Source: Mailhella sp. (GTDB taxonomy: Bacteria; Desulfobacterota; Desulfovibrionia; Desulfovibrionales; Desulfovibrionaceae). Taken from it: a stretch of DNA of 64,000 nucleotides. Below the pieces are notes generated by a model. That model did no database searches, was not told where the DNA came from, and was given only the letters and a program-made list of their open reading frames with translations. Below are positions 1 through 64,000 of this stretch, one piece after another. A program made the position numbers and the translations under genes. The first letter of the stretch is position 1. The number at the start of each line of letters is the position of its first letter. The stretch spans positions 62,001 to 126,000 of the forward strand of contig JAFQTU010000075.1 of the NCBI GenBank assembly GCA_017408905.1, read 5' to 3'.

Positions 1-420
1 GGTGGGAACGTAGCCGCCGTAGAAGTCGTACATGGCCTTAAGGATGGTATTGCAGCAGCCCACGGGCCAGACCCACATTTCCAGCGGGGCGGCCGTGGTG
101 ACGGAGCCGAGCTTGTGGTGGTCCACCATGGAAACGATGGTACAGCTGTCGAAGCCGTGCGGAGCCTGCGAAACGTCGGAAAAGTCCACAAGGCTGACCT
201 GACGCCCGGCCACGCTTTCCGTGATGCGCGGGGGCTTGATGTTGAAGCGCTCCATCACGAAATTGGTTTCGGGGCTGGTCGGCCCCTGGACGCGCGGGCT
301 GGAGGGCATGCCGCGCTGGTTCTGCAGTTCCGCAAGGGCGATAGCGCCGATAACGGAGTCCGTATCGGGGTTTTTATGGCCGAAAACCTGTATGCGATGG
401 GGGCGGGAGGGAGAAGCCAT
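1..420 (-). CDS. ppaC: Manganese-dependent inorganic pyrophosphatase, family II (partial, C-terminus outside window)
   Basis: Hydrolyses cytosolic pyrophosphate to two phosphates, pulling biosynthetic reactions forward. Only the first 140 residues lie in the window; the reading frame runs off the left edge without a stop. The N-terminus shows the DHH-superfamily metal-binding motif FGHKNPDTDSV at about residues 13-23, and the second metal motif MVDHHKLG near residue 98, both diagnostic of family II (PpaC-type) enzymes rather than the unrelated family I Ppa. The start ATG at 420 gives an N-terminus of the expected length. It is read towards the left, away from the tRNA-Met gene, from which it is separated by a hairpin terminator. 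Confidence 0.9.
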   Translation of the reverse strand, partial: MASPSRPHRIQVFGHKNPDTDSVIGAIALAELQNQRGMPSSPRVQGPTSPETNFVMERFNIKPPRITESVAGRQVSLVDFSDVSQAPHGFDSCTIVSMVDHHKLGSVTTAAPLEMWVWPVGCCNTILKAMYDFYGGYVPT

Positions 421-494
421 GAGCACTCCGTGATGCGTTGAGAAGACGGGAAGGGCCGTTCGGCACAGCAAGCTTATACCGGAAAAGCCACAAA

Positions 495-525
495 AAAAAG
501 TCCAAGTGCAGTACTTGGACTTTTT
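495..525 (-). terminator. Intrinsic terminator of tRNA-Met
   Basis: A 13-bp perfect inverted repeat (arms 495-507 and 513-525, 5-base loop) has an A-run at 492-499 on the plus strand, which is a U-run on the minus strand. It lies just past the 3' end of the tRNA and before the ppaC start. Confidence 0.85.
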
Positions 526-531
526 ATATTC

Positions 532-608
532 TGGTAGCAAGGGGGAGATTTGAACTCTCGACACTGCGGGTATGAACCGCATGCTCTGACCAACTGAGCT
601 ACCTTGCC
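532..608 (-). tRNA. tRNA-Met (CAT), probably elongator
   Basis: A 77-nt cloverleaf read on the minus strand with encoded CCA. The acceptor stem is GGCAAGG/CCTTGCT with a G1-U72 wobble, the D-arm is GCTC/GAGC, and the anticodon stem is TGCGG/CCGCA around loop TTCATAC (anticodon CAT). The T-arm is GAGAG/CTCCC with one A-C mismatch at the second pair. CAT may also mean a lysidine-modified tRNA-Ile2, but the anticodon arm looks like an elongator methionine tRNA. The initiator is excluded by the base-pairable first position and the lack of three G-C pairs flanking the loop. Confidence 0.93.
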
Positions 609-697
609 ATTGTGGCCCGGACGTATCCGGCGCAGGAAGGTATGTATAAGAAATGGCCGCGCTTGGCAAGCGTTTTTTTCGCTTTTTCAAAAAAATT

Positions 698-1504
698 TCA
701 GGAAACCATGAACCAGTAAACGGGAACGGCCAGCAGGAAGCGGTAAAAGGCAAAAGGTCTCAGGGTGTTATGCTTGAGAATGGCAATAAAGCTCCGCATG
801 GCCACAATGGCGGAAACAAAGGCCACGGCAGAACCCATGAGGAAGAAGGGGATGTCGGCAGTGCTGAAAAGCGAGAGGGATTTCAGTAGGTCGTAGCCAG
901 CCGCCCCCGTGATGATGGGCACTGCGGCCACGAAGGAGTATTCGGCGGCCGTTTCGCGGCGCACCCCGAGTATCATGCCGCCCATGATGGTGGATGCGGA
1001 ACGCGAGAAGCCGGGCCACAGGGCCAGGCACTGGAAACAGCCTATGCCGAAGGCCTGCTTGGCGGTGAGCTGGTCGAGCGTGGCCACGGGCATATCGTTC
1101 TGGCATTCGGCCATGACCTTTTCCACAACGAGCATGAGCATTCCGCCCACAACGAGGGCCGCCGCCACCGAAACAGGGGTGAACAGCGTTTTTATGAAGC
1201 TGTGGAGAAGCAGGCCGAGGCTGGCCCCGGGAAGGGTGGTCAGCACGAGGAGCATGAGGCCGCGCAGGCCCGAGAAGGCCGAACCCGCCTGGGGGCGAAG
1301 CAGGCCGTAGAAGCGCCGCCAGTACAGGGTGAGCACGGCGAGGATGGCCCCTACCTGGATGACGACGCCGAAGGTGGACGCCTTAGGGCCGTCGAAGCCC
1401 AGCAGGCTGGATGCGATGACCAGATGGCCGGAAGAGGAGATGGGCAGGAACTCCGTGAGCCCTTCCACAAGGCCGAGGACGGCGGCGGTGAAGAGGGACT
1501 CCAC
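698..1504 (-). CDS. uppP: Undecaprenyl-diphosphatase
   Basis: Integral membrane enzyme (BacA/UppP family) that dephosphorylates undecaprenyl diphosphate, recycling the lipid carrier used for peptidoglycan and O-antigen. It is 268 aa, the usual length. The family signature GLVEGLTEFLPISSSGHL sits near residues 11-28, and the second signature PGFSRSASTIMGG lies near residue 165. The remainder is a series of hydrophobic helices. The start is GTG at 1504, one base after the TGA of the upstream TetR gene, so translation is probably coupled and the two genes form one transcript. Pairing uppP with its own TetR regulator is uncommon and may adjust carrier recycling to envelope stress or antibiotics. 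Confidence 0.93.
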   Translation of the reverse strand: MESLFTAAVLGLVEGLTEFLPISSSGHLVIASSLLGFDGPKASTFGVVIQVGAILAVLTLYWRRFYGLLRPQAGSAFSGLRGLMLLVLTTLPGASLGLLLHSFIKTLFTPVSVAAALVVGGMLMLVVEKVMAECQNDMPVATLDQLTAKQAFGIGCFQCLALWPGFSRSASTIMGGMILGVRRETAAEYSFVAAVPIITGAAGYDLLKSLSLFSTADIPFFLMGSAVAFVSAIVAMRSFIAILKHNTLRPFAFYRFLLAVPVYWFMVS

Positions 1505-1505
1505 A

Positions 1506-2102
1506 TCAGCTCCGGGCGGAGGAGATGGCCCTGTCCACGAAGGAGAGGGTCTCGGTATAGAAGTCTTCGGAGCTTCCGCAGGTATAGGGCGTCAGCACGC
1601 GGGTACGGTTGGCACCGACCATGAGGCCGGTGATGACCTGCGCCGTGCTGGTGGGAACGAGGGGAACGATGGAGCCGTCGTCCACGCCGCGCTGGAGCTG
1701 TATTTCGAGAAGGTGATGCACCTCTTCGAATTTGCGCAGCATGATGTCGCGGTCTTCGCTGGTTTTCATGTCGCTGTAGGGGGAACAGCGCACGAGCACG
1801 AGCCAGTGGGTGCTCGGGTCGATGGAGAAGGCGAGATAGGCGCGGCAGAAGTTCAGAACGCCGCTGCGGCCGTCTTCTGCTTCGGAAGTAGCCTGCTGAA
1901 GCACGCCGATGAAGCTTTCGAGCACATCCATACCGGCGGCGAAAAAGAGCTTTTCCTTATTGCCGTAGTGATGGGTGAGAAGGCCGAGGGCGACGCCGGC
2001 ACGGTCGGAAATCTTTTTGAACGTAGTCTCGGCAAAGCCGTATTCACCGAACAGTTCCTTGGCCGCCTGAAGCAGTGCTTCTTTTTTCGTAAGGCTTTTC
2101 AT
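1506..2102 (-). CDS. TetR/AcrR family transcriptional regulator
   Basis: A 198-residue regulator. The N-terminal helix-turn-helix covers about residues 5-50 (LLQAAKELFGEYGFAETTFKKI followed by a GVALGLLTHHYGNKEKLF-like turn), the hallmark TetR DNA-binding domain. The C-terminal part is a divergent ligand/dimerisation domain, so the inducer cannot be inferred. I chose ATG 2102 (MKSLTKK) over the in-frame ATG at 2147, because the longer form adds a basic extension ahead of the conserved domain. The gene precedes uppP by one base and is divergent from the AI-2E permease gene, so it may control both. An inverted repeat TGCC-AAAA-GGCA lies upstream at 2169-2180. Confidence 0.85.
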   Translation of the reverse strand: MKSLTKKEALLQAAKELFGEYGFAETTFKKISDRAGVALGLLTHHYGNKEKLFFAAGMDVLESFIGVLQQATSEAEDGRSGVLNFCRAYLAFSIDPSTHWLVLVRCSPYSDMKTSEDRDIMLRKFEEVHHLLEIQLQRGVDDGSIVPLVPTSTAQVITGLMVGANRTRVLTPYTCGSSEDFYTETLSFVDRAISSARS

Positions 2103-2330
2103 AACACGCAAGAGATGTTGAGAGTGAAGGCGCAAAGTTCTGCGCAATGGTTATTTTTGCTTAATGCCTGCCAAAAGGCAAGTCGTTTGTTCATTCAATC
2201 AAAAGGGTTTCGTTTCCCTTGCTCCTTCTGATAGCGCTGGACATACGGCCCTATCCCCATTAAAGTGGAACGGCCCGCCGCGTTCCGAAGTTTCCGGGAA
2301 CAGGCGATGCGGGCCAAACGTGGAGGGAAT

Positions 2331-3362
2331 ATGGCGCGTTCGCTTGCCGTTCTGGCGCTTGTCATATGGGGCATACTGCTTTCGCCCCATCCCACGGCAG
2401 GGTTCATAGCCGCTGTTATGGCGGCTCTCACCCTGCCCGTGTACCGCTGGCTTCGCGCCCGTATGCATAAGACGGCGGCGGTGAGCTGCTTCTCCCTTGG
2501 CCTTGTGGCCTTCATCGCCACGCCCATCACCATCGTCACGCTCATGGTCGTGCCGCAGGCCATGGAAGGCGCACAGCGCGTGAGCAAGTGGTGGCAGGCA
2601 GGGCACCCCATCCCGGCTTCCATCTCCTTCTATCTGAGCGAAGCCTACGGCCTTCTTGTGCGCTACGTTCCCAACGCGGAGCAGTATATCGAGAAATTCC
2701 AGAGCAATCTGACCAGCATGGGCGATTCCGCCGTCGGGTTCATCGTGTCCAGCAGTCTCGACCTTGCGGGCGTCACTATGGGCATGGCATGGTCAATCTG
2801 CCTTTTCGTTATCTTCACCTGCCTTATCGTGGTCTATGTTCCGGCCATACGCCGAGTCCTCCTTCTGGCCCTGCCCGGCCACGACGCCATGGTGGACCGC
2901 TTCGGCCGCGTCCTGCACGATGCCAGCCGTTCGGTGTTCATCGGCATCGTTTTCGTACCCATCATCCAGGGAACGCTTACCGGCATAGGACTCAGCCTGC
3001 TCGACGTGCCCGACCCGGCCTTCTGGGGCCTTCTGGCCGTGTTCGCCGCCATCATCCCTCTGGCAGGGACGGCGCTGGTCTGGCTGCCCATTTCCGTGTA
3101 CCTGTGGGCGACGGATTCCCTCGCCGCAGGCCTCATGCTCCTGGCGTGGGGAAGCATCATCGTGACCGGGGCGGACAACCTGCTCCGCCCATACTTCCTG
3201 AGCACGGGCATCGAGGCTTCCATGATCGTGCTCCTGCTTTCCATCATATGCAGTATGGCGGTGTTCGGGCCTGTGGGCGTGATAGCAGGCCCCGTCATGG
3301 TGGCGGTGGCGCTTCAGGCCGTGAAGGAAAGCGAACTGCTTTCAAAAAAGCGCGAAGTCTGA
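2331..3362 (+). CDS. AI-2E family transporter (UPF0118 permease)
   Basis: A 343-residue polytopic membrane protein of the AI-2E/YdiK/PerM superfamily: paired hydrophobic segments at the N-terminus (residues about 1-60), a soluble stretch of around 70 residues, then several helices. The conserved region around FVPIIQGTLTGIGLSLLDVP and the C-terminal DNLLRPYFLS and GPVGVIAGPV segments are typical. Family members have been linked to autoinducer-2 export, Na+/H+ antiport or unknown substrates, so the substrate is open. ATG 2331 is preceded by a good ribosome-binding site (GGAGGG at 2322-2327). Longer in-frame starts at 2265 and 2307 lack one. Divergent from the TetR gene. Confidence 0.85.
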   Translation: MARSLAVLALVIWGILLSPHPTAGFIAAVMAALTLPVYRWLRARMHKTAAVSCFSLGLVAFIATPITIVTLMVVPQAMEGAQRVSKWWQAGHPIPASISFYLSEAYGLLVRYVPNAEQYIEKFQSNLTSMGDSAVGFIVSSSLDLAGVTMGMAWSICLFVIFTCLIVVYVPAIRRVLLLALPGHDAMVDRFGRVLHDASRSVFIGIVFVPIIQGTLTGIGLSLLDVPDPAFWGLLAVFAAIIPLAGTALVWLPISVYLWATDSLAAGLMLLAWGSIIVTGADNLLRPYFLSTGIEASMIVLLLSIICSMAVFGPVGVIAGPVMVAVALQAVKESELLSKKREV

Positions 3363-3431
3363 TACCAAGGTGCGGCGCAGGAAGCGCAGTGCAAAGAACG
3401 CCTGCAAGGGCACAACGAACGGAGAACAAGC

Positions 3432-3719
3432 ATGGCCATGCTCAATGCCCGATATATCGCTGAACTGGAAGAATACCTGAGCTCCGGCAACCTTGCCGAA
3501 GACTTCAAGTGGTCCGTGGAGGAGCGGCGCGGCGAGATACTCGAATTTCTGGAAAAACTCATGGATCTCGGTGAACTGGCCGACGCTACCGCCACCAAGA
3601 TCATTTTCAAGGGCCAGCTTGGCGCGCTCATGGGTATCCCGCAGGAGCAGGACGCCGAGCCCGAAGCGCCTTCCCCCGCCGTGGAGGCCGGGGCGTCCAT
3701 GGAACTGCCCCAGCGCTGA
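3432..3719 (+). CDS. Conserved small protein of unknown function
   Basis: 95 aa and acidic. I do not recognise a characterised family. The first 70 residues look like an amphipathic alpha-helical domain (motifs YIAELEEYLSSG and WSVEERRGEILEFLEKLMDLGE), and the last 25 are a Pro/Ala/Glu-rich tail, likely disordered. There is no signal peptide or membrane segment. It follows the AI-2E permease by 69 bp and is closed by a strong terminator, so it may be a third gene of that transcript or a monocistron. Codon use matches the neighbours and the frame is intact, which supports a real gene. Confidence 0.7.
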   Translation: MAMLNARYIAELEEYLSSGNLAEDFKWSVEERRGEILEFLEKLMDLGELADATATKIIFKGQLGALMGIPQEQDAEPEAPSPAVEAGASMELPQR

Positions 3720-3741
3720 TACGCGACTGCCTGGCCAAAGA

Positions 3742-3772
3742 AAAACGCCGTTGTTCTGCACAGCGGCGTTTT
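3742..3772 (+). terminator. Intrinsic terminator, probably bidirectional
   Basis: A 13-bp stem with one G-U pair (arms 3742-3754 and 3760-3772) around a 5-base loop, with A-rich and T-rich sides. It separates the plus-strand small gene from the minus-strand methyltransferase-like gene ending at 3790. Confidence 0.8.
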
Positions 3773-3789
3773 CTGTCTTCGTGGGGGGA

Positions 3790-4287
3790 TCAGCGCAGGG
3801 CTTCCGCAAGCACCGCAAGAAGGGCTCCGCCCAGCAGGGGGAAGCGCTCCTTCACGGCAAAGCGTTCCCGCTCGGCATAGAGCAGGCCTTCAAGCCCGCC
3901 GAACGCCTCGAAGGCGGACGGATGCGCCGCACCGAAACGGCGTAGGCTTCCCGCAAGCAGGCAGGCCGGGGCTTCGATATTGCGCTCCGCCACCTTGAAG
4001 TCCGCCAGAAGCACGAAGCGGGAGGAGCGGTACAGCGCATCGAGATGCGTGGGAAGCCCCTCCGGGGCAAGCCTGCTTAGGGCGAAACAGGATACCGCAA
4101 GGGGAAAGCCGCCCTCTGCCCGGCGTGTTCCGGCGTGTTCTCTGGTCAGGGAAAGCCCGGTCACAGGCGGCAGGAACACCGGGCCGAAGTCTGCCACGCT
4201 GTCCGTGCCCAGTGAGGAAGCGCATCCCCTGAGCACGGGAACGAAGCGGCGGGCCAGCAGGCCGCAGGGCGAAGGGAGAAGCGGCAT
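3790..4287 (-). CDS. SAM-dependent methyltransferase-like protein (short, motif I degenerate)
   Basis: 165 aa. The middle contains a segment like the post-motif region of UbiE-type class I methyltransferases: ALYRSSRFVLLADFKVAERN at about residues 86-105, then a GGLEGLL element and a C-terminal LLGGALLAVLAEAL strand. The expected glycine-rich SAM loop is replaced by VADFGPVFLPPVTGLSLT, lacking the GxGxG pattern, so activity is doubtful. The ATG overlaps the queD stop (TGATG), implying translational coupling. It may be a degenerate methyltransferase or a diverged one; function is not established. Confidence 0.6.
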   Translation of the reverse strand: MPLLPSPCGLLARRFVPVLRGCASSLGTDSVADFGPVFLPPVTGLSLTREHAGTRRAEGGFPLAVSCFALSRLAPEGLPTHLDALYRSSRFVLLADFKVAERNIEAPACLLAGSLRRFGAAHPSAFEAFGGLEGLLYAERERFAVKERFPLLGGALLAVLAEALR

Positions 4288-4679
4288 CAGTCGTCGATTT
4301 CCATGTAGGTCGCGGACTGCATGGCGGTCTCGCCCACGGTGAGGCTGTAAAGGCGTATGGGCATGGCGGCCAGCCTGACCTTCATGTTGCGGTAAAGGTA
4401 GCGCGCCAGATTCTCCGACGAGGGGTTCACCGTGTCGAAGGGCGGATACTCGTTGAGGTTCACGTGGTCGATGAGCGCAAGTTCGGCGCGCAGTTCCTTC
4501 TTGAGCACGGTGAAGTCCACCACGAGTTCGGTGTCGGGCGTGAGGGTCTCGCCTTCGACCACCATTTCTACGGAGTAGTTGTGGCCATGCAGGGATTCGC
4601 ATTTGCCCTGATAATGGCGAAGGGCGTGCGCCGAGGCGAATTCGCCGCGCACGGTGAGTCTCCAGAGCGATCGGCTCAT
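4287..4679 (-). CDS. queD: 6-carboxy-5,6,7,8-tetrahydropterin synthase (6-pyruvoyl-tetrahydropterin synthase family)
   Basis: A 130-residue cytosolic tunnelling-fold enzyme that converts 7,8-dihydroneopterin triphosphate to 6-carboxytetrahydropterin in queuosine/7-deazaguanine synthesis. Zinc ligands are visible as FASAHAL (about residues 12-18) and LHGHNY (27-32). The catalytic CESLHGH context and the C-terminal acidic SLTVGET element are also present. The start at 4679 has an AGGAGAAAAC ribosome-binding site; an in-frame ATG at 4700 lies further upstream and lacks one. The gene lies directly downstream of dnaE on the same strand and is coupled to the methyltransferase-like gene. No other queuosine gene is in the window. 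Confidence 0.9.
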   Translation of the reverse strand: MSRSLWRLTVRGEFASAHALRHYQGKCESLHGHNYSVEMVVEGETLTPDTELVVDFTVLKKELRAELALIDHVNLNEYPPFDTVNPSSENLARYLYRNMKVRLAAMPIRLYSLTVGETAMQSATYMEIDD

Positions 4680-4696
4680 GTTTTCTCCTGTTGGTA

Positions 4697-7600
4697 TCAA
4701 TGCTTGCGGGCGGCCATGCGGGCCTTGGCCCAGGCGTCCATATCCTTGTTGAACTGGGGGCTGGCCTGAACGAGCCAGCGATGCCCAAGCTCCATGATGC
4801 AGTTGTTGCCGTTCAGTTCGAACTGTATCTGCACGGCGGAATCGCCGCGATGCTTTTCCAGAATGGCCTTGAACTGCTGGATGTCGGCTTCACCCGTACA
4901 TTCCACAGGGTAGGGGATGAGAACGGGCTGGTCACTGCTCATGCAGGCTTCAAGGAGGGGGCGCGCCGCATCGCAAAGCAGTTTGACTTCCTTCACGCGG
5001 CCTTCGTCGCCGCTTTCCTCGTCGTCGTAGTCATCGTCCTTGGCATCGATAGTGCCGCTGAGTTCGATGAGCGGGCGTTCCGAGTGCAGGGTCTCCTTGA
5101 TGGCCGCGTAGGTCTTGGGGAAGATGGTGACCTCGGCATGGCCGGTAAGGTCTTCCACCTGCACAAAGGCCATTTTGTCGCCCTTTTTGGTGATGAATTC
5201 CTTCAGGCCGGTGACGAGCACGCCCGTCTTCACCGAGCCGGAACCGAGTTCGCCTATCTCCTCAAGGGTGAGCAGGCCCAGCCTCTGCATATCGCGGCGG
5301 AAGGGCTGGAGCGGGTGGCTGGTAAGGTAGAAGCCCAGCGAATCCTTTTCGAAGGTGAGCTTCTGGTCATCTTCCCATTCCGGGGTATCCTGCTCCTCGC
5401 AGGGGAAGCCGATCCCGGGAACAGGAGCGGCTTCTGCGGCAGGGGCGATGGAGAAAAGGGATATCTGGGCGGAATTCTTTTCCTTCTGCTTTTTCTGGGC
5501 GCGTGCCACCACGTTGTCGAGGCTGGCCAGCATACCGGCGCGGCTCACGCCGAAGCAGTCGCAGGCGCCGCCCTTGATAAGGCTTTCGAGCACGCGCTTT
5601 GTCACCTTGCGCAGGTTCACGCGGGTACAGAGGTCGAGCAGGGACTTGTACGGGCCGTCGGCATCGCGGCTGCGGACTATCTCGTTGATGGCTTCGTCGC
5701 CCACGTTTTTCACGCCGCCAAGGCCATAGACGATGGATTCCCCGCTGGGCGTGAAGGCGCGAAGGCTTATCTGCACGTCGGGCGGGAGCACTTCGATGTT
5801 CATGTCGCGGCAGGCGGCGATATAGTTCAATATCTTGTCCTGATTGCCTATTTCGGACGAGAGCAGGGCGGCCATGAACTCAACCTTAAAGTAATGCTTT
5901 AAGTATGCCGTCTCGTAGGTGATATAGGCATAGGCAGCGGAATGGGCCTTGTTGAAGCCGTATTCCGCGAATTTTTCCATGAGGTCGAAGATCTCGTTGG
6001 CGGTTTTGTCCGGCACGTTGCGCTCGGACGAGCCCTTCAGGAATATCTCGCGCTGCTTGGCCATTTCCTCGGGCTTTTTCTTGCCCATGGCGCGGCGCAG
6101 AAGGTCGGCCCCGCCAAGCGTGTACTTGGCGGTTATCTGCGCGATCTGCATGACCTGTTCCTGATAGACGATAACGCCGTAGGTGTCCTTCAGGCAGGGT
6201 TCGAGTTCGGGGAGGGGGTAGGTGACTTCGATTTCGCCATGCTTGCGCTTGATGAATTCGTCCACCATGCCGGAGTTCAGAGGGCCGGGGCGGTAGAGCG
6301 CGAGCATAGCCACAAGGTCTTCGAAGCCCGAGGGGCGCAGCATGCGAAGGTATTTGCGCATACCCGTGCTTTCGAGCTGGAACACGCCGTCGGTATCGCC
6401 GCGTGAAAGCAGTTCATAGACGTTGGCGTCGTCCGTGGCGAGGTTCTCCATGTCCGGCACTTCCTTGCCCTGCAGGGCGATATTCTTGCAGGCGTTGGAA
6501 ATCACGGTCATGGTGCGCAGGCCGAGGAAGTCGAACTTCACAAGGCCCACCTTTTCCACGAACTTCATGTCGAAGGCGGCAATCTGTTCGCCCTTGCGGC
6601 CCGCGAAGAGCGGCAGGTACTGCTCCATGGGCTTGTCGGAGACCACCACGCCCGCCGCATGGGTGGAGGCGTGGCGCGTAAGGCCTTCGAGGCGGCGGGA
6701 AATATCCACCAGCTTGCGTATCTCGGGCTTGGTCTTGTACTCCTCGGCAAATTCCGGGATGGTGTCCAGCGCCTTCTTCAGCGTCATTTTAAGGTCGCTG
6801 GCAGGTATCATCTTGGCTATGCGCGTGGTTTCGGCAAAGGGTATGCCCATAGCGCGGCCCACGTCCTTGAGCACGGCCTTGGCCTTCATCTTACCGAAGG
6901 CGGCTATCTGCGAGACCTTGTCCTTGCCGTATTTGCGCGTCACGTAGTCCAGCACTTCAAGGCGCCTGTCTTCGCAGAAGTCCACGTCGATATCAGGCAT
7001 GCTGACGCGTTCGACGTTGAGGAAGCGTTCGAAGAAGAGCTTATTGGGCAGGGGGTCGATAGTGGTGATGCCCAGCGCCCACGCCACCACGGAACCGGCG
7101 GCCGAACCACGGCCCGGGCCGACGGGGATGTCGTTTCTTTTCGCCCAGTTGATGTAGTCCTGCACGATGAGGAAGTAGCCCGGGAAGCCCATGTCGTTGA
7201 TGACTTTCAGCTCCATTTCAAGGCGTTCGCGGTATTCCTTCTCGTCAAGGGTCTCGCGGTGCGGGTGCTTTTCAAGGCGCTTGTCGAGGCCTGCGCGGGC
7301 CATGCGGCAGAATTCCGTTTCAAGGGTCATGCCTTCGGGCAGGTCATAGATGGGGAAGTGGTAGGGCGGGGCCTTGAGCTGTATCTCCAGCTTGCCGCAC
7401 TGCTCGGCTATCTTGACCGTATTGGTCATGGCCTCTTCCGGGATGCCCGCAAGCCCGGCGCGCATTTCCTCTTCGCTCTTGAAATAGAGGTCCTTGGCGT
7501 CGAAGCGGAAGCGCTTCACGTCATCCACCTTGGACTGCGTCTGTATGCAGAGCAGGATATCGTGGGCTTCCACGTCGTCGGCGTTCAGGTAGTGGCAGTC

Positions 7601-8233
7601 GTTGGTGGCCACGAGGGGGAGCTTTGTGGCGTCGGCCACTTCAAGTATCTTCTGGTTGACGAAAGCCTGTTCCGGCAGGGAGTTGGACTGCACTTCAAGG
7701 TAGAAGCGCTCCGGGAAGAGGGCTGAATATTCCTTGGCCAGGGCAATGGCGTCGGAGAACGTGCCGCCGCCCGTGATGAGCTTGTTCTTGCCCATCAGGG
7801 TGCGCGGTATCTCGCCCGCCACGCAGGCGGACAGGGCGATGAGCCCGTCGGTATGGCCGCAGAGCATCTTCTTGTCGATGCGGGGCTTGTAGTGGAAGCC
7901 TTCCAGCCAGCTCCGGCTCACCAGATGCAGAAGGTTCTGGTAGCCCACGGAGTTCTGCGCCAGCAGGATGAGGTGATGGCGTACGCGGGCGAAGTCGGAA
8001 GTCTTATCGGTGTGGTCGCGGGTGACATAGACCTCACAGCCTATGATGGGCGGTACTCCGGCATCCTTGCAGGCGGAATAGAAATAGGCCGCGCCGAAAA
8101 GGCTTCCGTGGTCGGTGATGGCAACGCCGGGCATTCCCAGCTTTTTGGCTTTTTCGGCGGCATCGGTAACGCGGATGGCACCGTCGAGCAGGCTGAATTC
8201 GGTGTGGCAGTGCAGATGGACGAAATCTGACAT
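4697..8233 (-). CDS. dnaE: DNA polymerase III subunit alpha
   Basis: The replicative polymerase, 1178 aa and full length. In order: an N-terminal PHP domain (HLHCHTEFSLLDG at residues 7-19, ITDHGSLFG near 40), and the polymerase palm with the catalytic aspartate motif MPDIDVDFCEDRR near residue 410. The thumb/fingers region follows with GRGSAAGSVVAWAL upstream, then a helix-hairpin-helix and beta-clamp-binding region. A C-terminal OB-fold domain (VEDLTGHAEVTIFP near 985) closes the protein. The start has a GAGGAG ribosome-binding site 7 bases upstream. It reads away from the small membrane protein gene at 8380, with a 146-bp divergent spacer. Nothing unusual is visible. Confidence 0.97.
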   Translation of the reverse strand: MSDFVHLHCHTEFSLLDGAIRVTDAAEKAKKLGMPGVAITDHGSLFGAAYFYSACKDAGVPPIIGCEVYVTRDHTDKTSDFARVRHHLILLAQNSVGYQNLLHLVSRSWLEGFHYKPRIDKKMLCGHTDGLIALSACVAGEIPRTLMGKNKLITGGGTFSDAIALAKEYSALFPERFYLEVQSNSLPEQAFVNQKILEVADATKLPLVATNDCHYLNADDVEAHDILLCIQTQSKVDDVKRFRFDAKDLYFKSEEEMRAGLAGIPEEAMTNTVKIAEQCGKLEIQLKAPPYHFPIYDLPEGMTLETEFCRMARAGLDKRLEKHPHRETLDEKEYRERLEMELKVINDMGFPGYFLIVQDYINWAKRNDIPVGPGRGSAAGSVVAWALGITTIDPLPNKLFFERFLNVERVSMPDIDVDFCEDRRLEVLDYVTRKYGKDKVSQIAAFGKMKAKAVLKDVGRAMGIPFAETTRIAKMIPASDLKMTLKKALDTIPEFAEEYKTKPEIRKLVDISRRLEGLTRHASTHAAGVVVSDKPMEQYLPLFAGRKGEQIAAFDMKFVEKVGLVKFDFLGLRTMTVISNACKNIALQGKEVPDMENLATDDANVYELLSRGDTDGVFQLESTGMRKYLRMLRPSGFEDLVAMLALYRPGPLNSGMVDEFIKRKHGEIEVTYPLPELEPCLKDTYGVIVYQEQVMQIAQITAKYTLGGADLLRRAMGKKKPEEMAKQREIFLKGSSERNVPDKTANEIFDLMEKFAEYGFNKAHSAAYAYITYETAYLKHYFKVEFMAALLSSEIGNQDKILNYIAACRDMNIEVLPPDVQISLRAFTPSGESIVYGLGGVKNVGDEAINEIVRSRDADGPYKSLLDLCTRVNLRKVTKRVLESLIKGGACDCFGVSRAGMLASLDNVVARAQKKQKEKNSAQISLFSIAPAAEAAPVPGIGFPCEEQDTPEWEDDQKLTFEKDSLGFYLTSHPLQPFRRDMQRLGLLTLEEIGELGSGSVKTGVLVTGLKEFITKKGDKMAFVQVEDLTGHAEVTIFPKTYAAIKETLHSERPLIELSGTIDAKDDDYDDEESGDEGRVKEVKLLCDAARPLLEACMSSDQPVLIPYPVECTGEADIQQFKAILEKHRGDSAVQIQFELNGNNCIMELGHRWLVQASPQFNKDMDAWAKARMAARKH

Positions 8234-8379
8234 GGAGGCTCCTCTTGATATCGGTGAAGAATAGCACAGGGGGGCAGGCTCCGTAAAGGTTGGAGCAGGG
8301 GAGGTATGAGGAACTCCTGCTCTTGCCTAGAGGGCGGGGGCAGGGTAGTATCGCGCCAACGAACGAAAGGAGAGTTCCC

Positions 8380-8634
8380 TTGAACGAACTGCTCGAACAG
8401 ATTTTTTCCGGCACGTATGGCGGCATTGCCATCATGCTGGTCATCACGGCGGCCATCGTTTTCTTCCTGCGTGCGCTTTACGGCCCCAAGGGCCGCTTCC
8501 GCGACCCGAAATGGGACGAGAGCAATCGCCGCATACGCCAGCAGGAGGCCGAAAGGCGTGAACGCCTGCTCAGGAAGATGCTCGAAGAGGCGGAAGGAAC
8601 AGAGCGGCAGGAAGGGAAGGGCGATGCACACTGA
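8380..8634 (+). CDS. Small single-pass membrane protein
   Basis: 84 aa. One hydrophobic helix at about residues 14-32 (IAIMLVITAAIVFFLRALYG) is followed by a highly charged cytoplasmic tail rich in Arg and Glu, probably coiled coil. I chose the TTG start at 8380 because GAAAGGAGAG lies 5 bases upstream; the in-frame ATG at 8290 would add an unrelated low-complexity leader. The stop overlaps the HD-domain gene by 11 bases, so the two are co-translated. No named family recognised. Confidence 0.7.
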   Translation: MNELLEQIFSGTYGGIAIMLVITAAIVFFLRALYGPKGRFRDPKWDESNRRIRQQEAERRERLLRKMLEEAEGTERQEGKGDAH

Positions 8635-9457
8635 CATCAGGGCCGCCGATTTCGCCGCCTATAAGCAGCGCTTCCTCGACTACACCGACACGTTCAAGGA
8701 CGTGCCGGACGCCGCCCCGCTGAGGCTCAAGGTCGAGCATACGTTCAAGGTCTTCGACCATGCCTGCCGCATCGTGGGATCGCTGGAGAACGAAGCCGCG
8801 CCCCTGAAGGAAAAGGCCCGCGATGCGGAGCTCTGCCGCGCCGCCGTGCTGGCCGCGCTGTTCCACGACTGCGGGCGCTTCCCCCAGTTCAGGCAATACC
8901 GTACCTTTCTGGACGCCAAGTCCGTGAACCATGCCGTCCTGAGCTTCCAGACCATGCGCGACAGCGACTTCCTGAAGGAAGAGAGCGGGCGTGTGCGTTC
9001 GCTGGCGCAGTGCGCGGTGCTCCTGCATAACCGGCATACGCTTCCGCCCATGCTGGATGCCGACGCGCGCTTTGTCACCGATGTGGTGCGGGACGCGGAT
9101 AAGCTGGACATCTTCCGCATCATGGTGAGCTACCTGACCAGCGCCCTGCCGGAGCGGGACGCCGTTCTCCTGCACGTGAAGGACGAGCCGGAGAGCTGGT
9201 CGCCCAACGTGGCGGAAGACGTGCTCGCCGGGCGCATTGCCCGGTATGGCGACTTGCGCTATGTCAATGATTTCCGCCTCCTGCTGGGAACGTGGATGCA
9301 CGAGCTCCGCTTTGCCGTGACCAGACGCGAACTGGCTGAAAGCGGCCTGATGGACATGGTGCTGTCTCAGCTCCCCAAGGCGGAGGCGCTTCGCCCTGCC
9401 GTGGAAAAACTTAAAGCGATGCTTGAAGAATGCCGCAATGCCGGAGGGCTGGCCTGA
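8624..9457 (+). CDS. HD-domain phosphohydrolase
   Basis: A 277-residue cytosolic protein. The HD metal-binding signature is present: a histidine in KVEHTFKV (residues about 41-48), the HD pair in AALFHDCGRFPQF (about 82-94), a later AVLLHNRH, and a distal aspartate in VVRDADKLDIFRI. This arrangement matches HD-superfamily nucleotide or phosphate-ester hydrolases. The substrate cannot be told from the sequence. The start ATG 8624 overlaps the preceding small membrane protein, and the stop overlaps the start of the YmdB-type gene (TGATG), forming a three-gene coupled operon. Because the next gene is a cyclic-nucleotide phosphodiesterase homologue, a linked role in nucleotide signalling or turnover is possible. 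Confidence 0.85.
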   Translation: MHTDIRAADFAAYKQRFLDYTDTFKDVPDAAPLRLKVEHTFKVFDHACRIVGSLENEAAPLKEKARDAELCRAAVLAALFHDCGRFPQFRQYRTFLDAKSVNHAVLSFQTMRDSDFLKEESGRVRSLAQCAVLLHNRHTLPPMLDADARFVTDVVRDADKLDIFRIMVSYLTSALPERDAVLLHVKDEPESWSPNVAEDVLAGRIARYGDLRYVNDFRLLLGTWMHELRFAVTRRELAESGLMDMVLSQLPKAEALRPAVEKLKAMLEECRNAGGLA

Positions 9458-10278
9458 TGCGTATCCTGTTCTTAGGCGATGTTGTGGGCAAGGCCGGGCG
9501 ACTTGCGGTCAAGCAGTTCCTGCCCAAGCTGAAGGAAGACCTGCGCCTTGATGCGGTGCTTGCCAACGGGGAGAACATCGCCGGAGGCATTGGCATGACT
9601 TGCGAGACCTTGGATGAGCTTTTCGCCGCCGGAGTGGATTTCGTGACCTCGGGCAACCATGTGTGGCGGCACAAGGAGATCTTTTCCCGCCTCGAGAAGG
9701 ACCGTCGCATCATCCGCCCCGCCAATTATCCCGAGGGCGCTCCCGGCCGTGGCCATGCCGTGCTGACGCTCAAAGACGGCCGCCGCCTTGCCGTGCTCAA
9801 TATGCTGGGGACGACCTACATGGAGCCCTTGCCCTGCCCCTTCCGCACCGCGCTCGACTGGGCGGAGCTTCCTGAACTTGCGGATGTGCCGGTGCGCATC
9901 GTGGACTTCCATGCCGAGGCCACCAGCGAGAAGAAAACGATGGGCTATGCGCTGGACGGCAAGGTCAGCGCCGTGCTCGGCACGCATACCCATGTGCAGA
10001 CCGCCGACGCCCAGATACTGCCGCACGGCACGGCCTACCTTACCGACCTTGGCATGTGCGGCGTGGAGCAGTCGTCGCTGGGCATGGATTTCGAGATCGT
10101 GCTCAACCGCTTCCTTACGAAGCTCCCTGCGGCCTTCAAGCCCGCCAAGGGGGATATCTCGCTCAACGGAGCGTACATGGATATCAACGAGAGTACCGGG
10201 CAGGCGCGCGAGATACGCATCATCCGTGAGCATTGCCCGGAATGGAAGCTGGAAAGGAAGGCGGAGCAGGGCGGCTAG
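9457..10278 (+). CDS. YmdB/TIGR00282-family metallophosphoesterase
   Basis: 273 aa, belonging to the family of Bacillus YmdB and Deinococcus DR1281, dimetal phosphoesterases active on 2',3'-cyclic nucleotides. Metal ligands are visible in order: GDVVGKAGR (residues 7-15), NGENIAGG (39-46), TSGNHVW (67-73), VDFHAEATSEK near 150, and GTHTHVQTADA near 175. The C-terminal region is a short beta-rich tail. In Bacillus YmdB influences biofilm and motility decisions, but whether this holds here is unknown. Translation is coupled to the HD hydrolase gene by a one-base overlap. A candidate promoter for tpiA follows. Confidence 0.88.
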   Translation: MRILFLGDVVGKAGRLAVKQFLPKLKEDLRLDAVLANGENIAGGIGMTCETLDELFAAGVDFVTSGNHVWRHKEIFSRLEKDRRIIRPANYPEGAPGRGHAVLTLKDGRRLAVLNMLGTTYMEPLPCPFRTALDWAELPELADVPVRIVDFHAEATSEKKTMGYALDGKVSAVLGTHTHVQTADAQILPHGTAYLTDLGMCGVEQSSLGMDFEIVLNRFLTKLPAAFKPAKGDISLNGAYMDINESTGQAREIRIIREHCPEWKLERKAEQGG

Positions 10279-10345
10279 GCCGCATGAAGGGCGCTCCTGC
10301 AAGAAGTCGGGCCGCTTGTGAAGGCCGCAGGCGGGCATACGAGGC

Positions 10346-10373
10346 TTGTCTTTTTAGCGAATAAGGGTAACAT
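10346..10373 (+). promoter_or_regulatory. Candidate sigma-70 promoter of tpiA-secG
   Basis: TTGTCT at 10346-10351 and TAACAT at 10368-10373 with 16 bp spacing, 33 bp upstream of the tpiA start. Pattern match only. Confidence 0.4.
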
Positions 10374-10406
10374 TCTCCCATTCAATTCCCAAGTGAGGTT
10401 TAACCT

Positions 10407-11162
10407 ATGAAGAAACTGATGGCCGCCAACTGGAAAATGTACAAGACCGGTGCGGAAGCTGTTGCCACTGTGAACGAAATGGCCGCTATGCTCAACGGCA
10501 CTGCCCCCGAGGGCCGCGAGATTGCCGTGTTCGTTCCCTTCACCGCTCTTGAAGCCGCTTCTGCGGCCATGAAGTCCATCAGCGGGGCCTCCACCGGCGC
10601 TGAAAACCTCTATCCCGCCAGCGAAGGCGCCTTCACCGGCGAGATCTCCCCTGTGATGATCAAGGCCTGCGGTGCGGCCTGGGTGCTCACCGGCCATTCC
10701 GAACGCCGCCATATCCTTGGCGAAAGCGACGAGTTCGTGGGCCAGAAGACCGCCTTCGCCCTCCAGAGCGGCCTGCGCGTCATGCTCTGCATCGGCGAGA
10801 CCCTTGAAGAGCGCGAATCCGGCCTGCTCCGCAACGTGCTCGAACGCCAGCTCAAGCTCGGCCTGAAGGACGTGCCTGCCGAAACTCCCGCCGAAGCCCT
10901 TGCCATCGCCTACGAACCCGTGTGGGCCATCGGTACCGGCAAGACCGCTACCAACGACGATATCGTGGAGACCCACGCCATCTGCCGCGAACTCATGCGC
11001 GAGATCATGGGCGCCAAGGCCGACGAAACTCCCCTCCTGTACGGCGGCAGCGTGAAGCCCGCCAATGCCGGTTCCATCCTGACTCTTGACAATGTGGACG
11101 GTGTGCTGGTAGGAGGTGCTTCTTTGAAGGCTGAGAGTTTCACTCAGATCATCAATGCCTAA
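10407..11162 (+). CDS. tpiA: Triosephosphate isomerase
   Basis: A 251-residue TIM-barrel enzyme interconverting dihydroxyacetone phosphate and glyceraldehyde 3-phosphate. Active-site residues are in place: Asn and Lys in AANWKMYKTG (residues 5-14), the catalytic His in LTGHSERR near 94, and the catalytic Glu in IAYEPVWAIGTG near 167, followed by loop 6. The phosphate-binding YGGSVKPANA lies near 211. It is upstream of secG with a 21-bp gap, a common bacterial pairing, and sits on the route by which glpABC-derived dihydroxyacetone phosphate enters glycolysis. Confidence 0.97.
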   Translation: MKKLMAANWKMYKTGAEAVATVNEMAAMLNGTAPEGREIAVFVPFTALEAASAAMKSISGASTGAENLYPASEGAFTGEISPVMIKACGAAWVLTGHSERRHILGESDEFVGQKTAFALQSGLRVMLCIGETLEERESGLLRNVLERQLKLGLKDVPAETPAEALAIAYEPVWAIGTGKTATNDDIVETHAICRELMREIMGAKADETPLLYGGSVKPANAGSILTLDNVDGVLVGGASLKAESFTQIINA

Positions 11163-11183
11163 GTTTTTCAAGGAGCATATAGC

Positions 11184-11654
11184 GTGCAGACAGCCATCCT
11201 GACCCTTCATGTTATCGTCTGCGTCATCCTCGTGGTGCTGGTTCTTCTTCAGTCCGGCCGCGAAGGTATGGGCGTGATTTTTGGCGGCGGCGGCAACTCC
11301 GTGTTCGGCAATGCCGGTGCGGGCGGCATCCTCGCCAAGCTGACCACCTTCCTTGCCGTGATTTTCATCTGCACCTCTCTGGGCTATAACATCATGACCA
11401 GTTCCACCAACAAGACCGTGGAATCTGTGCTTGACGTGCAGTTCGAAGAAGTGCCTGCCGCTCCGGCCGCGGCTCCCGCCGTTCCTGCCGAAGCCCCGGC
11501 TCCTGCCGCTGAGGCCGCTCCCGCCCCTGCTGCTCCTGCTGTTGAGGCCGCCCCTGCCCCTGCCGAAACTCCCGCCGCCCCCGCTGCGGAAGCCCCCGCC
11601 GAGGCTCCTGCCCCCGCTGAAGCTGCTCCGGCTCCTGCCGAAGCCTCCAAGTAA
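11184..11654 (+). CDS. secG: Protein-export translocase subunit SecG with long Ala/Pro-rich tail
   Basis: The auxiliary subunit of the SecYEG channel. Residues 1-75 carry the SecG core: two membrane helices (about 4-22 and 53-70) joined by a glycine-rich loop (LQSGREGMGVIFGGGGNSVFG). Start is GTG 11184 with AAGGAG upstream. Instead of ending near residue 80-110, the protein continues with about 75 residues built almost only of Ala, Pro and Glu in short APAE/PAAP-like repeats. It is likely disordered and probably cytosolic or periplasmic depending on topology. Similar tails occur in some Desulfovibrio SecG proteins, to my knowledge without an assigned function. Confidence 0.92.
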   Translation: MQTAILTLHVIVCVILVVLVLLQSGREGMGVIFGGGGNSVFGNAGAGGILAKLTTFLAVIFICTSLGYNIMTSSTNKTVESVLDVQFEEVPAAPAAAPAVPAEAPAPAAEAAPAPAAPAVEAAPAPAETPAAPAAEAPAEAPAPAEAAPAPAEASK

Positions 11655-11677
11655 GGGCAGCGCAACAACATCTTCAG

Positions 11678-11706
11678 GCGCTCCCTCTCCCGGGGGAGCG
11701 CTTTTT
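11678..11706 (+). terminator. Intrinsic terminator of tpiA-secG
   Basis: 8-bp GC stem (GCGCTCCC at 11678-11685, GGGAGCGC at 11694-11701) followed by TTTTT. Confidence 0.85.
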
Positions 11707-11726
11707 GTGGTTAATCGATACTCGTT

Positions 11727-12536
11727 ATGTCTCGATTTTATCTCCACCATCAAGGTTCTGAACAATACTTCACGGATGCGGACTACGCCCGTGAATTCCT
11801 GTTCATCGCACTGAGCATAGGGGAAGAGATGCTCATCAGCGGCGCAGAAGTGAGCCGCGTTGAAGACAGTGTGCGCCGCATCTGCACGGCGTACGGCGGC
11901 GAACGCGTGGACGTTTTCGCCGTGGCCACGGCTATTTTTGCCAGTGTCCATTCCCGTGAATACGGAACCGTCACGCAGATACGCCGCATCACGGCCCCCC
12001 GCTACGACCTTTTCCGTCTTTCCCGCCTCAACGCCCTTTCCCGCCGCATCTGCGCCGAGAAACCGGCCTTCGAAGAGGTGGAGAACGAGCTGGAGGATAT
12101 CCGCACCAACACGCCGGTGTATCCGCCCGAGCGCATTTTCTTCATGTACGCGCTCATCTCGTTTTCCTTCACGCTCTTCTTCGGCGGCAATCTGCAGGAT
12201 GCGCTGGCCTCGGCCGTCATCGGCCTCTTCCTGCGCTGCATGGACTACGTTTCGCGCCACCTCCAGCTCCCCCCGTATATCGCGGCGGTGCTCTGGTCCT
12301 TTGCGGGCGGCTGCCTTGCCCAGTACTTCGTGTCGAAGAACTTCGGCGACTCGGCAGACCTCATAAGCATAGGCAACGTGATGCTGCTCATCCCCGGTAT
12401 GCTTCTGACCAACTCCATCCGCGATATCTTCAGCGGCGATACGCTTTCGGCTCTCATGAACTTCTGCAACGCCTTCCTGCTTGCGTCGCTCATCGCCTTC
12501 GGCTTCGCCCTGCCAAACTTTATCTGGGGGATGTGA
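11727..12536 (+). CDS. Threonine/serine exporter, ThrE N-terminal domain family (DUF1212)
   Basis: 269 aa. The N-terminal soluble domain contains the conserved GEEMLISGAEVSRVEDSVRRI segment (about residues 30-50) typical of ThrE/DUF1212. Several membrane helices follow from about residue 140, ending in LLIPGMLLTNSIRDIFSGD. Corynebacterium ThrE carries both halves in one chain; here the second half is the next gene, a common split arrangement (YjjP/YjjB in E. coli, linked to succinate export). The substrate is therefore threonine/serine or a dicarboxylate and cannot be decided. The gene starts 20 bp after the secG terminator. Confidence 0.85.
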   Translation: MSRFYLHHQGSEQYFTDADYAREFLFIALSIGEEMLISGAEVSRVEDSVRRICTAYGGERVDVFAVATAIFASVHSREYGTVTQIRRITAPRYDLFRLSRLNALSRRICAEKPAFEEVENELEDIRTNTPVYPPERIFFMYALISFSFTLFFGGNLQDALASAVIGLFLRCMDYVSRHLQLPPYIAAVLWSFAGGCLAQYFVSKNFGDSADLISIGNVMLLIPGMLLTNSIRDIFSGDTLSALMNFCNAFLLASLIAFGFALPNFIWGM

Positions 12537-12537
12537 T

Positions 12538-12999
12538 ATGAGCATACCTGCCTGGTTCATCCAGATAGTTTCGGCATTCTTCGGCGCAGTGGGCTTTGCG
12601 GTGCTGTTCAACGTACAGCGCCCCAGGCTCTACTGGGCAGGCCTTGGCGGAATGCTGGGCTGGGCGATCTACCTTACCGGCTATGCGGCCGGACTGGGCG
12701 ATATCTGCGCTACGTTCGTGGCCGCAGTGAGCTTTACCCTGTATTCCGAACCTATGGCTCAGCTTATGAAGACCCCTTCCACGGTCTTCCTCGTGCCTGC
12801 CGCCATCCCTATGGTTCCCGGCGCTTCCCTGTTCCGTTCCATGCGCTTTGCCGTTCATGGGGAATGGGATTTCTTCTCGCATCAGATCCTTCATACGCTC
12901 CTGCTGGCCGCTTCCATTGCGGGCGGCATCGTATGCGGCATGACGGCCTACTTCATCCTCAAGAAGATGTTCCATTTCCGCGCGAAGGATGCCCGCTGA
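12538..12999 (+). CDS. ThrE C-terminal domain family membrane protein (DUF3815, YjjB-like)
   Basis: A 153-residue membrane protein with four or five hydrophobic helices and the conserved LVPAAIPMVPGASLFRSM motif (about residues 81-98). It is the partner half of the preceding DUF1212 gene: the ATG lies one base past that gene's stop, and the two presumably form a single transporter in the inner membrane. The family often includes PGAxxY in this motif; here it reads PGASLFR. Confidence 0.83.
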   Translation: MSIPAWFIQIVSAFFGAVGFAVLFNVQRPRLYWAGLGGMLGWAIYLTGYAAGLGDICATFVAAVSFTLYSEPMAQLMKTPSTVFLVPAAIPMVPGASLFRSMRFAVHGEWDFFSHQILHTLLLAASIAGGIVCGMTAYFILKKMFHFRAKDAR

Positions 13000-13063
13000 G
13001 AAGCTCCAGCCCAAGGGTGGAAAGAAAAAAATTGGAAAAAGATTTTTTTGAGCAAAAAAACGC

Positions 13064-13092
13064 TTGACGTCCGGGGGGCTTTTCTCTATAAC
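13064..13092 (+). promoter_or_regulatory. Strong sigma-70 promoter of the tRNA-Lys pair
   Basis: TTGACG at 13064-13069, 17-bp spacer, TATAAC at 13087-13092. The predicted start is about 15 bases before the first tRNA-Lys. Both hexamers match consensus at five of six positions. Confidence 0.8.
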
Positions 13093-13112
13093 CCCAACTG
13101 CATCGAGTGCAT

Positions 13113-13188
<76 letters not shown>

Positions 13189-13239
13189 TGCAAACTTCTG
13201 CAACGACTTGATGCTCTGGCAGGGCAACTTGCCGCACAT

Positions 13240-13315
<76 letters not shown>

Positions 13316-13327
13316 TGTGATATTTGG

Positions 13328-13354
13328 AGAGGCTGTTTCGGCAGCCTCTTTTTT
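13328..13354 (+). terminator. Intrinsic terminator of the tRNA-Lys pair
   Basis: Stem AGAGGCTG/CAGCCTCT with loop TTTCGG, followed by a run of T. Confidence 0.88.
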
Positions 13355-13423
13355 GTTTAAGTCTTTTCCGCTATCCTGCCTTCCGCAAAGCCTTTCCCCT
13401 TTCTTCGGGAGCCGTGATATACC

Positions 13424-15064
13424 ATGCGAAATCCCCGCCCGTTTTCCGTGCGCTTCCTCCTGTCGTTCTGTGCGTTTTTCCTGCTCTGCTATGCCGTGGC
13501 CTCGCTCATCATGGCCAAGCGCGAGTTCGACGAGGTGACGATCAACCAGATATTGTTCCATATGCAGCTCATGAAGGACAATATCGTCACCATGCCCGGC
13601 GACTTCATCGATGTCTTTTTCTGGCATGTCCGCAACGCCGTGCTCTGTGCCGCCACGCTGGCCTTCCTCCGGGAAGCGGCCGCCTGTGCCGCAGGTAGCC
13701 GCAAGGGCCTTGTTCTTGCGGCCTGTGCGGGCCTTGCCGTTCTCTGGTTCGTTGTGCCGGGGGCCTTCATGGACAGTATTTTCGTCTGGGTGAGGGCGCT
13801 CTTCCTCGCGTCGCTGGCCGTCACGGCCTGTGCATCGCTGGGCTGGTTCGGCACGCTGTACGCTATGCTTCAGCGCCTTCTGCGCTGGGTCAGCTCCGGC
13901 TGGAGACTGGCCGCAGTCTGGGCCGGTGTGGCGCTCTACACCATGATCTACATCAACGCCTTCACCTTTTTTCAGGAGCAGGCCGTCATCGGCGATTTCT
14001 ACGCCGAAGGGGCGTATGTTGACCCGAAAGGCGTGAAGGTAGGCGGTACAGGCAGGAAAAACCTGCTCATCATCTACTGCGAGAGCATCGAAGAGACCTT
14101 CGGCGATGCCGCATTCATGGGAGAAGATCTCCTCCAGCCCTTGCGCCCCTATATCGACACGCCCGAACTCCACGTAGAGCAGATGCCCGGGGCTGACTTC
14201 ACCATCGGCGGCATCGTGAGTTCCCAGTGCGGCATCCCGCTCAAGTCGGTTTCCATTCTCAGCGGCAACCTGACGGGCTGGGCGCTCGACCGCTTCATGC
14301 CCGGGGCGCTCTGCCTTGGGGACTACCTCAAGGCGGACGGCTACCACAACGTCTATTTCAACGGCTCCAGCGGTGTTTTTTCCGGCCTGAACAAGTTTTT
14401 CCTGAGCCACGGCTATCAGGAGTTCATGGGCAAGGAAGACTGGCTGGAAAAGGGTTTGGTCAAGCCGGACGATCTCAATATGTGGGCCGTGTACGACAAG
14501 GATATCATAGACTTCAGCATCAGGCGGCTAGACGAGCTGATGGCGGAAGGCCGGAAGTTCAGCTTCGTCCTCTCCACTATGGATACCCACGAACCGGGCT
14601 TCCTTTCCAAGGACTGCGAGGAAGCCGGGATGGCCCGCAACTGGCCGGGATATGTGAAGTGTTCCATGTCGCAGGTGGGGCGTCTGCTCCGCCATGTGCG
14701 CGACCGGGGCTGGGAGAAGGATTTCGTGATCCTTGTGATGGGCGACCATCTGGCCCGTATGCCGAAGCTCGGGGACGTCGATCTGAAGAGGGCGGAGAAG
14801 CGCTTCGTGCTCTGCTCGCTGGAAGGGGGAGAACTGAAGCCCATGCGCGGCCGCATCACGCACTTCGACCTCTTCCCCAGCCTGCTTTCCGCGCTTGGAT
14901 TCACTGTGGAAGGCGGAAGGCTGGGCTTCGGCTACGATGTCTTTTCGCGCGAGGTCATGCCGCCCGAAGGCAATACGGAACGCCTGCGGAAGCGCGTTCT
15001 CAGCCATAGCAAGATCTATGAAAGCCTCTGGCTGCCCGAATACGCTGGGAAAAAAGGAGAATAG
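13424..15064 (+). CDS. Membrane-anchored phosphoglycerol/phosphoethanolamine transferase-like protein (sulfatase family, OpgB-like)
   Basis: 546 aa. About five hydrophobic helices occupy residues 1-185, followed by a periplasmic alkaline-phosphatase-fold domain. The metal/nucleophile motifs are visible: IIYCESIEETFGD near 215, the probable nucleophilic Thr in FTIGGIVSSQCGIP near 260, STMDTHEPGF near 385, and MGDHLARMP near 442. The ASQCGIPL-type motif matches OpgB (MdoB), which transfers phosphoglycerol to periplasmic glucans; LTA synthases have a different nucleophile context. The acceptor in this organism is unknown. It follows the tRNA-Lys terminator and precedes the solitary 5S gene. Confidence 0.83.
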   Translation: MRNPRPFSVRFLLSFCAFFLLCYAVASLIMAKREFDEVTINQILFHMQLMKDNIVTMPGDFIDVFFWHVRNAVLCAATLAFLREAAACAAGSRKGLVLAACAGLAVLWFVVPGAFMDSIFVWVRALFLASLAVTACASLGWFGTLYAMLQRLLRWVSSGWRLAAVWAGVALYTMIYINAFTFFQEQAVIGDFYAEGAYVDPKGVKVGGTGRKNLLIIYCESIEETFGDAAFMGEDLLQPLRPYIDTPELHVEQMPGADFTIGGIVSSQCGIPLKSVSILSGNLTGWALDRFMPGALCLGDYLKADGYHNVYFNGSSGVFSGLNKFFLSHGYQEFMGKEDWLEKGLVKPDDLNMWAVYDKDIIDFSIRRLDELMAEGRKFSFVLSTMDTHEPGFLSKDCEEAGMARNWPGYVKCSMSQVGRLLRHVRDRGWEKDFVILVMGDHLARMPKLGDVDLKRAEKRFVLCSLEGGELKPMRGRITHFDLFPSLLSALGFTVEGGRLGFGYDVFSREVMPPEGNTERLRKRVLSHSKIYESLWLPEYAGKKGE

Positions 15065-15086
15065 GCCGGAACGGGGCAGAAAACAC

Positions 15087-15115
15087 TTGCCAAGCGCCGC
15101 GTCTTGCGCTATCTA
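15087..15115 (+). promoter_or_regulatory. Candidate promoter of the solitary 5S rRNA gene
   Basis: TTGCCA at 15087-15092 and TATCTA at 15110-15115 with 17 bp spacing, 45 bp before the 5S 5' end. The -35 is good and the -10 is moderate. Confidence 0.4.
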
Positions 15116-15160
15116 TTCGTTCAGCAAAGACGTTATCTGCCTGCGGGCAGTGCCCATATT

Positions 15161-15276
15161 TGCTGGTGTCCATAGAGAAGAGGGTATACCCGATCCCATT
15201 CCGAACTCGGCAGTCAAGCTCTTCATCGCCCATGATACTGCATACTTTTGTGTGGGAAAGTAGGCCGATGCCAGCA
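15161..15276 (+). rRNA. rrf: 5S ribosomal RNA (isolated)
   Basis: A 116-nt sequence with the 5S architecture: helix I ends TGCTGG and CCAGCA pair, the conserved loop B/C block CCCGATCCCATTCCGAAC is at about 15189-15206, followed by TCGGCAGTCAAGC, then the helix IV/loop E region and GTGTGGGAAAGTAGG. No 23S or 16S sequence precedes it: the upstream neighbour is a sulfatase-family gene ending 96 bp away. It is followed by a terminator. It therefore appears to be transcribed on its own rather than within an rrn operon. Confidence 0.95.
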
Positions 15277-15286
15277 TTATCTTCAG

Positions 15287-15317
15287 CCCCTGCGGTACTC
15301 GCGGGGGTTTTCTTTTT
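15287..15317 (+). terminator. Intrinsic terminator of 5S rRNA
   Basis: CCCCTGCG (15287-15294) pairs with CGCGGGGG (15300-15307), followed by a T-rich tract to 15317. Confidence 0.8.
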
Positions 15318-15351
15318 ATCTGTCATTTTCGCTATGTCGGCAGGAGGGAGC

Positions 15352-15753
15352 ATGGAAAAGGTGACCAAGGAAGTCATGGGGGCCGTATTCTACAAGGATG
15401 GCCGCATCCTCGTCATGCGCCGCGCTCCTTTCCTGAGCTGGGCCGGATGGTGGGAATTCCCCGGCGGCAAGCGCGAAAAAGGCGAGAGCAACGAACAGTG
15501 CCTTGCCCGTGAACTGCGGGAAGAGCTGGAGGTGGAAGCCGAGATAGGCGAATTCCTCACGGAGAACAGCCACGGCTACGATTTCGGAACGGTGCACCTT
15601 TCCGTGTACCGCGTGAAGTCGTGGACGGGTGATATCAGGCTTAACGTGCACGACGCCCTGCACTGGGTCCCCCTGAAGGAACTGGCGGACTTCCCCCAGC
15701 TCCTTCCCGCCGATATCCCCGTGGCCCGGGCACTGGAAAACATACTCGACTGA
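15352..15753 (+). CDS. mutT: 8-oxo-dGTP diphosphatase / (deoxy)nucleoside triphosphate pyrophosphohydrolase, MutT type
   Basis: A 133-residue Nudix hydrolase that sanitises oxidised nucleotides. The complete Nudix box is at about residues 38-60: GGKREKGESNEQCLARELREELEV read in parts as GGKxExGE then RELREEL, with all catalytic glutamates. A 5' VMGAVFYKDGRILVMRRA strand and C-terminal LKELADFPQLLPAD element match MutT and related CTP pyrophosphohydrolases. The ATG at 15352 has an excellent AGGAGGGAG ribosome-binding site. It lies immediately after the 5S terminator and converges on the FmdE gene. Confidence 0.9.
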   Translation: MEKVTKEVMGAVFYKDGRILVMRRAPFLSWAGWWEFPGGKREKGESNEQCLARELREELEVEAEIGEFLTENSHGYDFGTVHLSVYRVKSWTGDIRLNVHDALHWVPLKELADFPQLLPADIPVARALENILD

Positions 15754-15759
15754 TGAAAG

Positions 15760-15787
15760 AAGCCCTGCTTTTGACGGCAGGGCTTTT
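15760..15787. terminator. Bidirectional terminator between mutT and the fmdE-like gene
   Basis: AAGCCCTGC (15760-15768) and GCAGGGCTT (15777-15785), with A-rich and T-rich flanks on opposite sides. Confidence 0.85.
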
Positions 15788-15807
15788 CTCGTATCCGGAG
15801 CAGGGCG

Positions 15808-16416
15808 CTATTTCTCGGCACAGTCCATGCAGAGCTGGCGGCCATCCTGCTCGACGATGCGGGAGGACATGACGCCTTCGCCGCAGTTCTCGCAGAGTAT
15901 CGTGGGCAGGCGCTGGGCCATGCCGGGCATATCGTGCAGGGCGGGCTTGATGTCGAAGATTTCCTCGAAGGGAGCGGAAAGTACGAACTCAAGGTCTTTT
16001 TTCCTGAGTTCCGCCAGCTCTTCATCCAGCCTCCGCCGAGTTTCTGCCGGAAGCCCCTCGGCGGCCAGCTCTTCCCGCAGGCCAAGGATGCGGCTCTTGA
16101 CCTCGCCGCCCCGGAGCTTGGCAACGATGCGCCGCTGTTTCCCGTCGCGCCTGCGGTAGAAGGTGAAGGCTATCTTGCCCGTGTCGCGGAAGAGGAGATT
16201 GCCCTTGCCGAGGGTACAGCCCACAAGGGCCTGGATGGCGTCCACGCCGCACATATCGGTTTCCGTTACGGCCACGACCTCTTCATCGGCGGCAGTCCCG
16301 AAGTTCTCCACGGCCCACACTGCCGCCCGTATGCCAAGGGCCAGCCCGCCGCACCAATGCCCGTGGAAGGCCTTGGCCCTGTCTATGATGTCCTGTGTTA
16401 TTCCCTGTGCGTACAT
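15808..16416 (-). CDS. FmdE-family protein (formylmethanofuran dehydrogenase subunit E-like) with C-terminal zinc ribbon
   Basis: 202 aa. The FmdE core has FHGHWCGGLALGIRA near residue 18 and the metal-site region TDMCGVDAIQALVGCTLGKGNL at about 54-75. The hinge after LREELAAEG is charged and helical. The last 45 residues form a four-cysteine zinc ribbon (CENCGEG and CMDCAEK). FmdE proteins accompany molybdenum/tungsten enzymes and metal transport; the molecular role is unsettled. Canonical FHGHxCPG reads WCGG here. I preferred ATG 16416 (AAGAGA upstream) over the TTG at 16452. It is the last gene of a four-gene operon with a FecBCD-type importer, suggesting metal or metal-chelate handling. 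Confidence 0.85.
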   Translation of the reverse strand: MYAQGITQDIIDRAKAFHGHWCGGLALGIRAAVWAVENFGTAADEEVVAVTETDMCGVDAIQALVGCTLGKGNLLFRDTGKIAFTFYRRRDGKQRRIVAKLRGGEVKSRILGLREELAAEGLPAETRRRLDEELAELRKKDLEFVLSAPFEEIFDIKPALHDMPGMAQRLPTILCENCGEGVMSSRIVEQDGRQLCMDCAEK

Positions 16417-16438
16417 GGTGTATCTCTTGGGTTGGGGT

Positions 16439-17320
16439 TCAGTCTCTGCCAAGGCTGGGGCAGACCATGCTGGCCCTGCCTGTTCCGAGGCGCAGGCATT
16501 GCGGGCCGTAGATATGCTGGAGCAGTTCCTGCGTTACGACTTCCGCCGAAGGGCCTTCGGCGCAGATGCGGCCCTGGTGCATCACGGCGGCCTTGTCGCA
16601 GAACCAGAGTATGTGGTTGGGGTCATGGCAGCAGACGAGCACGGCCACGCCTTGGGAAGCGACTTCCCGCAGTACGTTCCACACCGAAAGCTGATTGCTG
16701 AAGTCGAGCGAGCTGGTCGGTTCGTCCAGAAGGACGAGCGGCGTCTGCTGGGCCATAGCCCGGGCAATGAGCACAAGCTGGCGCTGGCCGCCGGAAAGCT
16801 GGTTGCAGGGGCGCTCCGCAAGGTGGAGGATGCCGATACGCGCCATGGCCTCTTCCGCTATCCGCTCATCGTCGCGGCGGAGGCGGAACCATCCGGCCAT
16901 CTTCGGACTGCGGCCCATGAGCACCATGTCCCGCGCGGAGAAGGGGAAGGGCTGGCGATGTTCCTGCGGTACATAGGCTACGTGGGCCGCAAGGGCGGAG
17001 GGCTTCATGTGGGCGATGTTCACGCCATGGACACGGACGTGCCCCTTCTGCGGGTGCAGAAAACCCATACAGCAGCGGAACAGCGTGGATTTCCCGCATC
17101 CGTTCGGGCCGAGCAGGCCGCATATCTCGCCCGGCTTCACGCTGAGGGAAATATCGTCGAGCACGCCATGCTGACCGTAGGAGAAGGAAAGGCCGCGTAT
17201 GTCGAGGGCTCTGCCGGGCATGGCGGGCGCGGGCGCAGGCGAAGAGGCGGCATGGCGGTGAAGGAAGCTCCACAGCGTGCTTTTTTCTTCGCCTTCATGG
17301 AGCATCAGGTCAGCTTCCAT
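16439..17320 (-). CDS. ABC transporter ATP-binding protein, FecE/BtuD type
   Basis: 293 aa. An extra N-terminal segment of about 35 residues precedes the ATPase. Walker A GLLGPNGCGKSTLF is near residue 69, the Q-loop lies in YVPQEHRQPF, the signature is LSGGQRQLVLIARAM, Walker B is LVLLDEPTSSLD, and the switch His is in VCCHDPNH. These match importers of iron-siderophore, haem, cobalamin or molybdate. The start at 17320 has GGGGAGGG upstream and overlaps the permease stop by 11 bases. It energises the permease encoded by the next gene upstream. Confidence 0.93.
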   Translation of the reverse strand: MEADLMLHEGEEKSTLWSFLHRHAASSPAPAPAMPGRALDIRGLSFSYGQHGVLDDISLSVKPGEICGLLGPNGCGKSTLFRCCMGFLHPQKGHVRVHGVNIAHMKPSALAAHVAYVPQEHRQPFPFSARDMVLMGRSPKMAGWFRLRRDDERIAEEAMARIGILHLAERPCNQLSGGQRQLVLIARAMAQQTPLVLLDEPTSSLDFSNQLSVWNVLREVASQGVAVLVCCHDPNHILWFCDKAAVMHQGRICAEGPSAEVVTQELLQHIYGPQCLRLGTGRASMVCPSLGRD

Positions 17321-18326
17321 AGGATTCCCTCCCCTTGGCGCGCAGGAGCCAGAGCAGATAGGGAGCGCCGACGATGGAGGTGACAATGCCGAGGGGGATC
17401 TCGGCCCCGGTCAGCGTACGGGCCAGCGTGTCGCAGAGGAGCAGGTACAGCGCACCGAGTATGCCCGATGCCGGTATGACCCAGCGATTGTCCGGCCCGA
17501 AGAGCATACGGGCGGCATGGGGCATCATCAGGCCTACCCATGCGATGATACCTGCCGCAGACACGCAGACCGAGGCGGCAAGCGTGGCAAGCACGATGAA
17601 GGCGGCCCGGCAGAGGTCGGGCTGGAGGCCAAGGCTTCGCGCTTCCTCGTCGCCCAGCGAAAGGATGTTCAGCTTCCATGCCAGCGCCGTGAGCAGGGCA
17701 AGGCAGGGGAACACCGTGCAGGCGGTGACGAAAACGTCCTGCCAGCCCGCGTAGTAGAAGCCGCCCATCATCCAGAAGGTTATCTCGCGCAGTTCCGTAT
17801 CGCTGGAAACATACTTCATGATACCCACGAAGGCCGAGAACAGGGAGCCTACGATAATGCCGGACAGCACCAGCGTGACGGGCGGCGTTTCTCCGCTCGT
17901 CCGAGCAAGGAAGAAGGAGAGCAGGACTGCGAGAAGGGCGAAGAGAAAAGCCGAGACCTGCCCGTTGGGAAAAAGCAGGGGGAAGACGACCGCAAGGGAA
18001 GCACCCCACGCCGCCCCGGCCGACACGCCGAGGATGTACGGCTCCACAAGCGGGTTGCGGAAACAGCCCTGATAAACAGCGCCCGAAGCGGCCATAGCCA
18101 TTCCGGTGACGCAGGCCAGCAGAAGGCGGGGCATACGGATATCCCACACGATAAGCTCGTGCATCCTGTCCGCAGGCCCGGCCAGCCCGAGCTTGGACAG
18201 GAGGACGGCGGCGGTATCGGCAAAGCGGATATCGTAGCTGCCTGCGCCAAGCGAGAGCACAAAGCCGGAGAGCAGGGCCGCGCAGAGCAGAAGGGCGATA
18301 CAGGAGCGGAGTTTTCGCAGCATCAT
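17310..18326 (-). CDS. Iron/metal-chelate ABC transporter permease, FecCD/BtuC family
   Basis: A 338-residue inner-membrane permease with about ten helices and the family landmarks RMPRLLLACVTGMAMAASGA near residue 64, NPLVEPYILGVSAGAAWGAS near 92, and the C-terminal coupling region GLMMPHAARMLFG. No second permease gene is present, so it should act as a homodimer, as in BtuC. It starts 6 bp after the binding-protein gene and overlaps the ATPase gene. Substrate class: siderophore, haem, cobalamin or molybdate; not resolvable from sequence. Confidence 0.93.
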   Translation of the reverse strand: MMLRKLRSCIALLLCAALLSGFVLSLGAGSYDIRFADTAAVLLSKLGLAGPADRMHELIVWDIRMPRLLLACVTGMAMAASGAVYQGCFRNPLVEPYILGVSAGAAWGASLAVVFPLLFPNGQVSAFLFALLAVLLSFFLARTSGETPPVTLVLSGIIVGSLFSAFVGIMKYVSSDTELREITFWMMGGFYYAGWQDVFVTACTVFPCLALLTALAWKLNILSLGDEEARSLGLQPDLCRAAFIVLATLAASVCVSAAGIIAWVGLMMPHAARMLFGPDNRWVIPASGILGALYLLLCDTLARTLTGAEIPLGIVTSIVGAPYLLWLLRAKGRESYGS

Positions 18327-18332
18327 GCCCGC

Positions 18333-19520
18333 CTAAAAGCCGCTTCCGGCCATCCAGTCCAGAAGCTGGGTGGAACGAAGGCCGCGTGCCTGCTCCACAT
18401 CCACGCCATAGACTTTCTGGTAGAATTCCAGCGCGAAGTCGTAAACATTGACGTCGGCAAAGCGTTCGGGGTAGGCCGCCTTGGCGATGATGAGCATATC
18501 CAGCGGATATTCCACGCGGCGGGAGGCGTTCTTGGGCGACCACGGGAGCGCGAACACCTTTTTCTGCTTCACGGCGCGCAGTTCGCGCAGGCTGGCATAG
18601 TAGGGCGCTTCGTACAGTTCCCGGGGCGGATGATAGCCGCTGGCCGTGGGGAGCAGGATGATATCGGGGTCGCAGGCGTAGATCTGTTCCGTGCTCATGG
18701 GGATACCGCTTCCCTTGCCCCGGAAGGCGTTCCGCGCGTTCACCACGGATTCTATGATGTAGGATTCCGGGGTGTCTGTGCCGTGCACAGCCCCGGCCCC
18801 TCCCTTCCGGCGTATGTCGGGCCGCAGGCCGAGCAGGAGCATGGCGGGCTTTCTCTCTTCGGGAACGGAGGCCGTCCTTTCGCGTATCATGCGTTCCGTA
18901 CCGGCAAGGAAATCGGCAAGGGCCTCGGCTTTTTCCTTCTGTCCGAAGGCTTCCCCCAGGATGGAGGCTTCGGCCTTTATGGTGCTGAGATCGGAAGCGC
19001 GGAACCATGACGGCGAGTAGAGCACGAGCAGGGGAAAGCCCATGCCTTCGATGGCCGCGATGGTCCGGGCTGCCTTTTCCCTGTCCGTACCCACGGGGGT
19101 GTCGCCCACGCGCAGGACGACGAGGTCGGGCTTGGCGGCGGCCAGCGTTTCGAAGCTGAGGGCGTTGCCCTGAGGGGCGTTGACGCAGGGCAGGTCGTCG
19201 AGCCACGGATGCAGGAATCGCATGGTGTGCAGACCGGCGAGTTCGTAGCTTTCGCCGGATACCGTAGTGAAGCGGTAGCGGTAATCGCGCTTCATGGCCC
19301 ATGAGCCTATGGCCTTCACCCGGTCTATCACGCCCAGATGCGTCATCACGCCTTCCACGAATCCGTCGTCGATGGTGGCCACGGCCTTCGGTTCATCGGG
19401 GATATCCACCGCTTTGCCGCGCATATCCGTGACTGTCCGCGCCCCGGCACTCGGGGCCGTAAGCGCAAGGCAGAGCAGAAGGGCGGCAATGCCGCAGGCA
19501 GGCTGGATGGGCGACAGCAT
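18333..19520 (-). CDS. Periplasmic substrate-binding protein of the FecBCD-type importer
   Basis: 395 aa. An N-terminal signal peptide covers about residues 1-27 (hydrophobic core then SAGA-RT). There is no lipobox cysteine, so it is probably a soluble periplasmic protein. The class III (FepB/BtuF-like) binding fold is indicated by the DDGFVEGVMTHLGVIDRVKA segment, LAAAKPDLVVLRVGD near 125 and the connecting long helix. It initiates the operon with permease, ATPase and the FmdE-like protein. It is longer than typical family members (about 300 aa), with insertions around residues 230-270. Confidence 0.87.
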   Translation of the reverse strand: MLSPIQPACGIAALLLCLALTAPSAGARTVTDMRGKAVDIPDEPKAVATIDDGFVEGVMTHLGVIDRVKAIGSWAMKRDYRYRFTTVSGESYELAGLHTMRFLHPWLDDLPCVNAPQGNALSFETLAAAKPDLVVLRVGDTPVGTDREKAARTIAAIEGMGFPLLVLYSPSWFRASDLSTIKAEASILGEAFGQKEKAEALADFLAGTERMIRERTASVPEERKPAMLLLGLRPDIRRKGGAGAVHGTDTPESYIIESVVNARNAFRGKGSGIPMSTEQIYACDPDIILLPTASGYHPPRELYEAPYYASLRELRAVKQKKVFALPWSPKNASRRVEYPLDMLIIAKAAYPERFADVNVYDFALEFYQKVYGVDVEQARGLRSTQLLDWMAGSGF

Positions 19521-19628
19521 GGAAACCTCGGAAAAGCGGGGATGGGAAAGCGCGAGTCAACACCTGTTGGGATAGCACCGATGGCGAAAAATCTCCATGA
19601 GAAATATGCGGCCGGAAGGGTGCTCCCC

Positions 19629-19659
19629 AAAAAGAAAGGCCCGGTCTCCCAGGCCTTTT
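19629..19659 (-). terminator. Intrinsic terminator downstream of the nitroreductase gene
   Basis: Arms AAAGGCC (19635-19641) and GGCCTTT (19652-19658), with A-rich plus-strand sequence at 19629-19633 giving a U-run on the minus strand. Confidence 0.7.
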
Positions 19660-19674
19660 CCAAGCGTCAAGGTG

Positions 19675-20253
19675 TTACTTGTTCAGGATGATGGCTTCTT
19701 CCAGCGTGATCTTCGGCACGCAGTGCACGTCGTTTGCATCACGGTAGTAGATGAGCTTGCCGTCTTCGCGGCGCTCCACAAGGCGCACTTCCTCGTCGGA
19801 AGCGCCGAGGGCCAGCACCAGCTTGACCTTCAGCTCTTCGGGAAGGCCGAGAAGGGCGGCGGCCTCGTCCTTCTTCACCGCGCCTATCATGCAGGTGCGG
19901 AATCCGGCTTCGCAGGCGGCGAGGTTGATGCTCTGGGCGGCGATGCCGACATCCATGGTGGCGAAGTCGTCCATCTTGTCAGGGCCGCATATCACGATGT
20001 AGGCCCCGGGGCGCTGGGCGTCGGTGGCGCGCTGTTCAGGGGTGAGAGCACCGCCCAGAACCACAAGGCCGTTCATGGCGGCGCGGGTCTCGGCATCCGT
20101 GACCGTGACATAGCGCAGGCACTGGGCGTTGCGGGCGGAAGCGGAAAGGCGGGCGCAGTCGATGAAGGACGCCAGCGTTTCGGCGGAAAGCGTGATGTCG
20201 CCCTTGAAGCGGCGGCAGGTGCGGGCCTTGGTGATGAGTTCTTTCAGGGCCAT
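19675..20253 (-). CDS. Nitroreductase-family flavoprotein
   Basis: 192 aa with the FMN-binding nitroreductase fold. The N-terminal phosphate-contact motif is KARTCRRFKGD (residues 9-19), followed by SASARNAQCLRYV, then IAAQSINLAACEAGFRTCMIGAV near 100 and ALGASDEE near 150. Such enzymes transfer hydride to nitro compounds, quinones or flavins; the substrate is unknown. It has an AAGGAGAG ribosome-binding site before the ATG at 20253, and its own terminator. It is short relative to NfsB (about 217 aa) and resembles ferredoxin-type two-domain relatives only in the flavin domain. Confidence 0.85.
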   Translation of the reverse strand: MALKELITKARTCRRFKGDITLSAETLASFIDCARLSASARNAQCLRYVTVTDAETRAAMNGLVVLGGALTPEQRATDAQRPGAYIVICGPDKMDDFATMDVGIAAQSINLAACEAGFRTCMIGAVKKDEAAALLGLPEELKVKLVLALGASDEEVRLVERREDGKLIYYRDANDVHCVPKITLEEAIILNK

Positions 20254-20302
20254 GTCATTCTCTCCTTGGGTTGGGAAAACTCGTAGTATGCAGAAAAACA
20301 GG

Positions 20303-20333
20303 AAAAAGCCCCTCCATCATAAGACGAAGGGGC
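20303..20333 (-). terminator. Intrinsic terminator of the ZraP-like gene
   Basis: Arms GCCCCT (20308-20313) and AGGGGC (20328-20333). The plus-strand A-run at 20303-20307 gives a U-tract on the minus strand. It lies 53 bp past the ZraP-like stop. Confidence 0.75.
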
Positions 20334-20386
20334 ATAAACGGCAAGTTCAGCCGTGCCGTTTGGAAAAAATGGCGGAATCAGGTCAA

Positions 20387-21058
20387 TCAGCGCTGGGTTT
20401 CACAGCCGCCATGACGGGGGCCGGGGCGATGGGCGTCGTGCCAGCCTTCGGCACGGGGGCAGCGGGGGGCGCAGTCGCCATGCCAGCCGCGTTCACCGTG
20501 GAAGGGGCGGGGGCAGCGTTCGCCGCGAAGGCCGTGTTCAGGGCCGTGGAAGCGCTTGCCGCGAGGGCCGCCGATCTTGGCCATTTCCTTACGGAATTCG
20601 CCCTTCATGGTGCGTATCTCTTCGCGCAGGGAGAGAATCTCGGCTACAAGGGCCTTCAGCTCTTCGGGCTTCGCGTTGGGGTTGGGGGAGAGCGCTTCAA
20701 GTTCCATCTGCTTCTGCACCAGCTTCTTGTGAAGGGGCGCGACGGCGGCATGATGTTCCTTGATGAGCTTTTCCCGCTGGGCCTTGCGTTCTGCGGCCTT
20801 CTTGGCGAGTTCAGCGCGCTTTTCCTTGAGTTCGGCGCGCTTGGCTTCGCACTGGGCCTTCAGTTCGGCCTTCTGTTCTTCGGTCAGTTTGGCTTCCGCT
20901 CCGGGGCAGGCCTTGTGGGGCAGGCCATGTTCACAGCCTATCATGTGGCGGGGGCAGGGGCGGGAAGCCTGTTCGGCATCGGCGGCCATAGCGGCGACAG
21001 GGGCGGCGGCGATAACAGCGGCGGCCAGAAGGGAGAGAATGAGATTCTGAGCTTTCAT
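20387..21058 (-). CDS. ZraP/Spy-type periplasmic metal-binding protein
   Basis: 223 aa with a signal peptide (about residues 1-26). A long charged helical domain follows (LTEEQKAELKAQCEAKRAEL and LHKKLVQKQMELEAL segments), with the family sequence NAKPEELKALVAEI near 130. The last 55 residues are rich in His, Cys, Gly and Arg and probably bind metal. ZraP-family chaperones bind zinc and repress the envelope-stress two-component system; no such sensor is encoded nearby. The protein is longer than typical ZraP (about 140-150 aa) owing to the His/Cys tail. The ribosome-binding site is AAGGA. It is monocistronic. Confidence 0.8.
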   Translation of the reverse strand: MKAQNLILSLLAAAVIAAAPVAAMAADAEQASRPCPRHMIGCEHGLPHKACPGAEAKLTEEQKAELKAQCEAKRAELKEKRAELAKKAAERKAQREKLIKEHHAAVAPLHKKLVQKQMELEALSPNPNAKPEELKALVAEILSLREEIRTMKGEFRKEMAKIGGPRGKRFHGPEHGLRGERCPRPFHGERGWHGDCAPRCPRAEGWHDAHRPGPRHGGCETQR

Positions 21059-21201
21059 CGTGATATCCTTGTCGTGAAAGGTGAAGTCTTCGGGAACACA
21101 GCTTCAGTATATAGGAAGGAATCCGAATTAAGTCACGTTTCAAACTGTTTCACCACATGACAGCGTGAAATCCTGCGGAAAGGAATGTGTCAAAGAAGGA
21201 T

Positions 21202-21924
21202 TCAGGCCTTGGGGCAGGCGGGCTGGTGCTCTGGCAGTCCAAGCATTTCCTTCAGCTTTTCCGCTGCGGCAAGGGCGAGCTTTTCGTGGTCGGCCTCGCT
21301 GAGGTGCATCCCGTCAGGGCCGTGGGCTTCCCCGGCGGGCTCGTCCGTCAGGCAGAGGGCGGCATCGAGGAAGAAGGCGTTGCGGCTGGCGGCGACTTCC
21401 CGGTAAAGCCCGGCCAGAGCTCGGGATTTGCGCGGTGCGTCCACGTAGCGTTCCCCGGCAAGCGCCATCTTGCGTTCCCCGATATGGGGCGGGGAAACAA
21501 GGAGCAGGCGCGGGCGCGGGTAGTCGAGAAGCCCCTCCCACGGGAAGCCGAGAACGATGTCCGCCAGTTCGGCCATGCCTTCGGCTATGTCGGCTTCGCT
21601 CCGCCCCAGTGCCGACTTCATGTCGTTGCTTCCCAGCATGATGACCACGGCGTCCAGCGGAAGATGCGAGAGCAGGCAGGCGGGCAGATAATCCCTGCCG
21701 CACAGCCCCGCCCCGGGAACGTGCACGCCGCTCCCTACGGTGAAGTTGTCGCGCAGGGTACGGCCGCCAAGGCCTTCCTCGATGATTTCGGCATCCGGGC
21801 CGAGCAGGGCGGCAAGGCGGCCCGTCCAGCGGATATGCGAAGGATAGCGGAGGGCAGGGCCTTCAAGGTTCGCTATCCAGCCGAAGGTATTGGAATCGCC
21901 GAAGCAGAGTATGCGTTTGGGCAT
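21202..21924 (-). CDS. SGNH/GDSL hydrolase
   Basis: A 240-residue lipase/esterase-fold enzyme. The four SGNH blocks are visible: catalytic Ser in CFGDSNTFG (residues 7-15), Gly in GLGGRTLRDN (51-60), Asn in MLGSNDMKSAL (95-105), and Asp-His in GPDGMHLSEADH near residue 215. No signal peptide, so it is cytosolic. The block I context matches arylesterase/acetylhydrolase members of the SGNH superfamily. It precedes azlD by 23 bp in the same direction but is probably functionally unrelated. Confidence 0.88.
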   Translation of the reverse strand: MPKRILCFGDSNTFGWIANLEGPALRYPSHIRWTGRLAALLGPDAEIIEEGLGGRTLRDNFTVGSGVHVPGAGLCGRDYLPACLLSHLPLDAVVIMLGSNDMKSALGRSEADIAEGMAELADIVLGFPWEGLLDYPRPRLLLVSPPHIGERKMALAGERYVDAPRKSRALAGLYREVAASRNAFFLDAALCLTDEPAGEAHGPDGMHLSEADHEKLALAAAEKLKEMLGLPEHQPACPKA

Positions 21925-21947
21925 ATGGGGTCCTCAAGGGAAGAGGG

Positions 21948-22271
21948 TCAGCGGAAGATGAACTGGACAAGGGCCATGTAGCAGAGCGTGCCGCCTGCGA
22001 TGCTGACGGCCATGTTCCTCCGCCACGCCTGAAGCCCGAGGGTGACGGCGCTGGCTATGATTTCGGGCACACCGCTGCTTCCTTCCACCAGGGGGCCGTT
22101 CCTGAAGCAGTACACGACCAGCATGCCCCAGATAGCCGAGGGGAGAAGGGTGCCCAGATAGCGTATGACCTGCGGCGTGCGCTTGCGGAAAAGCAGGAAG
22201 GGCGTCCAGCGTGTGATCTGCGTGGCAAGGGCGGCGAGCCCTATCATGATGGCGGCCTGCATGGTGGTCAT
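21948..22271 (-). CDS. azlD: AzlD-family branched-chain amino acid transport protein
   Basis: A 107-residue protein with three hydrophobic helices and the characteristic RKRTPQVIRYLGTLLPSAI segment (about residues 29-47). The small partner of AzlC; together they export branched-chain amino acids in Bacillus-type systems. The start codon overlaps the azlC stop by 4 bases, showing translational coupling. Confidence 0.88.
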   Translation of the reverse strand: MTTMQAAIMIGLAALATQITRWTPFLLFRKRTPQVIRYLGTLLPSAIWGMLVVYCFRNGPLVEGSSGVPEIIASAVTLGLQAWRRNMAVSIAGGTLCYMALVQFIFR

Positions 22272-23017
22272 GAATGTTCTCCTTCCTGAACAGGCACAAG
22301 GGCCGAGAGCTTCCTGCGGAACGCCAGAAGCAGAAGGACGATGCAGGCCATGGAGGCTAGCAGGAAATAATGCGTCCCGAAGGCCATGAGGCAGCAGAAG
22401 GTGATGGCAAGGCCGCCGATGGAGCTGATATGCTGGCGTTCCTGCTGCCAGCTGTTCATGAAGATGGCAAGGAAGAGGGCGGGCAGAACGAATTCTATGC
22501 CGCGCGTGTCGAAGGGCAGGCCGTCGCTGAACAGCGCACCGGCGGCCGTGGAAAGCACCCAGTAGCTTTCGTTGAATAGCGAAACGAAAAAATAGTACCA
22601 GCGCCTGTCCACGCCCTGCGGCACGTAGCCCATGCCGAGGATGGAGAAGGTCTCGTCTATGAGCCCGTAGATAAGGTAGGGCTTGAGGCCGCCCGTGCCG
22701 CGGTAGCGGTCGAGCATGGCGATGCCGTAGAACAGATGCCGGGCATTGACGATGAGCCCTATCACGAAAGCCGTGAGCGGGGCGAAGGGGCCGGTGAGCA
22801 TACTGGCCATGATGAATTCGAGCGAGCCTGCAAAGATGGTCAGCGCCATCAGGATGGGGAAGAGCGGCTCGAAGCCCAGCGAACGCATGTACAGGCCGTA
22901 GGAGAAGCCGCAGAAGCCGAAGCCGATGAGGATGGGTATGGTGACGCGGAAAGCGGCCCGGGCCGAGGCGAGGATGAGGGCGGCGCGGCCGGGAGGGCAG
23001 GGCGTTGCTGTTGACAT
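22268..23017 (-). CDS. azlC: AzlC-family branched-chain amino acid exporter, large subunit
   Basis: A 249-residue membrane protein of the AzlC/YgaZ family. Family motifs GFCGFSYGLYMRSLGFEP near residue 32 and ALTIFAGSLEFIMASML (about 55-72) lead into NARHLFYGIAMLDRYR near 91. About seven helices. Pairs with AzlD to export valine/leucine/isoleucine, or azaleucine and related compounds. It lies 9 bp downstream of ybaK on the same strand. No Lrp-type regulator is adjacent. Confidence 0.92.
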   Translation of the reverse strand: MSTATPCPPGRAALILASARAAFRVTIPILIGFGFCGFSYGLYMRSLGFEPLFPILMALTIFAGSLEFIMASMLTGPFAPLTAFVIGLIVNARHLFYGIAMLDRYRGTGGLKPYLIYGLIDETFSILGMGYVPQGVDRRWYYFFVSLFNESYWVLSTAAGALFSDGLPFDTRGIEFVLPALFLAIFMNSWQQERQHISSIGGLAITFCCLMAFGTHYFLLASMACIVLLLLAFRRKLSALVPVQEGEHS

Positions 23018-23026
23018 GGGAATGCC

Positions 23027-23509
23027 TCAGCCCATCACGATATCGGCGAAAACGGCGTCCACGGCGCGGGCGAGATCGTCCGGAGCAATGACGAACTGCA
23101 GGCCTCTCTGCCCTGCGGAGACGTATATCTTCTCGAAATTCTTGGCGGATTCATGGATGCAGACAGGGTAGGGCTTCTTTGTGCCCACAGGGGAACAGCC
23201 CCCACGGATATAGCCGGTCAGCGGGAGCACTTCCTTCAGCGGGACCATTTCCGCATTCTTGTTGCCGAAAACGGCGGCAAGCTTCTTGAGGCTGAGTTCG
23301 GCGTCCCCGGGAACGACGCCGAGGGCGATGCCGTGCGGATTGCCGCGCGTGACCAGCGTTTTGAACACGCAGGAAGCGTCCACGCCCATGGATTCGGCCA
23401 CGTGCCCGGCGGAAAGGTCGTCCAGATCCACCGGGTAGCTGTTCAGGGAGTAGGGGATGCCAAGTTTGTCGAGTACGCGGGCGGCATTGGTTTTCTTGGG
23501 GGCGGCCAT
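23027..23509 (-). CDS. ybaK: Cys-tRNA(Pro)/Cys-tRNA(Cys) deacylase YbaK/EbsC
   Basis: 160 aa. A trans-editing enzyme that hydrolyses mischarged Cys-tRNA(Pro). Conserved elements: KTNAARVLDKLGIPY at the N-terminus, a Lys-containing VFKTLVTRG near residue 48, and GYIRGGCSPVGTKKPYPV near 98-115, all typical of YbaK. The start ATG 23509 has CGGAGC upstream; an ATG at 23524 is an alternative. It is followed by azlC with a 9-bp gap. Confidence 0.93.
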   Translation of the reverse strand: MAAPKKTNAARVLDKLGIPYSLNSYPVDLDDLSAGHVAESMGVDASCVFKTLVTRGNPHGIALGVVPGDAELSLKKLAAVFGNKNAEMVPLKEVLPLTGYIRGGCSPVGTKKPYPVCIHESAKNFEKIYVSAGQRGLQFVIAPDDLARAVDAVFADIVMG

Positions 23510-23613
23510 AGATGCTCCGGGCAAAGGGGGATTTGTGAGAAAAAGCCTTTGATAGCGTTTTCTTATCGCTGAAATGCAGGAAAGTACAGACGGCGAAACA
23601 GGGAAAAACGCTA

Positions 23614-23642
23614 TTCACAAAAAAGAAAAAATCGTGTATGTT
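23614..23642 (+). promoter_or_regulatory. Candidate sigma-70 promoter of metNIQ
   Basis: TTCACA at 23614-23619, 17-bp spacer, TATGTT at 23637-23642, about 45 bases before the leader. A 5-bp inverted repeat (CCCGG-catt-CCGGG at 23668-23681) abuts the metN ribosome-binding site. Confidence 0.4.
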
Positions 23643-23693
23643 CGCTAGACTTTTTAGAGTACATATTCCCGGCATTCCGGGCGGAGTTTTTTT

Positions 23694-24704
23694 ATGGCTG
23701 ACCCTATTATCAGAATCTGCGACCTGGAAAAGAAATTCCAGAGCAAGAATTCTGAAGTATATGCCCTGAAGGGTATTAATCTTGAAATAAATCAAGGTGA
23801 TATTTACGGCATTATCGGCCGCAGCGGCGCGGGCAAATCCACGCTGGTGCGCTGTATCAATATGCTTGAGCGCCCCACCGGCGGTCAGGTCCTCTTCGAA
23901 GGGCGCGACCTCTGCCGCCTTGGCGACAGGGAACTGCGTGAGGCCCGCCGCTCCATGGGCATGATCTTCCAGCAGTTCAACCTGCTCATGCAGCGTACGG
24001 CCATGGAAAACGTCTGCTTCCCGCTGGAGCTCATCGGCACTCCCCGTGAGGAAGCCCGCAAGCGCGCCGCCGAACTCCTCGAGCTCGTCGGCCTTGCCGA
24101 CCGTGCCAAGTCCTACCCCTCCCAGCTTTCCGGCGGCCAGAAACAGCGCGTGGCCATTGCCCGCGCCCTTGCCACCAATCCCAAGGTCCTGCTCTGCGAC
24201 GAAGCTACTTCCGCCCTCGACCCCAGCACCACGGATTCCATCCTTGCGCTTATCAAGGACATCAACCGCCGCCTCGGCATCACGGCTGTCATCATCACGC
24301 ATGAAATGAGCGTCATCGAAAAGATCTGCAGCCATGTCGCCATCATTGCCGGGGGCAGGATAGCGGAATGCGGCCCGGTGGAGCAGGTGTTCTACCATCC
24401 CACTACGGACGCCGCCCGCATCATGGTGACTCCCGAGGCCCTCAGCCCCGAAAAGCTCCCCTGCGAACGCATGGTGCGCATTGTCTTCAACGGGACCAAG
24501 GCGCTTGAGCCCCTCATCGGCACGATGATGCTCGACTGCGGCAAGCCCATGAGCATTTTCTATTCCGATATGCGGGAAGTGGACGGCGTGACCTACGGCC
24601 AGATGGTCCTCCAGCTTCCCGATGACGCCGAGGCCATACGCCGCATCTACGCCTTTGCCGAATCCCGTGGCCTTATCCTGGAGGAGCTGAACTGTGTTCG
24701 ATGA
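23694..24704 (+). CDS. metN: Methionine ABC transporter ATP-binding protein
   Basis: A 336-residue ATPase of the methionine importer. Walker A IIGRSGAGKSTLVRC is near residue 40, the signature QLSGGQKQRVAIARAL near 143, and Walker B VLLCDEATSALDPS near 165. The C-terminal 100 residues form the NIL/C2 regulatory domain (about 245-336) that binds methionine for trans-inhibition in E. coli. The A-loop aromatic is Tyr in SEVYALKGINLEINQGD. It overlaps metI by 11 bases. The substrate may include methionine sulfoxide or other methionine derivatives. Confidence 0.94.
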   Translation: MADPIIRICDLEKKFQSKNSEVYALKGINLEINQGDIYGIIGRSGAGKSTLVRCINMLERPTGGQVLFEGRDLCRLGDRELREARRSMGMIFQQFNLLMQRTAMENVCFPLELIGTPREEARKRAAELLELVGLADRAKSYPSQLSGGQKQRVAIARALATNPKVLLCDEATSALDPSTTDSILALIKDINRRLGITAVIITHEMSVIEKICSHVAIIAGGRIAECGPVEQVFYHPTTDAARIMVTPEALSPEKLPCERMVRIVFNGTKALEPLIGTMMLDCGKPMSIFYSDMREVDGVTYGQMVLQLPDDAEAIRRIYAFAESRGLILEELNCVR

Positions 24705-25356
24705 ACAGATGATCGAAATGCTGTGGGAAGGCGTGATAGATACGATCTACATGACCGTTGCCTCCACGGTGCTGTCCTATGTGTTCGGCATGGTCATGGG
24801 TGTGCTCCTTGTCATCTGCCGCAAGGACGGTATTGCCCCGCGCCCCGTGCTCTACGCCTGCCTTGACGTGGTGGTGAACCTTACCCGTTCCTTCCCCTTC
24901 CTTATCCTTATGATAGCCGTCATTCCCGTGACCCGCTTCATCGTGGGCACGACCATCGGCAATAACGCCACCATCGTTCCGCTGGTCATTGCGGCGGCCC
25001 CCTTCGTGGCGCGCCTCATCGAAGCCTCTCTGCTCGAAGTGGACGGCGGCGTGGTGGAAGCGGCGCAGTCCATGGGCGCGTCCACTTGGCAGATCATCAC
25101 CAAGGTGCTTCTGCCGGAAGCCCTGCCTTCCCTGCTCAACGGCAGTGCCGTGGCGGCCATCACCATACTCGGCTATTCCGCCATGTCGGGCGCTGTGGGC
25201 GGCGGCGGCCTTGGCAAGCTGGCCATCATGTACGGCTATAACCGCTACCAGACCGACGTGATGTTCGCCACCATCGTACTCCTTATCATCATAGTCCAGC
25301 TTTTCCAGATGATAGGAAACTGGGCTACCAAACGAAGCGACAAACGCGTGTTCTAG
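24694..25356 (+). CDS. metI: Methionine ABC transporter permease
   Basis: A 220-residue permease with five helices. The EAA coupling loop is VVEAAQSMGASTWQIITKVLLPEA, cited here as AQSMGASTWQI near residue 127. GYSAMSGAVGGGGLG (about 162-176) and the NRSFPFLIL-like N-terminal region (NLTRSFPFLILMIAVIPVTR) match MetI. Start is GTG 24694 inside the end of metN. It works as a homodimer with two MetN subunits and MetQ. Confidence 0.94.
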   Translation: MFDEQMIEMLWEGVIDTIYMTVASTVLSYVFGMVMGVLLVICRKDGIAPRPVLYACLDVVVNLTRSFPFLILMIAVIPVTRFIVGTTIGNNATIVPLVIAAAPFVARLIEASLLEVDGGVVEAAQSMGASTWQIITKVLLPEALPSLLNGSAVAAITILGYSAMSGAVGGGGLGKLAIMYGYNRYQTDVMFATIVLLIIIVQLFQMIGNWATKRSDKRVF

Positions 25357-25412
25357 CCCGTGCTGGAGCAGGCGATATCAGTGCCATGCACCTGTAACCT
25401 ATGGGGTTCACT

Positions 25413-26213
25413 ATGAAAATCCGTGCAATTCTTCTTTCGGCCCTTCTTTCCGCCTCCATCTGCGGTGTTGCCGTCAATGCCGATGCCGCCGAAGTCAAGG
25501 TCGGTGCTTCCCCCACTCCCCATGCCGAGATCCTCAAGGCCGCCATTCCCCTGATGAAGGCCAAGGGCCACGAGCTCAAGATCATCGAATACGCCGACTA
25601 CGTTCAGCCCAACATGGCTCTGGACGCTGGCGAACTGGATGCCAACTACTTCCAGCATCAGCCCTACCTCACCGACTTCAATAAGGAAAAGGGTACGAAG
25701 CTGGTCTCCATCGCCGCTGTGCACTACGAGCCCTTCGGCATCTACGCCGGCAAGACCAAGGCCCTGAAGGACCTTAAGAAGAAGGCTATCGTGGCCGTTC
25801 CCAACGACACCACCAACGAAGCCCGCGCCCTCCTGCTCCTGCAGGACAACGGCCTTCTCAAGCTGAAGGAAGGCGCTGGCCTCAACGCCACCCGCCGCGA
25901 TATCATCGACAATCCTCTCAAGCTCCGCATCGAAGAGATCGAAGCCGCCCAGCTCGTGCGCTCCCTGCCCGACGTGGACATCGCTCCCATCAACGGCAAC
26001 TACGCCATCCTTGGCGGCCTCAAGGTGAAGGACGCTCTGGCCGCCGAATCTGCCGACTCCATTGCCGCCACCACCTACGCCAACATCCTCACTGTCCGCG
26101 TGGGCGATGAAAACCGTCCTGAACTCAAGGACCTTGCCGCCATCCTCAAGGGCGACGAGATCAAGGCTTTCATCAACAAGACCTATGACGGTGCTGTTGT
26201 TCCCTCCAAGTAA
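25413..26213 (+). CDS. metQ: Methionine-binding periplasmic protein, NlpA/MetQ family
   Basis: 266 aa. Signal peptide about residues 1-24 ending in ADA-AE. The NLPA family domain begins KVGASPTPHAEILK, with YFQHQPYLTDF near 87 and NDTTNEARALLLLQ near 130. In most Gram-negative relatives MetQ is a lipoprotein; here the cysteine at about residue 17 lacks a recognisable lipobox, so it may be a free periplasmic protein. ATG 25413 is preferred over 25401, giving a normal signal peptide. It follows metI by 56 bp and ends with a hairpin terminator. Confidence 0.92.
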   Translation: MKIRAILLSALLSASICGVAVNADAAEVKVGASPTPHAEILKAAIPLMKAKGHELKIIEYADYVQPNMALDAGELDANYFQHQPYLTDFNKEKGTKLVSIAAVHYEPFGIYAGKTKALKDLKKKAIVAVPNDTTNEARALLLLQDNGLLKLKEGAGLNATRRDIIDNPLKLRIEEIEAAQLVRSLPDVDIAPINGNYAILGGLKVKDALAAESADSIAATTYANILTVRVGDENRPELKDLAAILKGDEIKAFINKTYDGAVVPSK

Positions 26214-26236
26214 CCTGATATCTTTATAAAATAGGG

Positions 26237-26266
26237 AAAGGGCGCTGTCTTCGGGCAGCGCCCTTT
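26237..26266 (+). terminator. Hairpin terminator after metQ
   Basis: An 11-bp perfect stem (26237-26247 and 26256-26266) with a GC-rich core. The trailing T-run is short, so efficiency is uncertain. Confidence 0.7.
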
Positions 26267-26330
26267 GTCGTACGGAAAGGGGGAAGCTTGTTCAAATAGT
26301 TGCAAGCAATAGGAAATTTTAAAAAGGCAG

Positions 26331-26359
26331 TTTACAAAATCATTGTGATGGTGTATTGT
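26331..26359 (+). promoter_or_regulatory. Candidate sigma-70 promoter of hydAB
   Basis: TTTACA at 26331-26336, 17-bp spacer, TATTGT at 26354-26359, about 85 bp upstream of the hydA start. Confidence 0.5.
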
Positions 26360-26444
26360 GTAAAGAAGGCTATGGGTCCTGACCTGTCTGCCGTTTTGGC
26401 GGAGGGCTTCATGGCCATCGAACAATCTACCAGTGGAGAGTGTA

Positions 26445-27701
26445 ATGGCTCGTATTACCATGGAGCATGTGCAGTATGAAGCCCATGTCCCCGCGGTTGG
26501 CACCAACCCGGATACCATCGGCTTCGTACAGATAGACCCCAAGAAGTGCATTGGCTGCGACACCTGCCAGCGCTACTGCCCTGTCGATGCCATCTACGGC
26601 GAATCCGGCAAGGCTCACACCATCCCTCATCATGAAGCCTGCATCAACTGCGGTCAGTGCCTTGTTCACTGCCCCCAGGGTGCTATTTACGAACAGAACA
26701 CCTGGATCCCCGAAATCGAGAAGAAGCTGGCCGACAAGAACGTCAAGGTCATCGCCATGCCCGCTCCTGCCGTCCGCTACGCCCTTGGCGAAGCCTTCGG
26801 TATGCCCGTCGGCTCCGTGACCCATGGCCGTATGCTCACCGCGTTCAAGGAACTCGGCTTCGCCCACTGCTGGGACGTTGAATTCACCGCCGACCTTACC
26901 ATCTGGGAAGAAGGCCATGAATTCCTCGAACGCCTCACCAAGGGCAAGGGCACTCTGCCTCAGTTCACTTCCTGCTGCCCCGGCTGGCAGAAGTACTGCG
27001 AAACCTACTATCCCGACCTGCTGCCCAACTTCTCCTCCGCCAAGTCTCCCGTTGGTATGAGCGGCCCCCTTGCCAAGACCTACGGTGCTGAACAGCGCGG
27101 CTACGATCCCAAGCAGGTTTACACCGTTTCCATCATGCCCTGCGTGGCTAAGAAGTATGAAGGTCTCCGCCCTGAATACAACGCCAGCGGCCTGCGTGAT
27201 ATCGACGCTACCATCAACACCCGCGAACTCGCCTACCTCATCAAGAAGCACGGTATCGACCTTTCCCGTCTGCCTGAAGCTACGGAATGCGACGACCTCA
27301 TGGGCGAAGGTACGGGCGCCGCTACCATCTTCGGCGTTACCGGCGGTGTTATGGAAGCTGCCCTCCGCTTCGCTTACGAAGCCGTTGTGGGCAAGAAGCC
27401 CGGCAAGTGGGATTTCCATCCCGTGCGCGGCATGGAAGGCTTCCGTGAAGCTACCATCAACGTGGGCGGTGTTGACGTCAAGGTCGCCATCGTGCACGGC
27501 GCTAAGAACTTCCCCGCCGTCCTGAATCAGGTGCGCGAGGGCAAGTCCCCCTATCACTTTATCGAATTCATGGCCTGCCCCGGCGGCTGCGTGTGTGGTG
27601 GCGGTCAGCCCATCATGCCCACCGTTTGGGACGTGTTCGAACGCAAGACCGGTCAGCTCTTCGCCGACTTCAGACAGCGCCTCGAAGACGCGCAGGCATA
27701 A
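26445..27701 (+). CDS. hydA: Periplasmic [FeFe]-hydrogenase large subunit
   Basis: A 418-residue catalytic subunit that oxidises or evolves H2. Two [4Fe-4S] motifs are near the N-terminus: [12 protein letters not shown] near residue 36 and [12 protein letters not shown] near 67. H-cluster motifs follow in order: TSCCPGW near 175, MPCVAKKYE near 231, and [15 protein letters not shown] near 375. The sequence closely follows the Desulfovibrio vulgaris periplasmic enzyme in organisation. It has no signal peptide of its own and is exported as a complex with HydB, which supplies the Tat signal. Start ATG 26445 has GGAGAG upstream; an in-frame ATG lies 12 bases earlier. H-cluster maturases HydEFG are not in the window. 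Confidence 0.97.
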
Positions 27702-27710
27702 GGAGATACT

Positions 27711-28088
27711 ATGTCCATCATGAGCATCACTCGTCGTAGTTTTCTCCGTGGCTGCTGCATCATCACTGGCGGCCTCGCCTTCGGTGTCCACTGGACCGGC
27801 CGCGCTGTCGCTGCCGCTCTCAGTGTGAAGGAACACATGGTTGCCCGTATCGCCAGCGTGTACCGCGAAGATAAGCGCTATCCTTCCCGTACCTCCATGG
27901 ACAACGAACAGGTCAAGCTTCTGTACAAGAAGTTCCTTGGCAAGCCCCTGGATGAAAAGGCCCACCATCTGCTTCACAATCACTGGATCGACAAGTCCGC
28001 CGCTGTGAAGAAGTTGCACGCCGCCGGTCAGTATCCCGGTCCTCGTGGCGGTGAATTCCGTCATAAGATGTATCCTCACGAACGCTAA
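27711..28088 (+). CDS. hydB: Periplasmic [FeFe]-hydrogenase small subunit with Tat signal
   Basis: 125 aa. An N-terminal twin-arginine signal (TRRSFLRGCC at residues 8-17) is followed by a hydrophobic stretch ending near AVAAALS. The mature part is a short helical belt-like domain (SMDNEQVKLLYKKFLGKP and HHLLHNHWID), matching the Desulfovibrio small subunit that wraps around HydA. It carries the export signal for the heterodimer. The gene begins 9 bp after hydA and ends at a strong terminator. Confidence 0.95.
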   Translation: MSIMSITRRSFLRGCCIITGGLAFGVHWTGRAVAAALSVKEHMVARIASVYREDKRYPSRTSMDNEQVKLLYKKFLGKPLDEKAHHLLHNHWIDKSAAVKKLHAAGQYPGPRGGEFRHKMYPHER

Positions 28089-28110
28089 TCCTTCTTTAGG
28101 ATGAAATAGC

Positions 28111-28142
28111 AAGGCGCTCTATCTTCGGATAGGGCGTCTTTT
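28111..28142 (+). terminator. Intrinsic terminator of hydAB
   Basis: A 13-bp stem with two G-U pairs (28111-28123 and 28128-28140) closing a UUCG tetraloop, followed by TTTT. Confidence 0.9.
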
Positions 28143-28912
28143 CGTTTAATGCACCACGAGAAGGGCAGGGGAGCAGTGAAGAAGAATTATCCTCTGTCGC
28201 ATATTTCTGTGTTCGAAGAGAAAGAGAAAATTCCCGCGGAACGATGGCGGAAGATATCGGCGTATTCTGTCCATGAAATTTATCCTTCTTGCTGATGAGA
28301 CGTTGCGTACGGCAACGGGTTAGTCGCGTGAGTTAAGGACAAGGAAAATCGAGAACTTCTCGAAGTTAAAGTATTCCTTTAACAAATGAATGAGAAGGGA
28401 GAGATTCCCTTACCGAGAAAAACACGCCTAGCGGAACGAGGAACAAGGACATTCTTCATGCTCGGTAAAGAACTCGGCGGTACGGCGGGAGCGTTCCCAA
28501 GAGCACGCCACGGCAAAGCATGAACCTCGATGAAAAAAGGCGTTCCGTTGTTGCACTCCACGAGTCTTCTTTGCAGGATTGGCGGCAGAAGAGTTGCGGA
28601 AGAGATTTCTTATTTTTCTTTTTGTCTCATAATGTAAATTATGTAAACTTTTATAACCTGAAAATGAAGCCATGCGCATCAGGTTTAAAGAAAAAGTCTA
28701 TTCCTTTCAGAAAGATAACCGTCAAAGACAAAAGTGTGTGCTCTTGGGTTGATTTCGTGCATATGTCTTGTAAATGTCCCCTTCTCCATCGACGTTTTTT
28801 GCGTGGTCTCCCCTGCTCGGTGTCTTTTTGGTGCGATGAGGTTTGTCATCAAATTGGCGTGACGAGCTTCTTTTCGATGAACGCGCAGGAGGCGTTCTGA
28901 GGCCCGAAAATA
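28143..28912. other. AT-rich intergenic stretch without a convincing gene
   Basis: About 770 bp between the hydAB and glpC terminators. Visibly lower GC than the flanks, especially 28600-28760. Open frames here (for example 28520-28900 plus, 126 codons) lack a ribosome-binding site and have non-protein-like composition. Small structures: an inverted repeat CGTTGC-gtacg-GCAACG at 28301-28317 and a tandem 9-bp direct repeat (ATGTAAATT/ATGTAAACT) at 28632-28649. It could hold a degraded gene, a regulatory RNA or horizontally acquired remnant; nothing is established. Confidence 0.55.
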
Positions 28913-28949
28913 AAAAATCCGTCCCTCGGGTCACGAAGGACGGATTTTT
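28913..28949. terminator. Terminator of glpABC, probably bidirectional
   Basis: A 12-bp perfect inverted repeat AAAAATCCGTCC at 28913-28924 with its complement at 28938-28949. A- and T-runs on either side allow function in both directions. It lies 20 bp past the glpC stop. Confidence 0.85.
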
Positions 28950-28968
28950 AACTTCTGGCTGGTTCAGA

Positions 28969-30174
28969 TCAGTTGGAGCCTTCCAGACGCTGACGCAGAA
29001 TGCTCAGAGGATGGGCAACGGACTTACCCGTGCCATGCATGATCTGCACCTTGCAGGTGCCGCATTCGGTGGACACCAGCTCGATGCCGCTGTCCTTGAT
29101 GGTCTCGAAGAGCTTGGAGCCGACAGCCATAGCGATGTCGTACTTTTCCTTCTTGAAACCGTAGCTGCCCGAAATACCGCAGCAGCCGGCATCCGCATTG
29201 ACGGCATTCACGCCGGGGAGCATGCGCAGGATATCGAAGCCGGGAAGGCCGATGCCCTGAGCGCGCAGATGGCACGGGGCGTGATAGATGATGTCCAGCG
29301 GCGTCTGGACGGCGGCGCTCGCCGGATCCAGCTCTCCGCGTTCGATGCATTCGATCACGAACTGCATGCAGTCGCCTATGTCGGTGGAACCGGCGGTTTC
29401 GGCCAGATCCGGGAAGTACACGGGATATTCCTTGAACATGAGCTGGCAGCTCGGGCACAGCGACATGACCGGCACGCCTTCGTTGTGCCACTTCGCCATT
29501 TCCATAAGGTTGGCGGCGGCATTCTTTCTGGCGTCCTCTTCGAAGCCGTTGGTGTACAGGGGCGTACCGCAGCAGCTGAAGGTGTCGGGGCATTCGACGT
29601 AGTAACCGGCCTTGTTCATGAGCCACACGAAGTCCATGCCGACCTGGGGCGCATAGGCTTTCACAAAGCAGCCCGGATAGAAGACGACCTTTTTCGTCAG
29701 TCCTTCCGGCTGCTTATAGGCTTTGAACATGGCGGGGAACTGCTTCGGGGCGAACTTGGGCAGATCGGCCTTGGGGCTGATGCCTAAACGGCTCAGAAGC
29801 AGTTTGGTGATGGGGTTGGCCTGCCCCATATTGGCAAGGAAAGTAGGCAGATAGCGCACCAGCTTGGCTTCCAGTTCGCCGTGGGCAAGCACCCAGTCGC
29901 GGAAGGAGGGGCGATGTTCGCGGCAGTACTCGGCGCGCGCCAGCATGTTGATATTGGAGATATCCACGCCGTGCGGGCAGGAAATGTCGCAGTTCTTGCA
30001 GTTGGTGCAGTAGCTGAGGGAGTTGTCCTCACCGTCGTTCAGCAGGCGGAAGCGCTGGGAGGCCGGGCCGAGCATACGGGGGCCGATGAACTTCGAGGTC
30101 ACTTCGGAGACCGGGCACTGGACCACGCAGGTCGAGCAGGCGACGCATTTATCGAGATTGGTATTGTGATTCAT
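28969..30174 (-). CDS. glpC: Anaerobic glycerol-3-phosphate dehydrogenase subunit C
   Basis: A 401-residue membrane-associated iron-sulfur subunit that passes electrons from GlpAB to the quinone pool. Two [4Fe-4S] motifs at the N-terminus: CVACSTCVVQCP near residue 10 and CTNCKNCDISCP near 58. Two CCG-type domains follow: CPDTFSCCGTPLY near 196 and ADAGCCGISGSYG near 328. Starts 3 bp after the glpB stop. Last gene of the operon. Confidence 0.93.
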   Translation of the reverse strand: MNHNTNLDKCVACSTCVVQCPVSEVTSKFIGPRMLGPASQRFRLLNDGEDNSLSYCTNCKNCDISCPHGVDISNINMLARAEYCREHRPSFRDWVLAHGELEAKLVRYLPTFLANMGQANPITKLLLSRLGISPKADLPKFAPKQFPAMFKAYKQPEGLTKKVVFYPGCFVKAYAPQVGMDFVWLMNKAGYYVECPDTFSCCGTPLYTNGFEEDARKNAAANLMEMAKWHNEGVPVMSLCPSCQLMFKEYPVYFPDLAETAGSTDIGDCMQFVIECIERGELDPASAAVQTPLDIIYHAPCHLRAQGIGLPGFDILRMLPGVNAVNADAGCCGISGSYGFKKEKYDIAMAVGSKLFETIKDSGIELVSTECGTCKVQIMHGTGKSVAHPLSILRQRLEGSN

Positions 30175-30177
30175 GCC

Positions 30178-31428
30178 CTACTCCTTTCCGGCAAGCGTAC
30201 CGGCATGCCAGCCAGTGGCCAGAGCTACGCCGTGGCCGCTCTTCTCGGTGGCGAAATCGTAGCCGCCGAGGATACGGCCTGCGAAGCGAACATTGTTGAG
30301 GATGACGCTGCCTTCCGCGTCCACAGGCTTCAGGGCCTCGTTGACCTTCACGCCCATGCGGGCGAAGAGGCTGTCGCCGAAGATGCTGGGGGAAGACCAT
30401 TCTTCCGTATTTTCAGGCATATCGAGAGGAAGGCCGAAGATGGTTTCCCATGCCTTGCCCGGGGCCGTGCCGATGCCGCCGCCGAGCAGGCCGCCCGTGG
30501 CGATGATGAAGCTGTCGGCTTCCCAGCGGTTCTCGCCGCCCGTGGCAACGGTGGTGAGCGCCTTGCAAGCGCCCTGCTCCACTTCGGAACGCACGACTTC
30601 CGTGTTCTCCACCAGATAGACGCCAGCCTCGTTGAGGGCCTTCTTCATGACCTCGCGCAGGCGAAGGCCGGCCACACCGGGAGGAATGGACACCATTTCC
30701 ACGATCTTGACATTGAGGGCGGAGCAGAGCTGTTCCCAGATCTTCTGGCTGTGCTTCATGCCGAGGATGGGCGGCAGGAGAAGCACGGGGTACAGCTTGG
30801 CATAGGGGGCAAGGCTGTCCTTGAGCCACTGCAGACCTTCGGGGCGTTCCACAAAGCGGGCGATATCCAGCGGGGTCACGTTGCGGTGGGCCTGCTGGAT
30901 GGGGTTGGGAAGGATAGCCTTGACGAATTCCTTCTTGGCCAGAGCGGGATAGCGCTGGAGCTGGTCGATGATGAGGCCGGGGTGCACGTCCTTCATGTCT
31001 TCGACGGAAACGACGGCTACACGGAGCACGTCTTCGATGGCTTCGGCATGGAAGCTCAGGGGCGTGAGCCAGCTCGGCTTCAGCGTACCCATGACGGTGA
31101 CGAGCTGCTGGTTGCCCTCCCCTGCCTGCATGGCCATACCGGCCTTGCCACAGAGTTCCTTCAGCCAGTCGAGGGAGGCGCGCACATCGGCTTCACCCAC
31201 GAGGCGATAGGGATGGTTTTCGGGAAGGTCGGCCATAGCCGCGAAGGGATCGGCCACGGCTTTTCCGTTCACATAGCCGAGAACGTCGATGCTGCCGCTG
31301 CTGATAGCGAGAGAGCCGACGCCGTGGGTCAGCAGAGTCACCTTCTTGCCGCTCTGGGCTGCGGTAAGGGCCGCAGTCATACCGGCAATGCCGGAACCGA
31401 CGACAACGATATCAGTTTTTCTGTTCAT
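30178..31428 (-). CDS. glpB: Anaerobic glycerol-3-phosphate dehydrogenase subunit B
   Basis: A 416-residue flavoprotein. The N-terminal FAD-binding Rossmann motif DIVVVGSGIAGMTAALTA is at residues 6-23, and a second nucleotide-contact segment ADSFIIATGGLLGGG lies near residue 310. It bridges the catalytic GlpA to the Fe-S subunit GlpC. The start overlaps the end of glpA by 17 bases. Confidence 0.93.
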   Translation of the reverse strand: MNRKTDIVVVGSGIAGMTAALTAAQSGKKVTLLTHGVGSLAISSGSIDVLGYVNGKAVADPFAAMADLPENHPYRLVGEADVRASLDWLKELCGKAGMAMQAGEGNQQLVTVMGTLKPSWLTPLSFHAEAIEDVLRVAVVSVEDMKDVHPGLIIDQLQRYPALAKKEFVKAILPNPIQQAHRNVTPLDIARFVERPEGLQWLKDSLAPYAKLYPVLLLPPILGMKHSQKIWEQLCSALNVKIVEMVSIPPGVAGLRLREVMKKALNEAGVYLVENTEVVRSEVEQGACKALTTVATGGENRWEADSFIIATGGLLGGGIGTAPGKAWETIFGLPLDMPENTEEWSSPSIFGDSLFARMGVKVNEALKPVDAEGSVILNNVRFAGRILGGYDFATEKSGHGVALATGWHAGTLAGKE

Positions 31429-33022
31429 TCTTGGCTCCGTCGATATTCAGAGTGGCGGCATAGACAGCGCGGCCGAGGTCCATTTCACGAGCCTGAAGGC
31501 CCCACAGGGCGGGACGGAGGCCCTTCCAGCGTTCCTGCAGGAAGTCGCGCAGGTTGTCGGCCGGAGACATGGCAAAGGGCGTATTGCATTCGGTGAGGGC
31601 GCCGATGGTGCGCAGGGAGCAGTACGTGCCCTGACACGTACCCATGCCCAGGCGGGTGCGCAGGCGAACGTCGGTCAGGTTCTGGCTGGCCGGGTCGGCG
31701 GCAACGTATTCGATTTCCGCGCGGGAGACCATTTCGCATTCGCAGAGCAGAGGGTTGCTCTTCATGGCGGCGGCCTTTTCCACAACAACGGGGAAGGCTT
31801 CGCCAAGGCGGTTGGCGGCAAGCGGCACGCCATGCACGGGGAAGTACTTGGCCGCCTTTTCCAGCATTTCGGGAGAGGCGCTCTCGATGATGGGCTCGAT
31901 GGCGGTACGGCATTCCGCATGGACGCCGAGCTTCTGGCAGACAAGGTCGCAGAGCTTTTCGGCCATCAGGCGGTAGGTGGTGAACTTGCCGCCGAAGATG
32001 GACACCATGCCTTCCAGGCCTTCTTCCGAATGGTCGGAAACATGGAAGCCGCGACTGGCACCGCGACCGGCCGCCGCGCCCTTGGGCACGTAAAGCGGAC
32101 GAGTGCCGGCAAAGGCGCGCAGGATGCGGTAGCTGCGCAGGTTCGGGATGAGGACTTCACCGATATCGAGGAGTTTCAGGATGTCGGCCGTGGGAACGTC
32201 GTGCGCGTCGGGGCGATCGGCATGGAACGAGGTCGTGCCGAGGATGGTGATGGAGCCGTGGGGCACGAAGATGTCGCCGTCGGAGCTCTGGTGCAGGCGG
32301 TTGATGATGCGGGACGTGAAGCGGTGGTTGAAGGCGATGAGCGTTCCGCGGTCGGGCTGGACGCCCACTTCAAGGCCCACGAGCTGCACGATCTTGGCCG
32401 CCCAGGAACCCGCGGCGTTCACCACCATGTCGCAGGAGATGCGGAGTTCTTCGCCCGTCATGGTGTTGCGGGCGCGCACGCCCTTCACCTTTCCGGCTTC
32501 CTGTTCGATGGCGATGACTTCGTGGTGCGTCAGCATTTCGCCGCCGTAGCGGCGGGCGGACATGGCGTTGTGCCACACGAGGCGGAAACCGTCCACGCTG
32601 GAATCCGGCACGCGGTACACGGCGCGGATGGTGGGGTCGAGCGCAGGCTCAAGGCGCAGGGCTTCCTTGACATCCACCTGTTCTGCGGTGATGCCCGCCC
32701 TGCCGCAGGCTTCCACCCACGGCTTTTCAAAGTCGGGATCGTCCTGCTGGGTGAGGACGAAGAAGCCTTCGGATTCTTCCACACATTCCTTGCCGATGCG
32801 GCGCAGGATCATGTTTTCTTCAATGCATTCCTTAGCCGCCTCGTTGTCTTTCACCGCATAGCGGCCGCCGCTGTGCAGCAGGCCGTGATAGCGGGAACTG
32901 GCACCGGAAGCGATACCGCCCTGTTCCAGCAGTATGGCCTTGACTCCGCGCATGCTGAGGTCGCGCAGGATGCCTATACCTGTGGCGCCGCCGCCGATAA
33001 TGACTACAGTCGTGTGTTTCAC
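31412..33022 (-). CDS. glpA: Anaerobic glycerol-3-phosphate dehydrogenase subunit A
   Basis: 536 aa. The catalytic FAD subunit oxidises glycerol 3-phosphate to dihydroxyacetone phosphate. The N-terminal FAD motif is VVIIGGGATGIGILRDL (residues 6-22), with ASSRYHGLLHSGGRYAV (40-56) as the DAO-fold substrate region. A C-terminal BFD-like [2Fe-2S] domain has CECE near 429 and CQGTYC near 462. The start is GTG 33022 with GGGAGG upstream. First gene of glpABC. A long inverted repeat lies 29-46 bp upstream. Electrons probably enter menaquinone and fit the anaerobic metabolism of the host. Confidence 0.95.
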   Translation of the reverse strand: MKHTTVVIIGGGATGIGILRDLSMRGVKAILLEQGGIASGASSRYHGLLHSGGRYAVKDNEAAKECIEENMILRRIGKECVEESEGFFVLTQQDDPDFEKPWVEACGRAGITAEQVDVKEALRLEPALDPTIRAVYRVPDSSVDGFRLVWHNAMSARRYGGEMLTHHEVIAIEQEAGKVKGVRARNTMTGEELRISCDMVVNAAGSWAAKIVQLVGLEVGVQPDRGTLIAFNHRFTSRIINRLHQSSDGDIFVPHGSITILGTTSFHADRPDAHDVPTADILKLLDIGEVLIPNLRSYRILRAFAGTRPLYVPKGAAAGRGASRGFHVSDHSEEGLEGMVSIFGGKFTTYRLMAEKLCDLVCQKLGVHAECRTAIEPIIESASPEMLEKAAKYFPVHGVPLAANRLGEAFPVVVEKAAAMKSNPLLCECEMVSRAEIEYVAADPASQNLTDVRLRTRLGMGTCQGTYCSLRTIGALTECNTPFAMSPADNLRDFLQERWKGLRPALWGLQAREMDLGRAVYAATLNIDGAKNEQKN

Positions 33023-33050
33023 ACTGCCTCCCTGCCCTTAGTATGGTGGA

Positions 33051-33068
33051 ATTTTCATTTATGAAAAT
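33051..33068. promoter_or_regulatory. Inverted repeat, candidate operator of glpABC
   Basis: ATTTTCAT-TT-ATGAAAAT, perfect 8-bp arms, 28 bp upstream of the glpA GTG. Symmetry and position suit a repressor site, possibly for a GlpR-like protein. No regulator gene is adjacent. Confidence 0.5.
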
Positions 33069-33188
33069 CACCGGAAACGAATTAGCATAAATCGAAAATT
33101 ATTTTTTGTTTATCCCCTATTGGAGCCTGCGTCAAGAGGCTCTAAAAAATCAAGGACTGCAATAGGTTGAAAGCCGTTCAAAAGTGAG

Positions 33189-33216
33189 ATTGTGAGCGCT
33201 TGCACTTGATTGTGAA
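33189..33216. promoter_or_regulatory. Two GATTGTGA direct repeats, candidate regulator site
   Basis: GATTGTGA at 33189-33196 and 33209-33216, exactly 20 bp apart, so they fall on nearly the same helix face. The pair flanks the -35 box of the candidate HAD-gene promoter. Confidence 0.4.
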
Positions 33217-33228
33217 AGGAGTATATCA
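33201..33228 (+). promoter_or_regulatory. Candidate promoter of the HAD-IIA gene
   Basis: TTGCAC at 33201-33206 and TATATC at 33223-33228 with 16 bp spacing, 39 bp upstream of the start codon. Confidence 0.45.
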
Positions 33229-33267
33229 TCAAAGGATAGGATAACCCTTTCAGCGGGAGCAGAACAA

Positions 33268-34047
33268 ATGAAGATTTCGGAAAAGCGCTGTGTCGTTCTG
33301 GATATGGACGGAACCGTTTACGTTGGCAGCATACCCATCACCGGGGCTGTGGATTTCATCAAGAAGTACTGGGACAGGCTGGACTTCTACTTCCTCAGCA
33401 ACAACACCTCCAAGTCCCCGGATACCTACGTCAAGCGCCTGAACAGCATGGGCATCCCCGCCACGCTCGACCTCATCCTTTCTCCCACGACTCCCCTTGT
33501 CGATTTCCTGAAGGAAAACGGCATCCATACCGCCTATATCGTCGGCAACCACGATTTCCAGAACGACCTTGCCAAGCGCATGCCGGAGCTCAGGCAGCAG
33601 GAAGAAGGCGCACAGGCCGTTATCCTTGCTTATGATACGGAACTCAATTACGAAAAACTCAGCCGTTCCGCCATCCTTCTGGAAAACCACCCCGAAGTGC
33701 TGTTCCTCGCCACGCATCCCGACAAGGTCTGCCCTTCCCCCGAAGGCCCCCTGCCGGACGTGGGCAGTTTCCTCGCCCTGTACAAGGTGGCCACGGGCCG
33801 CGAACCCCAGCATATCTTCGGGAAGCCTCTTCCTGCCGTGCTCCAGCCCCTTCTGAAGAAGTACCGCAAGGAAGAGATGGTCATGGTGGGCGACCGCCTC
33901 AGCACCGACAAGAAGCTGGCCGAAAACGCCGGAATCGACTCCATCGTGGTCCTCAGCGGTGAAGCCACCCTTGAAGAGACCCTTGCCGAAGAAGTCCAGC
34001 CCACGGTCATCGCCGAACATCTGGGCAAGGCCTGGGAAGACGCCTAG
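33268..34047 (+). CDS. HAD-IIA family phosphatase
   Basis: 259 aa. HAD motifs: I VVLDMDGTVYVG (residues 9-20, nucleophile Asp12), II FLSNNTSKSP (44-53), III lysine in FGKPLPAVLQP near 189, and IV VMVGDRLSTDKKLAENAGI near 208. The C2 cap of the IIA type lies between motifs II and III. Relatives include NagD, AraL and the eukaryotic glycerol-3-phosphate/phosphoglycolate phosphatase. It is divergent from glpABC across a shared 245-bp control region, which suggests glycerol 3-phosphate as a candidate substrate, though this is inference. Confidence 0.9.
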   Translation: MKISEKRCVVLDMDGTVYVGSIPITGAVDFIKKYWDRLDFYFLSNNTSKSPDTYVKRLNSMGIPATLDLILSPTTPLVDFLKENGIHTAYIVGNHDFQNDLAKRMPELRQQEEGAQAVILAYDTELNYEKLSRSAILLENHPEVLFLATHPDKVCPSPEGPLPDVGSFLALYKVATGREPQHIFGKPLPAVLQPLLKKYRKEEMVMVGDRLSTDKKLAENAGIDSIVVLSGEATLEETLAEEVQPTVIAEHLGKAWEDA

Positions 34048-34069
34048 CCTCCCCTGCCCCACAAAAGAT

Positions 34070-34110
34070 AAGCCTCTGCGCCCTTCTGGGAACAGAGGCT
34101 TCTGCTTTTT
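34070..34110 (+). terminator. Intrinsic terminator of the HAD-IIA gene
   Basis: AAGCCTCTG (34070-34078) and CAGAGGCTT (34093-34101), then a T-rich tail to 34110. Confidence 0.85.
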
Positions 34111-34152
34111 AATGGCCTTAGCTGAAGAAAATCAGCCAGATGCGTCTGATGT

Positions 34153-35028
34153 TCAGTCTGTCATGCCGCAGGCGGCCCGGTATTCCATCAGCTTGTCGTA
34201 AACATGGCGCGCCACCCGCAGGCCGCCTTTGCCGCTCCCCAGCGCTATCTTGGGCTTGGGCAGGCCGTGATAGTCCGAACCGCCGGTAAGCTGGAGTCCG
34301 AAGCGGTCGGCCAGTTCGATACATTCCCGCACGTCGCCGGCGTTATGTTCGCTGTGGTAGGCTTCCAGAGCATCGAGCCCCGCAGGCTTGAGCCTTTCCA
34401 GAAGCTGGGCAAGTTCCGCCACAGAGGCATGGAGAAGGCGCGGATGGGCCATCGAGACCAGCGCCCCGGCCTCCTTGAGCAGGGAAATGGCGCGCTCCGG
34501 GGGCATGAGTTCGCGCGGTTCGTAGGCGGAACAGCCTTCGCCAAGGTACAGGCGGAAGGCCTCCTTCCTGTCTTTCACCACGCCGAGGCGGCAGAGGAGT
34601 TCGGCGAAATGGGGGCGCCCTACCACCCTGCCCCCGGCCAGTTCGGCGGCCGCTTTATAGCTGACATCGAAGCCGAGAGCCTGAAGTTTTTCCGCCATGC
34701 CCATGTTGCGCGCAAGGCGCTTGGCCCGCACGTCTTCAAGGGCCTTTTCAAGGGCGGCCGTGCGCTCCAGATCGCGCGGTATCCAGAGCCCGAGGAAATG
34801 CGCTTCGCCCCACGGCGTTTCCGTGCTTATCTCACAGCCGCGCACAAAGATGAGGCCCGTTCCGTCAGCGGCCTTTTCGGCGGCGGCGAGCCCGTCCAGC
34901 GTGTCGTGATCGGTCAGGGCAAGGGCCGAGACGCCTGCTTCAACGGCCTTGGAGACGACTTCGGCAGGGCTGTCAGTCCCGTCGGAGGCTGTGCTGTGGG
35001 TATGGAGGTCGATACAGGGAATCTTCAT
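34153..35028 (-). CDS. PHP-domain phosphoesterase (RNase AM/TrpH-like)
   Basis: A 291-residue metal-dependent hydrolase. PHP motifs: DLHTHSTASDGTDSP (residues 7-21), ALTDHDTLDGL near 37, VRGCEIST (about 63-70), MAHPRLLH near 195 and GSDYHG near 250. E. coli RNase AM (YciV/TrpH) removes 5' nucleotides from short RNAs and acts on pAp; others hydrolyse different phosphoesters. The start ATG at 35028 overlaps by four bases (ATGA) the stop of a possible 47-codon repeat-containing frame upstream. Confidence 0.9.
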   Translation of the reverse strand: MKIPCIDLHTHSTASDGTDSPAEVVSKAVEAGVSALALTDHDTLDGLAAAEKAADGTGLIFVRGCEISTETPWGEAHFLGLWIPRDLERTAALEKALEDVRAKRLARNMGMAEKLQALGFDVSYKAAAELAGGRVVGRPHFAELLCRLGVVKDRKEAFRLYLGEGCSAYEPRELMPPERAISLLKEAGALVSMAHPRLLHASVAELAQLLERLKPAGLDALEAYHSEHNAGDVRECIELADRFGLQLTGGSDYHGLPKPKIALGSGKGGLRVARHVYDKLMEYRAACGMTD

Positions 35029-35168
35029 CCTTCTAAGATAGCCTGCTTTGCCGCGCTGTCAATGTTTGCGCCCGTTCCACTGGGAAGAGGATGTTCCGCG
35101 CTCCTTCCATTGAAGGGAAGATGCTTCGCACCAGATTTAAAGAGAATATGCTTCGCATCTAACGGCAT
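35025..35168 (-). CDS. Possible 47-residue repeat peptide (tentative)
   Basis: A short open frame whose TGA overlaps the PHP gene start as ATGA, a common coupling arrangement. It translates three degenerate 9-10-residue repeats: DAKHILFKSG, AKHLPFNGR and SAEHPLPSGT. The repeat period is 27-30 bp, so each is a multiple of three. The upstream AAAGGG is only a weak ribosome-binding site. It could equally be non-coding repeat DNA in the leader of the divergent hsp20 operon. Listed because the phase, stop overlap and repeat structure coincide. Confidence 0.25.
   Translation of the reverse strand: MPLDAKHILFKSGAKHLPFNGRSAEHPLPSGTGANIDSAAKQAILEG
35074..35160. repeat. Three degenerate direct repeats
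   Basis: The core ATGYTYCGCR recurs at 35091 (ATGTTCCGCG), 35121 (ATGCTTCGCA) and 35148 (ATGCTTCGCA), each preceded by a purine-rich GGGAAGA/AAGAGAAT-like tract. Units are about 27-30 bp. It lies in the spacer between the PHP gene and the hsp20 operon. Confidence 0.6.
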
Positions 35169-35249
35169 TGACGAAAGCCCTTTATAAGGTACGCTGGAAG
35201 CAAGACTTTTTTTCGAACTTTTGCCGAGACGCGTTAAAAGGGATGCGCT

Positions 35250-35630
35250 ATGAAGGAACAGCTCAAGGATTTCACTCTGGCGGACGGCCCTCTGTTCCGC
35301 CCTTCGTTCTATACCACGGCTATGGCGTACGACAGGCGCGAACGCGACCCCTTCCCGCCTGTCAACATCTACTACTGGGGCGGCCTGATACTGGTGCAGG
35401 CACTGCTCCCCGGGCTGAAGGCGGAAGATGTGGGCGTGCGCATGGAAGGCGGCCTGCTCATCCTTGAAGGCGCTGTTCCCCGGCGCGAGGGGCGCTATTA
35501 CCATGCCGAACGCTACACCGGCCCGTTCTGCCGCAAGCTCGACCTTGGCGCGGACGTGGAGCCGACACCGCGCATCAGCCTGCAGGACGGCATCATGCAC
35601 GTTATCCTGAAAAGGAGGAAGGAAGCATGA
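35250..35630 (+). CDS. Small heat-shock protein, Hsp20/alpha-crystallin family (first copy)
   Basis: A 126-residue ATP-independent holdase. The alpha-crystallin domain spans about residues 36-122: ALLPGLKAEDVGVRMEGG, then LILEGAVPRREGRYYHAER, and a final HVILKRRKEA that lacks the usual C-terminal IxI/V motif. The ribosome-binding site is AAGGGAT. The stop overlaps the second hsp20 gene by 4 bases. The pair is likely induced by stress, but no sigma-32 or CIRCE element is recognisable upstream. Confidence 0.85.
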   Translation: MKEQLKDFTLADGPLFRPSFYTTAMAYDRRERDPFPPVNIYYWGGLILVQALLPGLKAEDVGVRMEGGLLILEGAVPRREGRYYHAERYTGPFCRKLDLGADVEPTPRISLQDGIMHVILKRRKEA

Positions 35631-35962
35631 AGGGGTCCCATTTCCCCACGGTACGGCCTGCCGCCGACATCATGGAAGCGGAAGGCGGCGTGCGCATCAT
35701 GGCCAATATGCCGGGAGTCCGGGCCGAAGACCTGCATATGCTGCAGGAAGAAGGCTGGCTCCGCATCCATGCGAGCTCGCATTGTCCCAGCCCCAACGCC
35801 GCAGGAAAAGACCTGCGCAATCTGGAATTCGGCAACGTGGAGTACGAGCTGGACATCGCCGTGGACGCCCCGTTTTCCGCGCCGCCCCTTGCCACGCTGG
35901 AGCAGGGCGTGCTTTCCGTCTATCTTCCCGCCGAAGACAGGGGGAAGGTGCGCTTCGCCTGA
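35627..35962 (+). CDS. Small heat-shock protein, Hsp20/alpha-crystallin family (second copy)
   Basis: 111 aa. Alpha-crystallin domain: IMANMPGVRAEDLHMLQEEG near residue 24 and a YELDIAVDAPFSAPPLATLE stretch, ending GVLSVYLPAEDRGKVRFA. More diverged than the first copy and short at both ends. Translationally coupled to it (ATGA overlap). The two probably form mixed oligomers, as in IbpA/IbpB. Confidence 0.82.
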   Translation: MKGSHFPTVRPAADIMEAEGGVRIMANMPGVRAEDLHMLQEEGWLRIHASSHCPSPNAAGKDLRNLEFGNVEYELDIAVDAPFSAPPLATLEQGVLSVYLPAEDRGKVRFA

Positions 35963-35975
35963 GGCGCGGCAGAGG

Positions 35976-36485
35976 TCAGCGCTCCAGCGCCTTCTGGAAG
36001 TCGTCGGGGGAAAGCGTCATGATGAGGGCATCCTCCCCGTCGGAGTAGTAGCGTTTCCTCATGCCTGCTTCGGTAAAGCCCAGGCCGGAATAGAGCGCCC
36101 GGGCCGGGGCGTTGCCCACGCGCACCTCGAGGACGCCGTTCTCCCAGCCTTCGGGCTCAAGGCCGCGCCGCTCCCTGTGCCTGCCCGCCAGCGTGTCGGC
36201 AAGGGCAAAGGCCATGAGCGGGCGCGAAAGCCCCCTGCCCCGCGCTTCCGGATGGACGGCCATGTTCAGGACTTCCAGTTCTCCGGCCAGCACGGAAAGG
36301 CTGATGTAGGCCGTGAGCCGCCCGCCTTGGAAAAGACCGTATCCGGCGAACCAGCTCTGTTCCCACGTTTCGCGGAATTGTTCCTCCGTCCAGAAAGAAG
36401 GGAAGCAAAGCTCTTCCAGTGCGGCGCATTCTGGCATATCATCGGGCAGAAGCCAGCGTATTTCCTGAGAACGGGCGTGTTCCAT
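35976..36485 (-). CDS. rimI: Ribosomal-protein N-acetyltransferase, RimI-like GNAT
   Basis: A 169-residue GNAT enzyme that acetylates the N-terminal alanine of ribosomal protein S18, or a similar substrate. The acetyl-CoA-binding motif A is LNMAVHPEARGRGLSRPLM near residue 73-91, and motif B is LEVRVGNAPARALYSGLGF near 117. The start ATG at 36485 overlaps the start of the divergent Nudix-like gene. RimI usually has QxxGxG in motif A; here R-G-R-G-L-S. The name RimI is a family-level inference. Confidence 0.82.
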   Translation of the reverse strand: MEHARSQEIRWLLPDDMPECAALEELCFPSFWTEEQFRETWEQSWFAGYGLFQGGRLTAYISLSVLAGELEVLNMAVHPEARGRGLSRPLMAFALADTLAGRHRERRGLEPEGWENGVLEVRVGNAPARALYSGLGFTEAGMRKRYYSDGEDALIMTLSPDDFQKALER

Positions 36486-37077
36486 GTGTGCAAAACCTCT
36501 GTTGAAAAAAATACCGGACGGGCCTTACGACCTTCCTGAAGATCGCCTGCAGAACCTTGTGGAACTGCTGGAAGGCTACGGCCGCCCCTTCATGCTCACG
36601 TCCCTGAAGACGGCCTCGAAGCTCGGGCTTCTGCGGCGTATCGTACTCATCTGCCTGAAAAATACCAGAGACAGGGTTTACCTTCAGAAGCACACGCCCA
36701 CAGCGCCGCTCTATGCGGGCTTGTGGGACGTTTCCGCCATCGGGAGCGTCACGGCTGGGGAAGCCCCCGGCGACGCCGCGGAACGCGTGCTTTTCCAGCA
36801 GCTCGGCATACGCGGGGCCAGGCTCAGGGCTATGGGGACGCTGCCCTATACCGACAGCCGGGGCTCCAGCCTGTCGGCCACGTTCTTTCTGGCCGGGCCC
36901 AGCCCTGCCCGCCCCAGGCTCGACGAAAGCCGCAGTGCCGACGGGATGTTCGTGGATCAGCACGAACTCGAAGGGCTTGCCCTGCACCAGCAGGAGATGC
37001 TGACCCCGGAACTCATCTGGGCCGTGCAGTCCGGCTGGATATTCCGCAAGAAGGGCGGCCCCTTCCTTGCGGGCTAG
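36484..37077 (+). CDS. Nudix-like protein with degenerate catalytic box
   Basis: 197 aa. The fold is suggested by VLICLKNTRDRVYLQKHT (residues 54-71), LWDVSAIGSVTAGEAPGDAAERVLF (80-105, quoted in parts) and SSLSATFFLAGPSP. The Nudix consensus GX5EX7REUXEEXGU is only partly met: GSVTAGE is present but the following segment is ERVLFQQLGI, lacking the REXXEE glutamates. It is therefore probably inactive as a pyrophosphatase or altered in substrate. Its start overlaps that of rimI, on the opposite strand, and it has no clear ribosome-binding site. It converges with suhB by 4 bases. Confidence 0.75.
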   Translation: MCAKPLLKKIPDGPYDLPEDRLQNLVELLEGYGRPFMLTSLKTASKLGLLRRIVLICLKNTRDRVYLQKHTPTAPLYAGLWDVSAIGSVTAGEAPGDAAERVLFQQLGIRGARLRAMGTLPYTDSRGSSLSATFFLAGPSPARPRLDESRSADGMFVDQHELEGLALHQQEMLTPELIWAVQSGWIFRKKGGPFLAG

Positions 37078-37916
37078 GCTGGGCCGCCGGAATCGCGCAG
37101 GGGGCGGCCTTCTGCGTCCAGCCGCAGATTCCGCATCATTTCCTCGTGCACGAATCCGTTGCTGGCAAGGATGGGCGTGTTGAATTCGTACGGTTCTCCG
37201 CCTCTGCCGCTCACGCGCCCGCCCGCTTCCTCCACAAGGAGCCAGCCTGCGGCCACGTCCCACGGCTTTATCCAGCCTTCGAAATAGGCGTCGAAAGCGC
37301 CGCAGGCCACGAAGCAGAGGTCGAGGGCGGCGGCTCCGCATCGGCGTACGCCGACCGTGGTATCGAGCAGGATGCGCATATCCCGCAGGACGATATCCAT
37401 GTTTTCCCGCACGGAATAGGGAAAGCCCGTCGCCACCAGCGCCTCTTCACAGCGCTTCACGGAGCTGACCGAGATGCGCCTGCCGTTGAGCCATGCGCCA
37501 CGGCCGCGCTCGGCGGCATAGCGTTCGCCCCGGATGGGGGCGGAAACAGCGCCGAGGACCACCTGCCCGCCTTCCCAGAGGGCCACGGACGTCACGGTGT
37601 CCCCGAACCTGTGGGCGAAGTTCGTAGTTCCGTCCACGGGGTCGATGATCCAGCACGTCCCTTCCGGCATGGCCATAGACGCGCTTTCCTCGGCCATGAA
37701 CACCGCCCCGGGAACGATATCCTTCAAGTTCTGCTTGAGGTATTCCTCAATGGCAAGGTCGGTATCCGTCACGAGGTCGATACGGCCTTTGTGATGTATC
37801 TCGCTGGGTTTGTTCCAGTTCTTGCGGAAGATGGCGTCGCTCCCGTCCAGCACGCGGAGCAGCTCATTCATGCGGGCGGAAAATGCCGGGTGGGCCATGT
37901 CGGTCATGGATGCCAT
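37074..37916 (-). CDS. suhB: Inositol-1-monophosphatase family protein
   Basis: 280 aa. FIG-superfamily metal motifs: MAEESASM with the first acidic ligand near residue 74, IIDPVDGTTNFAHRF near 93-107 (motif WxxDPxDGTxNF), and the C-terminal PWDVAAGWLLVEEAGG near 222. Substrates are inositol monophosphate and related sugar phosphates; some SuhB also bind the transcription machinery. The ATG at 37916 has AGGAGG upstream and follows the GAF gene stop by one base. An ATG at 37907 is an alternative. Confidence 0.9.
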   Translation of the reverse strand: MASMTDMAHPAFSARMNELLRVLDGSDAIFRKNWNKPSEIHHKGRIDLVTDTDLAIEEYLKQNLKDIVPGAVFMAEESASMAMPEGTCWIIDPVDGTTNFAHRFGDTVTSVALWEGGQVVLGAVSAPIRGERYAAERGRGAWLNGRRISVSSVKRCEEALVATGFPYSVRENMDIVLRDMRILLDTTVGVRRCGAAALDLCFVACGAFDAYFEGWIKPWDVAAGWLLVEEAGGRVSGRGGEPYEFNTPILASNGFVHEEMMRNLRLDAEGRPLRDSGGPA

Positions 37917-37917
37917 G

Positions 37918-38895
37918 CTATGCCTCCTGCCGCGCTTTTTCTGCCATGCGCAGGCGGTAGCGCAGGGAAAGCACTTCGAGCAGGCGGCCGAGGTCGTCGG
38001 CGGCGAGCTGGGCGAAGGTGCGCAGTTCCTCGCTGATGCGCTGTTTCCCGTTGGCGGCAAGGCAGAGCACGCCGCAGATGCTTTTTTCCAGACGAACGGG
38101 GATGCAGAGAACGGCCTCGAAGTCGGGGATGCCGTCGCGCTTGCCGTAAAGCGGCATCGGGCCGGAAGAGCCGTCGCTGAGCAGGGTTTCCTCGTTGCGG
38201 AAGACCCAGCCTATGAGGCCGCTGTGCAGGGAAAGCTCCGCAGGTTCGCCGTCCTTGAGCAGGAGCGCAGGCGTTTCACCTTCCATGATGTAGTTCGAGC
38301 CCCCTTCGGGCCGCGAGGCGAAGGCCGCATAGCTGAAGCCCGAGGCTTCCAGCACGATGGGGAGCATCTGGCGGATATAGCTTTTCCAGCCGCCGTAGTT
38401 CTGCCTCAGCTCCGCCATAGCGCCAAGGGCGGCAAGGTAGGCGTCGTTCTGCGGGGCGGGCCTGCCGCCTTCCTGCTGTTCGAAGTTCCTGACCTGCGCC
38501 AGCATATCGGCGAAGACGGCGATGAGCCTCTGCTTTTCGGGCGTGAAGGCGTGGCGTTCGCGGCTGTCGATGCAGAGTATGCCGCCCTCAGGGAGAGGGC
38601 AGCCGAGGAAGGAGCAGACATCCGGCTCCCAGCTTTCCTCATAGTAGCCGAGGTAGGCGTGCGTTTCGTCTATCGTGCCGATGACAATGGGGGAATTGTT
38701 GCGCAGTATCCAGCCCACAAGGCCGCGGCCCGGCGTGATGCTGGCATTCTGGTCGATGTGACTGCCCTGACTGTAGGCCGCGAGTATCTGCGCCTTCTGG
38801 CCTTCCCCGGGCATATCGAAAAGGACGACGGAGTAGGCGTTGAAAACGCTGGCGGCAAGCGTGAGTATGGATTCCACAGGATTTCGTACGTGCAT
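37918..38895 (-). CDS. Tandem GAF-domain protein
   Basis: 325 aa. Two GAF-like regions: residues about 10-150 (GRGLVGWILRNNSP, GGILCIDSRER) and about 170-305 (HSGLIGWVFRNEETLL, CGVLCLAANGKQ), with a coiled C-terminus. No HTH, kinase or GGDEF output domain follows, so it is a stand-alone sensor or adaptor. Start ATG 38895 has GGGGCG upstream; other in-frame ATGs lie further 5'. It is in a two-gene unit with suhB, one base apart. Ligand unknown. Confidence 0.82.
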   Translation of the reverse strand: MHVRNPVESILTLAASVFNAYSVVLFDMPGEGQKAQILAAYSQGSHIDQNASITPGRGLVGWILRNNSPIVIGTIDETHAYLGYYEESWEPDVCSFLGCPLPEGGILCIDSRERHAFTPEKQRLIAVFADMLAQVRNFEQQEGGRPAPQNDAYLAALGAMAELRQNYGGWKSYIRQMLPIVLEASGFSYAAFASRPEGGSNYIMEGETPALLLKDGEPAELSLHSGLIGWVFRNEETLLSDGSSGPMPLYGKRDGIPDFEAVLCIPVRLEKSICGVLCLAANGKQRISEELRTFAQLAADDLGRLLEVLSLRYRLRMAEKARQEA

Positions 38896-39084
38896 GACGC
38901 GCCCCTGTTTCTGTGTGATTTCGTTAGGGCGCATCATACCAGCAGGCCTTGTGCGGGGCAAGCGTTTCTTCATGTGATACTTTAAGAATTTGCCGCCAGC
39001 TCTGCGGGAAAAGCCCCTTTGCGCTCTTTTCAAAGCAGGCCTCAGCGGCTATAAGGGGACATCAGCCTCGTACAGGAGAAGCGT

Positions 39085-39831
39085 ATGCACACGTTCTACA
39101 TCCCGCCCGCCCAATGGGGCAGACACATGGAACTTTCCGGCCAGGAAGCCCATCATCTGGGCCGCGTGCTCCGTCTGCGCGCCGGGGAGGAAGTCCTCCT
39201 GCTGGACGGTGAAGGCCGCGAAGGCCTCTGCCGCATCGCTTCCGTGGGCAGGCAGTCGGCGGCGCTCGAACTCGTGAGCGAGAAGCGCCACCAGCGCCCT
39301 GCTTCCGGCGCCGTTCTGGCCGTGGGCTGGGGCAAGGAAGCCCGGCGCGGCTGGATACTGGAAAAGTCTGTGGAGCTCGAAGCCGCAGGGCTCTGGTTCT
39401 GGCAGGCCGAGCGCAGTCAGTTCCCCGTGCCTTCCGATGCCAAGGAGACGTGGCACGCCTCCCTTGTGGCCGGGGCCAAGCAGTGCCGCAACCCGTGGCT
39501 GCCGGAACTGCGCACCCTGCCCGGCGGCGTGGACGAGCTGATCCGCGCTTCCAAGGATTTCGACCATTGCCAGGTGCTTGTGGAAAGCGGCCTGCCCCAG
39601 CAGGACTTCATGGGGGAAGCCTATCTCGCCCAGCCCGGGCGCACGCTCTGCGTCATCGGGCCCGAGGGCGGCTTCAGCCAGCGGGAGATAGAAAAGCTCA
39701 TGGCCGCAGGCTTCAAGGCCCTCAGCATGGGAGAACGCGTCCTGCGGTGGGAGACCGCCGCCATGATGGCCCTTGGCCTGCACTGGTGGAAGCGTGAACA
39801 TCGCTCCGCCGCCGAAGGAGAAAAGGCATGA
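39085..39831 (+). CDS. rsmE: 16S rRNA (uracil(1498)-N(3))-methyltransferase
   Basis: A 248-residue SPOUT methyltransferase that methylates U1498 of 16S rRNA. The N-terminal PUA-like domain includes EAHHLGRVLRLRAGEEVLL. The trefoil knot is CVIGPEGGFSQREIEKL near residue 190 and LRWETAAMMALGL near 221, both conserved in RsmE. The 4-base overlap with rarA (ATGA) starts a plus-strand run of rsmE-rarA-acyltransferase-rsmG. Confidence 0.95.
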   Translation: MHTFYIPPAQWGRHMELSGQEAHHLGRVLRLRAGEEVLLLDGEGREGLCRIASVGRQSAALELVSEKRHQRPASGAVLAVGWGKEARRGWILEKSVELEAAGLWFWQAERSQFPVPSDAKETWHASLVAGAKQCRNPWLPELRTLPGGVDELIRASKDFDHCQVLVESGLPQQDFMGEAYLAQPGRTLCVIGPEGGFSQREIEKLMAAGFKALSMGERVLRWETAAMMALGLHWWKREHRSAAEGEKA

Positions 39832-41042
39832 AGGCCCCCCTTCCCGAAAGCCTGCGTCCGGCCGAACTCGACGGCTTCGTGGGTCAGCTCCACATCCGTG
39901 GGCAGATGGAAGCCCTGCTGGCCGGCAGGCGGCATCTGCCCAGCCTTCTGCTTTTCGGGCCTCCCGGATGCGGGAAGTCCACCCTTGCCCTGCTCCTTGC
40001 CCGTTCCACCGGGAAGAAGATGCTCCGCCTGAGCGCCCCCGAGGCCGGTATCCAGCAGCTTCGCCGCCAGCTTGCCGGGGTCGAGATCCTGGTGCTCGAC
40101 GAACTGCACCGCTTTTCCAAGGCCCAGCAGGACTTCTTCCTGCCCATCCTTGAGAGCGGCGAGATGACCATGATCGCCACCACCACGGAGAATCCCTCCT
40201 TCAGTGTGACGCGCCAGCTCCTTTCCCGCCTCCATGTCCTGAAGCTGAAGCCCCTCGGGCGCGGGGAGCTCGTCCATCTCGCCCGCCGTGGCGCAGACAA
40301 GCTCGGGGTGTCTTTCCCCGAGGAAGTCTTCGAATTTCTGGCGGCCCTTGCCAACGGCGACGCGCGCGCCCTGCTCAACCTTGTGGAGTACGTTTCCGGC
40401 CTGCCGGAAGAACAGCGCACGCTGGAAGGCGTTCAGAAGGTCATGCCCGAGATAGTGGCCCGCCACGACAAAGACGGCGACAGCCATTACGAGCTGGCCT
40501 CCGCCATGATAAAATCCATCCGCGGGAGCGACCCCGACGCCGCGCTCTACTATCTTGCCTGCCTGCTCGAAGGTGGGGAAGACCCGCGCTTCATCTGCCG
40601 CCGCCTCATCCTTTCGGCCTCCGAAGACGTGGGCCTTGCCGACTCCCATGCTCTGACGATGGCCGTTTCCTGCCAGCAGGCCGTGGAGTTCGTAGGTATG
40701 CCCGAAGGCTATATCCCGCTTTCGGAAACCGTGGTCTATCTTGCCCTTGCGCCCAAGAGCAATTCCGCCTACGCCGCCTACCACAACGTCACGCGGGAGA
40801 TAAAGAACAACGGTATGCAGCCCGTGCCGCTCCACCTGCGCAACGCCGTCACCAAGATGCAGAAGCAGTGGGGCTACGGCAAGGATTACCAGTACCCGCA
40901 CAATTTTCCGGGCGCATGGGTCGATCAGGAATACCTGCCCGAAACCGTCCTTGCCCGCCGCTACTATCAGGCCAAGGATCAGGGCGAAGAACCCCGCCTC
41001 AACGCATGGCATCGGCGCCATCGCCGCAATGTCCAGAACTGA
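39828..41042 (+). CDS. rarA: Replication-associated recombination protein A (RarA/MgsA/WRNIP1 AAA+ ATPase)
   Basis: A 404-residue clamp-loader-like AAA+ protein that acts at stalled forks. Walker A is LLFGPPGCGKSTLALLLA near residue 43, Walker B is ILVLDELHRFSKAQQDFFL near 92, sensor 1 IATTTENPSFSV near 122, and the C-terminal RarA domain includes LIKSIRGSDPDAAL-like AMIKSIRGSDPDAALYYLA near 225 and SETVVYLALAPKSNSAY near 302. Length and motifs are typical. Coupled to rsmE. Confidence 0.95.
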   Translation: MKAPLPESLRPAELDGFVGQLHIRGQMEALLAGRRHLPSLLLFGPPGCGKSTLALLLARSTGKKMLRLSAPEAGIQQLRRQLAGVEILVLDELHRFSKAQQDFFLPILESGEMTMIATTTENPSFSVTRQLLSRLHVLKLKPLGRGELVHLARRGADKLGVSFPEEVFEFLAALANGDARALLNLVEYVSGLPEEQRTLEGVQKVMPEIVARHDKDGDSHYELASAMIKSIRGSDPDAALYYLACLLEGGEDPRFICRRLILSASEDVGLADSHALTMAVSCQQAVEFVGMPEGYIPLSETVVYLALAPKSNSAYAAYHNVTREIKNNGMQPVPLHLRNAVTKMQKQWGYGKDYQYPHNFPGAWVDQEYLPETVLARRYYQAKDQGEEPRLNAWHRRHRRNVQN

Positions 41043-41059
41043 TAACATCAGGAAGAATC

Positions 41060-41830
41060 ATGCAACATCCTTTCGCACGCAATTACGAGTCGCCCGCCCT
41101 CAAGGCCGCCAGCTTCACCTCTCTGCGCTTCTACTGCCGCATGGCCTCCATTTTCTGGAATGCGGGCAAGGTGGCCAAGGCCGGGAAATACGACGGTGCA
41201 CGCTGGACCGAAGACAGTGAACGCGTGGGCGCCCTTCTGGAAGACATGGGCATCCATGTGAGCATCGAAGGCATCGAGAATCTGGATTTCGAAGGCCCCT
41301 GCGTTTTCGAGGCCAATCACATGAGCACGCTGGAGACCCTGTTCCTGCCCTGCATCATACAGCCCCTGCGCGATGTCACCTTCGTGGTGAAGAAGCAGCT
41401 CCTCGGCTACCCCTGCCTCGGCCCTGTGCTCGCGGCGCGCGAACCCATAGCCCTTGGCCGCGCCAACCCCCGCGAAGACCTCAAGCTCGTTATGGAAGAC
41501 GGGCAGAGGATACTGGCTTCGGGCCGTTCGGTCATCGTGTTCACGCAGGGAACGCGCCGCAATACCGTGGAGCCTTCCAGCTTCAACACCCTTGCCGTGA
41601 AGCTGGCCCGCAAGGCCAACGTGCCTGTGGTCCCCATCGCCCTGAAGACCGACGCATGGGGCGAAGGTTCGCTTATCAAGGATATCGGCCCCATCGACCC
41701 GAAGCTCCCCGTCCATGTGCGCTTCGGCGCCCCTGTGGAGATACGGGACGGCCGCGAGGAACACACGGCTATCGTGGATTTCATCAAGAACAGCTTCGAT
41801 GCGTGGAAGGCCGCCGATGGCAAAGCCTAA
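41060..41830 (+). CDS. Lysophospholipid acyltransferase-like protein (PlsC/LPLAT family)
   Basis: 256 aa. The acyltransferase blocks are recognisable: block I NHMSTLE near residue 87, block II VVKKQLLGYPCLGPVL near 110, block III VIVFTQGTRR near 158 (variant of FPEGTR), and block IV KANVPVVPIALKTD near 182. The canonical HX4D catalytic motif reads HX4E. The role is presumably 1-acylglycerol-3-phosphate acylation, or an alternative acyltransfer. The start has AGGAAG upstream. The end overlaps rsmG by 14 bases. Confidence 0.85.
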   Translation: MQHPFARNYESPALKAASFTSLRFYCRMASIFWNAGKVAKAGKYDGARWTEDSERVGALLEDMGIHVSIEGIENLDFEGPCVFEANHMSTLETLFLPCIIQPLRDVTFVVKKQLLGYPCLGPVLAAREPIALGRANPREDLKLVMEDGQRILASGRSVIVFTQGTRRNTVEPSSFNTLAVKLARKANVPVVPIALKTDAWGEGSLIKDIGPIDPKLPVHVRFGAPVEIRDGREEHTAIVDFIKNSFDAWKAADGKA

Positions 41831-42473
41831 CGGATGCACACCCGCCTTTCTGGCCGACTGCTGCCGCAAGTCCGGCTTTGAGACCACGCCGGAACAAGCC
41901 GGCCAGCTTTCGGCCTATCTGACGCTTCTCATGCAGTGGAACAAGGTGATGAACCTTGTGGGGGCGCGGCACTGGCGCGACGCCCTCGACGACCTTGTGA
42001 TGGACAGCTTCCACCTGAACGCCTTCCTGCGTTCGCAGGTGCTCCCCGCCCTTCCCGCCTCGCCCGTCTGCTGGGACCTCGGCTCTGGTGCGGGGCTTCC
42101 CGGCATCCCTCTGCGCATACTGTGGAACGAGGGGGATTACTGGATGGTGGAATCGCGCGACAAGCGCACCATTTTTCTTTCCACGGTTCTTGCCCGTTCG
42201 CCCCTTGCCGGGACTCATGTGTTCCACGGCCGCGCCGAACAGTTCATGGAGGGCAAGAAGGCCGACCTTATCGTGAGCCGCGCCTTCATGCCGTGGAAGG
42301 AACTGCTGGCCTTCATCAAGGGGCATCTCAACCCCGGCGGGCAGATCGTCTTCCTCACGCTTGAAGAACTGAAGGCCGACGAGGGCATGGACTGGACGGC
42401 TACGGGGCACGCCTCCTACAAGATAGGCAAGGATACTCGCCACTTCTGCGCCTTTGCCCAGAAGCAGGACTGA
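41817..42473 (+). CDS. rsmG: 16S rRNA (guanine(527)-N(7))-methyltransferase
   Basis: 218 aa. RsmG (GidB) transfers methyl from SAM to G527. SAM motif I is WDLGSGAGLPGIPLRIL near residue 85, and the family N-terminal MQWNKVMNLVGAR is near 40. LIVSRAFMPWKELL near 152 and the C-terminal RHFCAFAQK strand match. Start ATG 41817 lies inside the acyltransferase gene. Confidence 0.93.
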   Translation: MAKPNGCTPAFLADCCRKSGFETTPEQAGQLSAYLTLLMQWNKVMNLVGARHWRDALDDLVMDSFHLNAFLRSQVLPALPASPVCWDLGSGAGLPGIPLRILWNEGDYWMVESRDKRTIFLSTVLARSPLAGTHVFHGRAEQFMEGKKADLIVSRAFMPWKELLAFIKGHLNPGGQIVFLTLEELKADEGMDWTATGHASYKIGKDTRHFCAFAQKQD

Positions 42474-42495
42474 CGGCCCTTCAGCGGCAAAGCTT

Positions 42496-42545
42496 AAAAA
42501 AGAACTCCGACCTGTGGGATACCTGGGCCGGAGTTTCTGTTTTCT
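42496..42545. terminator. Terminator between rsmG and the DMT permease gene
   Basis: AACTCCG (42503-42509) and CGGAGTT (42529-42535), with an A-run before and T-rich tract after. Serves the plus-strand gene and possibly the minus-strand one. Confidence 0.7.
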
Positions 42546-42557
42546 GTCGGATGATAT

Positions 42558-42971
42558 CTACAAGACCATGACCAGTGTGCCGATGCCGATCAGAAGGCAT
42601 CCTATCAGCGATTTCATCGTAACGGCTTCATGCAGGAACACGAAGGCCAGAAGCACGGTGATGACCACACTCAGCTTGTCAACGGGAACGACCTTGGAGG
42701 CTTCGCCTATTTGCAGGGCTTTGTAGTAGCACAGCCACGAAGCGCCCGTGGCAAGGCCGGACAAGATCAGGAAGAGCCAGCTTCTGCCGCTTATCCCGGT
42801 GAGGCCGTTCTGGGCATGGGTGAGGAACACCATGCCCCACGCCATGGCGACCACAACGACAGTGCGTATGGCCGTTGCCAGATTGGAATTGACCCCCTCG
42901 ATGCCTATCTTTGCCAGAATGGACGTGAGGGCGGCAAATATCGCAGAAAGTAAGGCCAGAACGAACCACAT
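42558..42971 (-). CDS. Single-domain EamA/DMT family transporter
   Basis: A 137-residue membrane protein with four or five helices: one EamA-type half rather than the usual two-domain, ten-helix DMT. Characteristic sequence ILSGLATGASWLCYYKALQIG near residue 66 and a VVPVDKLSVVITVLLAFVFL segment near 92. It probably dimerises. Exports small metabolites in related systems; the substrate is unknown. Confidence 0.85.
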   Translation of the reverse strand: MWFVLALLSAIFAALTSILAKIGIEGVNSNLATAIRTVVVVAMAWGMVFLTHAQNGLTGISGRSWLFLILSGLATGASWLCYYKALQIGEASKVVPVDKLSVVITVLLAFVFLHEAVTMKSLIGCLLIGIGTLVMVL

Positions 42972-43004
42972 GGGTACAGCCTTTATCGGTGGGAAATCAG
43001 AGCG

Positions 43005-43277
43005 CTAGTCGAGCTTCTTCTGTTCGGTCACGCTTTCGATATACTTCTGGCGGCATTCGTAGGAGCAGAAGTAGAGTATCTGCTCGCCGTTCTTCACCGT
43101 GATGGCGCTGTCTTTCTCCACGTAGGTCCCGCAGACAGGGTCTTTGACCATCTCGCCGGATTCCATGCGCTTCTTGCGCTTTTCGGCTTCCTTTTCCGTC
43201 TTTTTCTTATTGTCGTTCATAAAAAGGCGGTACAGCACATAGCAGACCAGCGCAACGATGGCTACTTTGATTATCAT
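43005..43277 (-). CDS. Small membrane-anchored YHS-domain protein
   Basis: 90 aa. An N-terminal membrane helix (residues 3-19), a charged linker rich in Lys and Glu (24-40), then a YHS/TRASH-like domain: DPVCGTYVEKDSAITV followed by YFCSYECRQKYIE, with three cysteines placed to bind a metal. YHS domains occur in metal-handling proteins. The function here is unknown; the anchor suggests a membrane-proximal metal site. Precedes folK in the opposite order (folK is upstream on the same strand). Confidence 0.82.
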   Translation of the reverse strand: MIIKVAIVALVCYVLYRLFMNDNKKKTEKEAEKRKKRMESGEMVKDPVCGTYVEKDSAITVKNGEQILYFCSYECRQKYIESVTEQKKLD

Positions 43278-43339
43278 GGTTCTCTCCTGAGGGTTGATAA
43301 CGGGGCGCAGGCCGCTGGAACGGCATACAGGGCAAGAGT

Positions 43340-43840
43340 TTATTGGAAAATGGCCGAACCTTCAAGACGGTAATCCAGCTTTTTGAGCAGGTTTTCCACC
43401 GTGCCCCTGCCGGGAACGCCAAGGCCCGGGGCCAGTTCGGCCAGCGGCACCAGAACGAAGGCCCGTTCGTGCATACGCGGGTGGGGAAGGATGAGGTGCG
43501 GGTCTTCTCCGTGCGTTTCCTGCCCGAAGAGCAGAAGGTCCATGTCGATGACGCGGGGGCCGAAGCGGTCGTTCGTATCGCGCACCCGGCCCAGTTCGGT
43601 TTCCTTGGCCAGCATGGCGTCGAGGAGGCTCAAGGCCGTCACGCCCTCTTCGCAGTCGAGCCGGAGCACCTGATTCAGGAACCAGGGCTGGTCGGTGCGG
43701 CCCTGCGGCTCCGTCTGGTAGAGGGAAGAAGCCCCGGCAAGGCGCACACCGGGTATGCTGGCGATGGCCGAGCAGGCCTTCCGAAGGTGCTGTTCCGCAT
43801 CCCCCTTGTTGGAGCCGATGCATACGAAAGCCTGTGTCAT
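43340..43840 (-). CDS. folK: 2-amino-4-hydroxy-6-hydroxymethyldihydropteridine pyrophosphokinase
   Basis: A 166-residue folate enzyme that pyrophosphorylates 6-hydroxymethyl-7,8-dihydropterin. HPPK motifs: CIGSNKGDAEQHLRKA (residues 7-22), WFLNQVLRLDCE near 53, FGPRVIDMDLLLFG near 94 and LILPHPRMHERAFVLVPL near 116. ATG 43840 has GGAG upstream. The open frame extends far upstream without ribosome-binding site, but only this start fits the family. Divergent from tamA. Confidence 0.93.
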   Translation of the reverse strand: MTQAFVCIGSNKGDAEQHLRKACSAIASIPGVRLAGASSLYQTEPQGRTDQPWFLNQVLRLDCEEGVTALSLLDAMLAKETELGRVRDTNDRFGPRVIDMDLLLFGQETHGEDPHLILPHPRMHERAFVLVPLAELAPGLGVPGRGTVENLLKKLDYRLEGSAIFQ

Positions 43841-44017
43841 GTCCGCGTTCTCCGTGGTTGAGGTGTGGCCGCCACTGTAGCCGAAAACCCTTTGCTTGAC
43901 CAGACTTCCGCCGGGAGTGCGGGCGCAGGCGCTTTCAAGGGCTTTTTCCTGTGATTTTCCCGCCTTGTATCGCGCTTCGTCTTGCCAGAAGTTCCGCCTC
44001 CGTGATAATGGGAAGGC

Positions 44018-45919
44018 ATGAATCCGGCATTCCGTCATCTCGTTTTTTGCCTGGGCGCCCTTTTTCTGGCGTGTCAGGTCTCCGGTTGCGGGCTTCTCCG
44101 TGAAGGAACTCAGCCCAAAAGGCCGAAGCAGGTCCAGTTCATCGAATCGGAACCCATGGATTATGATGTGCAGATCAGGGTCGAAGGCCTGCCCGAGGGG
44201 CAGAAGCCCGATGCCCTGCGCTCCGCCATGGAATCCAGCAGTCAGCTCATCCAGCTCAAGAACAAACTGCCGGACGGCGCACTCGGCCTTCTCCGCCGTG
44301 CCCATGCCGACGAAAGCAGCGCCCTGAAGGTGCTTCGTTCCCAAGGCTACTATGACGGGCGGGCGGACGTCTTCGTGACCGAGCCGGAGCAGGAAGGCGG
44401 CAAGGCCCATGTCCTGCTCACGCTCTTTGCCGGGCCTCTCTATGTCATCGGCAAGACCGATCTGCTCTTCCAGCCCGAACTTGCGCCTCTTCCCGAAACG
44501 CCCGGGCGTTTCAGGCGGCCCGTACCCAAGGAGATAGGCGGCCTCAAGCCCGGCCAGCCCGCGCTGGCCCGTTCGGTCCTCGATGCTGTGGAAAAGCTCC
44601 CCGAAGACTTCCAGCACGCCGGATACCCCTGGGCCAGAACCGTTTCCACCAGAAATATCCTCGACCGCGAGAAGAAGACCCTCGACGTGGAAGTGACCAT
44701 GGACGCAGGCACGCCCGCCCTGATGGGCGATGTCATCGTCGAAGGGGATACGGCGGTCGATCCCGAGTACATCAAACAGCTCAACACATGGCGCAAGGGC
44801 GCTGTGTGGAGCAGTGGAAGGATATCCCGCTACCGCGAACGCCTGCAGAAGGTCGGCCTCTTCCGTGCCGTAGATATCAGGCCGGCCCCGCTCTCGTCTG
44901 CCGTGCGCAAGGAAGGCGAAGCCCATGTCGAGCTTCCGGCCGTGGTCAAGGTGCGCGACGCGAGCTTCCGCACCATCGGCGCCAGCACCCGCTATTCTAC
45001 CGATGTGGGCCTTGGTGTGCAGGGCGAATGGCAGCACCGCAATATTTTCGGAGCTGGCGAGAAGCTCACGCTCACAGCCCCCTTCGCTCAGGACAAGCGC
45101 GGCCTGCAGGCCGACTTCGAGAAGCCCTGCTTCCTCCAGCGCGGCCAGAAGCTGCTGGCGGGCGCGGCCATACTCGAGGAAGAGACCGACGCCTATGACA
45201 GCGAGTCCATGAGCGGCTATGTGGGGCTGGAACGCCGCCTTTCCTTCCGCTGGTGGGCCAGCGTGAAGCTTTACGGCGAAGCGGGCAGGCTCACCCGTGA
45301 TGACGACGAGGAATACCGCTACCTCAGCACTATTTTTACGGTGCGGCGCGACACGCGCAACCATTTCGTGAACCCTACATCCGGCACGAAGCTGGAACTG
45401 GAAGCCGCGCCGACCAGCGGCAGCTACAACGGCAGTTTCAGCGGCCTTTCCAGCAAGCTCACGGCCTCCGCCTACTGGTCGCCCTTCGATATCGACTGGC
45501 TGGTGCTGGCCGGGCAGTATTCCATAGGCTCGTTCTTCGGCGTCGATATCGGCAATATCCCGCCTTCCCTGCGCTTCTTCTGCGGTGGCGGCGGTTCGGT
45601 GCGCGGCTATGCCTATCAGGCCATCGGCCCGCGCGACCGCCACGGCGACCCGGAGGGCGGGCGCTCCTTCCAGAGCGTCAACCTCGAAGCCCGCTTCAAG
45701 GTGACGGAGAATATCGGTGTCGTGCCCTTTGTGGACGGCGGCATGGTGTACGAAGACGAACTGCCCGAGATGTTCGACGAGCTCCAGTGGGCCGCAGGCC
45801 TTGGCTTCCGCTACTACACGGCCATCGGCCCTGTGCGCCTCGACATTGCCGTTCCTCTGGACAAGAAGGATGACGACAAGGGCTACCAGTTTTATATCAG
45901 CATTGGTCAGGCATTCTGA
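44018..45919 (+). CDS. tamA: Outer-membrane translocation/assembly protein, TamA (Omp85 superfamily)
   Basis: A 633-residue protein. The N-terminal signal has the cysteine context VSGC near residue 24, which resembles a lipobox. POTRA-like domains cover about 40-300, followed by the 16-strand barrel from about 320. The Omp85 L6 motif is GGGGSVRGYAYQ near 525-536, and the terminal strand ends YQFYISIGQAF with the expected C-terminal Phe. With TamB it forms the TAM complex that inserts some outer-membrane proteins and helps lipid transport. Start ATG 44018 with GGAAGG. One-base overlap (TGATG) with tamB. Confidence 0.9.
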   Translation: MNPAFRHLVFCLGALFLACQVSGCGLLREGTQPKRPKQVQFIESEPMDYDVQIRVEGLPEGQKPDALRSAMESSSQLIQLKNKLPDGALGLLRRAHADESSALKVLRSQGYYDGRADVFVTEPEQEGGKAHVLLTLFAGPLYVIGKTDLLFQPELAPLPETPGRFRRPVPKEIGGLKPGQPALARSVLDAVEKLPEDFQHAGYPWARTVSTRNILDREKKTLDVEVTMDAGTPALMGDVIVEGDTAVDPEYIKQLNTWRKGAVWSSGRISRYRERLQKVGLFRAVDIRPAPLSSAVRKEGEAHVELPAVVKVRDASFRTIGASTRYSTDVGLGVQGEWQHRNIFGAGEKLTLTAPFAQDKRGLQADFEKPCFLQRGQKLLAGAAILEEETDAYDSESMSGYVGLERRLSFRWWASVKLYGEAGRLTRDDDEEYRYLSTIFTVRRDTRNHFVNPTSGTKLELEAAPTSGSYNGSFSGLSSKLTASAYWSPFDIDWLVLAGQYSIGSFFGVDIGNIPPSLRFFCGGGGSVRGYAYQAIGPRDRHGDPEGGRSFQSVNLEARFKVTENIGVVPFVDGGMVYEDELPEMFDELQWAAGLGFRYYTAIGPVRLDIAVPLDKKDDDKGYQFYISIGQAF

Positions 45920-48900
45920 TGAACGAGACGAAGCACGATGAGACCTTGGGGCAGGCCGTTCAGGCACAGCCCGATACTGCGGCAAAGAGGAACGACAGGC
46001 CGGAAAAGCCGAAGCGCGGCCCTGTGCGCAGGGTGCTCCGCTGGACGGCCTTCGGCATGGCTGGCCTTCTGGGCCTTGTTGCCGTTTCCGCTGGCGGCGG
46101 ACTGCTTTTTCTGCGTTCCGACATGGGCGAACGCTGGCTGACCGGCACGCTGAACGCGTCGCTCGCTTCCCTTCCTTCGGGCCTGAGCGGAAGCATACAG
46201 GCCTTCAAGGGCCCGCTCCTCAGCGAAGCCCATGTGGAAGGCCTTGTCCTCAAAGACGGCAAGGGCGAATGGCTGACCGCTCAAAAGGCCTCTCTGCGCA
46301 TCGACTGGTCTGCCCTGCCCTCGGCCTTTGTCATCTCGGAACTTTCGGTCAATCGCCCCGTGCTTCTGCGCGCCCCTGTCCTTGAGCCTTCCGCAGAGCC
46401 TGCGCAGGAAGAGAGCGCTCCTCCTGCCTCGCCCGAGGAAATGCTGAACAGGCTCGACGGCTTCTTGAAAGACTGGCCGGAACATCTTCCCGTGCTTCGT
46501 GTGGAGGAAATCGCCCTCCGCTCCGCAGAAGTGAAGGAAGCGGCCTCTCCAATTCCCCTTGTCGCCACAGCTACGGCTTCGGCTTCCGCCGGGCCTGAGG
46601 GCATAGCGGCAAAGCTTGCCGTGTTCCGCGAAGACGGCCCCCTGCCTGCGGACGCGCCGAACCGCCGCGCCTCTGTTGAGGCCGCGCTCGAGCCGGGGCT
46701 TCTGCTCAGTCTCGATGCCGCCCTTGGCGATCTTGGCCTCGCTTCCCTTTTCATCCCGCCGCAGGTGGCCGCAAGCCCGGCCATCGGGCTCGGCGCGAAG
46801 GGCAAAGGGCCTATTTCCGACTGGAAGCTTTCGCTGGACGGCAGTCTGGGGGACATTGCGGCTTCGGGAAAGGATGCCGCCGGAATTATCGCGTCGCTGG
46901 CGGGCCGCATCGGCCTTCGCCCCCTGGAAAAAGCCCCGCAGGCCGAAGCCTCCCTTGAGCTGAAGACGGGGGCTCTGGCAAAGCCCCTCTGGGCAATGGC
47001 CGGTCAGAAGGACGGGCGGCTTTCGCTGAAGCTCGATGCCAAGGCCAAGGCCGGGGAAGACGCAGAAGCGGATACGAAGCTCGATATCCTGCTTTCGGAT
47101 ATGCAGTGGGGAACGCCCCTGCTCGACGCCCTGCTCGGCAGGGAAGCCTCGGCCGGGACTTCGGCGTCCGTGCGGCTGGACGGCAAGGCCGTGAAGGCGG
47201 GCATAGAGAAGCTCTACGCCCATGCCGCCCATATCAAAGCCGATGCTGCCGGTTCTGTGGCGCTGGACGGCAAGGGCCTCTACAGCAAGGCTTCCCGCGC
47301 CGATATCGCGGCCTCTGTCCTGCTGAACGACGCCGCCACGCTTTCCCCTGAACTTTCGGGCGACCTTGAAGCCAAGGCCGGAGTCTCCGGCACGTTCACC
47401 GACCTGAAGACCGAACTTGAGCTCAGAAGCTCGCGCCTCGATACGGCGGCGATCAGGCTCAAGGATACGGATATCCGTCTTGCCATCCCCTCTGCCGATA
47501 TCGCGCGCATCCTCGACGCACTGGCCGGGGCGGCGGTGAAGTCCTCCAAGCCTCTCATGGAAGGCTCAGTGAAGGCGGCGCTCCATGTCAACGAACAGCC
47601 TGCGGCACTGGCCGCCGGGTGGCTCATCCGCGAAGCCGGGAAGTCCGGGCTGGATGTCGCCCTCGAAAGCATGGATATGCAGGTGGGGGGCAACAGCGTC
47701 ACAGGCCAGATAGCCGCAAAGCTGAAAGATCTCGCGGCTGTTCCGCCCAAGGGAACTGTGGCGGCCCTCGTCGGCACGGCCCTTCCGGCGCTTGACGGCA
47801 GGCTCACCCTCTCTGTCCCGGACTGGAAGACGCTGTCCGTCCTTTCGGGCCTTTCCCTTGCCGGTCAGCCCCTCCATGCCGATATCACGCTGGAGAACAA
47901 GGGCAGGCAGACGCTGGCCCTCGATGCTTCTCTCCCCGCCTTCTCTCTGGATGCCTCCGGCACGAAGGCGGAGCTGGCCGGTACGGTGCTCGGCGTGGCG
48001 GCCTCCGACCTCTGGGGCAAGCCCGAGGGCTCGCTTGAACTGCGCCTCAAGGAACTGAAGGCCGACAAGGCCGTGCTGACCGATGTAGCGCTCACCGCCG
48101 GGGGCGGCCTCTCTTCGCTGGACGTGGCCCTGCAAAGCAAGGGCGGCCTTGAAAGCGATGTGCTGGCCCGCTGGAAGCCCGGCCGCATCACGCTGGAAAA
48201 GCTGGACGCCCGCCTCGAACCCCTGCTTCTCGGGCTGGCCAAGGGGCAGGCGGCAGGCCTTTCCCTCAGCGCTCCGGTGCAGGCGGCCTACAGCGGAACG
48301 TCCATAGACATCCCTTCCCTCTCGATGGATATCCTTCCTGCGGGGCGGCTCGAACTGGAAGGCTCGTTTTCTCCTTCCCGCCTGAAGAGCCATTTCCTGC
48401 TCACGGGCGTGGACTTGGCGAAATACCGGCCCTTCGTGCCGTCCATGCCTGCGGGCCTTGTGGATATGCAGGCGGACTTCAAGGGAACGCCGTATGCCCC
48501 CTCTGGAAACTTCAAGTTCAACTTGAAGGAAATCCTCGTTCCCGGTACGCATCTTGACGCTTTCGATGCCGAACTTTCCGGCTCCCTTGGCATGAAGGGC
48601 AAGCGCCGTATGCTCGAGGCAAAGCTCGATCTGCCGGAAAAGACCTTGAAGGCCCTGCGGCTGGAGCGCTTCGCCTTCGCGGCGCACGTCCCCTTCACCT
48701 CGCCTCAGAGTGGCGTTTCCCTGCCGGATATGAAGGCTCCCTTCAAGGCCGATGTCGCCTTGCATGGCGAAGTGGGCGGCTTGTGGAAGCTCGTCCCTGC
48801 GGCGGATCTGCGCCTTTCCGGCCAGCTCGATCTGGACAGTCAGGTCACGGGTTCCCTGTCCGCTCCCGTGGTCACGGCCCATGCCGCCCTGAGCAAGGGG

Positions 48901-50037
48901 CGCTTCTTCGACATCCTGAACGGTGTTGGCCTGCGCTCCATCGACCTCAAACTGGACGCCAAGAAGTTCGATATCCTGAACAAAAAGGCGGACGACAAGG
49001 TGACGTTCTCGCTTTCGGCCCGTGCCGGCAGCAAGGGAACGCTCGATCTGGGCGGCTGGCTCGACCCTGCGACGATGGCGCTCGATATCGACGGTTCCAT
49101 GAAAAACCTTGCCCCCCTGCGGCGTCAGGACGCCAAGGTCATGCTTTCCGGCACGCTGGGCGTGAAGGGAACGGTGGCAAGCCCTCAGGTCAAGGCCGAC
49201 ATCACCGTGGACAAGGGGCAGATAGAGCTGGCCAAGCTCCCGGGCTCGTCCATACCCGAGCTTGAGATATGGACGCCGGCAAAGGAAGAGGAGGAACGGG
49301 AAAAGCGTGCTGCCCCCGGCCACCTCGATGTGACGGTGCGCATCCCCAACCAGTTCTTCGTGCGCGGCTACGGCCTCGACTGCGAATGGAGCGGCCTCAT
49401 CCGCATCGATTCCCCCATCAGCGAACCTGCCGTGCGCGGCGGCCTCAAGGCGGTGCGCGGCACGCTGGACATCCTGGGCAAGAACTTCAAGCTGGCCGAG
49501 GGCCGTGTGAGCTTCGACGGCGGCTGGCCCGTGAATCCCCTGCTCAATATCAACATGGAATACAAGGCTTCGGAACTGACGGCCAACGTGATCGTTTCCG
49601 GCACGTCCACCCGCCCGAAGCTCACGCTTACCAGCCAGCCCTCCTATCCGCAGGACGAGATCATCTCGCAGATCATGTTCGGGCAGTCTTCCGGCTCACT
49701 TAGCCATGTGCAGGCCATACAGCTTGCCAGCGGTGCGGCCGCGCTTGCCGGTTTCGGCGGGGCCGATGTCATGGGCCTTGGCCGCAAGATACTGGGCGTG
49801 GATGTGTTCAAGGTCAATTCCGACAACGACGGCGAAGAGTCAGACGTGTCTAACACCTCCCTTGAAGTCGGTTCCTATATCACCGACAATATCTATGTCG
49901 GTATGGAACAGGGCGTGGGCAAGGAAGGCGGAACGGGCGCGGTGGTCGAGATAGAAGTGACGCCCAGCCTTGAAGTGCAGGCCAAAGCCGGAAGCAAGGA
50001 TTCCGAGATAGGCCTTGGATGGAAGAAGAACTACTAG
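45919..50037 (+). CDS. tamB: Translocation and assembly module protein TamB (DUF490)
   Basis: A 1372-residue inner-membrane-anchored protein that spans the periplasm to TamA. One N-terminal helix (about residues 43-68) is preceded by a basic cytoplasmic segment. The long middle is beta-rich with many Ala/Leu/Gly repeats typical of AsmA/TamB hydrophobic grooves. The C-terminal DUF490 region includes GTLGVKGTVASPQVKADITV near 1080, IRIDSPISEPAVRGGLKAV near 1165 and the terminal SEIGLGWKKNY. The start is inside the tamA stop. Complete, with no visible frameshift. Confidence 0.93.
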   Translation: MNETKHDETLGQAVQAQPDTAAKRNDRPEKPKRGPVRRVLRWTAFGMAGLLGLVAVSAGGGLLFLRSDMGERWLTGTLNASLASLPSGLSGSIQAFKGPLLSEAHVEGLVLKDGKGEWLTAQKASLRIDWSALPSAFVISELSVNRPVLLRAPVLEPSAEPAQEESAPPASPEEMLNRLDGFLKDWPEHLPVLRVEEIALRSAEVKEAASPIPLVATATASASAGPEGIAAKLAVFREDGPLPADAPNRRASVEAALEPGLLLSLDAALGDLGLASLFIPPQVAASPAIGLGAKGKGPISDWKLSLDGSLGDIAASGKDAAGIIASLAGRIGLRPLEKAPQAEASLELKTGALAKPLWAMAGQKDGRLSLKLDAKAKAGEDAEADTKLDILLSDMQWGTPLLDALLGREASAGTSASVRLDGKAVKAGIEKLYAHAAHIKADAAGSVALDGKGLYSKASRADIAASVLLNDAATLSPELSGDLEAKAGVSGTFTDLKTELELRSSRLDTAAIRLKDTDIRLAIPSADIARILDALAGAAVKSSKPLMEGSVKAALHVNEQPAALAAGWLIREAGKSGLDVALESMDMQVGGNSVTGQIAAKLKDLAAVPPKGTVAALVGTALPALDGRLTLSVPDWKTLSVLSGLSLAGQPLHADITLENKGRQTLALDASLPAFSLDASGTKAELAGTVLGVAASDLWGKPEGSLELRLKELKADKAVLTDVALTAGGGLSSLDVALQSKGGLESDVLARWKPGRITLEKLDARLEPLLLGLAKGQAAGLSLSAPVQAAYSGTSIDIPSLSMDILPAGRLELEGSFSPSRLKSHFLLTGVDLAKYRPFVPSMPAGLVDMQADFKGTPYAPSGNFKFNLKEILVPGTHLDAFDAELSGSLGMKGKRRMLEAKLDLPEKTLKALRLERFAFAAHVPFTSPQSGVSLPDMKAPFKADVALHGEVGGLWKLVPAADLRLSGQLDLDSQVTGSLSAPVVTAHAALSKGRFFDILNGVGLRSIDLKLDAKKFDILNKKADDKVTFSLSARAGSKGTLDLGGWLDPATMALDIDGSMKNLAPLRRQDAKVMLSGTLGVKGTVASPQVKADITVDKGQIELAKLPGSSIPELEIWTPAKEEEEREKRAAPGHLDVTVRIPNQFFVRGYGLDCEWSGLIRIDSPISEPAVRGGLKAVRGTLDILGKNFKLAEGRVSFDGGWPVNPLLNINMEYKASELTANVIVSGTSTRPKLTLTSQPSYPQDEIISQIMFGQSSGSLSHVQAIQLASGAAALAGFGGADVMGLGRKILGVDVFKVNSDNDGEESDVSNTSLEVGSYITDNIYVGMEQGVGKEGGTGAVVEIEVTPSLEVQAKAGSKDSEIGLGWKKNY

Positions 50038-50071
50038 CCCGGCCCAGGCGTGGGGCTGAAAAGGATACCGC

Positions 50072-50905
50072 ATGGATCACGTTGAAAAAAGCTACGACCT
50101 CAGCTTCCCTGTCCGCTATGGGGAGATAGGGGAGAACGGCGTTGCCACGCTGGCCGCCCTTGGCAACTGGCTTCAGGAAGCGGCAGGCCTCAGCGCCGAT
50201 TCCCTCGGCTTCGGCGAGAGCGATATGCTGCGCCACAATATCACGTGGATACTCACCCGCCTCGTCCTGCGCATCGACCGCCTGCCCCGTGCCGGTGAAC
50301 AGCTCCGCGTGCATACGTGGCCGTCCACGGCGGACAAGCTGGCGCATCGCGGCTACGAGGTCTTCGACGCGCAGGGCAGGCTCATCGTCAGCGGCGGAAG
50401 CGCGTGGACCGCGATGGACCTTTCCGAACGCCGCATCACGGCCATCCCCGAGGATATCTCCCGCCTTTTCCCTGACGATCCGCGCCCCTGCGACGCCTTT
50501 GTGGGCCGCGTCATCCCCCGCCTGAAAGGCGACAGCGCCACCTCCTGCCTTCTCCGTGTGCGCAGGGACGACCTTGATATCAACGGCCATGTGAACAATA
50601 CCCGCTACCTGTCGTGGCTTATGGAGACCCTGCCCCCGACGCCTATGCTCTCCAAGGATGGCGAGACCGGCGCAGAGCCGCTCGTCCCCCGCCTTCTCGA
50701 CATCACCTTCCGCGCCGAATGCTTCCCGCAGGAGGAACTGGAATGCCTGAGCGCGCCCTCGGAAGCCCCCGCAGGCGCTCCTGCCGAAGTGCTGGGCCGC
50801 GAAGTGCCGTGGGCCCTGCTCCACTCCATCCGCCGCCTGTCGGACGAAAGCGAGGTCTGCCGGGCGCTCACGCTGTGGGACAGAGACCCGGAAGCGGCCC
50901 GCTGA
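50072..50905 (+). CDS. Acyl-ACP thioesterase (FatA/FatB-like)
   Basis: A 277-residue double hot-dog thioesterase that releases fatty acids from acyl-ACP. The catalytic Asn-His block is RDDLDINGHVNNTRYLSWL near residue 168-186. The N-terminal half starts with YDLSFPVRYGEIGENGVATL and includes WILTRLVLRIDRLP near 59. Starts 34 bp after tamB and may share its transcript. Bacterial homologues are common in anaerobes; chain-length preference cannot be read. Confidence 0.88.
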   Translation: MDHVEKSYDLSFPVRYGEIGENGVATLAALGNWLQEAAGLSADSLGFGESDMLRHNITWILTRLVLRIDRLPRAGEQLRVHTWPSTADKLAHRGYEVFDAQGRLIVSGGSAWTAMDLSERRITAIPEDISRLFPDDPRPCDAFVGRVIPRLKGDSATSCLLRVRRDDLDINGHVNNTRYLSWLMETLPPTPMLSKDGETGAEPLVPRLLDITFRAECFPQEELECLSAPSEAPAGAPAEVLGREVPWALLHSIRRLSDESEVCRALTLWDRDPEAAR

Positions 50906-50918
50906 CCGCCGATACGGA

Positions 50919-50956
50919 AAAGCCCCGTCGTTTCCCGGAGGAAGCGGCGGGGCTTT
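50919..50956. terminator. Bidirectional intrinsic terminator
   Basis: AAAGCCCCG (50919-50927) pairs with CGGGGCTTT (50948-50956), and the stem extends inward with a T-G pair. It lies between the convergent thioesterase and glycosyltransferase genes. Confidence 0.82.
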
Positions 50957-50974
50957 GTCGTGATGTAGTGCGGC

Positions 50975-52102
50975 TCAGGCGCGGGCCTGAACGATGGGCG
51001 CATAGACCTTCATGGTATGGCTTAGGAAGTCTTCAAGGCGCAGGCCGCCTTCCAGCACACGGGCGTGGCAGTATGCGGCAAGCTCGTTCCGCCATTCGGG
51101 GGCGAGCGCCTGCACCATGCGTTCGGCCATAGCCTGCGTGTCCCCGGGTTCGAAGCAGTACGCTTCCGGGATGAGGTCGGGCATGACGCCCGTGGTGGAC
51201 GAGATGAGCGGAACGCCCGTGGCCATGATCTCAAGGGCGGCGCGGGCAATGGCTTCGGAACCCAGCGAGGCCAGCATCCCGAGGTCGAGCGCGTTGAGCA
51301 CGGCTTCGGGGCGCGATACCTTGCCCGTAACGGTCACGACTTCGCCCAGTTCGCCAAGGCCGTTCTCCCGGCTCCAGCGCGCTACGTCTTCCGTTTTGAA
51401 CTGCGAGTCGAAGCCGATGACAAGGAAGCGGATGCGCCGGGCTTCGGGATGCAGGCTGCGGGCTATGCCAAGGGCTTCGATGGTCTCCTTGATGCCCTTC
51501 ACTTCATCCATGCGGCCCAGAAGGCCCATCACGATGTCGTTTTCGCCGTAGCCGTAGAAGCGGCGCATTTCCTCGCGGGCGGCCTTGTCTTCACGGAAGC
51601 GGGCCGTATCCACGCCGCCGAGTATGGTGTGCAGGCGCGGGGCAGGCACATGGAGCACCTCGGCGAAATGGCGCGTCATCAGGCCGTTGGTGGCGATGAC
51701 GGCATCGGCGACCTTGCAGTGCAGCCAGCGGTTCACAAGGCCGTTCTTGGGGAGGCGGCGGTCGCCGCGCGTGCGCACAAGGCCGAAGCCGTATTTCTTC
51801 TGCATGAGCGCCCACAGGATGAAGGCCTCGCCGCGGTGGCAGTTCACCACGTCGGGCCGGAAATCGCGGACGAGCCTATCCATGCCGCGCCAGAGGGTGG
51901 CGAGCTTGGCCGGGGATGCGCTGTTGAACGGCAGGGCGATGGTGCGCAGGCCCAGTTCCCTTGCTTTTTCAAGGGGGGGCGTGCCTTCAAGGCCCGCCAC
52001 GATGGAGTCGTGTCCGGCCTCTTGCAGGCATTTGGCCAGCGTTACCCCATACCATGCGGTAGCGTTGTACCAGCGTACGTTGACGACCTGAATGGTGCGC
52101 AT
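50975..52102 (-). CDS. Glycosyltransferase family 4 protein
   Basis: A 375-residue GT-B enzyme. The N-terminal acceptor half contains WYGVTLAKCLQEAGHDSIVAG-like Rossmann sequence (NATAWYGVTLAKCL near 14). The C-terminal donor half has GLLGRMDEVKGIKE near 195 and the E-x7-E motif in LGSEAIARAALEIMATGVPL near 290, followed by SSTTGVMPDLI. Transfers a sugar from an activated donor, probably to lipopolysaccharide or another envelope glycan, but no other glycan gene is nearby. It is followed upstream by the M20 peptidase gene, 9 bp away, same strand. Confidence 0.9.
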   Translation of the reverse strand: MRTIQVVNVRWYNATAWYGVTLAKCLQEAGHDSIVAGLEGTPPLEKARELGLRTIALPFNSASPAKLATLWRGMDRLVRDFRPDVVNCHRGEAFILWALMQKKYGFGLVRTRGDRRLPKNGLVNRWLHCKVADAVIATNGLMTRHFAEVLHVPAPRLHTILGGVDTARFREDKAAREEMRRFYGYGENDIVMGLLGRMDEVKGIKETIEALGIARSLHPEARRIRFLVIGFDSQFKTEDVARWSRENGLGELGEVVTVTGKVSRPEAVLNALDLGMLASLGSEAIARAALEIMATGVPLISSTTGVMPDLIPEAYCFEPGDTQAMAERMVQALAPEWRNELAAYCHARVLEGGLRLEDFLSHTMKVYAPIVQARA

Positions 52103-52111
52103 GGCAGGCTC

Positions 52112-53356
52112 CTAGTCGCTGAAGAGCATGGAGGCGTAAACCTGCGCATCGCCCACGGCGAAGGAAAGGCGAGCCGCCTCGTTGGGGGTGTGGCAGTTCT
52201 CGAAGATATGCGCCCACACGGCGGCAGGGATGCCGAGCTGGCGGAAGCTCACCGCCACGGTGGAGCCGCCCACGCCGCCGCACCAGCATTCCACGCCGAG
52301 AACTTCCTTCACGGCCTTTCTGAGGGCCACCACCACGCCGCTGTCTTCGGGGGTGGGAGCGGAGGCCGGAGCATAGGTCTGGATATCCACGCTCACGTCC
52401 ACGCCGTACTGCCTGCCCACGCTTTCGCCCAGTTCGCGGAAGGCGGCCAGCACGTCGTCCAGCGGGTAGCAGGGAAGCACGCGGCAGTCGATATAGAAGA
52501 CTTCGCGCCCGGGCATGGTGTTCACGTTGGGCACGTTGGCTTCATGTTTGGAAGGCGTGAAGGTGGAGCGGTTGGGGCTGAAAATGTCGTTGCGGGCGTC
52601 GAATTTCTTTTCCACCTCGGCCGCACCGAGTATCATGGCGGCCGCGCCGACAAGGGCGTTCCTGCCGTCGTCGGGCTTGGAGGCGTGGCACTGCTGGCCC
52701 TGCACGGTGACGCGCAGCCAGAGGATGCCCTTTTCCGCCACTTCGATGAAGGAACCGTCCGGGCTGCCGGAGTCGGGAACCATGACAAGGTCGCCTTCCT
52801 TCACGAAGCCGGGCTTTTCCTTGAGAAGATGCTGTATGCCGTAGGCGTTGCCGGTCTCTTCGTCCGACACGAAGATGAGGCCGAGGCTGAGGTCGGGCGT
52901 GACGCCCTGCTCCTTCAGCGCGGCGGCCACCATACAGCCGCAGACGATGGCCTGCTGATTGTCTTCGACGCCGCGGCCGTAGATGAGGTCGGGGTCGTCC
53001 TCATCGCGGGTGACGGTCCACGGGTCGGTGCGCCACAGGCTTTCCTCACCGGCGGGAACCACATCCATGTGGCCGAGTATCCAGAGCGTTTTCTCGCTTT
53101 TGCCCGGCACTCGTACGATGAGGTTGGGGCGCTTGCCGGAGGGAACGCGCTCGTCGGGGGCATCGATATGTTCGATATCGTCGATGCCAAAGGAACGGAG
53201 CCAGTTCTCAAGGTAATCGGCCTTGTCCTGTTCGCCGGTTCCGCCATTGTCCGGCCCGAGGCCGCGCAGGGCGGTGAGATTGCTTTGCAGTTCAAAAACA
53301 CGTTCCGCACCGCCTGCAAGGGCGGCGAGCACTTTCTGCTTCTGTTCCAATGACAT
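52112..53356 (-). CDS. M20-family metallopeptidase
   Basis: A 414-residue dizinc hydrolase (ArgE/DapE/succinyl-diaminopimelate type). Metal ligands: His and Asp in LGHMDVVPAG near residue 94-103, YGRGVEDNQQAI near 127 (bridging Asp), catalytic Glu in SDEETGNAYG near 165, Asp in VMVPDSGSPDG near 193 and the C-terminal His in FENCHTPNEAA near 387. Substrate may be a dipeptide or N-acyl amino acid. The start at 53356 has CGGAGATATCT upstream. No signal peptide. Confidence 0.9.
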   Translation of the reverse strand: MSLEQKQKVLAALAGGAERVFELQSNLTALRGLGPDNGGTGEQDKADYLENWLRSFGIDDIEHIDAPDERVPSGKRPNLIVRVPGKSEKTLWILGHMDVVPAGEESLWRTDPWTVTRDEDDPDLIYGRGVEDNQQAIVCGCMVAAALKEQGVTPDLSLGLIFVSDEETGNAYGIQHLLKEKPGFVKEGDLVMVPDSGSPDGSFIEVAEKGILWLRVTVQGQQCHASKPDDGRNALVGAAAMILGAAEVEKKFDARNDIFSPNRSTFTPSKHEANVPNVNTMPGREVFYIDCRVLPCYPLDDVLAAFRELGESVGRQYGVDVSVDIQTYAPASAPTPEDSGVVVALRKAVKEVLGVECWCGGVGGSTVAVSFRQLGIPAAVWAHIFENCHTPNEAARLSFAVGDAQVYASMLFSD

Positions 53357-53377
53357 AGATATCTCCGATTAAACACC

Positions 53378-53418
53378 TAACACCGGGAACCGAAATACGG
53401 AACCCGGTGAGGTGGCCG
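53378..53418 (-). terminator. Inverted repeat downstream of the PxxKW gene (weak terminator)
   Basis: ACCGGG/CCCGGT stem (about 53389-53414) extended by CACCT/AGGTG. The U-tract on the minus strand is short. Confidence 0.45.
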
Positions 53419-53468
53419 AGAATAAGACGGCTTGAACAGCTCTTCCGCCGATAGGCTTGGCGCTGTTC

Positions 53469-53488
53469 CCGCACAGAAGCCTGTGCGG
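53469..53488. other. Perfect 8-bp inverted repeat
   Basis: CCGCACAG-aagc-CTGTGCGG, in the spacer downstream of the PxxKW gene. Role unknown; no T-run adjoins it. Confidence 0.5.
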
Positions 53489-53535
53489 CACAAAGGCAAG
53501 GCAGGATTCCTGCCAGCCCTGCAGACGCGTACGGC

Positions 53536-53802
53536 TTACTTGCCCTTGGCGGCGCGCTTGGAGGCCTTGAGGGGGTTGACCTTGGCCTTGGCGGCGGTTT
53601 CGACCTTGATGTGGGTGGCGAAGTTGCACTTGCCGGAAGTCCACTTCTTGGCGGGCATGGGGTAGCTGGTGCAGAACTGCTGGCCTTCGAATTCGCACAC
53701 GCGTTCGCAGCCCACGCACTTTTCGTCGATGGGCTGGACGAGAATGCCATTCACTTCGACACCGGCTTCAGTCTTGACGGCGTTCTGAAGAACTTTGCTC
53801 AT
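53536..53802 (-). CDS. PxxKW-family cysteine-rich protein
   Basis: 88 aa. A short cysteine-rich domain (CVGCERVCE then QQFCTSYPMPAKKWTSGKCNF at about residues 29-60, quoted in parts) gives the family its name: PMPAKKW. Five cysteines may bind an iron-sulfur cluster or zinc. The C-terminal 25 residues are basic (NPLKASKRAAKGK) and probably contact nucleic acid or acidic partners. The family is typical of Desulfovibrio-like bacteria, and its function is not established. Likely an independent transcript. Confidence 0.8.
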   Translation of the reverse strand: MSKVLQNAVKTEAGVEVNGILVQPIDEKCVGCERVCEFEGQQFCTSYPMPAKKWTSGKCNFATHIKVETAAKAKVNPLKASKRAAKGK

Positions 53803-53982
53803 AGGAATCCTCCAAATAATTTTCCCGAAGAACGGGACTAGTCAGCTCGGTTAGGAACACGATTAATTGTCCTGTAATCGCCGTTCTGTCAAGCCTAAAA
53901 TGCATTCCTTGTGAAATCATGTTCCTGCTGGACAGGTACGGGGGCTTTATAGTAAACTTTCCTAATAATAAAGGAGTCAACC

Positions 53983-54573
53983 ATGCCCCGCTTCCGTTCC
54001 CTTAAAGTCCTTGTGCGCTCCTGGTTCCGTTCCGAAGGATGGAGCAAGGAGAGCCCCCTTCCCCCCGAATGCTATGGAGAAGGCGTAGCCACGCTTTCCC
54101 TTGTCAATCCGCTCTTCGCCTGCCTCACCGAAGGCGGCTATATGGCCGACCGGGCCGCCTACGCCCTTGGCGGCGTCATGGCCAGGTTGTACGAAGAATC
54201 CCACGAAGAAGCCAAGAACATCGTGCGCCGCTTCATGTGGCATATGAACGAGGAATCCGGCAATATCGGCTGGGGCATCCCCGAAGCCTTCGGAGAGACC
54301 CTCGCCCAGTCCGCCCCGCTTGCCGAAACCTTCCGCCGCGTGCTCCTGCACTATGTCTATGACGCCCCGGAAGGCAAGAGCACCAGCTTCTGCGACCATG
54401 CCCCCCTGCGCATCTCCTGCTACAAGGCCATTGCCCGCCTGCTGGAAGCCCGCCCGCAGTATGTGCAGGAATCCATGCCCGTCCTTCGCCATTCCGCCGA
54501 ATTCGAGACCGACGAGGCCTGCCGCGAGGCCGCCCGGGCCCTGGTGCGCAAGTATATGCTCACAGCGCTGTAA
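53983..54573 (+). CDS. Conserved helical protein, DVU0298-like (unknown function)
   Basis: 196 aa, all-helical with HEAT-like repeat character: GGYMADRAAYALGGVMARLYEE (quoted to AALGGVMARL), ESHEEAKNIVRRFMWHM, NEESGNIGWGIPEAFGETL and a C-terminal ACREAARALVRKYML. I associate it with a Desulfovibrio conserved family, based on memory of the motif set, not a search. The repeats suggest protein binding. Bounded by a strong terminator at 54603. Confidence 0.65.
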   Translation: MPRFRSLKVLVRSWFRSEGWSKESPLPPECYGEGVATLSLVNPLFACLTEGGYMADRAAYALGGVMARLYEESHEEAKNIVRRFMWHMNEESGNIGWGIPEAFGETLAQSAPLAETFRRVLLHYVYDAPEGKSTSFCDHAPLRISCYKAIARLLEARPQYVQESMPVLRHSAEFETDEACREAARALVRKYMLTAL

Positions 54574-54602
54574 GCCGGGCCCCAGTGAAAATCAGCCATG
54601 AA

Positions 54603-54633
54603 AAAAGGCGGGTGCGCGAAGCATCCGCCTTTT
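54603..54633. terminator. Bidirectional intrinsic terminator
   Basis: A 13-bp stem with one G-T pair (54603-54615 and 54621-54633), loop GCGAA, A-rich left and T-rich right. Confidence 0.85.
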
Positions 54634-54655
54634 CATGTGCGTTTTGCCTTCCTGA

Positions 54656-54982
54656 TTACAGGATGAGGCCGGAACCGCCTTCGCTGGGATTGGGGTTCAG
54701 GCCGCCGGAAGCCATGGTGATGTTGGAGCAGGCTTCGATGTACTTGTCCTGCACGTCCTGCGGGGTGTGCTTGTATTCGAAGAGGAAGTGCTTGCCGTCG
54801 ATGCGGCCGTTGCAGTCGCGGTCGAAGGGGTAGCCGTAGGGCAGCATCATGAGCTGCACGCCCTGCTGGGTGGGCACGGTCTGCATGATGACAACGTCGT
54901 TCAGGGCATGGGCTTCGGCGTCGTACTTGCCGATAACGAGTTCACCGGTCACGATCTTGACCAGACGGATATCATAAGCCAT
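54656..54982 (-). CDS. Small protein with probable Sm-like beta-barrel
   Basis: 108 aa. The pattern IRLVKIVTGELVIGKYDAEA at the N-terminus, VVIMQTVPTQQGVQLMMLPYGYPF, and a KHFLFEYKHTPQDVQDKYIEA C-terminal helix (all quoted in parts) recall Sm/LSM-like proteins found in bacteriophages and some bacteria, where LVTGEEVIG is typical. If correct it would form a ring that binds RNA or protein. The start has AAGGAG 8 bases upstream. Monocistronic, between two terminators. Assignment is a pattern inference. Confidence 0.6.
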   Translation of the reverse strand: MAYDIRLVKIVTGELVIGKYDAEAHALNDVVIMQTVPTQQGVQLMMLPYGYPFDRDCNGRIDGKHFLFEYKHTPQDVQDKYIEACSNITMASGGLNPNPSEGGSGLIL

Positions 54983-55096
54983 GGGAAAACTCCTTGGAAT
55001 AGTGTACTGCATAAGTAGGCAGTGGCCGCTTTCTTGTCAAGGCGGGCTCTTGCCATTTGCTCCGTGTCGGCCTATTTCTTGTTGAGCGAGGATGCC

Positions 55097-55828
55097 ATGC
55101 ACAAGAAAAAGACCTACCCTGCCGACGCTCTCCGTAAGCTTTCCGAGCTCGAAAGCAAGCTGGATTACCGCTTCCGCGACATCTATCTGCTTGCCTCCGC
55201 GCTCACGCACAGTTCGTGGGCCAACGAGCATAATACCCAGCACAACGAGCGCCTTGAATTCCTTGGGGACGCCGTTCTGGAAGTGAACGTCTCCCTCGAG
55301 ATCTACAAGCGCTTCCCCAAGGAGAGGGAAGGCGGCATGACGCGCCTGCGCTCGCGCATGGTGAGTGAAGGCAAGCTGGCGGAACTCGCCCGCAGTCTGG
55401 ACATCGGCCCCCTGCTCTTCATGGGGCGCGGCGAGGAATCGCAGGGGGGGCGCGAGCGCCCTGCCCTTCTGGCCGACGCTATGGAAGCCGTGCTAGGCGC
55501 AGTCTATCTTGACGGCGGCCATGAAGCCGCGGCCGCGCTCATCCGCAGGCTGTACGAAGGCCGCTGGCCCGAAGCCGGCACGGAGCGCAAGAGCAAAGAC
55601 TACAAGACACGCCTTCAGGAAGCCACGCAGGCCATCCTGCATTCCCTGCCCGTCTACGTGCCGCTTTCCAGCACAGGCCCTGAACACGCCAAGGTCTTCT
55701 GCGTCCAGCTCGACCTTTCGGACGGGCGCAGTTTCACGGCCGAAGGGGCCAGCCTCAAGCGTGCCGAGCAGGAAGCCGCGCGCATAGCCCTCGAAGCCCT
55801 TGGCGCAGGGGAATCGGCGGAAAAATAA
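55097..55828 (+). CDS. rnc: Ribonuclease III
   Basis: A 243-residue dsRNA endonuclease that processes rRNA and other structured RNAs. RNase III signature: NERLEFLGDAVLEVNVS near residue 50-66 with the catalytic Asp, EGGMTRLRSRMVSEGKLAEL, and LLADAMEAVLGAVYLDGG near 125 with the catalytic Glu. The dsRBD occupies about 165-235 (KTRLQEATQAILHSLPVYVP and AEQEAARIALEAL). Start ATG 55097 with GAGGA upstream. Ends at a terminator before the activase gene. Confidence 0.95.
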   Translation: MHKKKTYPADALRKLSELESKLDYRFRDIYLLASALTHSSWANEHNTQHNERLEFLGDAVLEVNVSLEIYKRFPKEREGGMTRLRSRMVSEGKLAELARSLDIGPLLFMGRGEESQGGRERPALLADAMEAVLGAVYLDGGHEAAAALIRRLYEGRWPEAGTERKSKDYKTRLQEATQAILHSLPVYVPLSSTGPEHAKVFCVQLDLSDGRSFTAEGASLKRAEQEAARIALEALGAGESAEK

Positions 55829-55865
55829 GCACCTTTTTTTCGAAGGGCAGACAGGATATATCGGG

Positions 55866-55895
55866 AAGGCCGGCCTTTTTCAGGGCTGGCCTTTT
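55866..55895 (+). terminator. Intrinsic terminator of rnc
   Basis: AAGGCCGGCC (55866-55875) pairs with GGCTGGCCTT (55884-55893) with one G-U pair, followed by TT. Confidence 0.7.
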
Positions 55896-55961
55896 CCTGT
55901 CTTGACTCCTGGAGCTTTTTCTCCCATTATTTTCACGTTCGATTCCCTCAGGGTGTCTTGT

Positions 55962-58900
55962 ATGACTGCAAGTTCGACCTTGGCTCATCTTGGTCTCGAC
56001 ATCGGCTCCACCACGGTGAAGCTCGTTGTCCTCGACCGGTCTAGTCGTGTGCTCTACGCACGATATCAGCGTCACCTCTCCGATGTCCGGGCAACGGTTG
56101 CCCAGCTTTTCCACGAAGCCCTCGCCGACGAGCGGATTTCGGGGCTCGATTTCACCCTTGCGGCCACGGGTTCCGGCGCTATCGCCCTGACCGACGAGTT
56201 CGGCATCCCCTTCGTGCAGGAGGTCATCGCCTCTGCCGAGAGCATCAGGCGGCGCATCCCCGATGCGGACGTCACCATCGAGCTTGGCGGCGAGGATGCG
56301 AAGATCACCTTCTTCACGGGCGGTGTGGAACAGCGCATGAACGAGACCTGCGCTGGCGGCACGGGCGCGTTCATCGACCAGATGGCGGCCTTCCTCAATA
56401 CCGATGCCGCAGGCCTCAACGAACTGGCCTCGCGCAGCCGCAACATCTACCCCATCGCCTCCCGATGCGGCGTTTTCGCCAAAACGGATATCCTGCCCCT
56501 CTTGAACGAAGGCTGTGCGCGCGAAGACATCGCGGCCTCCATCTTTCAGGCCGTGGTCGAGCAGGCCGTCAGCGGCCTTGCCTGCGGCCGCGTCATCCAG
56601 GGCAAGGTGGCGTTCCTTGGCGGCCCTCTGGCCTTCCTCACCAGTCTGCGCCAGCGCTTTGTGGAAACGCTGGAACTTACGGAAGAAAACGCCATCTTCC
56701 CTGAGTACGCGGAATACTTCGTGGCTATGGGCACGGCCCTTCATTCCCTTCATCGGCGCGAGACCCCCGGTATCGAGCAGCAGGTTGGAGAGCGTGCGTG
56801 GACAGCCGCAGAGCTGTCGTCTCTTGCTGATGAAATGACCAGCACGGCCCATGCCCCCCACGAGGAATCGCTTCCTCCCCTCTTTGAGGATGCCGCCGAT
56901 CTGCGCGATTTCCGCAGCCGCCATGCCTCCCATACCGCACCCAGAGTTAGACTGAGCGAACTTGAAGGCACGCCCGAACGCCCGTCCAAGCTCTACCTCG
57001 GCATAGACGCCGGTTCCACCACCATCAAGTCGGTGCTGGCCGACGAACAGGGCCGCATAGCCCATTCTACCTACGCGCCCAGTCAGGGCCGCCCCCTCGA
57101 TGCCGCCGTGGATATCCTCAGGGGCATCTATGACATCCTTCCCGACAATGCCTGCATTGCCGGTGCGGGCGTCACGGGCTACGGCGGCGGCCTCATCCGC
57201 GCCGGTCTGCACGCCGACGTGGACGAGGTGGAGACCCTCGCCCACTGCAAGGCCGCGCAGTTTTTCCTGCCCGAAGTCTCCTTCGTGCTGGACATCGGCG
57301 GGCAGGATATCAAATGCCTGCACGTCAAGGACGGCATCGTGGATAAGATACAGCTCAACGAGGCCTGTTCCGCCGGATGCGGCTCCTTTATCGAGACCTT
57401 TGCCAAATCGCTGGGCATGACGCTTCCCGATTTCGTGAGCGAGGCCCTGAGCGCCCGCCATCCCGTCGATCTCGGCACGCGCTGTACCGTGTTCATGAAC
57501 TCGCGCGTGAAGCAGGCCCAGAAGGAAGGCCGCTCCGTGGGCGACATCGCCGCAGGCCTTTCCTATTCCGTGGTGAAGAACGCCCTCTACAAGGTCATCA
57601 AGATATCCAGCCCCGAAGAGCTCGGTACGCACGTCATCGCCCAGGGCGGTTCCTTCAAGAACGACGCCCTGCTCCGCGCCCTTGAACTCAGCCTTGGCCG
57701 CGAGGTCCTGCGCCTCGACATCGCCGGACTGATGGGCGCTTTCGGCGCGGCGCTCATCGCCCGTGCCAATGCCAGCCCGGCAGGCTCCACCCTGCTTTCC
57801 CGCGAGGAGCTGGCCGCCTTCAAGTCCGAAAGCACGGTCACGCGATGCAAGGGCTGTTCCAATCACTGCCTGCTCACCATCAGCCGCTTTTCCGACGGCA
57901 AGCGCTTCATTTCCGGCAACCGCTGTGAAAAGGGCGCGGGGGCTACGGCCGCCAGCAAGGAACTGCCCAACCTCTTCGACTACAAGTACAAGCGCCTTTT
58001 CGAATACTATCAGCCCCTTCCCAAGGATAAGGCCCTGCGCGGGACCGTGGGCATCCCCCGCGTGCTGAACATGTACGAAGACTACCCCATGTGGTTCACG
58101 CTGTTCACGCGGCTCGGCTTCCATGTGGTGCTTTCTTCGGCCTCGTCCAAGGCGCAGTATGCGCACGGCATGAACACCATCCCGTCCCAGACCGTATGCT
58201 ATCCGGCCAAACTCAGCCACGGGCACGTGATGGAGCTCATCGGCAAGGGCGTGAGGCGCATCTTCTACCCCTGCATCGCCTTCGAGCGGCAGGAATTCAT
58301 CACCCAGCACAACCGCTATAACTGCCCTGTGGTGGGCGGCTATCCTGAACTTCTGAAGAACAATGTGGAAAAGCTCCGCGAGCAGGGCGTGAACCTTATC
58401 TGCCCCTTCCTGCCCCTGGAGTTCGGCGCCTTGGCCGACAGCCTGCTTCAGCTTGATATCTTTAAGAATATTCCCCGCTGGGAACTGGAAGACGCCCTTG
58501 GCGAGGCCTTCCGCGAAAAGAAAAAGTTCAAGGAAGACTTGAAGGATAAGGGCGAGGAAGTGCTGGCATGGCTCAAGGAGAACGACCGCATGGGCATCAT
58601 CCTTGCGGGCCACCCCTACCATGTCGATCCCGAGGTGCATCACGGCATCCCGGATCTTGTCACCGCGTCCGGCCTTGCCGTACTCAGCGAGGATTCCGTG
58701 GCGCATCTCACGCCCGACCCCGGCAGGCTTCGCGTGGTGGACCAGTGGACGTACCATGCTCGCCTCTACCGTGCCGCCGCCTATGCCGCGCAGTCGGACA
58801 GCGTGTCCCTTGTGCAGCTCGTCTCCTTCGGATGCGGCCTCGATGCCGTGACGGCGGATCAGGTGGAAGAGATACTTGCCGCTTCCGGCCGCCTCTACAC

Positions 58901-60329
58901 CCAGATCAAGATAGACGAGGGGGCGAACCTCGGCGCGGCCCGCATCCGCGTGCGCTCCCTGCTGGCCACCATGCGCGAACGCCGCCTGCTCGCGGAGAGG
59001 AAGTCCGTCGTCACCCTGCCCACGATGGAGGCTGTACGCGCCGCCGGGCTGGCGCAGGAAGACAGGGAATGGATGCCGCCGCCCTTCACCGAGGAGATGA
59101 AGAAGACGCATACCATCCTCATCCCCCAGATGTCGCCCCTGCATTTCCAGTTCTTGCCCACCATGCTCCGCGCCTGCGGCTACAAGGCGGAACTTCTGGA
59201 ATCCGTGGCCAAGGAGGCCATCGAGGAAGGCCTGCGCCATGTGAACAACGACGTTTGCTACCCGGCCATCACCGTCATCGGCCAGCTCCTGCACGCCCTT
59301 CAGAGCGGCAAGTACGATAACAGGAAGGTGGCGGTCATCCTTTCGCAGACCGGCGGCGGATGCCGTGCCACCAACTACATCGGCTTCCTGCACAAGGCCC
59401 TGAGGGAATGCGGCCTCGACGACATCCCCGTTATTTCCTTCAACCTTTCCGATTTGAACCGCAACCCCGGCTTCAAGGTGAGCGGGGCCATGCTCCTGCG
59501 CGGCATACTTGCCCTTTTCTGCGGCGACGCCCTCATGCGCATGCTCTACCGTACCCGCCCCTACGAGGAAGAAAAGGGCTCGGCCGACGCATTGGCCGCC
59601 CGCTGGGCTTCCATCCTCAATACCGATGTCCACGACGGCGCTGTGATGAACACGTACCGCCATGTGCGGCAGGCTGTTCGGGAATTCGATGAACTTCCGC
59701 TTTGCGAAGGCCCCCGGAGGCCTCAGGTCGGTCTTGTGGGCGAGATACTTTTGAAGTATCATCCCGACGCCAACAACAATGCGGTCAAGGTTGTGGAGGC
59801 TGAAGGCGGCGAGGCCGTCATGCCGGACTTCACGGATTTCATCCTCTACGGCCTTTACGACGAGATCTACCGCTGGAAGCATTTCAGCGGCAGTTTCCGC
59901 AAGGCCGTGTTCAGCGGCCTGCTCCTGCGTGTCATGCTGGTCCTGCGCCTTCCGCTGCGCTGGGCCCTGTCCCGCAGCAGGAGGTTCGAGCCGCCCGTGG
60001 CCTTCCGCAAGCTGCGGCAGATGGTGAACGGCGTGGTGTCCCTCGGCCAGCAGACCGGCGAAGGCTGGCTGCTCACCGCCGAAATGATGGAATTGCTCCA
60101 CGGCCGGATTCGGAATATACTCTGCATGCAGCCCTTCGGATGCCTGCCCAACCACATCACGGGCAAGGGCGTCATCAAGGAGCTGAAGCGCCGCTTCCCC
60201 GAAGCGAACATCGCGGCCGTGGACTACGACCCCGGCGCCAGCGAAGTGAACCAGATAAATAGAATCAAACTCATGATGGCCGTTGCCCGGCAGGAGAATC
60301 CGGGAGGTGAGCCGTCAGCCGCAAGGTGA
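55962..60329 (+). CDS. 2-hydroxyacyl-CoA dehydratase activator/CoA-activase fusion (BadF-BadF-DUF2229-HgdD-like)
   Basis: A 1455-residue multidomain protein. Two ASKHA ATPase modules: first LDIGSTTVKLVVLD (residues 10-23), IELGGEDAKITFF near 104, NETCAGGTGAFID near 125; second GIDAGSTTIKSVLA near 348, LDIGGQDIKCLHV near 448, NEACSAGCGSFIE near 468. The cysteine in each CAGGTG/CSAGCG loop would bridge the [4Fe-4S] cluster. A cysteine-rich zinc-like site CKGCSNHC with EKGAG follows near 627. The C-terminal half resembles the dehydratase D-component. Such fusions are of unknown substrate. Start ATG 55962 lacks a strong SD. The stop overlaps the U32 gene start. Confidence 0.88.
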   Translation: MTASSTLAHLGLDIGSTTVKLVVLDRSSRVLYARYQRHLSDVRATVAQLFHEALADERISGLDFTLAATGSGAIALTDEFGIPFVQEVIASAESIRRRIPDADVTIELGGEDAKITFFTGGVEQRMNETCAGGTGAFIDQMAAFLNTDAAGLNELASRSRNIYPIASRCGVFAKTDILPLLNEGCAREDIAASIFQAVVEQAVSGLACGRVIQGKVAFLGGPLAFLTSLRQRFVETLELTEENAIFPEYAEYFVAMGTALHSLHRRETPGIEQQVGERAWTAAELSSLADEMTSTAHAPHEESLPPLFEDAADLRDFRSRHASHTAPRVRLSELEGTPERPSKLYLGIDAGSTTIKSVLADEQGRIAHSTYAPSQGRPLDAAVDILRGIYDILPDNACIAGAGVTGYGGGLIRAGLHADVDEVETLAHCKAAQFFLPEVSFVLDIGGQDIKCLHVKDGIVDKIQLNEACSAGCGSFIETFAKSLGMTLPDFVSEALSARHPVDLGTRCTVFMNSRVKQAQKEGRSVGDIAAGLSYSVVKNALYKVIKISSPEELGTHVIAQGGSFKNDALLRALELSLGREVLRLDIAGLMGAFGAALIARANASPAGSTLLSREELAAFKSESTVTRCKGCSNHCLLTISRFSDGKRFISGNRCEKGAGATAASKELPNLFDYKYKRLFEYYQPLPKDKALRGTVGIPRVLNMYEDYPMWFTLFTRLGFHVVLSSASSKAQYAHGMNTIPSQTVCYPAKLSHGHVMELIGKGVRRIFYPCIAFERQEFITQHNRYNCPVVGGYPELLKNNVEKLREQGVNLICPFLPLEFGALADSLLQLDIFKNIPRWELEDALGEAFREKKKFKEDLKDKGEEVLAWLKENDRMGIILAGHPYHVDPEVHHGIPDLVTASGLAVLSEDSVAHLTPDPGRLRVVDQWTYHARLYRAAAYAAQSDSVSLVQLVSFGCGLDAVTADQVEEILAASGRLYTQIKIDEGANLGAARIRVRSLLATMRERRLLAERKSVVTLPTMEAVRAAGLAQEDREWMPPPFTEEMKKTHTILIPQMSPLHFQFLPTMLRACGYKAELLESVAKEAIEEGLRHVNNDVCYPAITVIGQLLHALQSGKYDNRKVAVILSQTGGGCRATNYIGFLHKALRECGLDDIPVISFNLSDLNRNPGFKVSGAMLLRGILALFCGDALMRMLYRTRPYEEEKGSADALAARWASILNTDVHDGAVMNTYRHVRQAVREFDELPLCEGPRRPQVGLVGEILLKYHPDANNNAVKVVEAEGGEAVMPDFTDFILYGLYDEIYRWKHFSGSFRKAVFSGLLLRVMLVLRLPLRWALSRSRRFEPPVAFRKLRQMVNGVVSLGQQTGEGWLLTAEMMELLHGRIRNILCMQPFGCLPNHITGKGVIKELKRRFPEANIAAVDYDPGASEVNQINRIKLMMAVARQENPGGEPSAAR

Positions 60330-62344
60330 TTATGATAGAAAAACGACTGCCTGAACTTCTGGCTCCCGCCGGCGACATGTCCTGCTTCCTTGCGGGCATG
60401 GCCGCCGGGGCCGATGCCACCTACCTCGGCCTCAAGAACTTCTCCGCCCGTGCCGGTGCGGAAAACTTCAGCACCACCGAGCTGGCCCGCATGGTGGATC
60501 TGGCCAACCAGAACGGCCGCCGCATCTACGTGGCCTTCAACTCGCTCATCAAGAGCGGCGATATCCTGTCCGCCGGGCGTCTCATCAAGCGCCTCCAGCG
60601 CGACGCCCAGCCCCACGGCCTCATCATCCAGGATATCGGCCTCATCGACGTGGCGCGCCAGGCAGGCTTCGAGGGCGAACTGCACCTTTCCACCCTTGCC
60701 AACCTCTCTTCGCCCCGCGACATCCTCACCGCCAAGGAACTCGGCGTCCAGCGCGTGGTGCTTCCGCGCGAACTTTCCATCGACGAGATACGCCAGATGG
60801 ACGAGGAAGCCCCCGAGGACATGGACTTCGAGATGTTCGTGCACGGTGCGCTGTGCTGGTGCGTTTCCGGCCGCTGCTACTGGTCCAGCTACCTCGGCGG
60901 CAAGAGCGGCCTGCGCGGGCGCTGTGTTCAGCCCTGCCGCCGCATCTACAAGCAGAAGGGCCGCGAGGGCCGCTTCTTCTCCTGTCAGGACCTTTCGCTC
61001 GACGTGCTGGTGAAGACGCTCTGCGATATCCCGCATATCCGCAGCCTCAAGGTGGAAGGCCGCAAGAAGGGCCCGCATTACGTCTATCACGTCATCACGG
61101 CCTACCGTATGCTTCTGGATTCCCTCGGAACGGAGGACTGGGCGCACGCCAAGAAGGACGCCGAAGCCCTGCTGGAAATGGCGCTGGGCCGCCCCACCAC
61201 CCGTGCCCGCTTCCTGCCGCAGAAGGACTTCCACATCTCCACGCCCGACGAGCCTACCAGCTCCGGCATGCTCGTGGGCAAGATCCAGTTCGAGAAGAAG
61301 GACGGCAAGCCCTCCTGGCCCTTCATCAAGCCCCGCATCGAACTGCTCCCCAAGGACCTGCTCCGCGTGGGCTATGAGGACGAGCAGTGGCACGACACCG
61401 TGCCCGTCACCCGCCGCACGCCCAAAGCCGGGACCTGCACCCTCAAGCTGGCCCGCCACAAGATGCCCAAGGCCGGTGTGCCCGTCTTCCTTATCGACCG
61501 CCGTGAACCCGGCCTCGTGCAGATACTGAACGAATGGGAACGCAAGCTGGAAAAGTGCCGCAAGGTGGAAAGCCCCATCGTGGAATGGCATCCCGAGCTT
61601 CCGAAGCCCATCCGCGCCAAGCGCCAGCAGGATTACGTGGTGCGCTCCTCCCTGCCGCAGGGCCGCGAGACCCGCGGCTCCCGCTCCGTGATGACGGCGC
61701 TCTGGATGTCCATGAACTCGGTGCGTGCGGTGTCCCGCACCTTCATGCCGCGCATTTCGTGGTGGCTGCCCCCGGTCATCTGGCCTGAAGAACAGGCCAT
61801 GTGGCAGAGGCTGGTGGTCGAAGCCATCCGCGACGGGGCGACGCATTTCGTCTGCAATGCCCCGTGGCAGGTGAGCCTCTTCCCCTCCGGCGAAGGCAAG
61901 CGCCGCCCGCACCTTACCGCAGGCCCCTTCTGCAATATCTCCAACCCTGCCGCCGTGGCCGTCCTTGCCCGCCTTGGCTTCGATGCCGCCTTTGCCAGCC
62001 CCGAACTCACGGCCGAGGATTACCTCTCCCTGCCGCGCCAGTGCTGTCTGCCTATGGGCATGGTGCTTTCCGGCTACTGGCCTGTGGGCATCGCCCGCCA
62101 CGGCTTGAATCTGGTCAAGGCCAACGAAGCCTTCTTCAGCCCCAAGGGCGAAGGCTTCTGGGGCCGCAACTACGGCCGCAATCTCTGGCTCTACCCGGCA
62201 TGGCCTCTGGATCTTTCCGACCACAGGCAGGAGCTTGAAGCCGCAGGCTACGCCTTCTTCGCCCGCATGGAAGAAACGCTTCCTCCCAATATGCCCAATG
62301 TCCGCCGCACCAGCGATTTCAACTGGGACGGTGCTCTTCTGTAG
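60326..62344 (+). CDS. U32-family peptidase-like protein (RNA hydroxylation/ubiquinone-hydroxylase superfamily)
   Basis: 672 aa from GTG 60326 or 670 from ATG 60332. The U32 N-terminus PELLAPAGDMSCFLAG (residues 9-24) and the iron-sulfur/peptidase motif CWCVSGRCYWSSYLGG with GRCVQPCRR near residue 178-210 are present. The central part GKIQFEKKDGKPSWPFIK and C-terminal extension are larger than the classic 330-residue U32 enzymes. Members act in tRNA/rRNA hydroxylation (TrhP, RlhA) or O2-independent ubiquinone hydroxylation (UbiU/V); the precise role here is not known. Four-base overlap with the activase gene implies coupling. Confidence 0.85.
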   Translation: MIMIEKRLPELLAPAGDMSCFLAGMAAGADATYLGLKNFSARAGAENFSTTELARMVDLANQNGRRIYVAFNSLIKSGDILSAGRLIKRLQRDAQPHGLIIQDIGLIDVARQAGFEGELHLSTLANLSSPRDILTAKELGVQRVVLPRELSIDEIRQMDEEAPEDMDFEMFVHGALCWCVSGRCYWSSYLGGKSGLRGRCVQPCRRIYKQKGREGRFFSCQDLSLDVLVKTLCDIPHIRSLKVEGRKKGPHYVYHVITAYRMLLDSLGTEDWAHAKKDAEALLEMALGRPTTRARFLPQKDFHISTPDEPTSSGMLVGKIQFEKKDGKPSWPFIKPRIELLPKDLLRVGYEDEQWHDTVPVTRRTPKAGTCTLKLARHKMPKAGVPVFLIDRREPGLVQILNEWERKLEKCRKVESPIVEWHPELPKPIRAKRQQDYVVRSSLPQGRETRGSRSVMTALWMSMNSVRAVSRTFMPRISWWLPPVIWPEEQAMWQRLVVEAIRDGATHFVCNAPWQVSLFPSGEGKRRPHLTAGPFCNISNPAAVAVLARLGFDAAFASPELTAEDYLSLPRQCCLPMGMVLSGYWPVGIARHGLNLVKANEAFFSPKGEGFWGRNYGRNLWLYPAWPLDLSDHRQELEAAGYAFFARMEETLPPNMPNVRRTSDFNWDGALL

Positions 62345-62351
62345 GAAACAG

Positions 62352-62369
62352 GGGGAGGATATCCTCCCC
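62352..62369. other. Perfect 18-bp palindrome between U32 and DUF1786-like genes
   Basis: GGGGAGGAT-ATCCTCCCC, no loop, followed by a T-rich tract. Could be an attenuator/terminator or a protein-binding site. Confidence 0.55.
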
Positions 62370-62394
62370 TTTCTGTATTTTCAGGAGCTGTCAC

Positions 62395-63234
62395 ATGACT
62401 CTTGCCATGGATGTCAGGGAAGCTGCCGCCCCTGTGCTCGTTCTGGACTGCGGCATGGATTCCGCCGCCCTTCTGCTGGCCCTGCCCGGGGTTGAGCCTT
62501 GCGCATGGCCCTGCCGTGAAGTCCCTGCCGCCTCGGACGGGCAGGTTCTGGACGCCGCCCGCGCCCTGCTTGCCGAAAACGGGCTTGAGCGCCCTTCCCT
62601 CACGCTGGTCTGCTCCATGGGCCGCCACAGCGATGCGGAGACTTCGGCCGAAGGCCGCGCCGCCCGCATGGCCCGCTGGCGTGAAGAGCTCCGCGTTTCC
62701 GGCGGTGCTCCCGAAGCCTGCCTCCACGAAGATATGCCGGGCTGGGAAGCCGCCCCCCTGCTCGACGCGGTGAAGGCCGCCTTCGGCCCTGCCCTTGCCG
62801 CCGACAGCGGCATCGCCGCCGTGCTGGCCGCCCTTGGCATGGAAAGCCTGAGGGACAGGAGCTGGGGCGAGGGCGTGACCGTGCTTTTTGCCGATGCGGC
62901 GCATACGCAGGCCTTCGTGCTGTTCCGCGAGAAGATCCTTGGCCTCTACGAGGGCCACGCCGACCTTTCCCGCGAAGCTCTTCTGGCCGACCTCAAGGAA
63001 CTGCGCCTCAACTGGCTGCCCGACGAACAGGTGCGGGCCGCAGGCGGGCATGGCTGTATCTGCGGCGATTTCCCGGCCGAGGCCGAGGGCTTCCGCCCCA
63101 CTTGGATACTCGGCCCCTGCCGCGAAGCCCTGAAAGGCGCGGGCCGCCTTGCCAGCCCCTGCGGCGATGCCCGCTTCGAGCGCTGTTTCGGCCTGCTCTA
63201 CGGCCTTGCCAGAAGGGCGGAGGCTCAGGCATGA
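62395..63234 (+). CDS. DUF1786-like conserved protein
   Basis: 279 aa. N-terminal APVLVLDCGMDSAALLLAL (residues 12-30) looks like the first strand-loop of an ASKHA-type fold, and LRLNWLPDEQVRAAGGHGCIC near 201-221 matches the DUF1786 pattern ending in a GGHG motif. DUF1786 has been annotated as pyruvate formate-lyase activating enzyme-like without experimental support. The protein lacks a radical-SAM CxxxCxxC motif. Coupled to the DUF456 gene by a 4-base overlap. Confidence 0.6.
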   Translation: MTLAMDVREAAAPVLVLDCGMDSAALLLALPGVEPCAWPCREVPAASDGQVLDAARALLAENGLERPSLTLVCSMGRHSDAETSAEGRAARMARWREELRVSGGAPEACLHEDMPGWEAAPLLDAVKAAFGPALAADSGIAAVLAALGMESLRDRSWGEGVTVLFADAAHTQAFVLFREKILGLYEGHADLSREALLADLKELRLNWLPDEQVRAAGGHGCICGDFPAEAEGFRPTWILGPCREALKGAGRLASPCGDARFERCFGLLYGLARRAEAQA

Positions 63235-63767
63235 GCTTCTTCATCGCCGGGTTCTTCCTTGTGGTGCTGGCGGTCTGCGTCCTGCTGAACCTCGTCACCC
63301 TTCCGGGCAACTGGGCCATGGTGGCGCTGGTCATCGTGTGGGAGATGTTCTACCCCGGTTCTTCTCTGGGCGTGACCTTCTTCGTGCTCTTCATCGGCCT
63401 TGCCCTTGTGGGCGAGGTGGTGGAGTTCGGTGCGCAGATCTACGGCTCGAAGAAGTACGGCTCGTCGAAGACCTCTACGGCCGCAGGCGTCATCGGCGCT
63501 ATAGCGGGTGCGCTAGCCGGCGCGCCGTTCATGTTCGGCGTGGGCGCTATCTTCGGTGCGCTTTTCGGCGCATGGGCCGGATGCTACCTTGCCGAGCGCT
63601 TCATCCGCCGCCAGCCTTCCGAACTCGCCTTCCGTGCCGCACAGGGCGCTATGGTCGGCAAGTTCTTCGGCATGGTGATCAAGTTCGGCATCGGCATGGC
63701 CATGCTCTGGCTCACGGCTTCCCATATCTGGCCCGAACTTCCGACCTCGAACATCACGACTCTTTAA
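63231..63767 (+). CDS. DUF456 family membrane protein
   Basis: 178 aa. Five to six hydrophobic helices with the Gly-rich segment TAAGVIGAIAGALAGAPF near residue 81-98 typical of DUF456. Inner-membrane; function unknown. Start overlaps the DUF1786-like gene, and the next gene begins 41 bp downstream. Confidence 0.85.
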   Translation: MSFFIAGFFLVVLAVCVLLNLVTLPGNWAMVALVIVWEMFYPGSSLGVTFFVLFIGLALVGEVVEFGAQIYGSKKYGSSKTSTAAGVIGAIAGALAGAPFMFGVGAIFGALFGAWAGCYLAERFIRRQPSELAFRAAQGAMVGKFFGMVIKFGIGMAMLWLTASHIWPELPTSNITTL

Positions 63768-63808
63768 TTTAAGGAAAGAAGGAGCGGGCCGCGCGCCCGA
63801 CTTGCATT

Positions 63809-64000
63809 ATGAAAAACGCCGCCGACATCGCCCGCATGATGCAGAACCTGCGCATCGTGCTGGTGCAGACCAACTTCCCCGAAAATATCGGCATGGCCGC
63901 CCGTGCCTCGTCGAATTTCGGGCATTCCCCCCTCTTCCTTGCCGAGCCGCGCCGCTGGAATTACGAGAAGGCCCTGCCCCTTGCCACCAGTCAGGGCCAG
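63809..64000 (+). CDS. trmJ: tRNA (cytidine/uridine-2'-O-)-methyltransferase TrmJ (partial, 3' end outside window)
   Basis: The first 64 residues of a SPOUT-family SpoU methyltransferase. The RNA-binding/SAM region begins LRIVLVQTNFPENIGMAARASSNFG (quoted in parts), which is the conserved TrmJ motif. A ribosome-binding site (AAGGAG-like, 63778-63784) precedes the ATG at 63809. The reading frame runs off the right edge. Confidence 0.88.
   Translation, partial: MKNAADIARMMQNLRIVLVQTNFPENIGMAARASSNFGHSPLFLAEPRRWNYEKALPLATSQGQ

Follow-up and report, generated by a model that had tools for sequence, protein, structure and literature searches.

The window, that is, the whole stretch of 64,000 nucleotides analysed here, carries four minus-strand genes arranged head to tail and encoding a binding protein, a FecCD permease, an ATPase and an FmdE protein (Table 1). 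The combination of a FecCD permease, a Peripla_BP_2 binding protein and an ABC ATPase in one operon (Pfam) places the importer in the FecBCD class. The top NCBIfam matches of the ATPase are corrinoid, FecE and haem-type ATPases, each below its cut-off. Six bases separate the end of the binding-protein gene from the start of the permease gene, the ATPase reading frame as listed (TTG start) overlaps the permease by 77 bases and FmdE overlaps the ATPase by 14, in agreement with the short gaps and overlaps described in an earlier, sequence-only reading of this DNA. Since the ABC domain of the ATPase begins only around residue 60-76 (Pfam, NCBIfam), its true start is probably downstream of the listed TTG. 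A hairpin sets the upstream nitroreductase gene apart from the binding-protein gene, in a region where three hairpins were found and 3.7 were expected from shuffles. A second hairpin, 3' of FmdE, was seen by eye only and is absent from the computed hairpin list. Given their spacing and overlaps and the flanking hairpins, all four genes appear to belong to a single transcription unit.

Table 1 Features of the FmdE-FecBCD locus, in window coordinates
Feature	Position	Strand	Basis
Periplasmic binding protein, FecB/TroA-like, 395 aa	18333..19520	-	Pfam Peripla_BP_2, 53.2 bits
FecCD permease, single gene, 338 aa	17310..18326	-	Pfam FecCD, 309.0 bits
ABC ATPase, FecE/BtuD type	16439..17386	-	Pfam ABC_tran, 120.7 bits
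Two-domain FmdE: PF02663 core and C-terminal dksA/traR C4 zinc finger	15808..16452	-	Pfam
Operon promoter region	19521..19634	-	Alignment with related loci
Terminator-like hairpin, 3' of the upstream nitroreductase gene	19635..19658	-	Hairpin search

FmdE is a widespread protein of anaerobes, of unknown function, which owes its name to molybdenum enzymes. The window protein matches the PF02663 core with 125.6 bits (Pfam cut-off 22.9), and the zinc ribbon and metal-site motif already noticed in its sequence are both present: His30, His32, Cys34 and Cys68 occupy conserved columns and correspond to the HxHxC plus Cys site of the 2glz/2gvi type (ligand residues as given in the available text of PMC2954224), and Cys187, Cys190, Cys208 and Cys211 form the finger. 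The structure model (pLDDT 90.0) matches the solved relatives 2gvi, 2glz and 3d00. The core fold is common to all three, the metal site resembles that of 2glz and 2gvi and the zinc finger that of 2gvi and 3d00; 3d00 lacks two of the metal ligands, as does the ModB-linked clade discussed below. According to the same text, mixed Zn and Ni are bound at the metal site of a solved relative. This nickel could stem from the nickel resin on which the protein was purified. In 2gvi, an unexplained ligand lies 1.8 A from the conserved cysteine, and the dimer cleft measures roughly 30 A. The window protein has Gly beside the metal Cys, a position held by Pro in 39 of 40 aligned FmdEs, and its identity to four relatives falls 11.6 points under their mutual identity. 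This divergence, which relaxed selection may or may not explain, is the second largest among ten genes compared, after that of a sulfatase gene (13.1), the other genes ranging from -3.9 to 9.4.

The association of FmdE with FecCD permeases is not due to chance. The neighbourhood survey suggested by the sequence-only reading covered 38 same-family loci with two-domain FmdEs (L033-L070), hand-picked among the matches listed as not being of the long fused FmdE kind. A FecCD permease adjoins FmdE in 35 of them, and all four genes are present in 32 (phmmer); no permease match was found beside FmdE in L035, L039 and L055, and the binding-protein match alone is missing in L060, L064 and L066. Outside this set, one fused-FmdE locus has a full importer (L071) and another does not (L072). 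FmdE is absent from 7/29 carriers of the binding protein, and 40 of 60 loci sampled across the phylum have no importer seed match within 5 kb of FmdE. The supposition that the association was undescribed does not hold, as Axelrod et al. 2010 (PMC2954224) reported that the majority of PF02663 genes have genes for metal-ion transporters as neighbours. The pairing itself was thus published in a structure paper, whose available text specifies neither metal nor regulator for these transporters. Within the open-access literature, no paper title or abstract start assigning FmdE to nickel uptake was found.

The operon permease is the only PF01032 (FecCD) match of the window genome (profile search), which bears out the earlier remark on a single permease. 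Its best PDB sequence matches are nearly tied: MolB HI1471 (2nq2) with 204 bits and the haem permease HmuU (4g1u) with 197. The binding-protein model (pLDDT 90.5) has 4ovk, 4hn9, MolA 3psa, 2etv, YiuA and Helicobacter pylori CeuE with Ni-His as closest solved chains, and the substrates of these neighbours differ: YiuA takes iron, CeuE Ni-His and MolA molybdate. A common fold, as with MolA, does not by itself reveal a substrate. The MolBCA importer of Haemophilus influenzae (HI1470-1472) resembles the operon in its single MolB-type permease, the best solved match, and in the close fold of MolA; to our knowledge, neither a NikR box nor an FmdE is known for it. The NiuBDE importer (CeuE/FecDE) of H. 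pylori also belongs to the FecBCD class and has a binding protein of neighbouring fold, although CeuE is only about 22% identical to the window protein in the structure alignment. NiuBDE imports nickel; NikR has been reported to control ceuE and may also control fecDE, and the outer-membrane step, through FrpB4, is TonB-dependent. Both this control and this step add to the likeness, but no FmdE partner is described for H. pylori in the available text (PMC5140060). The best NCBIfam match of the permease is BtuC, which could suggest a cobalamin or corrinoid importer (BtuFCD). Nevertheless, the BtuC cut-offs are far from reached (254.7 of 461 bits; 207.5 of 334) and 4/29 carriers, three of them MAGs, gave no hit for the B12-binding domain PF02310. 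L112 does contain a cobalamin riboswitch, some 1.6 kb downstream of the operon ATPase and before another gene, but no cobalamin riboswitch was found in 32 other loci (6 + 26), and in the 33 loci picked by hand for the riboswitch search no riboswitch of any kind adjoins the operon. Cobalamin thus seems very improbable as the substrate.

The phylogeny of FmdE separates the proteins according to the importers they accompany. The clade of the window protein (21 rows, 98/98) contains FmdEs that adjoin FecBCD importers and others that stand in line with Nik/Opp-type importers, whereas the ModB-linked FmdEs branch off deeply as a clade of their own, devoid of the HGHxC motif (FmdE tree, motif check). 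The motif is retained in 33/33 Fec-, Nik- or Cbi-linked FmdEs vs 0/4 ModB-linked ones. Since the Nik/Opp-type importers score far below the NikA cut-off and their best ATPase model is the dipeptide one, they may carry peptides. In L186, CbiMQO genes lie tail to tail with FmdE, outside its operon. Molybdenum was the substrate first considered, because an FmdE fusion and MobA-like genes lie beside L071 and L109, and this working idea lost ground in view of the tree of FmdE, the kinds of importer and the NikR box. In its elaborated form, the operon would encode a molybdate or tungstate importer of the MolBCA kind, and FmdE would supply cofactor assembly with Mo or W. The proximity of the permease to MolB, the presence of MolA among the solved chains closest to the binding protein, the occurrence near some operons of the FmdE fusion, with its molybdopterin-binding domain, and the MobA-like gene (fusion domains checked in L109), and the distribution of PF00384, found in 22/22 carriers with FmdE vs 4/7 without (29 carriers; p = 0.01), all point in this direction. 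Yet the ModB-linked FmdEs stand apart and lack HGHxC, the window genome already has a ModB beside a fused FmdE, genome G132 has the commoner version of the operon complete (L174) and no PF00384 match, and NikR boxes occur at related operons. Taken together, these observations speak against the molybdenum/tungsten link drawn earlier for FmdE and make this reading distinctly unlikely. A phylum-wide comparison of FmdE with the molybdopterin domain had no power, the domain being present in 145/148 genomes. Large genes near L122, L123, L129 and L110, wrongly supposed to encode Mo/W enzymes, were identified by Pfam as an MmeI-type methylase, a P-type ATPase, a phosphorylase and a phosphoglucose isomerase, two having no match.

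Boxes for the nickel regulator were searched with the delta-proteobacterial NikR consensus given in PMC545781 (half-sites GTGTTAC/GTAACAC in either orientation, with N13/14 between them and up to 2 mismatches allowed in 14). They occur in 19/210 regions around binding-protein or FmdE gene starts, the other 191 having none, against a mean of 0.50 and a maximum of 3 for 120 shuffled half-sites. When the loci that prompted the search were left out, boxes were found in 14/200 regions (shuffles: mean 0.49, maximum 3). Other half-site spacings gave 0 to 4 matches in the 210 regions, the enterobacterial NikR consensus none, ZUR 2 and ModE 9 with up to 4 mismatches of 16 or 1 with up to 3; random 550-base windows from the same loci contained a box in 29/1760 cases. 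Over all loci examined, 21 of 28 distinct sites lie within 160 bases of a predicted binding-protein or FmdE gene start. In the commoner Desulfovibrionaceae version of the operon, the exact half-site is present in 10/29 upstream regions (background 0.024); two other 7-mers outrank it by frequency difference (13/29 and 14/29; backgrounds 0.084 and 0.152), and by ratio it comes first among the best 15. Six related Mailhella-type loci share GTRRCAC-N13-GTGYYAC in the interval matching the window promoter region (alignment; L113 by eye). The box of L109 and of L111 is situated between the operon and the divergent pair of FmdE fusion and MobA-like gene, a pair that recurs in L063 and L067 at a distance of some 9-10 kb. 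The regulator domain NikR_C is encoded by 11/11 box-bearing carriers vs 8/18 boxless ones (p = 0.002), so that eight NikR-bearing carriers have no box. The operon would thus be under predicted NikR control in many relatives, where site and regulator coexist. The NikR signal, in both orientations, is shared with the NikMQO/NikK nickel regulon of delta-proteobacteria, but NikMQO is a CbiMNQO-related importer, and the available text (PMC545781) makes no mention of FecBCD with FmdE. Alternatively, the operon could import a chelate of a different metal (iron, cobalt or zinc) and have come under NikR control in some lineages. The diverse substrates of the nearest folds, the TonB receptors beside L112, L122, L123 and L182, which score best with siderophore/haem subfamilies, all below cut-off, and the one FmdE that has a CbiM/CbiQ cobalt-type importer as its tail-to-tail neighbour agree with this alternative; the specificity of the box and its co-occurrence with NikR argue against it, and it seems rather unlikely.

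In the window itself, neither a NikR box nor a riboswitch above threshold was found upstream of position 19520: positions 19501-19760 hold no box with up to 5 mismatches of 14, no riboswitch reaches its gathering threshold in the window, and 19300-20500 gives only weak riboswitch matches, all far under gathering scores. The window genome (G000, 97.8% complete) has no NikR_C match (PF08753), a domain matched once in each of the 41 other genomes marked as same genus or family and likewise without a match in G286, filed as uncultured Desulfovibrio. It also has no NiFe hydrogenase match, and such matches, which occur in 21/30 genomes (20 over cut-off), do not follow the distribution of the importer. 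With NikR, a recognisable box and the NiFe hydrogenase all missing, the operon is probably no longer nickel-repressed in this genome.

The earlier view of a metal or metal-chelate importer is supported by these data, and we infer that FmdE is its likely intracellular metal acceptor. More specifically, nickel is reasonably probable as the substrate of this FecBCD-class (type II) ABC importer; it would most likely enter as a small Ni(II) chelate, and FmdE would take over the metal in the cytosol. The excess of boxes over shuffles, their closeness to gene starts, their co-occurrence with NikR, the frequency of the half-site in the commoner operon version, the closeness of Nik/Opp-linked FmdEs, the HGHxC split, the relative with Zn and Ni and the NiuBDE/CeuE precedent count for nickel. 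The absence of NikR, box and NiFe hydrogenase from the window genome, the Gly-for-Pro replacement and excess divergence of its FmdE, the boxless regions, the NikR-bearing carriers with no box, the carriers devoid of FmdE, the phylum loci with no importer seed match near FmdE, the possible peptide cargo of the Nik/Opp-type importers, the position of CbiMQO outside the FmdE operon, the FmdE fusion and MobA-like gene across the box in L109 and L111, the possible resin origin of the nickel in the solved relative and MolB as nearest permease count against it. Under the nickel hypothesis, the binding protein would capture the complex in the periplasm, as its fold neighbours suggest. The genes present, together with structures of related importers, suggest that two copies of the single permease and two ATPases would bring it in. 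An FmdE dimer would bind the incoming metal at His30/His32/Cys34/Cys68, and its zinc finger may contact a partner protein, to judge by the conserved residues and the FmdE structures.

The ligand close to the cysteine of 2gvi, its large cleft and the gene run of L182 (FmdE-TonB-ExbB-ExbD-receptor-FecBCD) leave room for a further, doubtful possibility: FmdEs of the HGHxC type could be cytosolic nickelophore-processing enzymes that take the Ni chelate into the dimer cleft, strip or cleave the ligand by means of a metal-activated cysteine, in the manner of siderophore esterases, and release nickel, as a last step shared behind unrelated importer classes. FecBCD and Nik/Opp importers do share an operon with FmdE, CbiMQO being a tail-to-tail neighbour.

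Should FmdEs of the HGHxC subfamily serve nickel uptake, the annotation "formylmethanofuran dehydrogenase subunit E" would be misleading for many genes of sulfate reducers and gut bacteria, and a candidate would be gained for the intracellular nickel-handling step. The split between FmdEs with the metal site, linked to FecBCD or Nik/Opp, and those without it, linked to ModB, makes the function of FmdE directly testable.

The four genes that the sequence-only reading had placed close-packed on one strand, coding for a binding protein, a single FecCD permease, an ABC ATPase and an FmdE protein, are borne out by gene calls and Pfam matches; the gaps or overlaps between them are short and all their reading frames are intact. 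They look like one unit, since a hairpin (19658-19635) lies 3' of the upstream nitroreductase gene and a second one, seen by eye, lies 3' of FmdE. Further along, a 5S rRNA gene (15160-15276) overlaps the listed start of a NUDIX ORF (15160-15753), the real start of which is therefore further in.

Coordinates of the operon and of the hydrogenase genes in the window
Feature	Position	Strand	Remark
Binding protein	18333-19520	minus	part of four-gene set
FecCD permease	17310-18326	minus	part of four-gene set
ABC ATPase	16439-17386	minus	part of four-gene set
FmdE	15808-16452	minus	PF02663 core and C4 zinc finger
FeFe hydrogenase, large and small subunits	26433-28088	plus	

A neighbourhood survey of the family, covering 38 two-domain FmdE loci hand-picked among the matches listed, found a FecCD permease gene adjoining FmdE in 35 and all four genes in 32, while the flanking genes differ between loci. 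The sequence-only reading did not know the pairing to be described, but in itself it is not new: the available part of Axelrod et al. 2010 (PMC2954224) already reports that PF02663 genes mostly adjoin metal-ion transporter genes and suggests a role in metal-ion transport. The same text describes a metal site built from two His and two Cys, holding a zinc/nickel mixture in 2glz, and the replacement of two ligands of this type in 3d00. The window FmdE retains the site in conserved columns (H30, H32, C34, C68), and this protein may be under weaker constraint.

The operon exists in two versions, a common one (29 of 34 aligned binding proteins) and that of the window (5 of 34); their FmdEs are similar, their binding proteins strongly divergent. 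A scan of named genomes found the window-type binding protein at 39 loci, a few of them from the same genomes as the family loci, in Mailhella, other gut and termite-gut deltas, Mucispirillum and other Deferribacterota, Helicobacter turcicus, Campylobacter majalis, Methanosarcina, Breznakiella and others. FmdE adjoins this importer in 22 loci, after the ATPase in five (L102, L104, L105, L107, L113) and before the binding protein in 17; it is not adjacent in 17 of the 39, four of which are cut by contig ends or have no permease. Since seven of the 29 genomes carrying this binding protein have no FmdE, the importer can do without it. Next to the importer in L116, L118 and L134, a divergent cluster encodes a CcdA/DsbD-like membrane protein, a second, small membrane protein and a thioredoxin-like protein (the types being assigned in L116), and a DsbD-like gene also adjoins the Methanosarcina importer (L119). 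Large related proteins of ~625 aa are encoded near TonB-linked importers (13254-15146 and 15689-17557 in L123, 18124-20010 in L122); the two scanned, the first L123 copy and that of L122, have no Pfam match.

Outside the family, 60 loci of the phylum were hand-picked, L174-L193 among the first matches listed and L194-L233 mostly among lower ones. An importer seed lies within 5 kb of FmdE in 20 of them (FecCD in seven, Nik/Opp-type in six, two weak, CbiM/CbiQ in three, one weak, and ModB-like in four) and in 40 there is none within this distance. In L182, the genes for FmdE, TonB, ExbB, ExbD, a TonB receptor and FecBCD lie in line; in L186, CbiM and CbiQ exceed their cut-offs but are tail to tail with FmdE. 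Three loci (L179, L184, L187) have FmdE adjoining importer genes on the same strand. NikA ranks first in NCBIfam for their binding proteins, yet with 124, 141 and 108 bits against a cut-off of 393, and in L179 the fused double ATPase exceeds the cut-offs of both a dipeptide model (414.9 against 408) and NikD (326.4 against 318.7), both summed over two domains; these importers are therefore classed only as Nik/Opp-type.

A tree built from 84 selected FmdEs places that of the window in a clade of 21 rows (98/98), together with FecBCD-linked members, L179 and L187, and the four ModB-linked FmdEs form a separate 9-row clade (100/100) with the fusion protein of the window genome. The metal-site motif HGHxC is present in 33/33 Fec-, Nik- or Cbi-linked rows versus 0/4 ModB-linked ones and 0/1 fusion; it also occurs in 4/4 rows with a nearby match to the C-terminal part of the fusion, 37/41 without a nearby seed and the one remaining row. 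Other FmdE-type copies show the motifs FHGYAAPG and FHSYAAPG, which lack the metal ligands, the C27 copy lying ~1 kb from ModB.

The nature of the substrate was approached through fold and family models. The predicted model of the binding protein (pLDDT 90.5) is nearest to 4ovk, 4hn9, MolA, 2etv, YiuA and H. pylori CeuE, and the permease to MolB, with HmuU close behind. Since molybdate, nickel and iron are all compatible with these relatives, the predicted fold cannot decide the metal. Vitamin B12 is an unlikely substrate, because the permease does not reach the NCBIfam BtuC cut-offs and the B12-binding domain PF02310 has no match in four of the 29 carriers (three are MAGs).

The promoters point to nickel. 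In six Mailhella-type relatives aligned with the window, a palindrome GTRRCAC-N13-GTGYYAC precedes the binding-protein gene, that of L113 being read by eye with three mismatches. According to the accessible text of Rodionov et al. 2004 (PMC545781), the delta-proteobacterial NikR signal is GTGTTAC-[N13/14]-GTAACAC, and the reversed GTAACAC-[N13]-GTGTTAC is found before nickel genes. When up to two mismatches are allowed, a NikR-type site occurs in 19 of the 210 regions taken around gene starts, many of these genes not being the first of an operon, versus a mean of 0.50 and a maximum of 3 for 120 shuffled half-sites; control spacings of 9/10, 11/12, 15/16 and 17/18 give 4, 1, 4 and 0. Leaving out the loci that had led to this search, 14 of 200 regions have a site (shuffles: mean 0.49, maximum 3). 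An earlier count had found it at 11/73 binding-protein starts and in 8/16 FmdE-first operons versus 29/1760 random windows. All collected loci (2.43 Mb with overlaps) hold 28 distinct sites, in Desulfobacterota and Deferribacterota, 21 of which are at most 160 bases away from where a binding-protein or FmdE gene is predicted to begin (five in the loci that led to the search). For the common version, an exact half-site occurs in 10/29 upstream regions against a background of 0.024 (p about 1e-9 if the motif is taken singly). Among the 29 carriers, which are phylogenetically non-independent, the NikR C-terminal domain (NikR_C, PF08753) is encoded in 11/11 with a site versus 8/18 without (p = 0.002, or 0.005 if L135, with its site in front of the permease gene, is placed among those without). 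The seven aligned promoters (L102-L106, L113 and the window at ~19570-19605) also have in common the element TTCTCATGG, which leads into a T-rich stretch and is situated immediately upstream of the palindrome region.

The window genome departs from this pattern. NikR_C, a domain matched in each of the 41 other genomes marked as same genus or family, has no match in it (G286, filed as uncultured Desulfovibrio, has none either), nor has NiFe hydrogenase; a FeFe hydrogenase is encoded in the window. A search of the whole 64-kb window allowing two mismatches found no NikR-type box, and one of 19501-19760 allowing up to five found none either. The joint absence of regulator, box and a main nickel enzyme fits a box that is a NikR site.

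Nickel import by a FecBCD-class system has a precedent in NiuBDE of H. pylori, whose binding-protein gene is reported, in the available text, to be under NikR control (PMC5140060). What can be read directly is the gene set, the conserved metal-site residues and the NikR boxes of relatives; the imported substrate would be a nickel chelate, passing through a permease homodimer, with FmdE as its probable acceptor. That FmdE is instead an enzyme processing a nickelophore is a bolder and rather improbable reading. Against nickel, FmdE tracks the molybdopterin domain (PF00384), matched in 22/22 carriers with FmdE versus 4/7 without (p = 0.01); G132, with the full common-version operon, has no such match. 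The position of the box in L109 and L111 also counts against nickel: in these two loci (~9.2-9.3 kb) a single NikR-type palindrome has the importer operon on one side and, on the other and divergent from it, an FmdE fusion accompanied by a MobA-like gene. Nickel might therefore also affect molybdenum cofactor genes.
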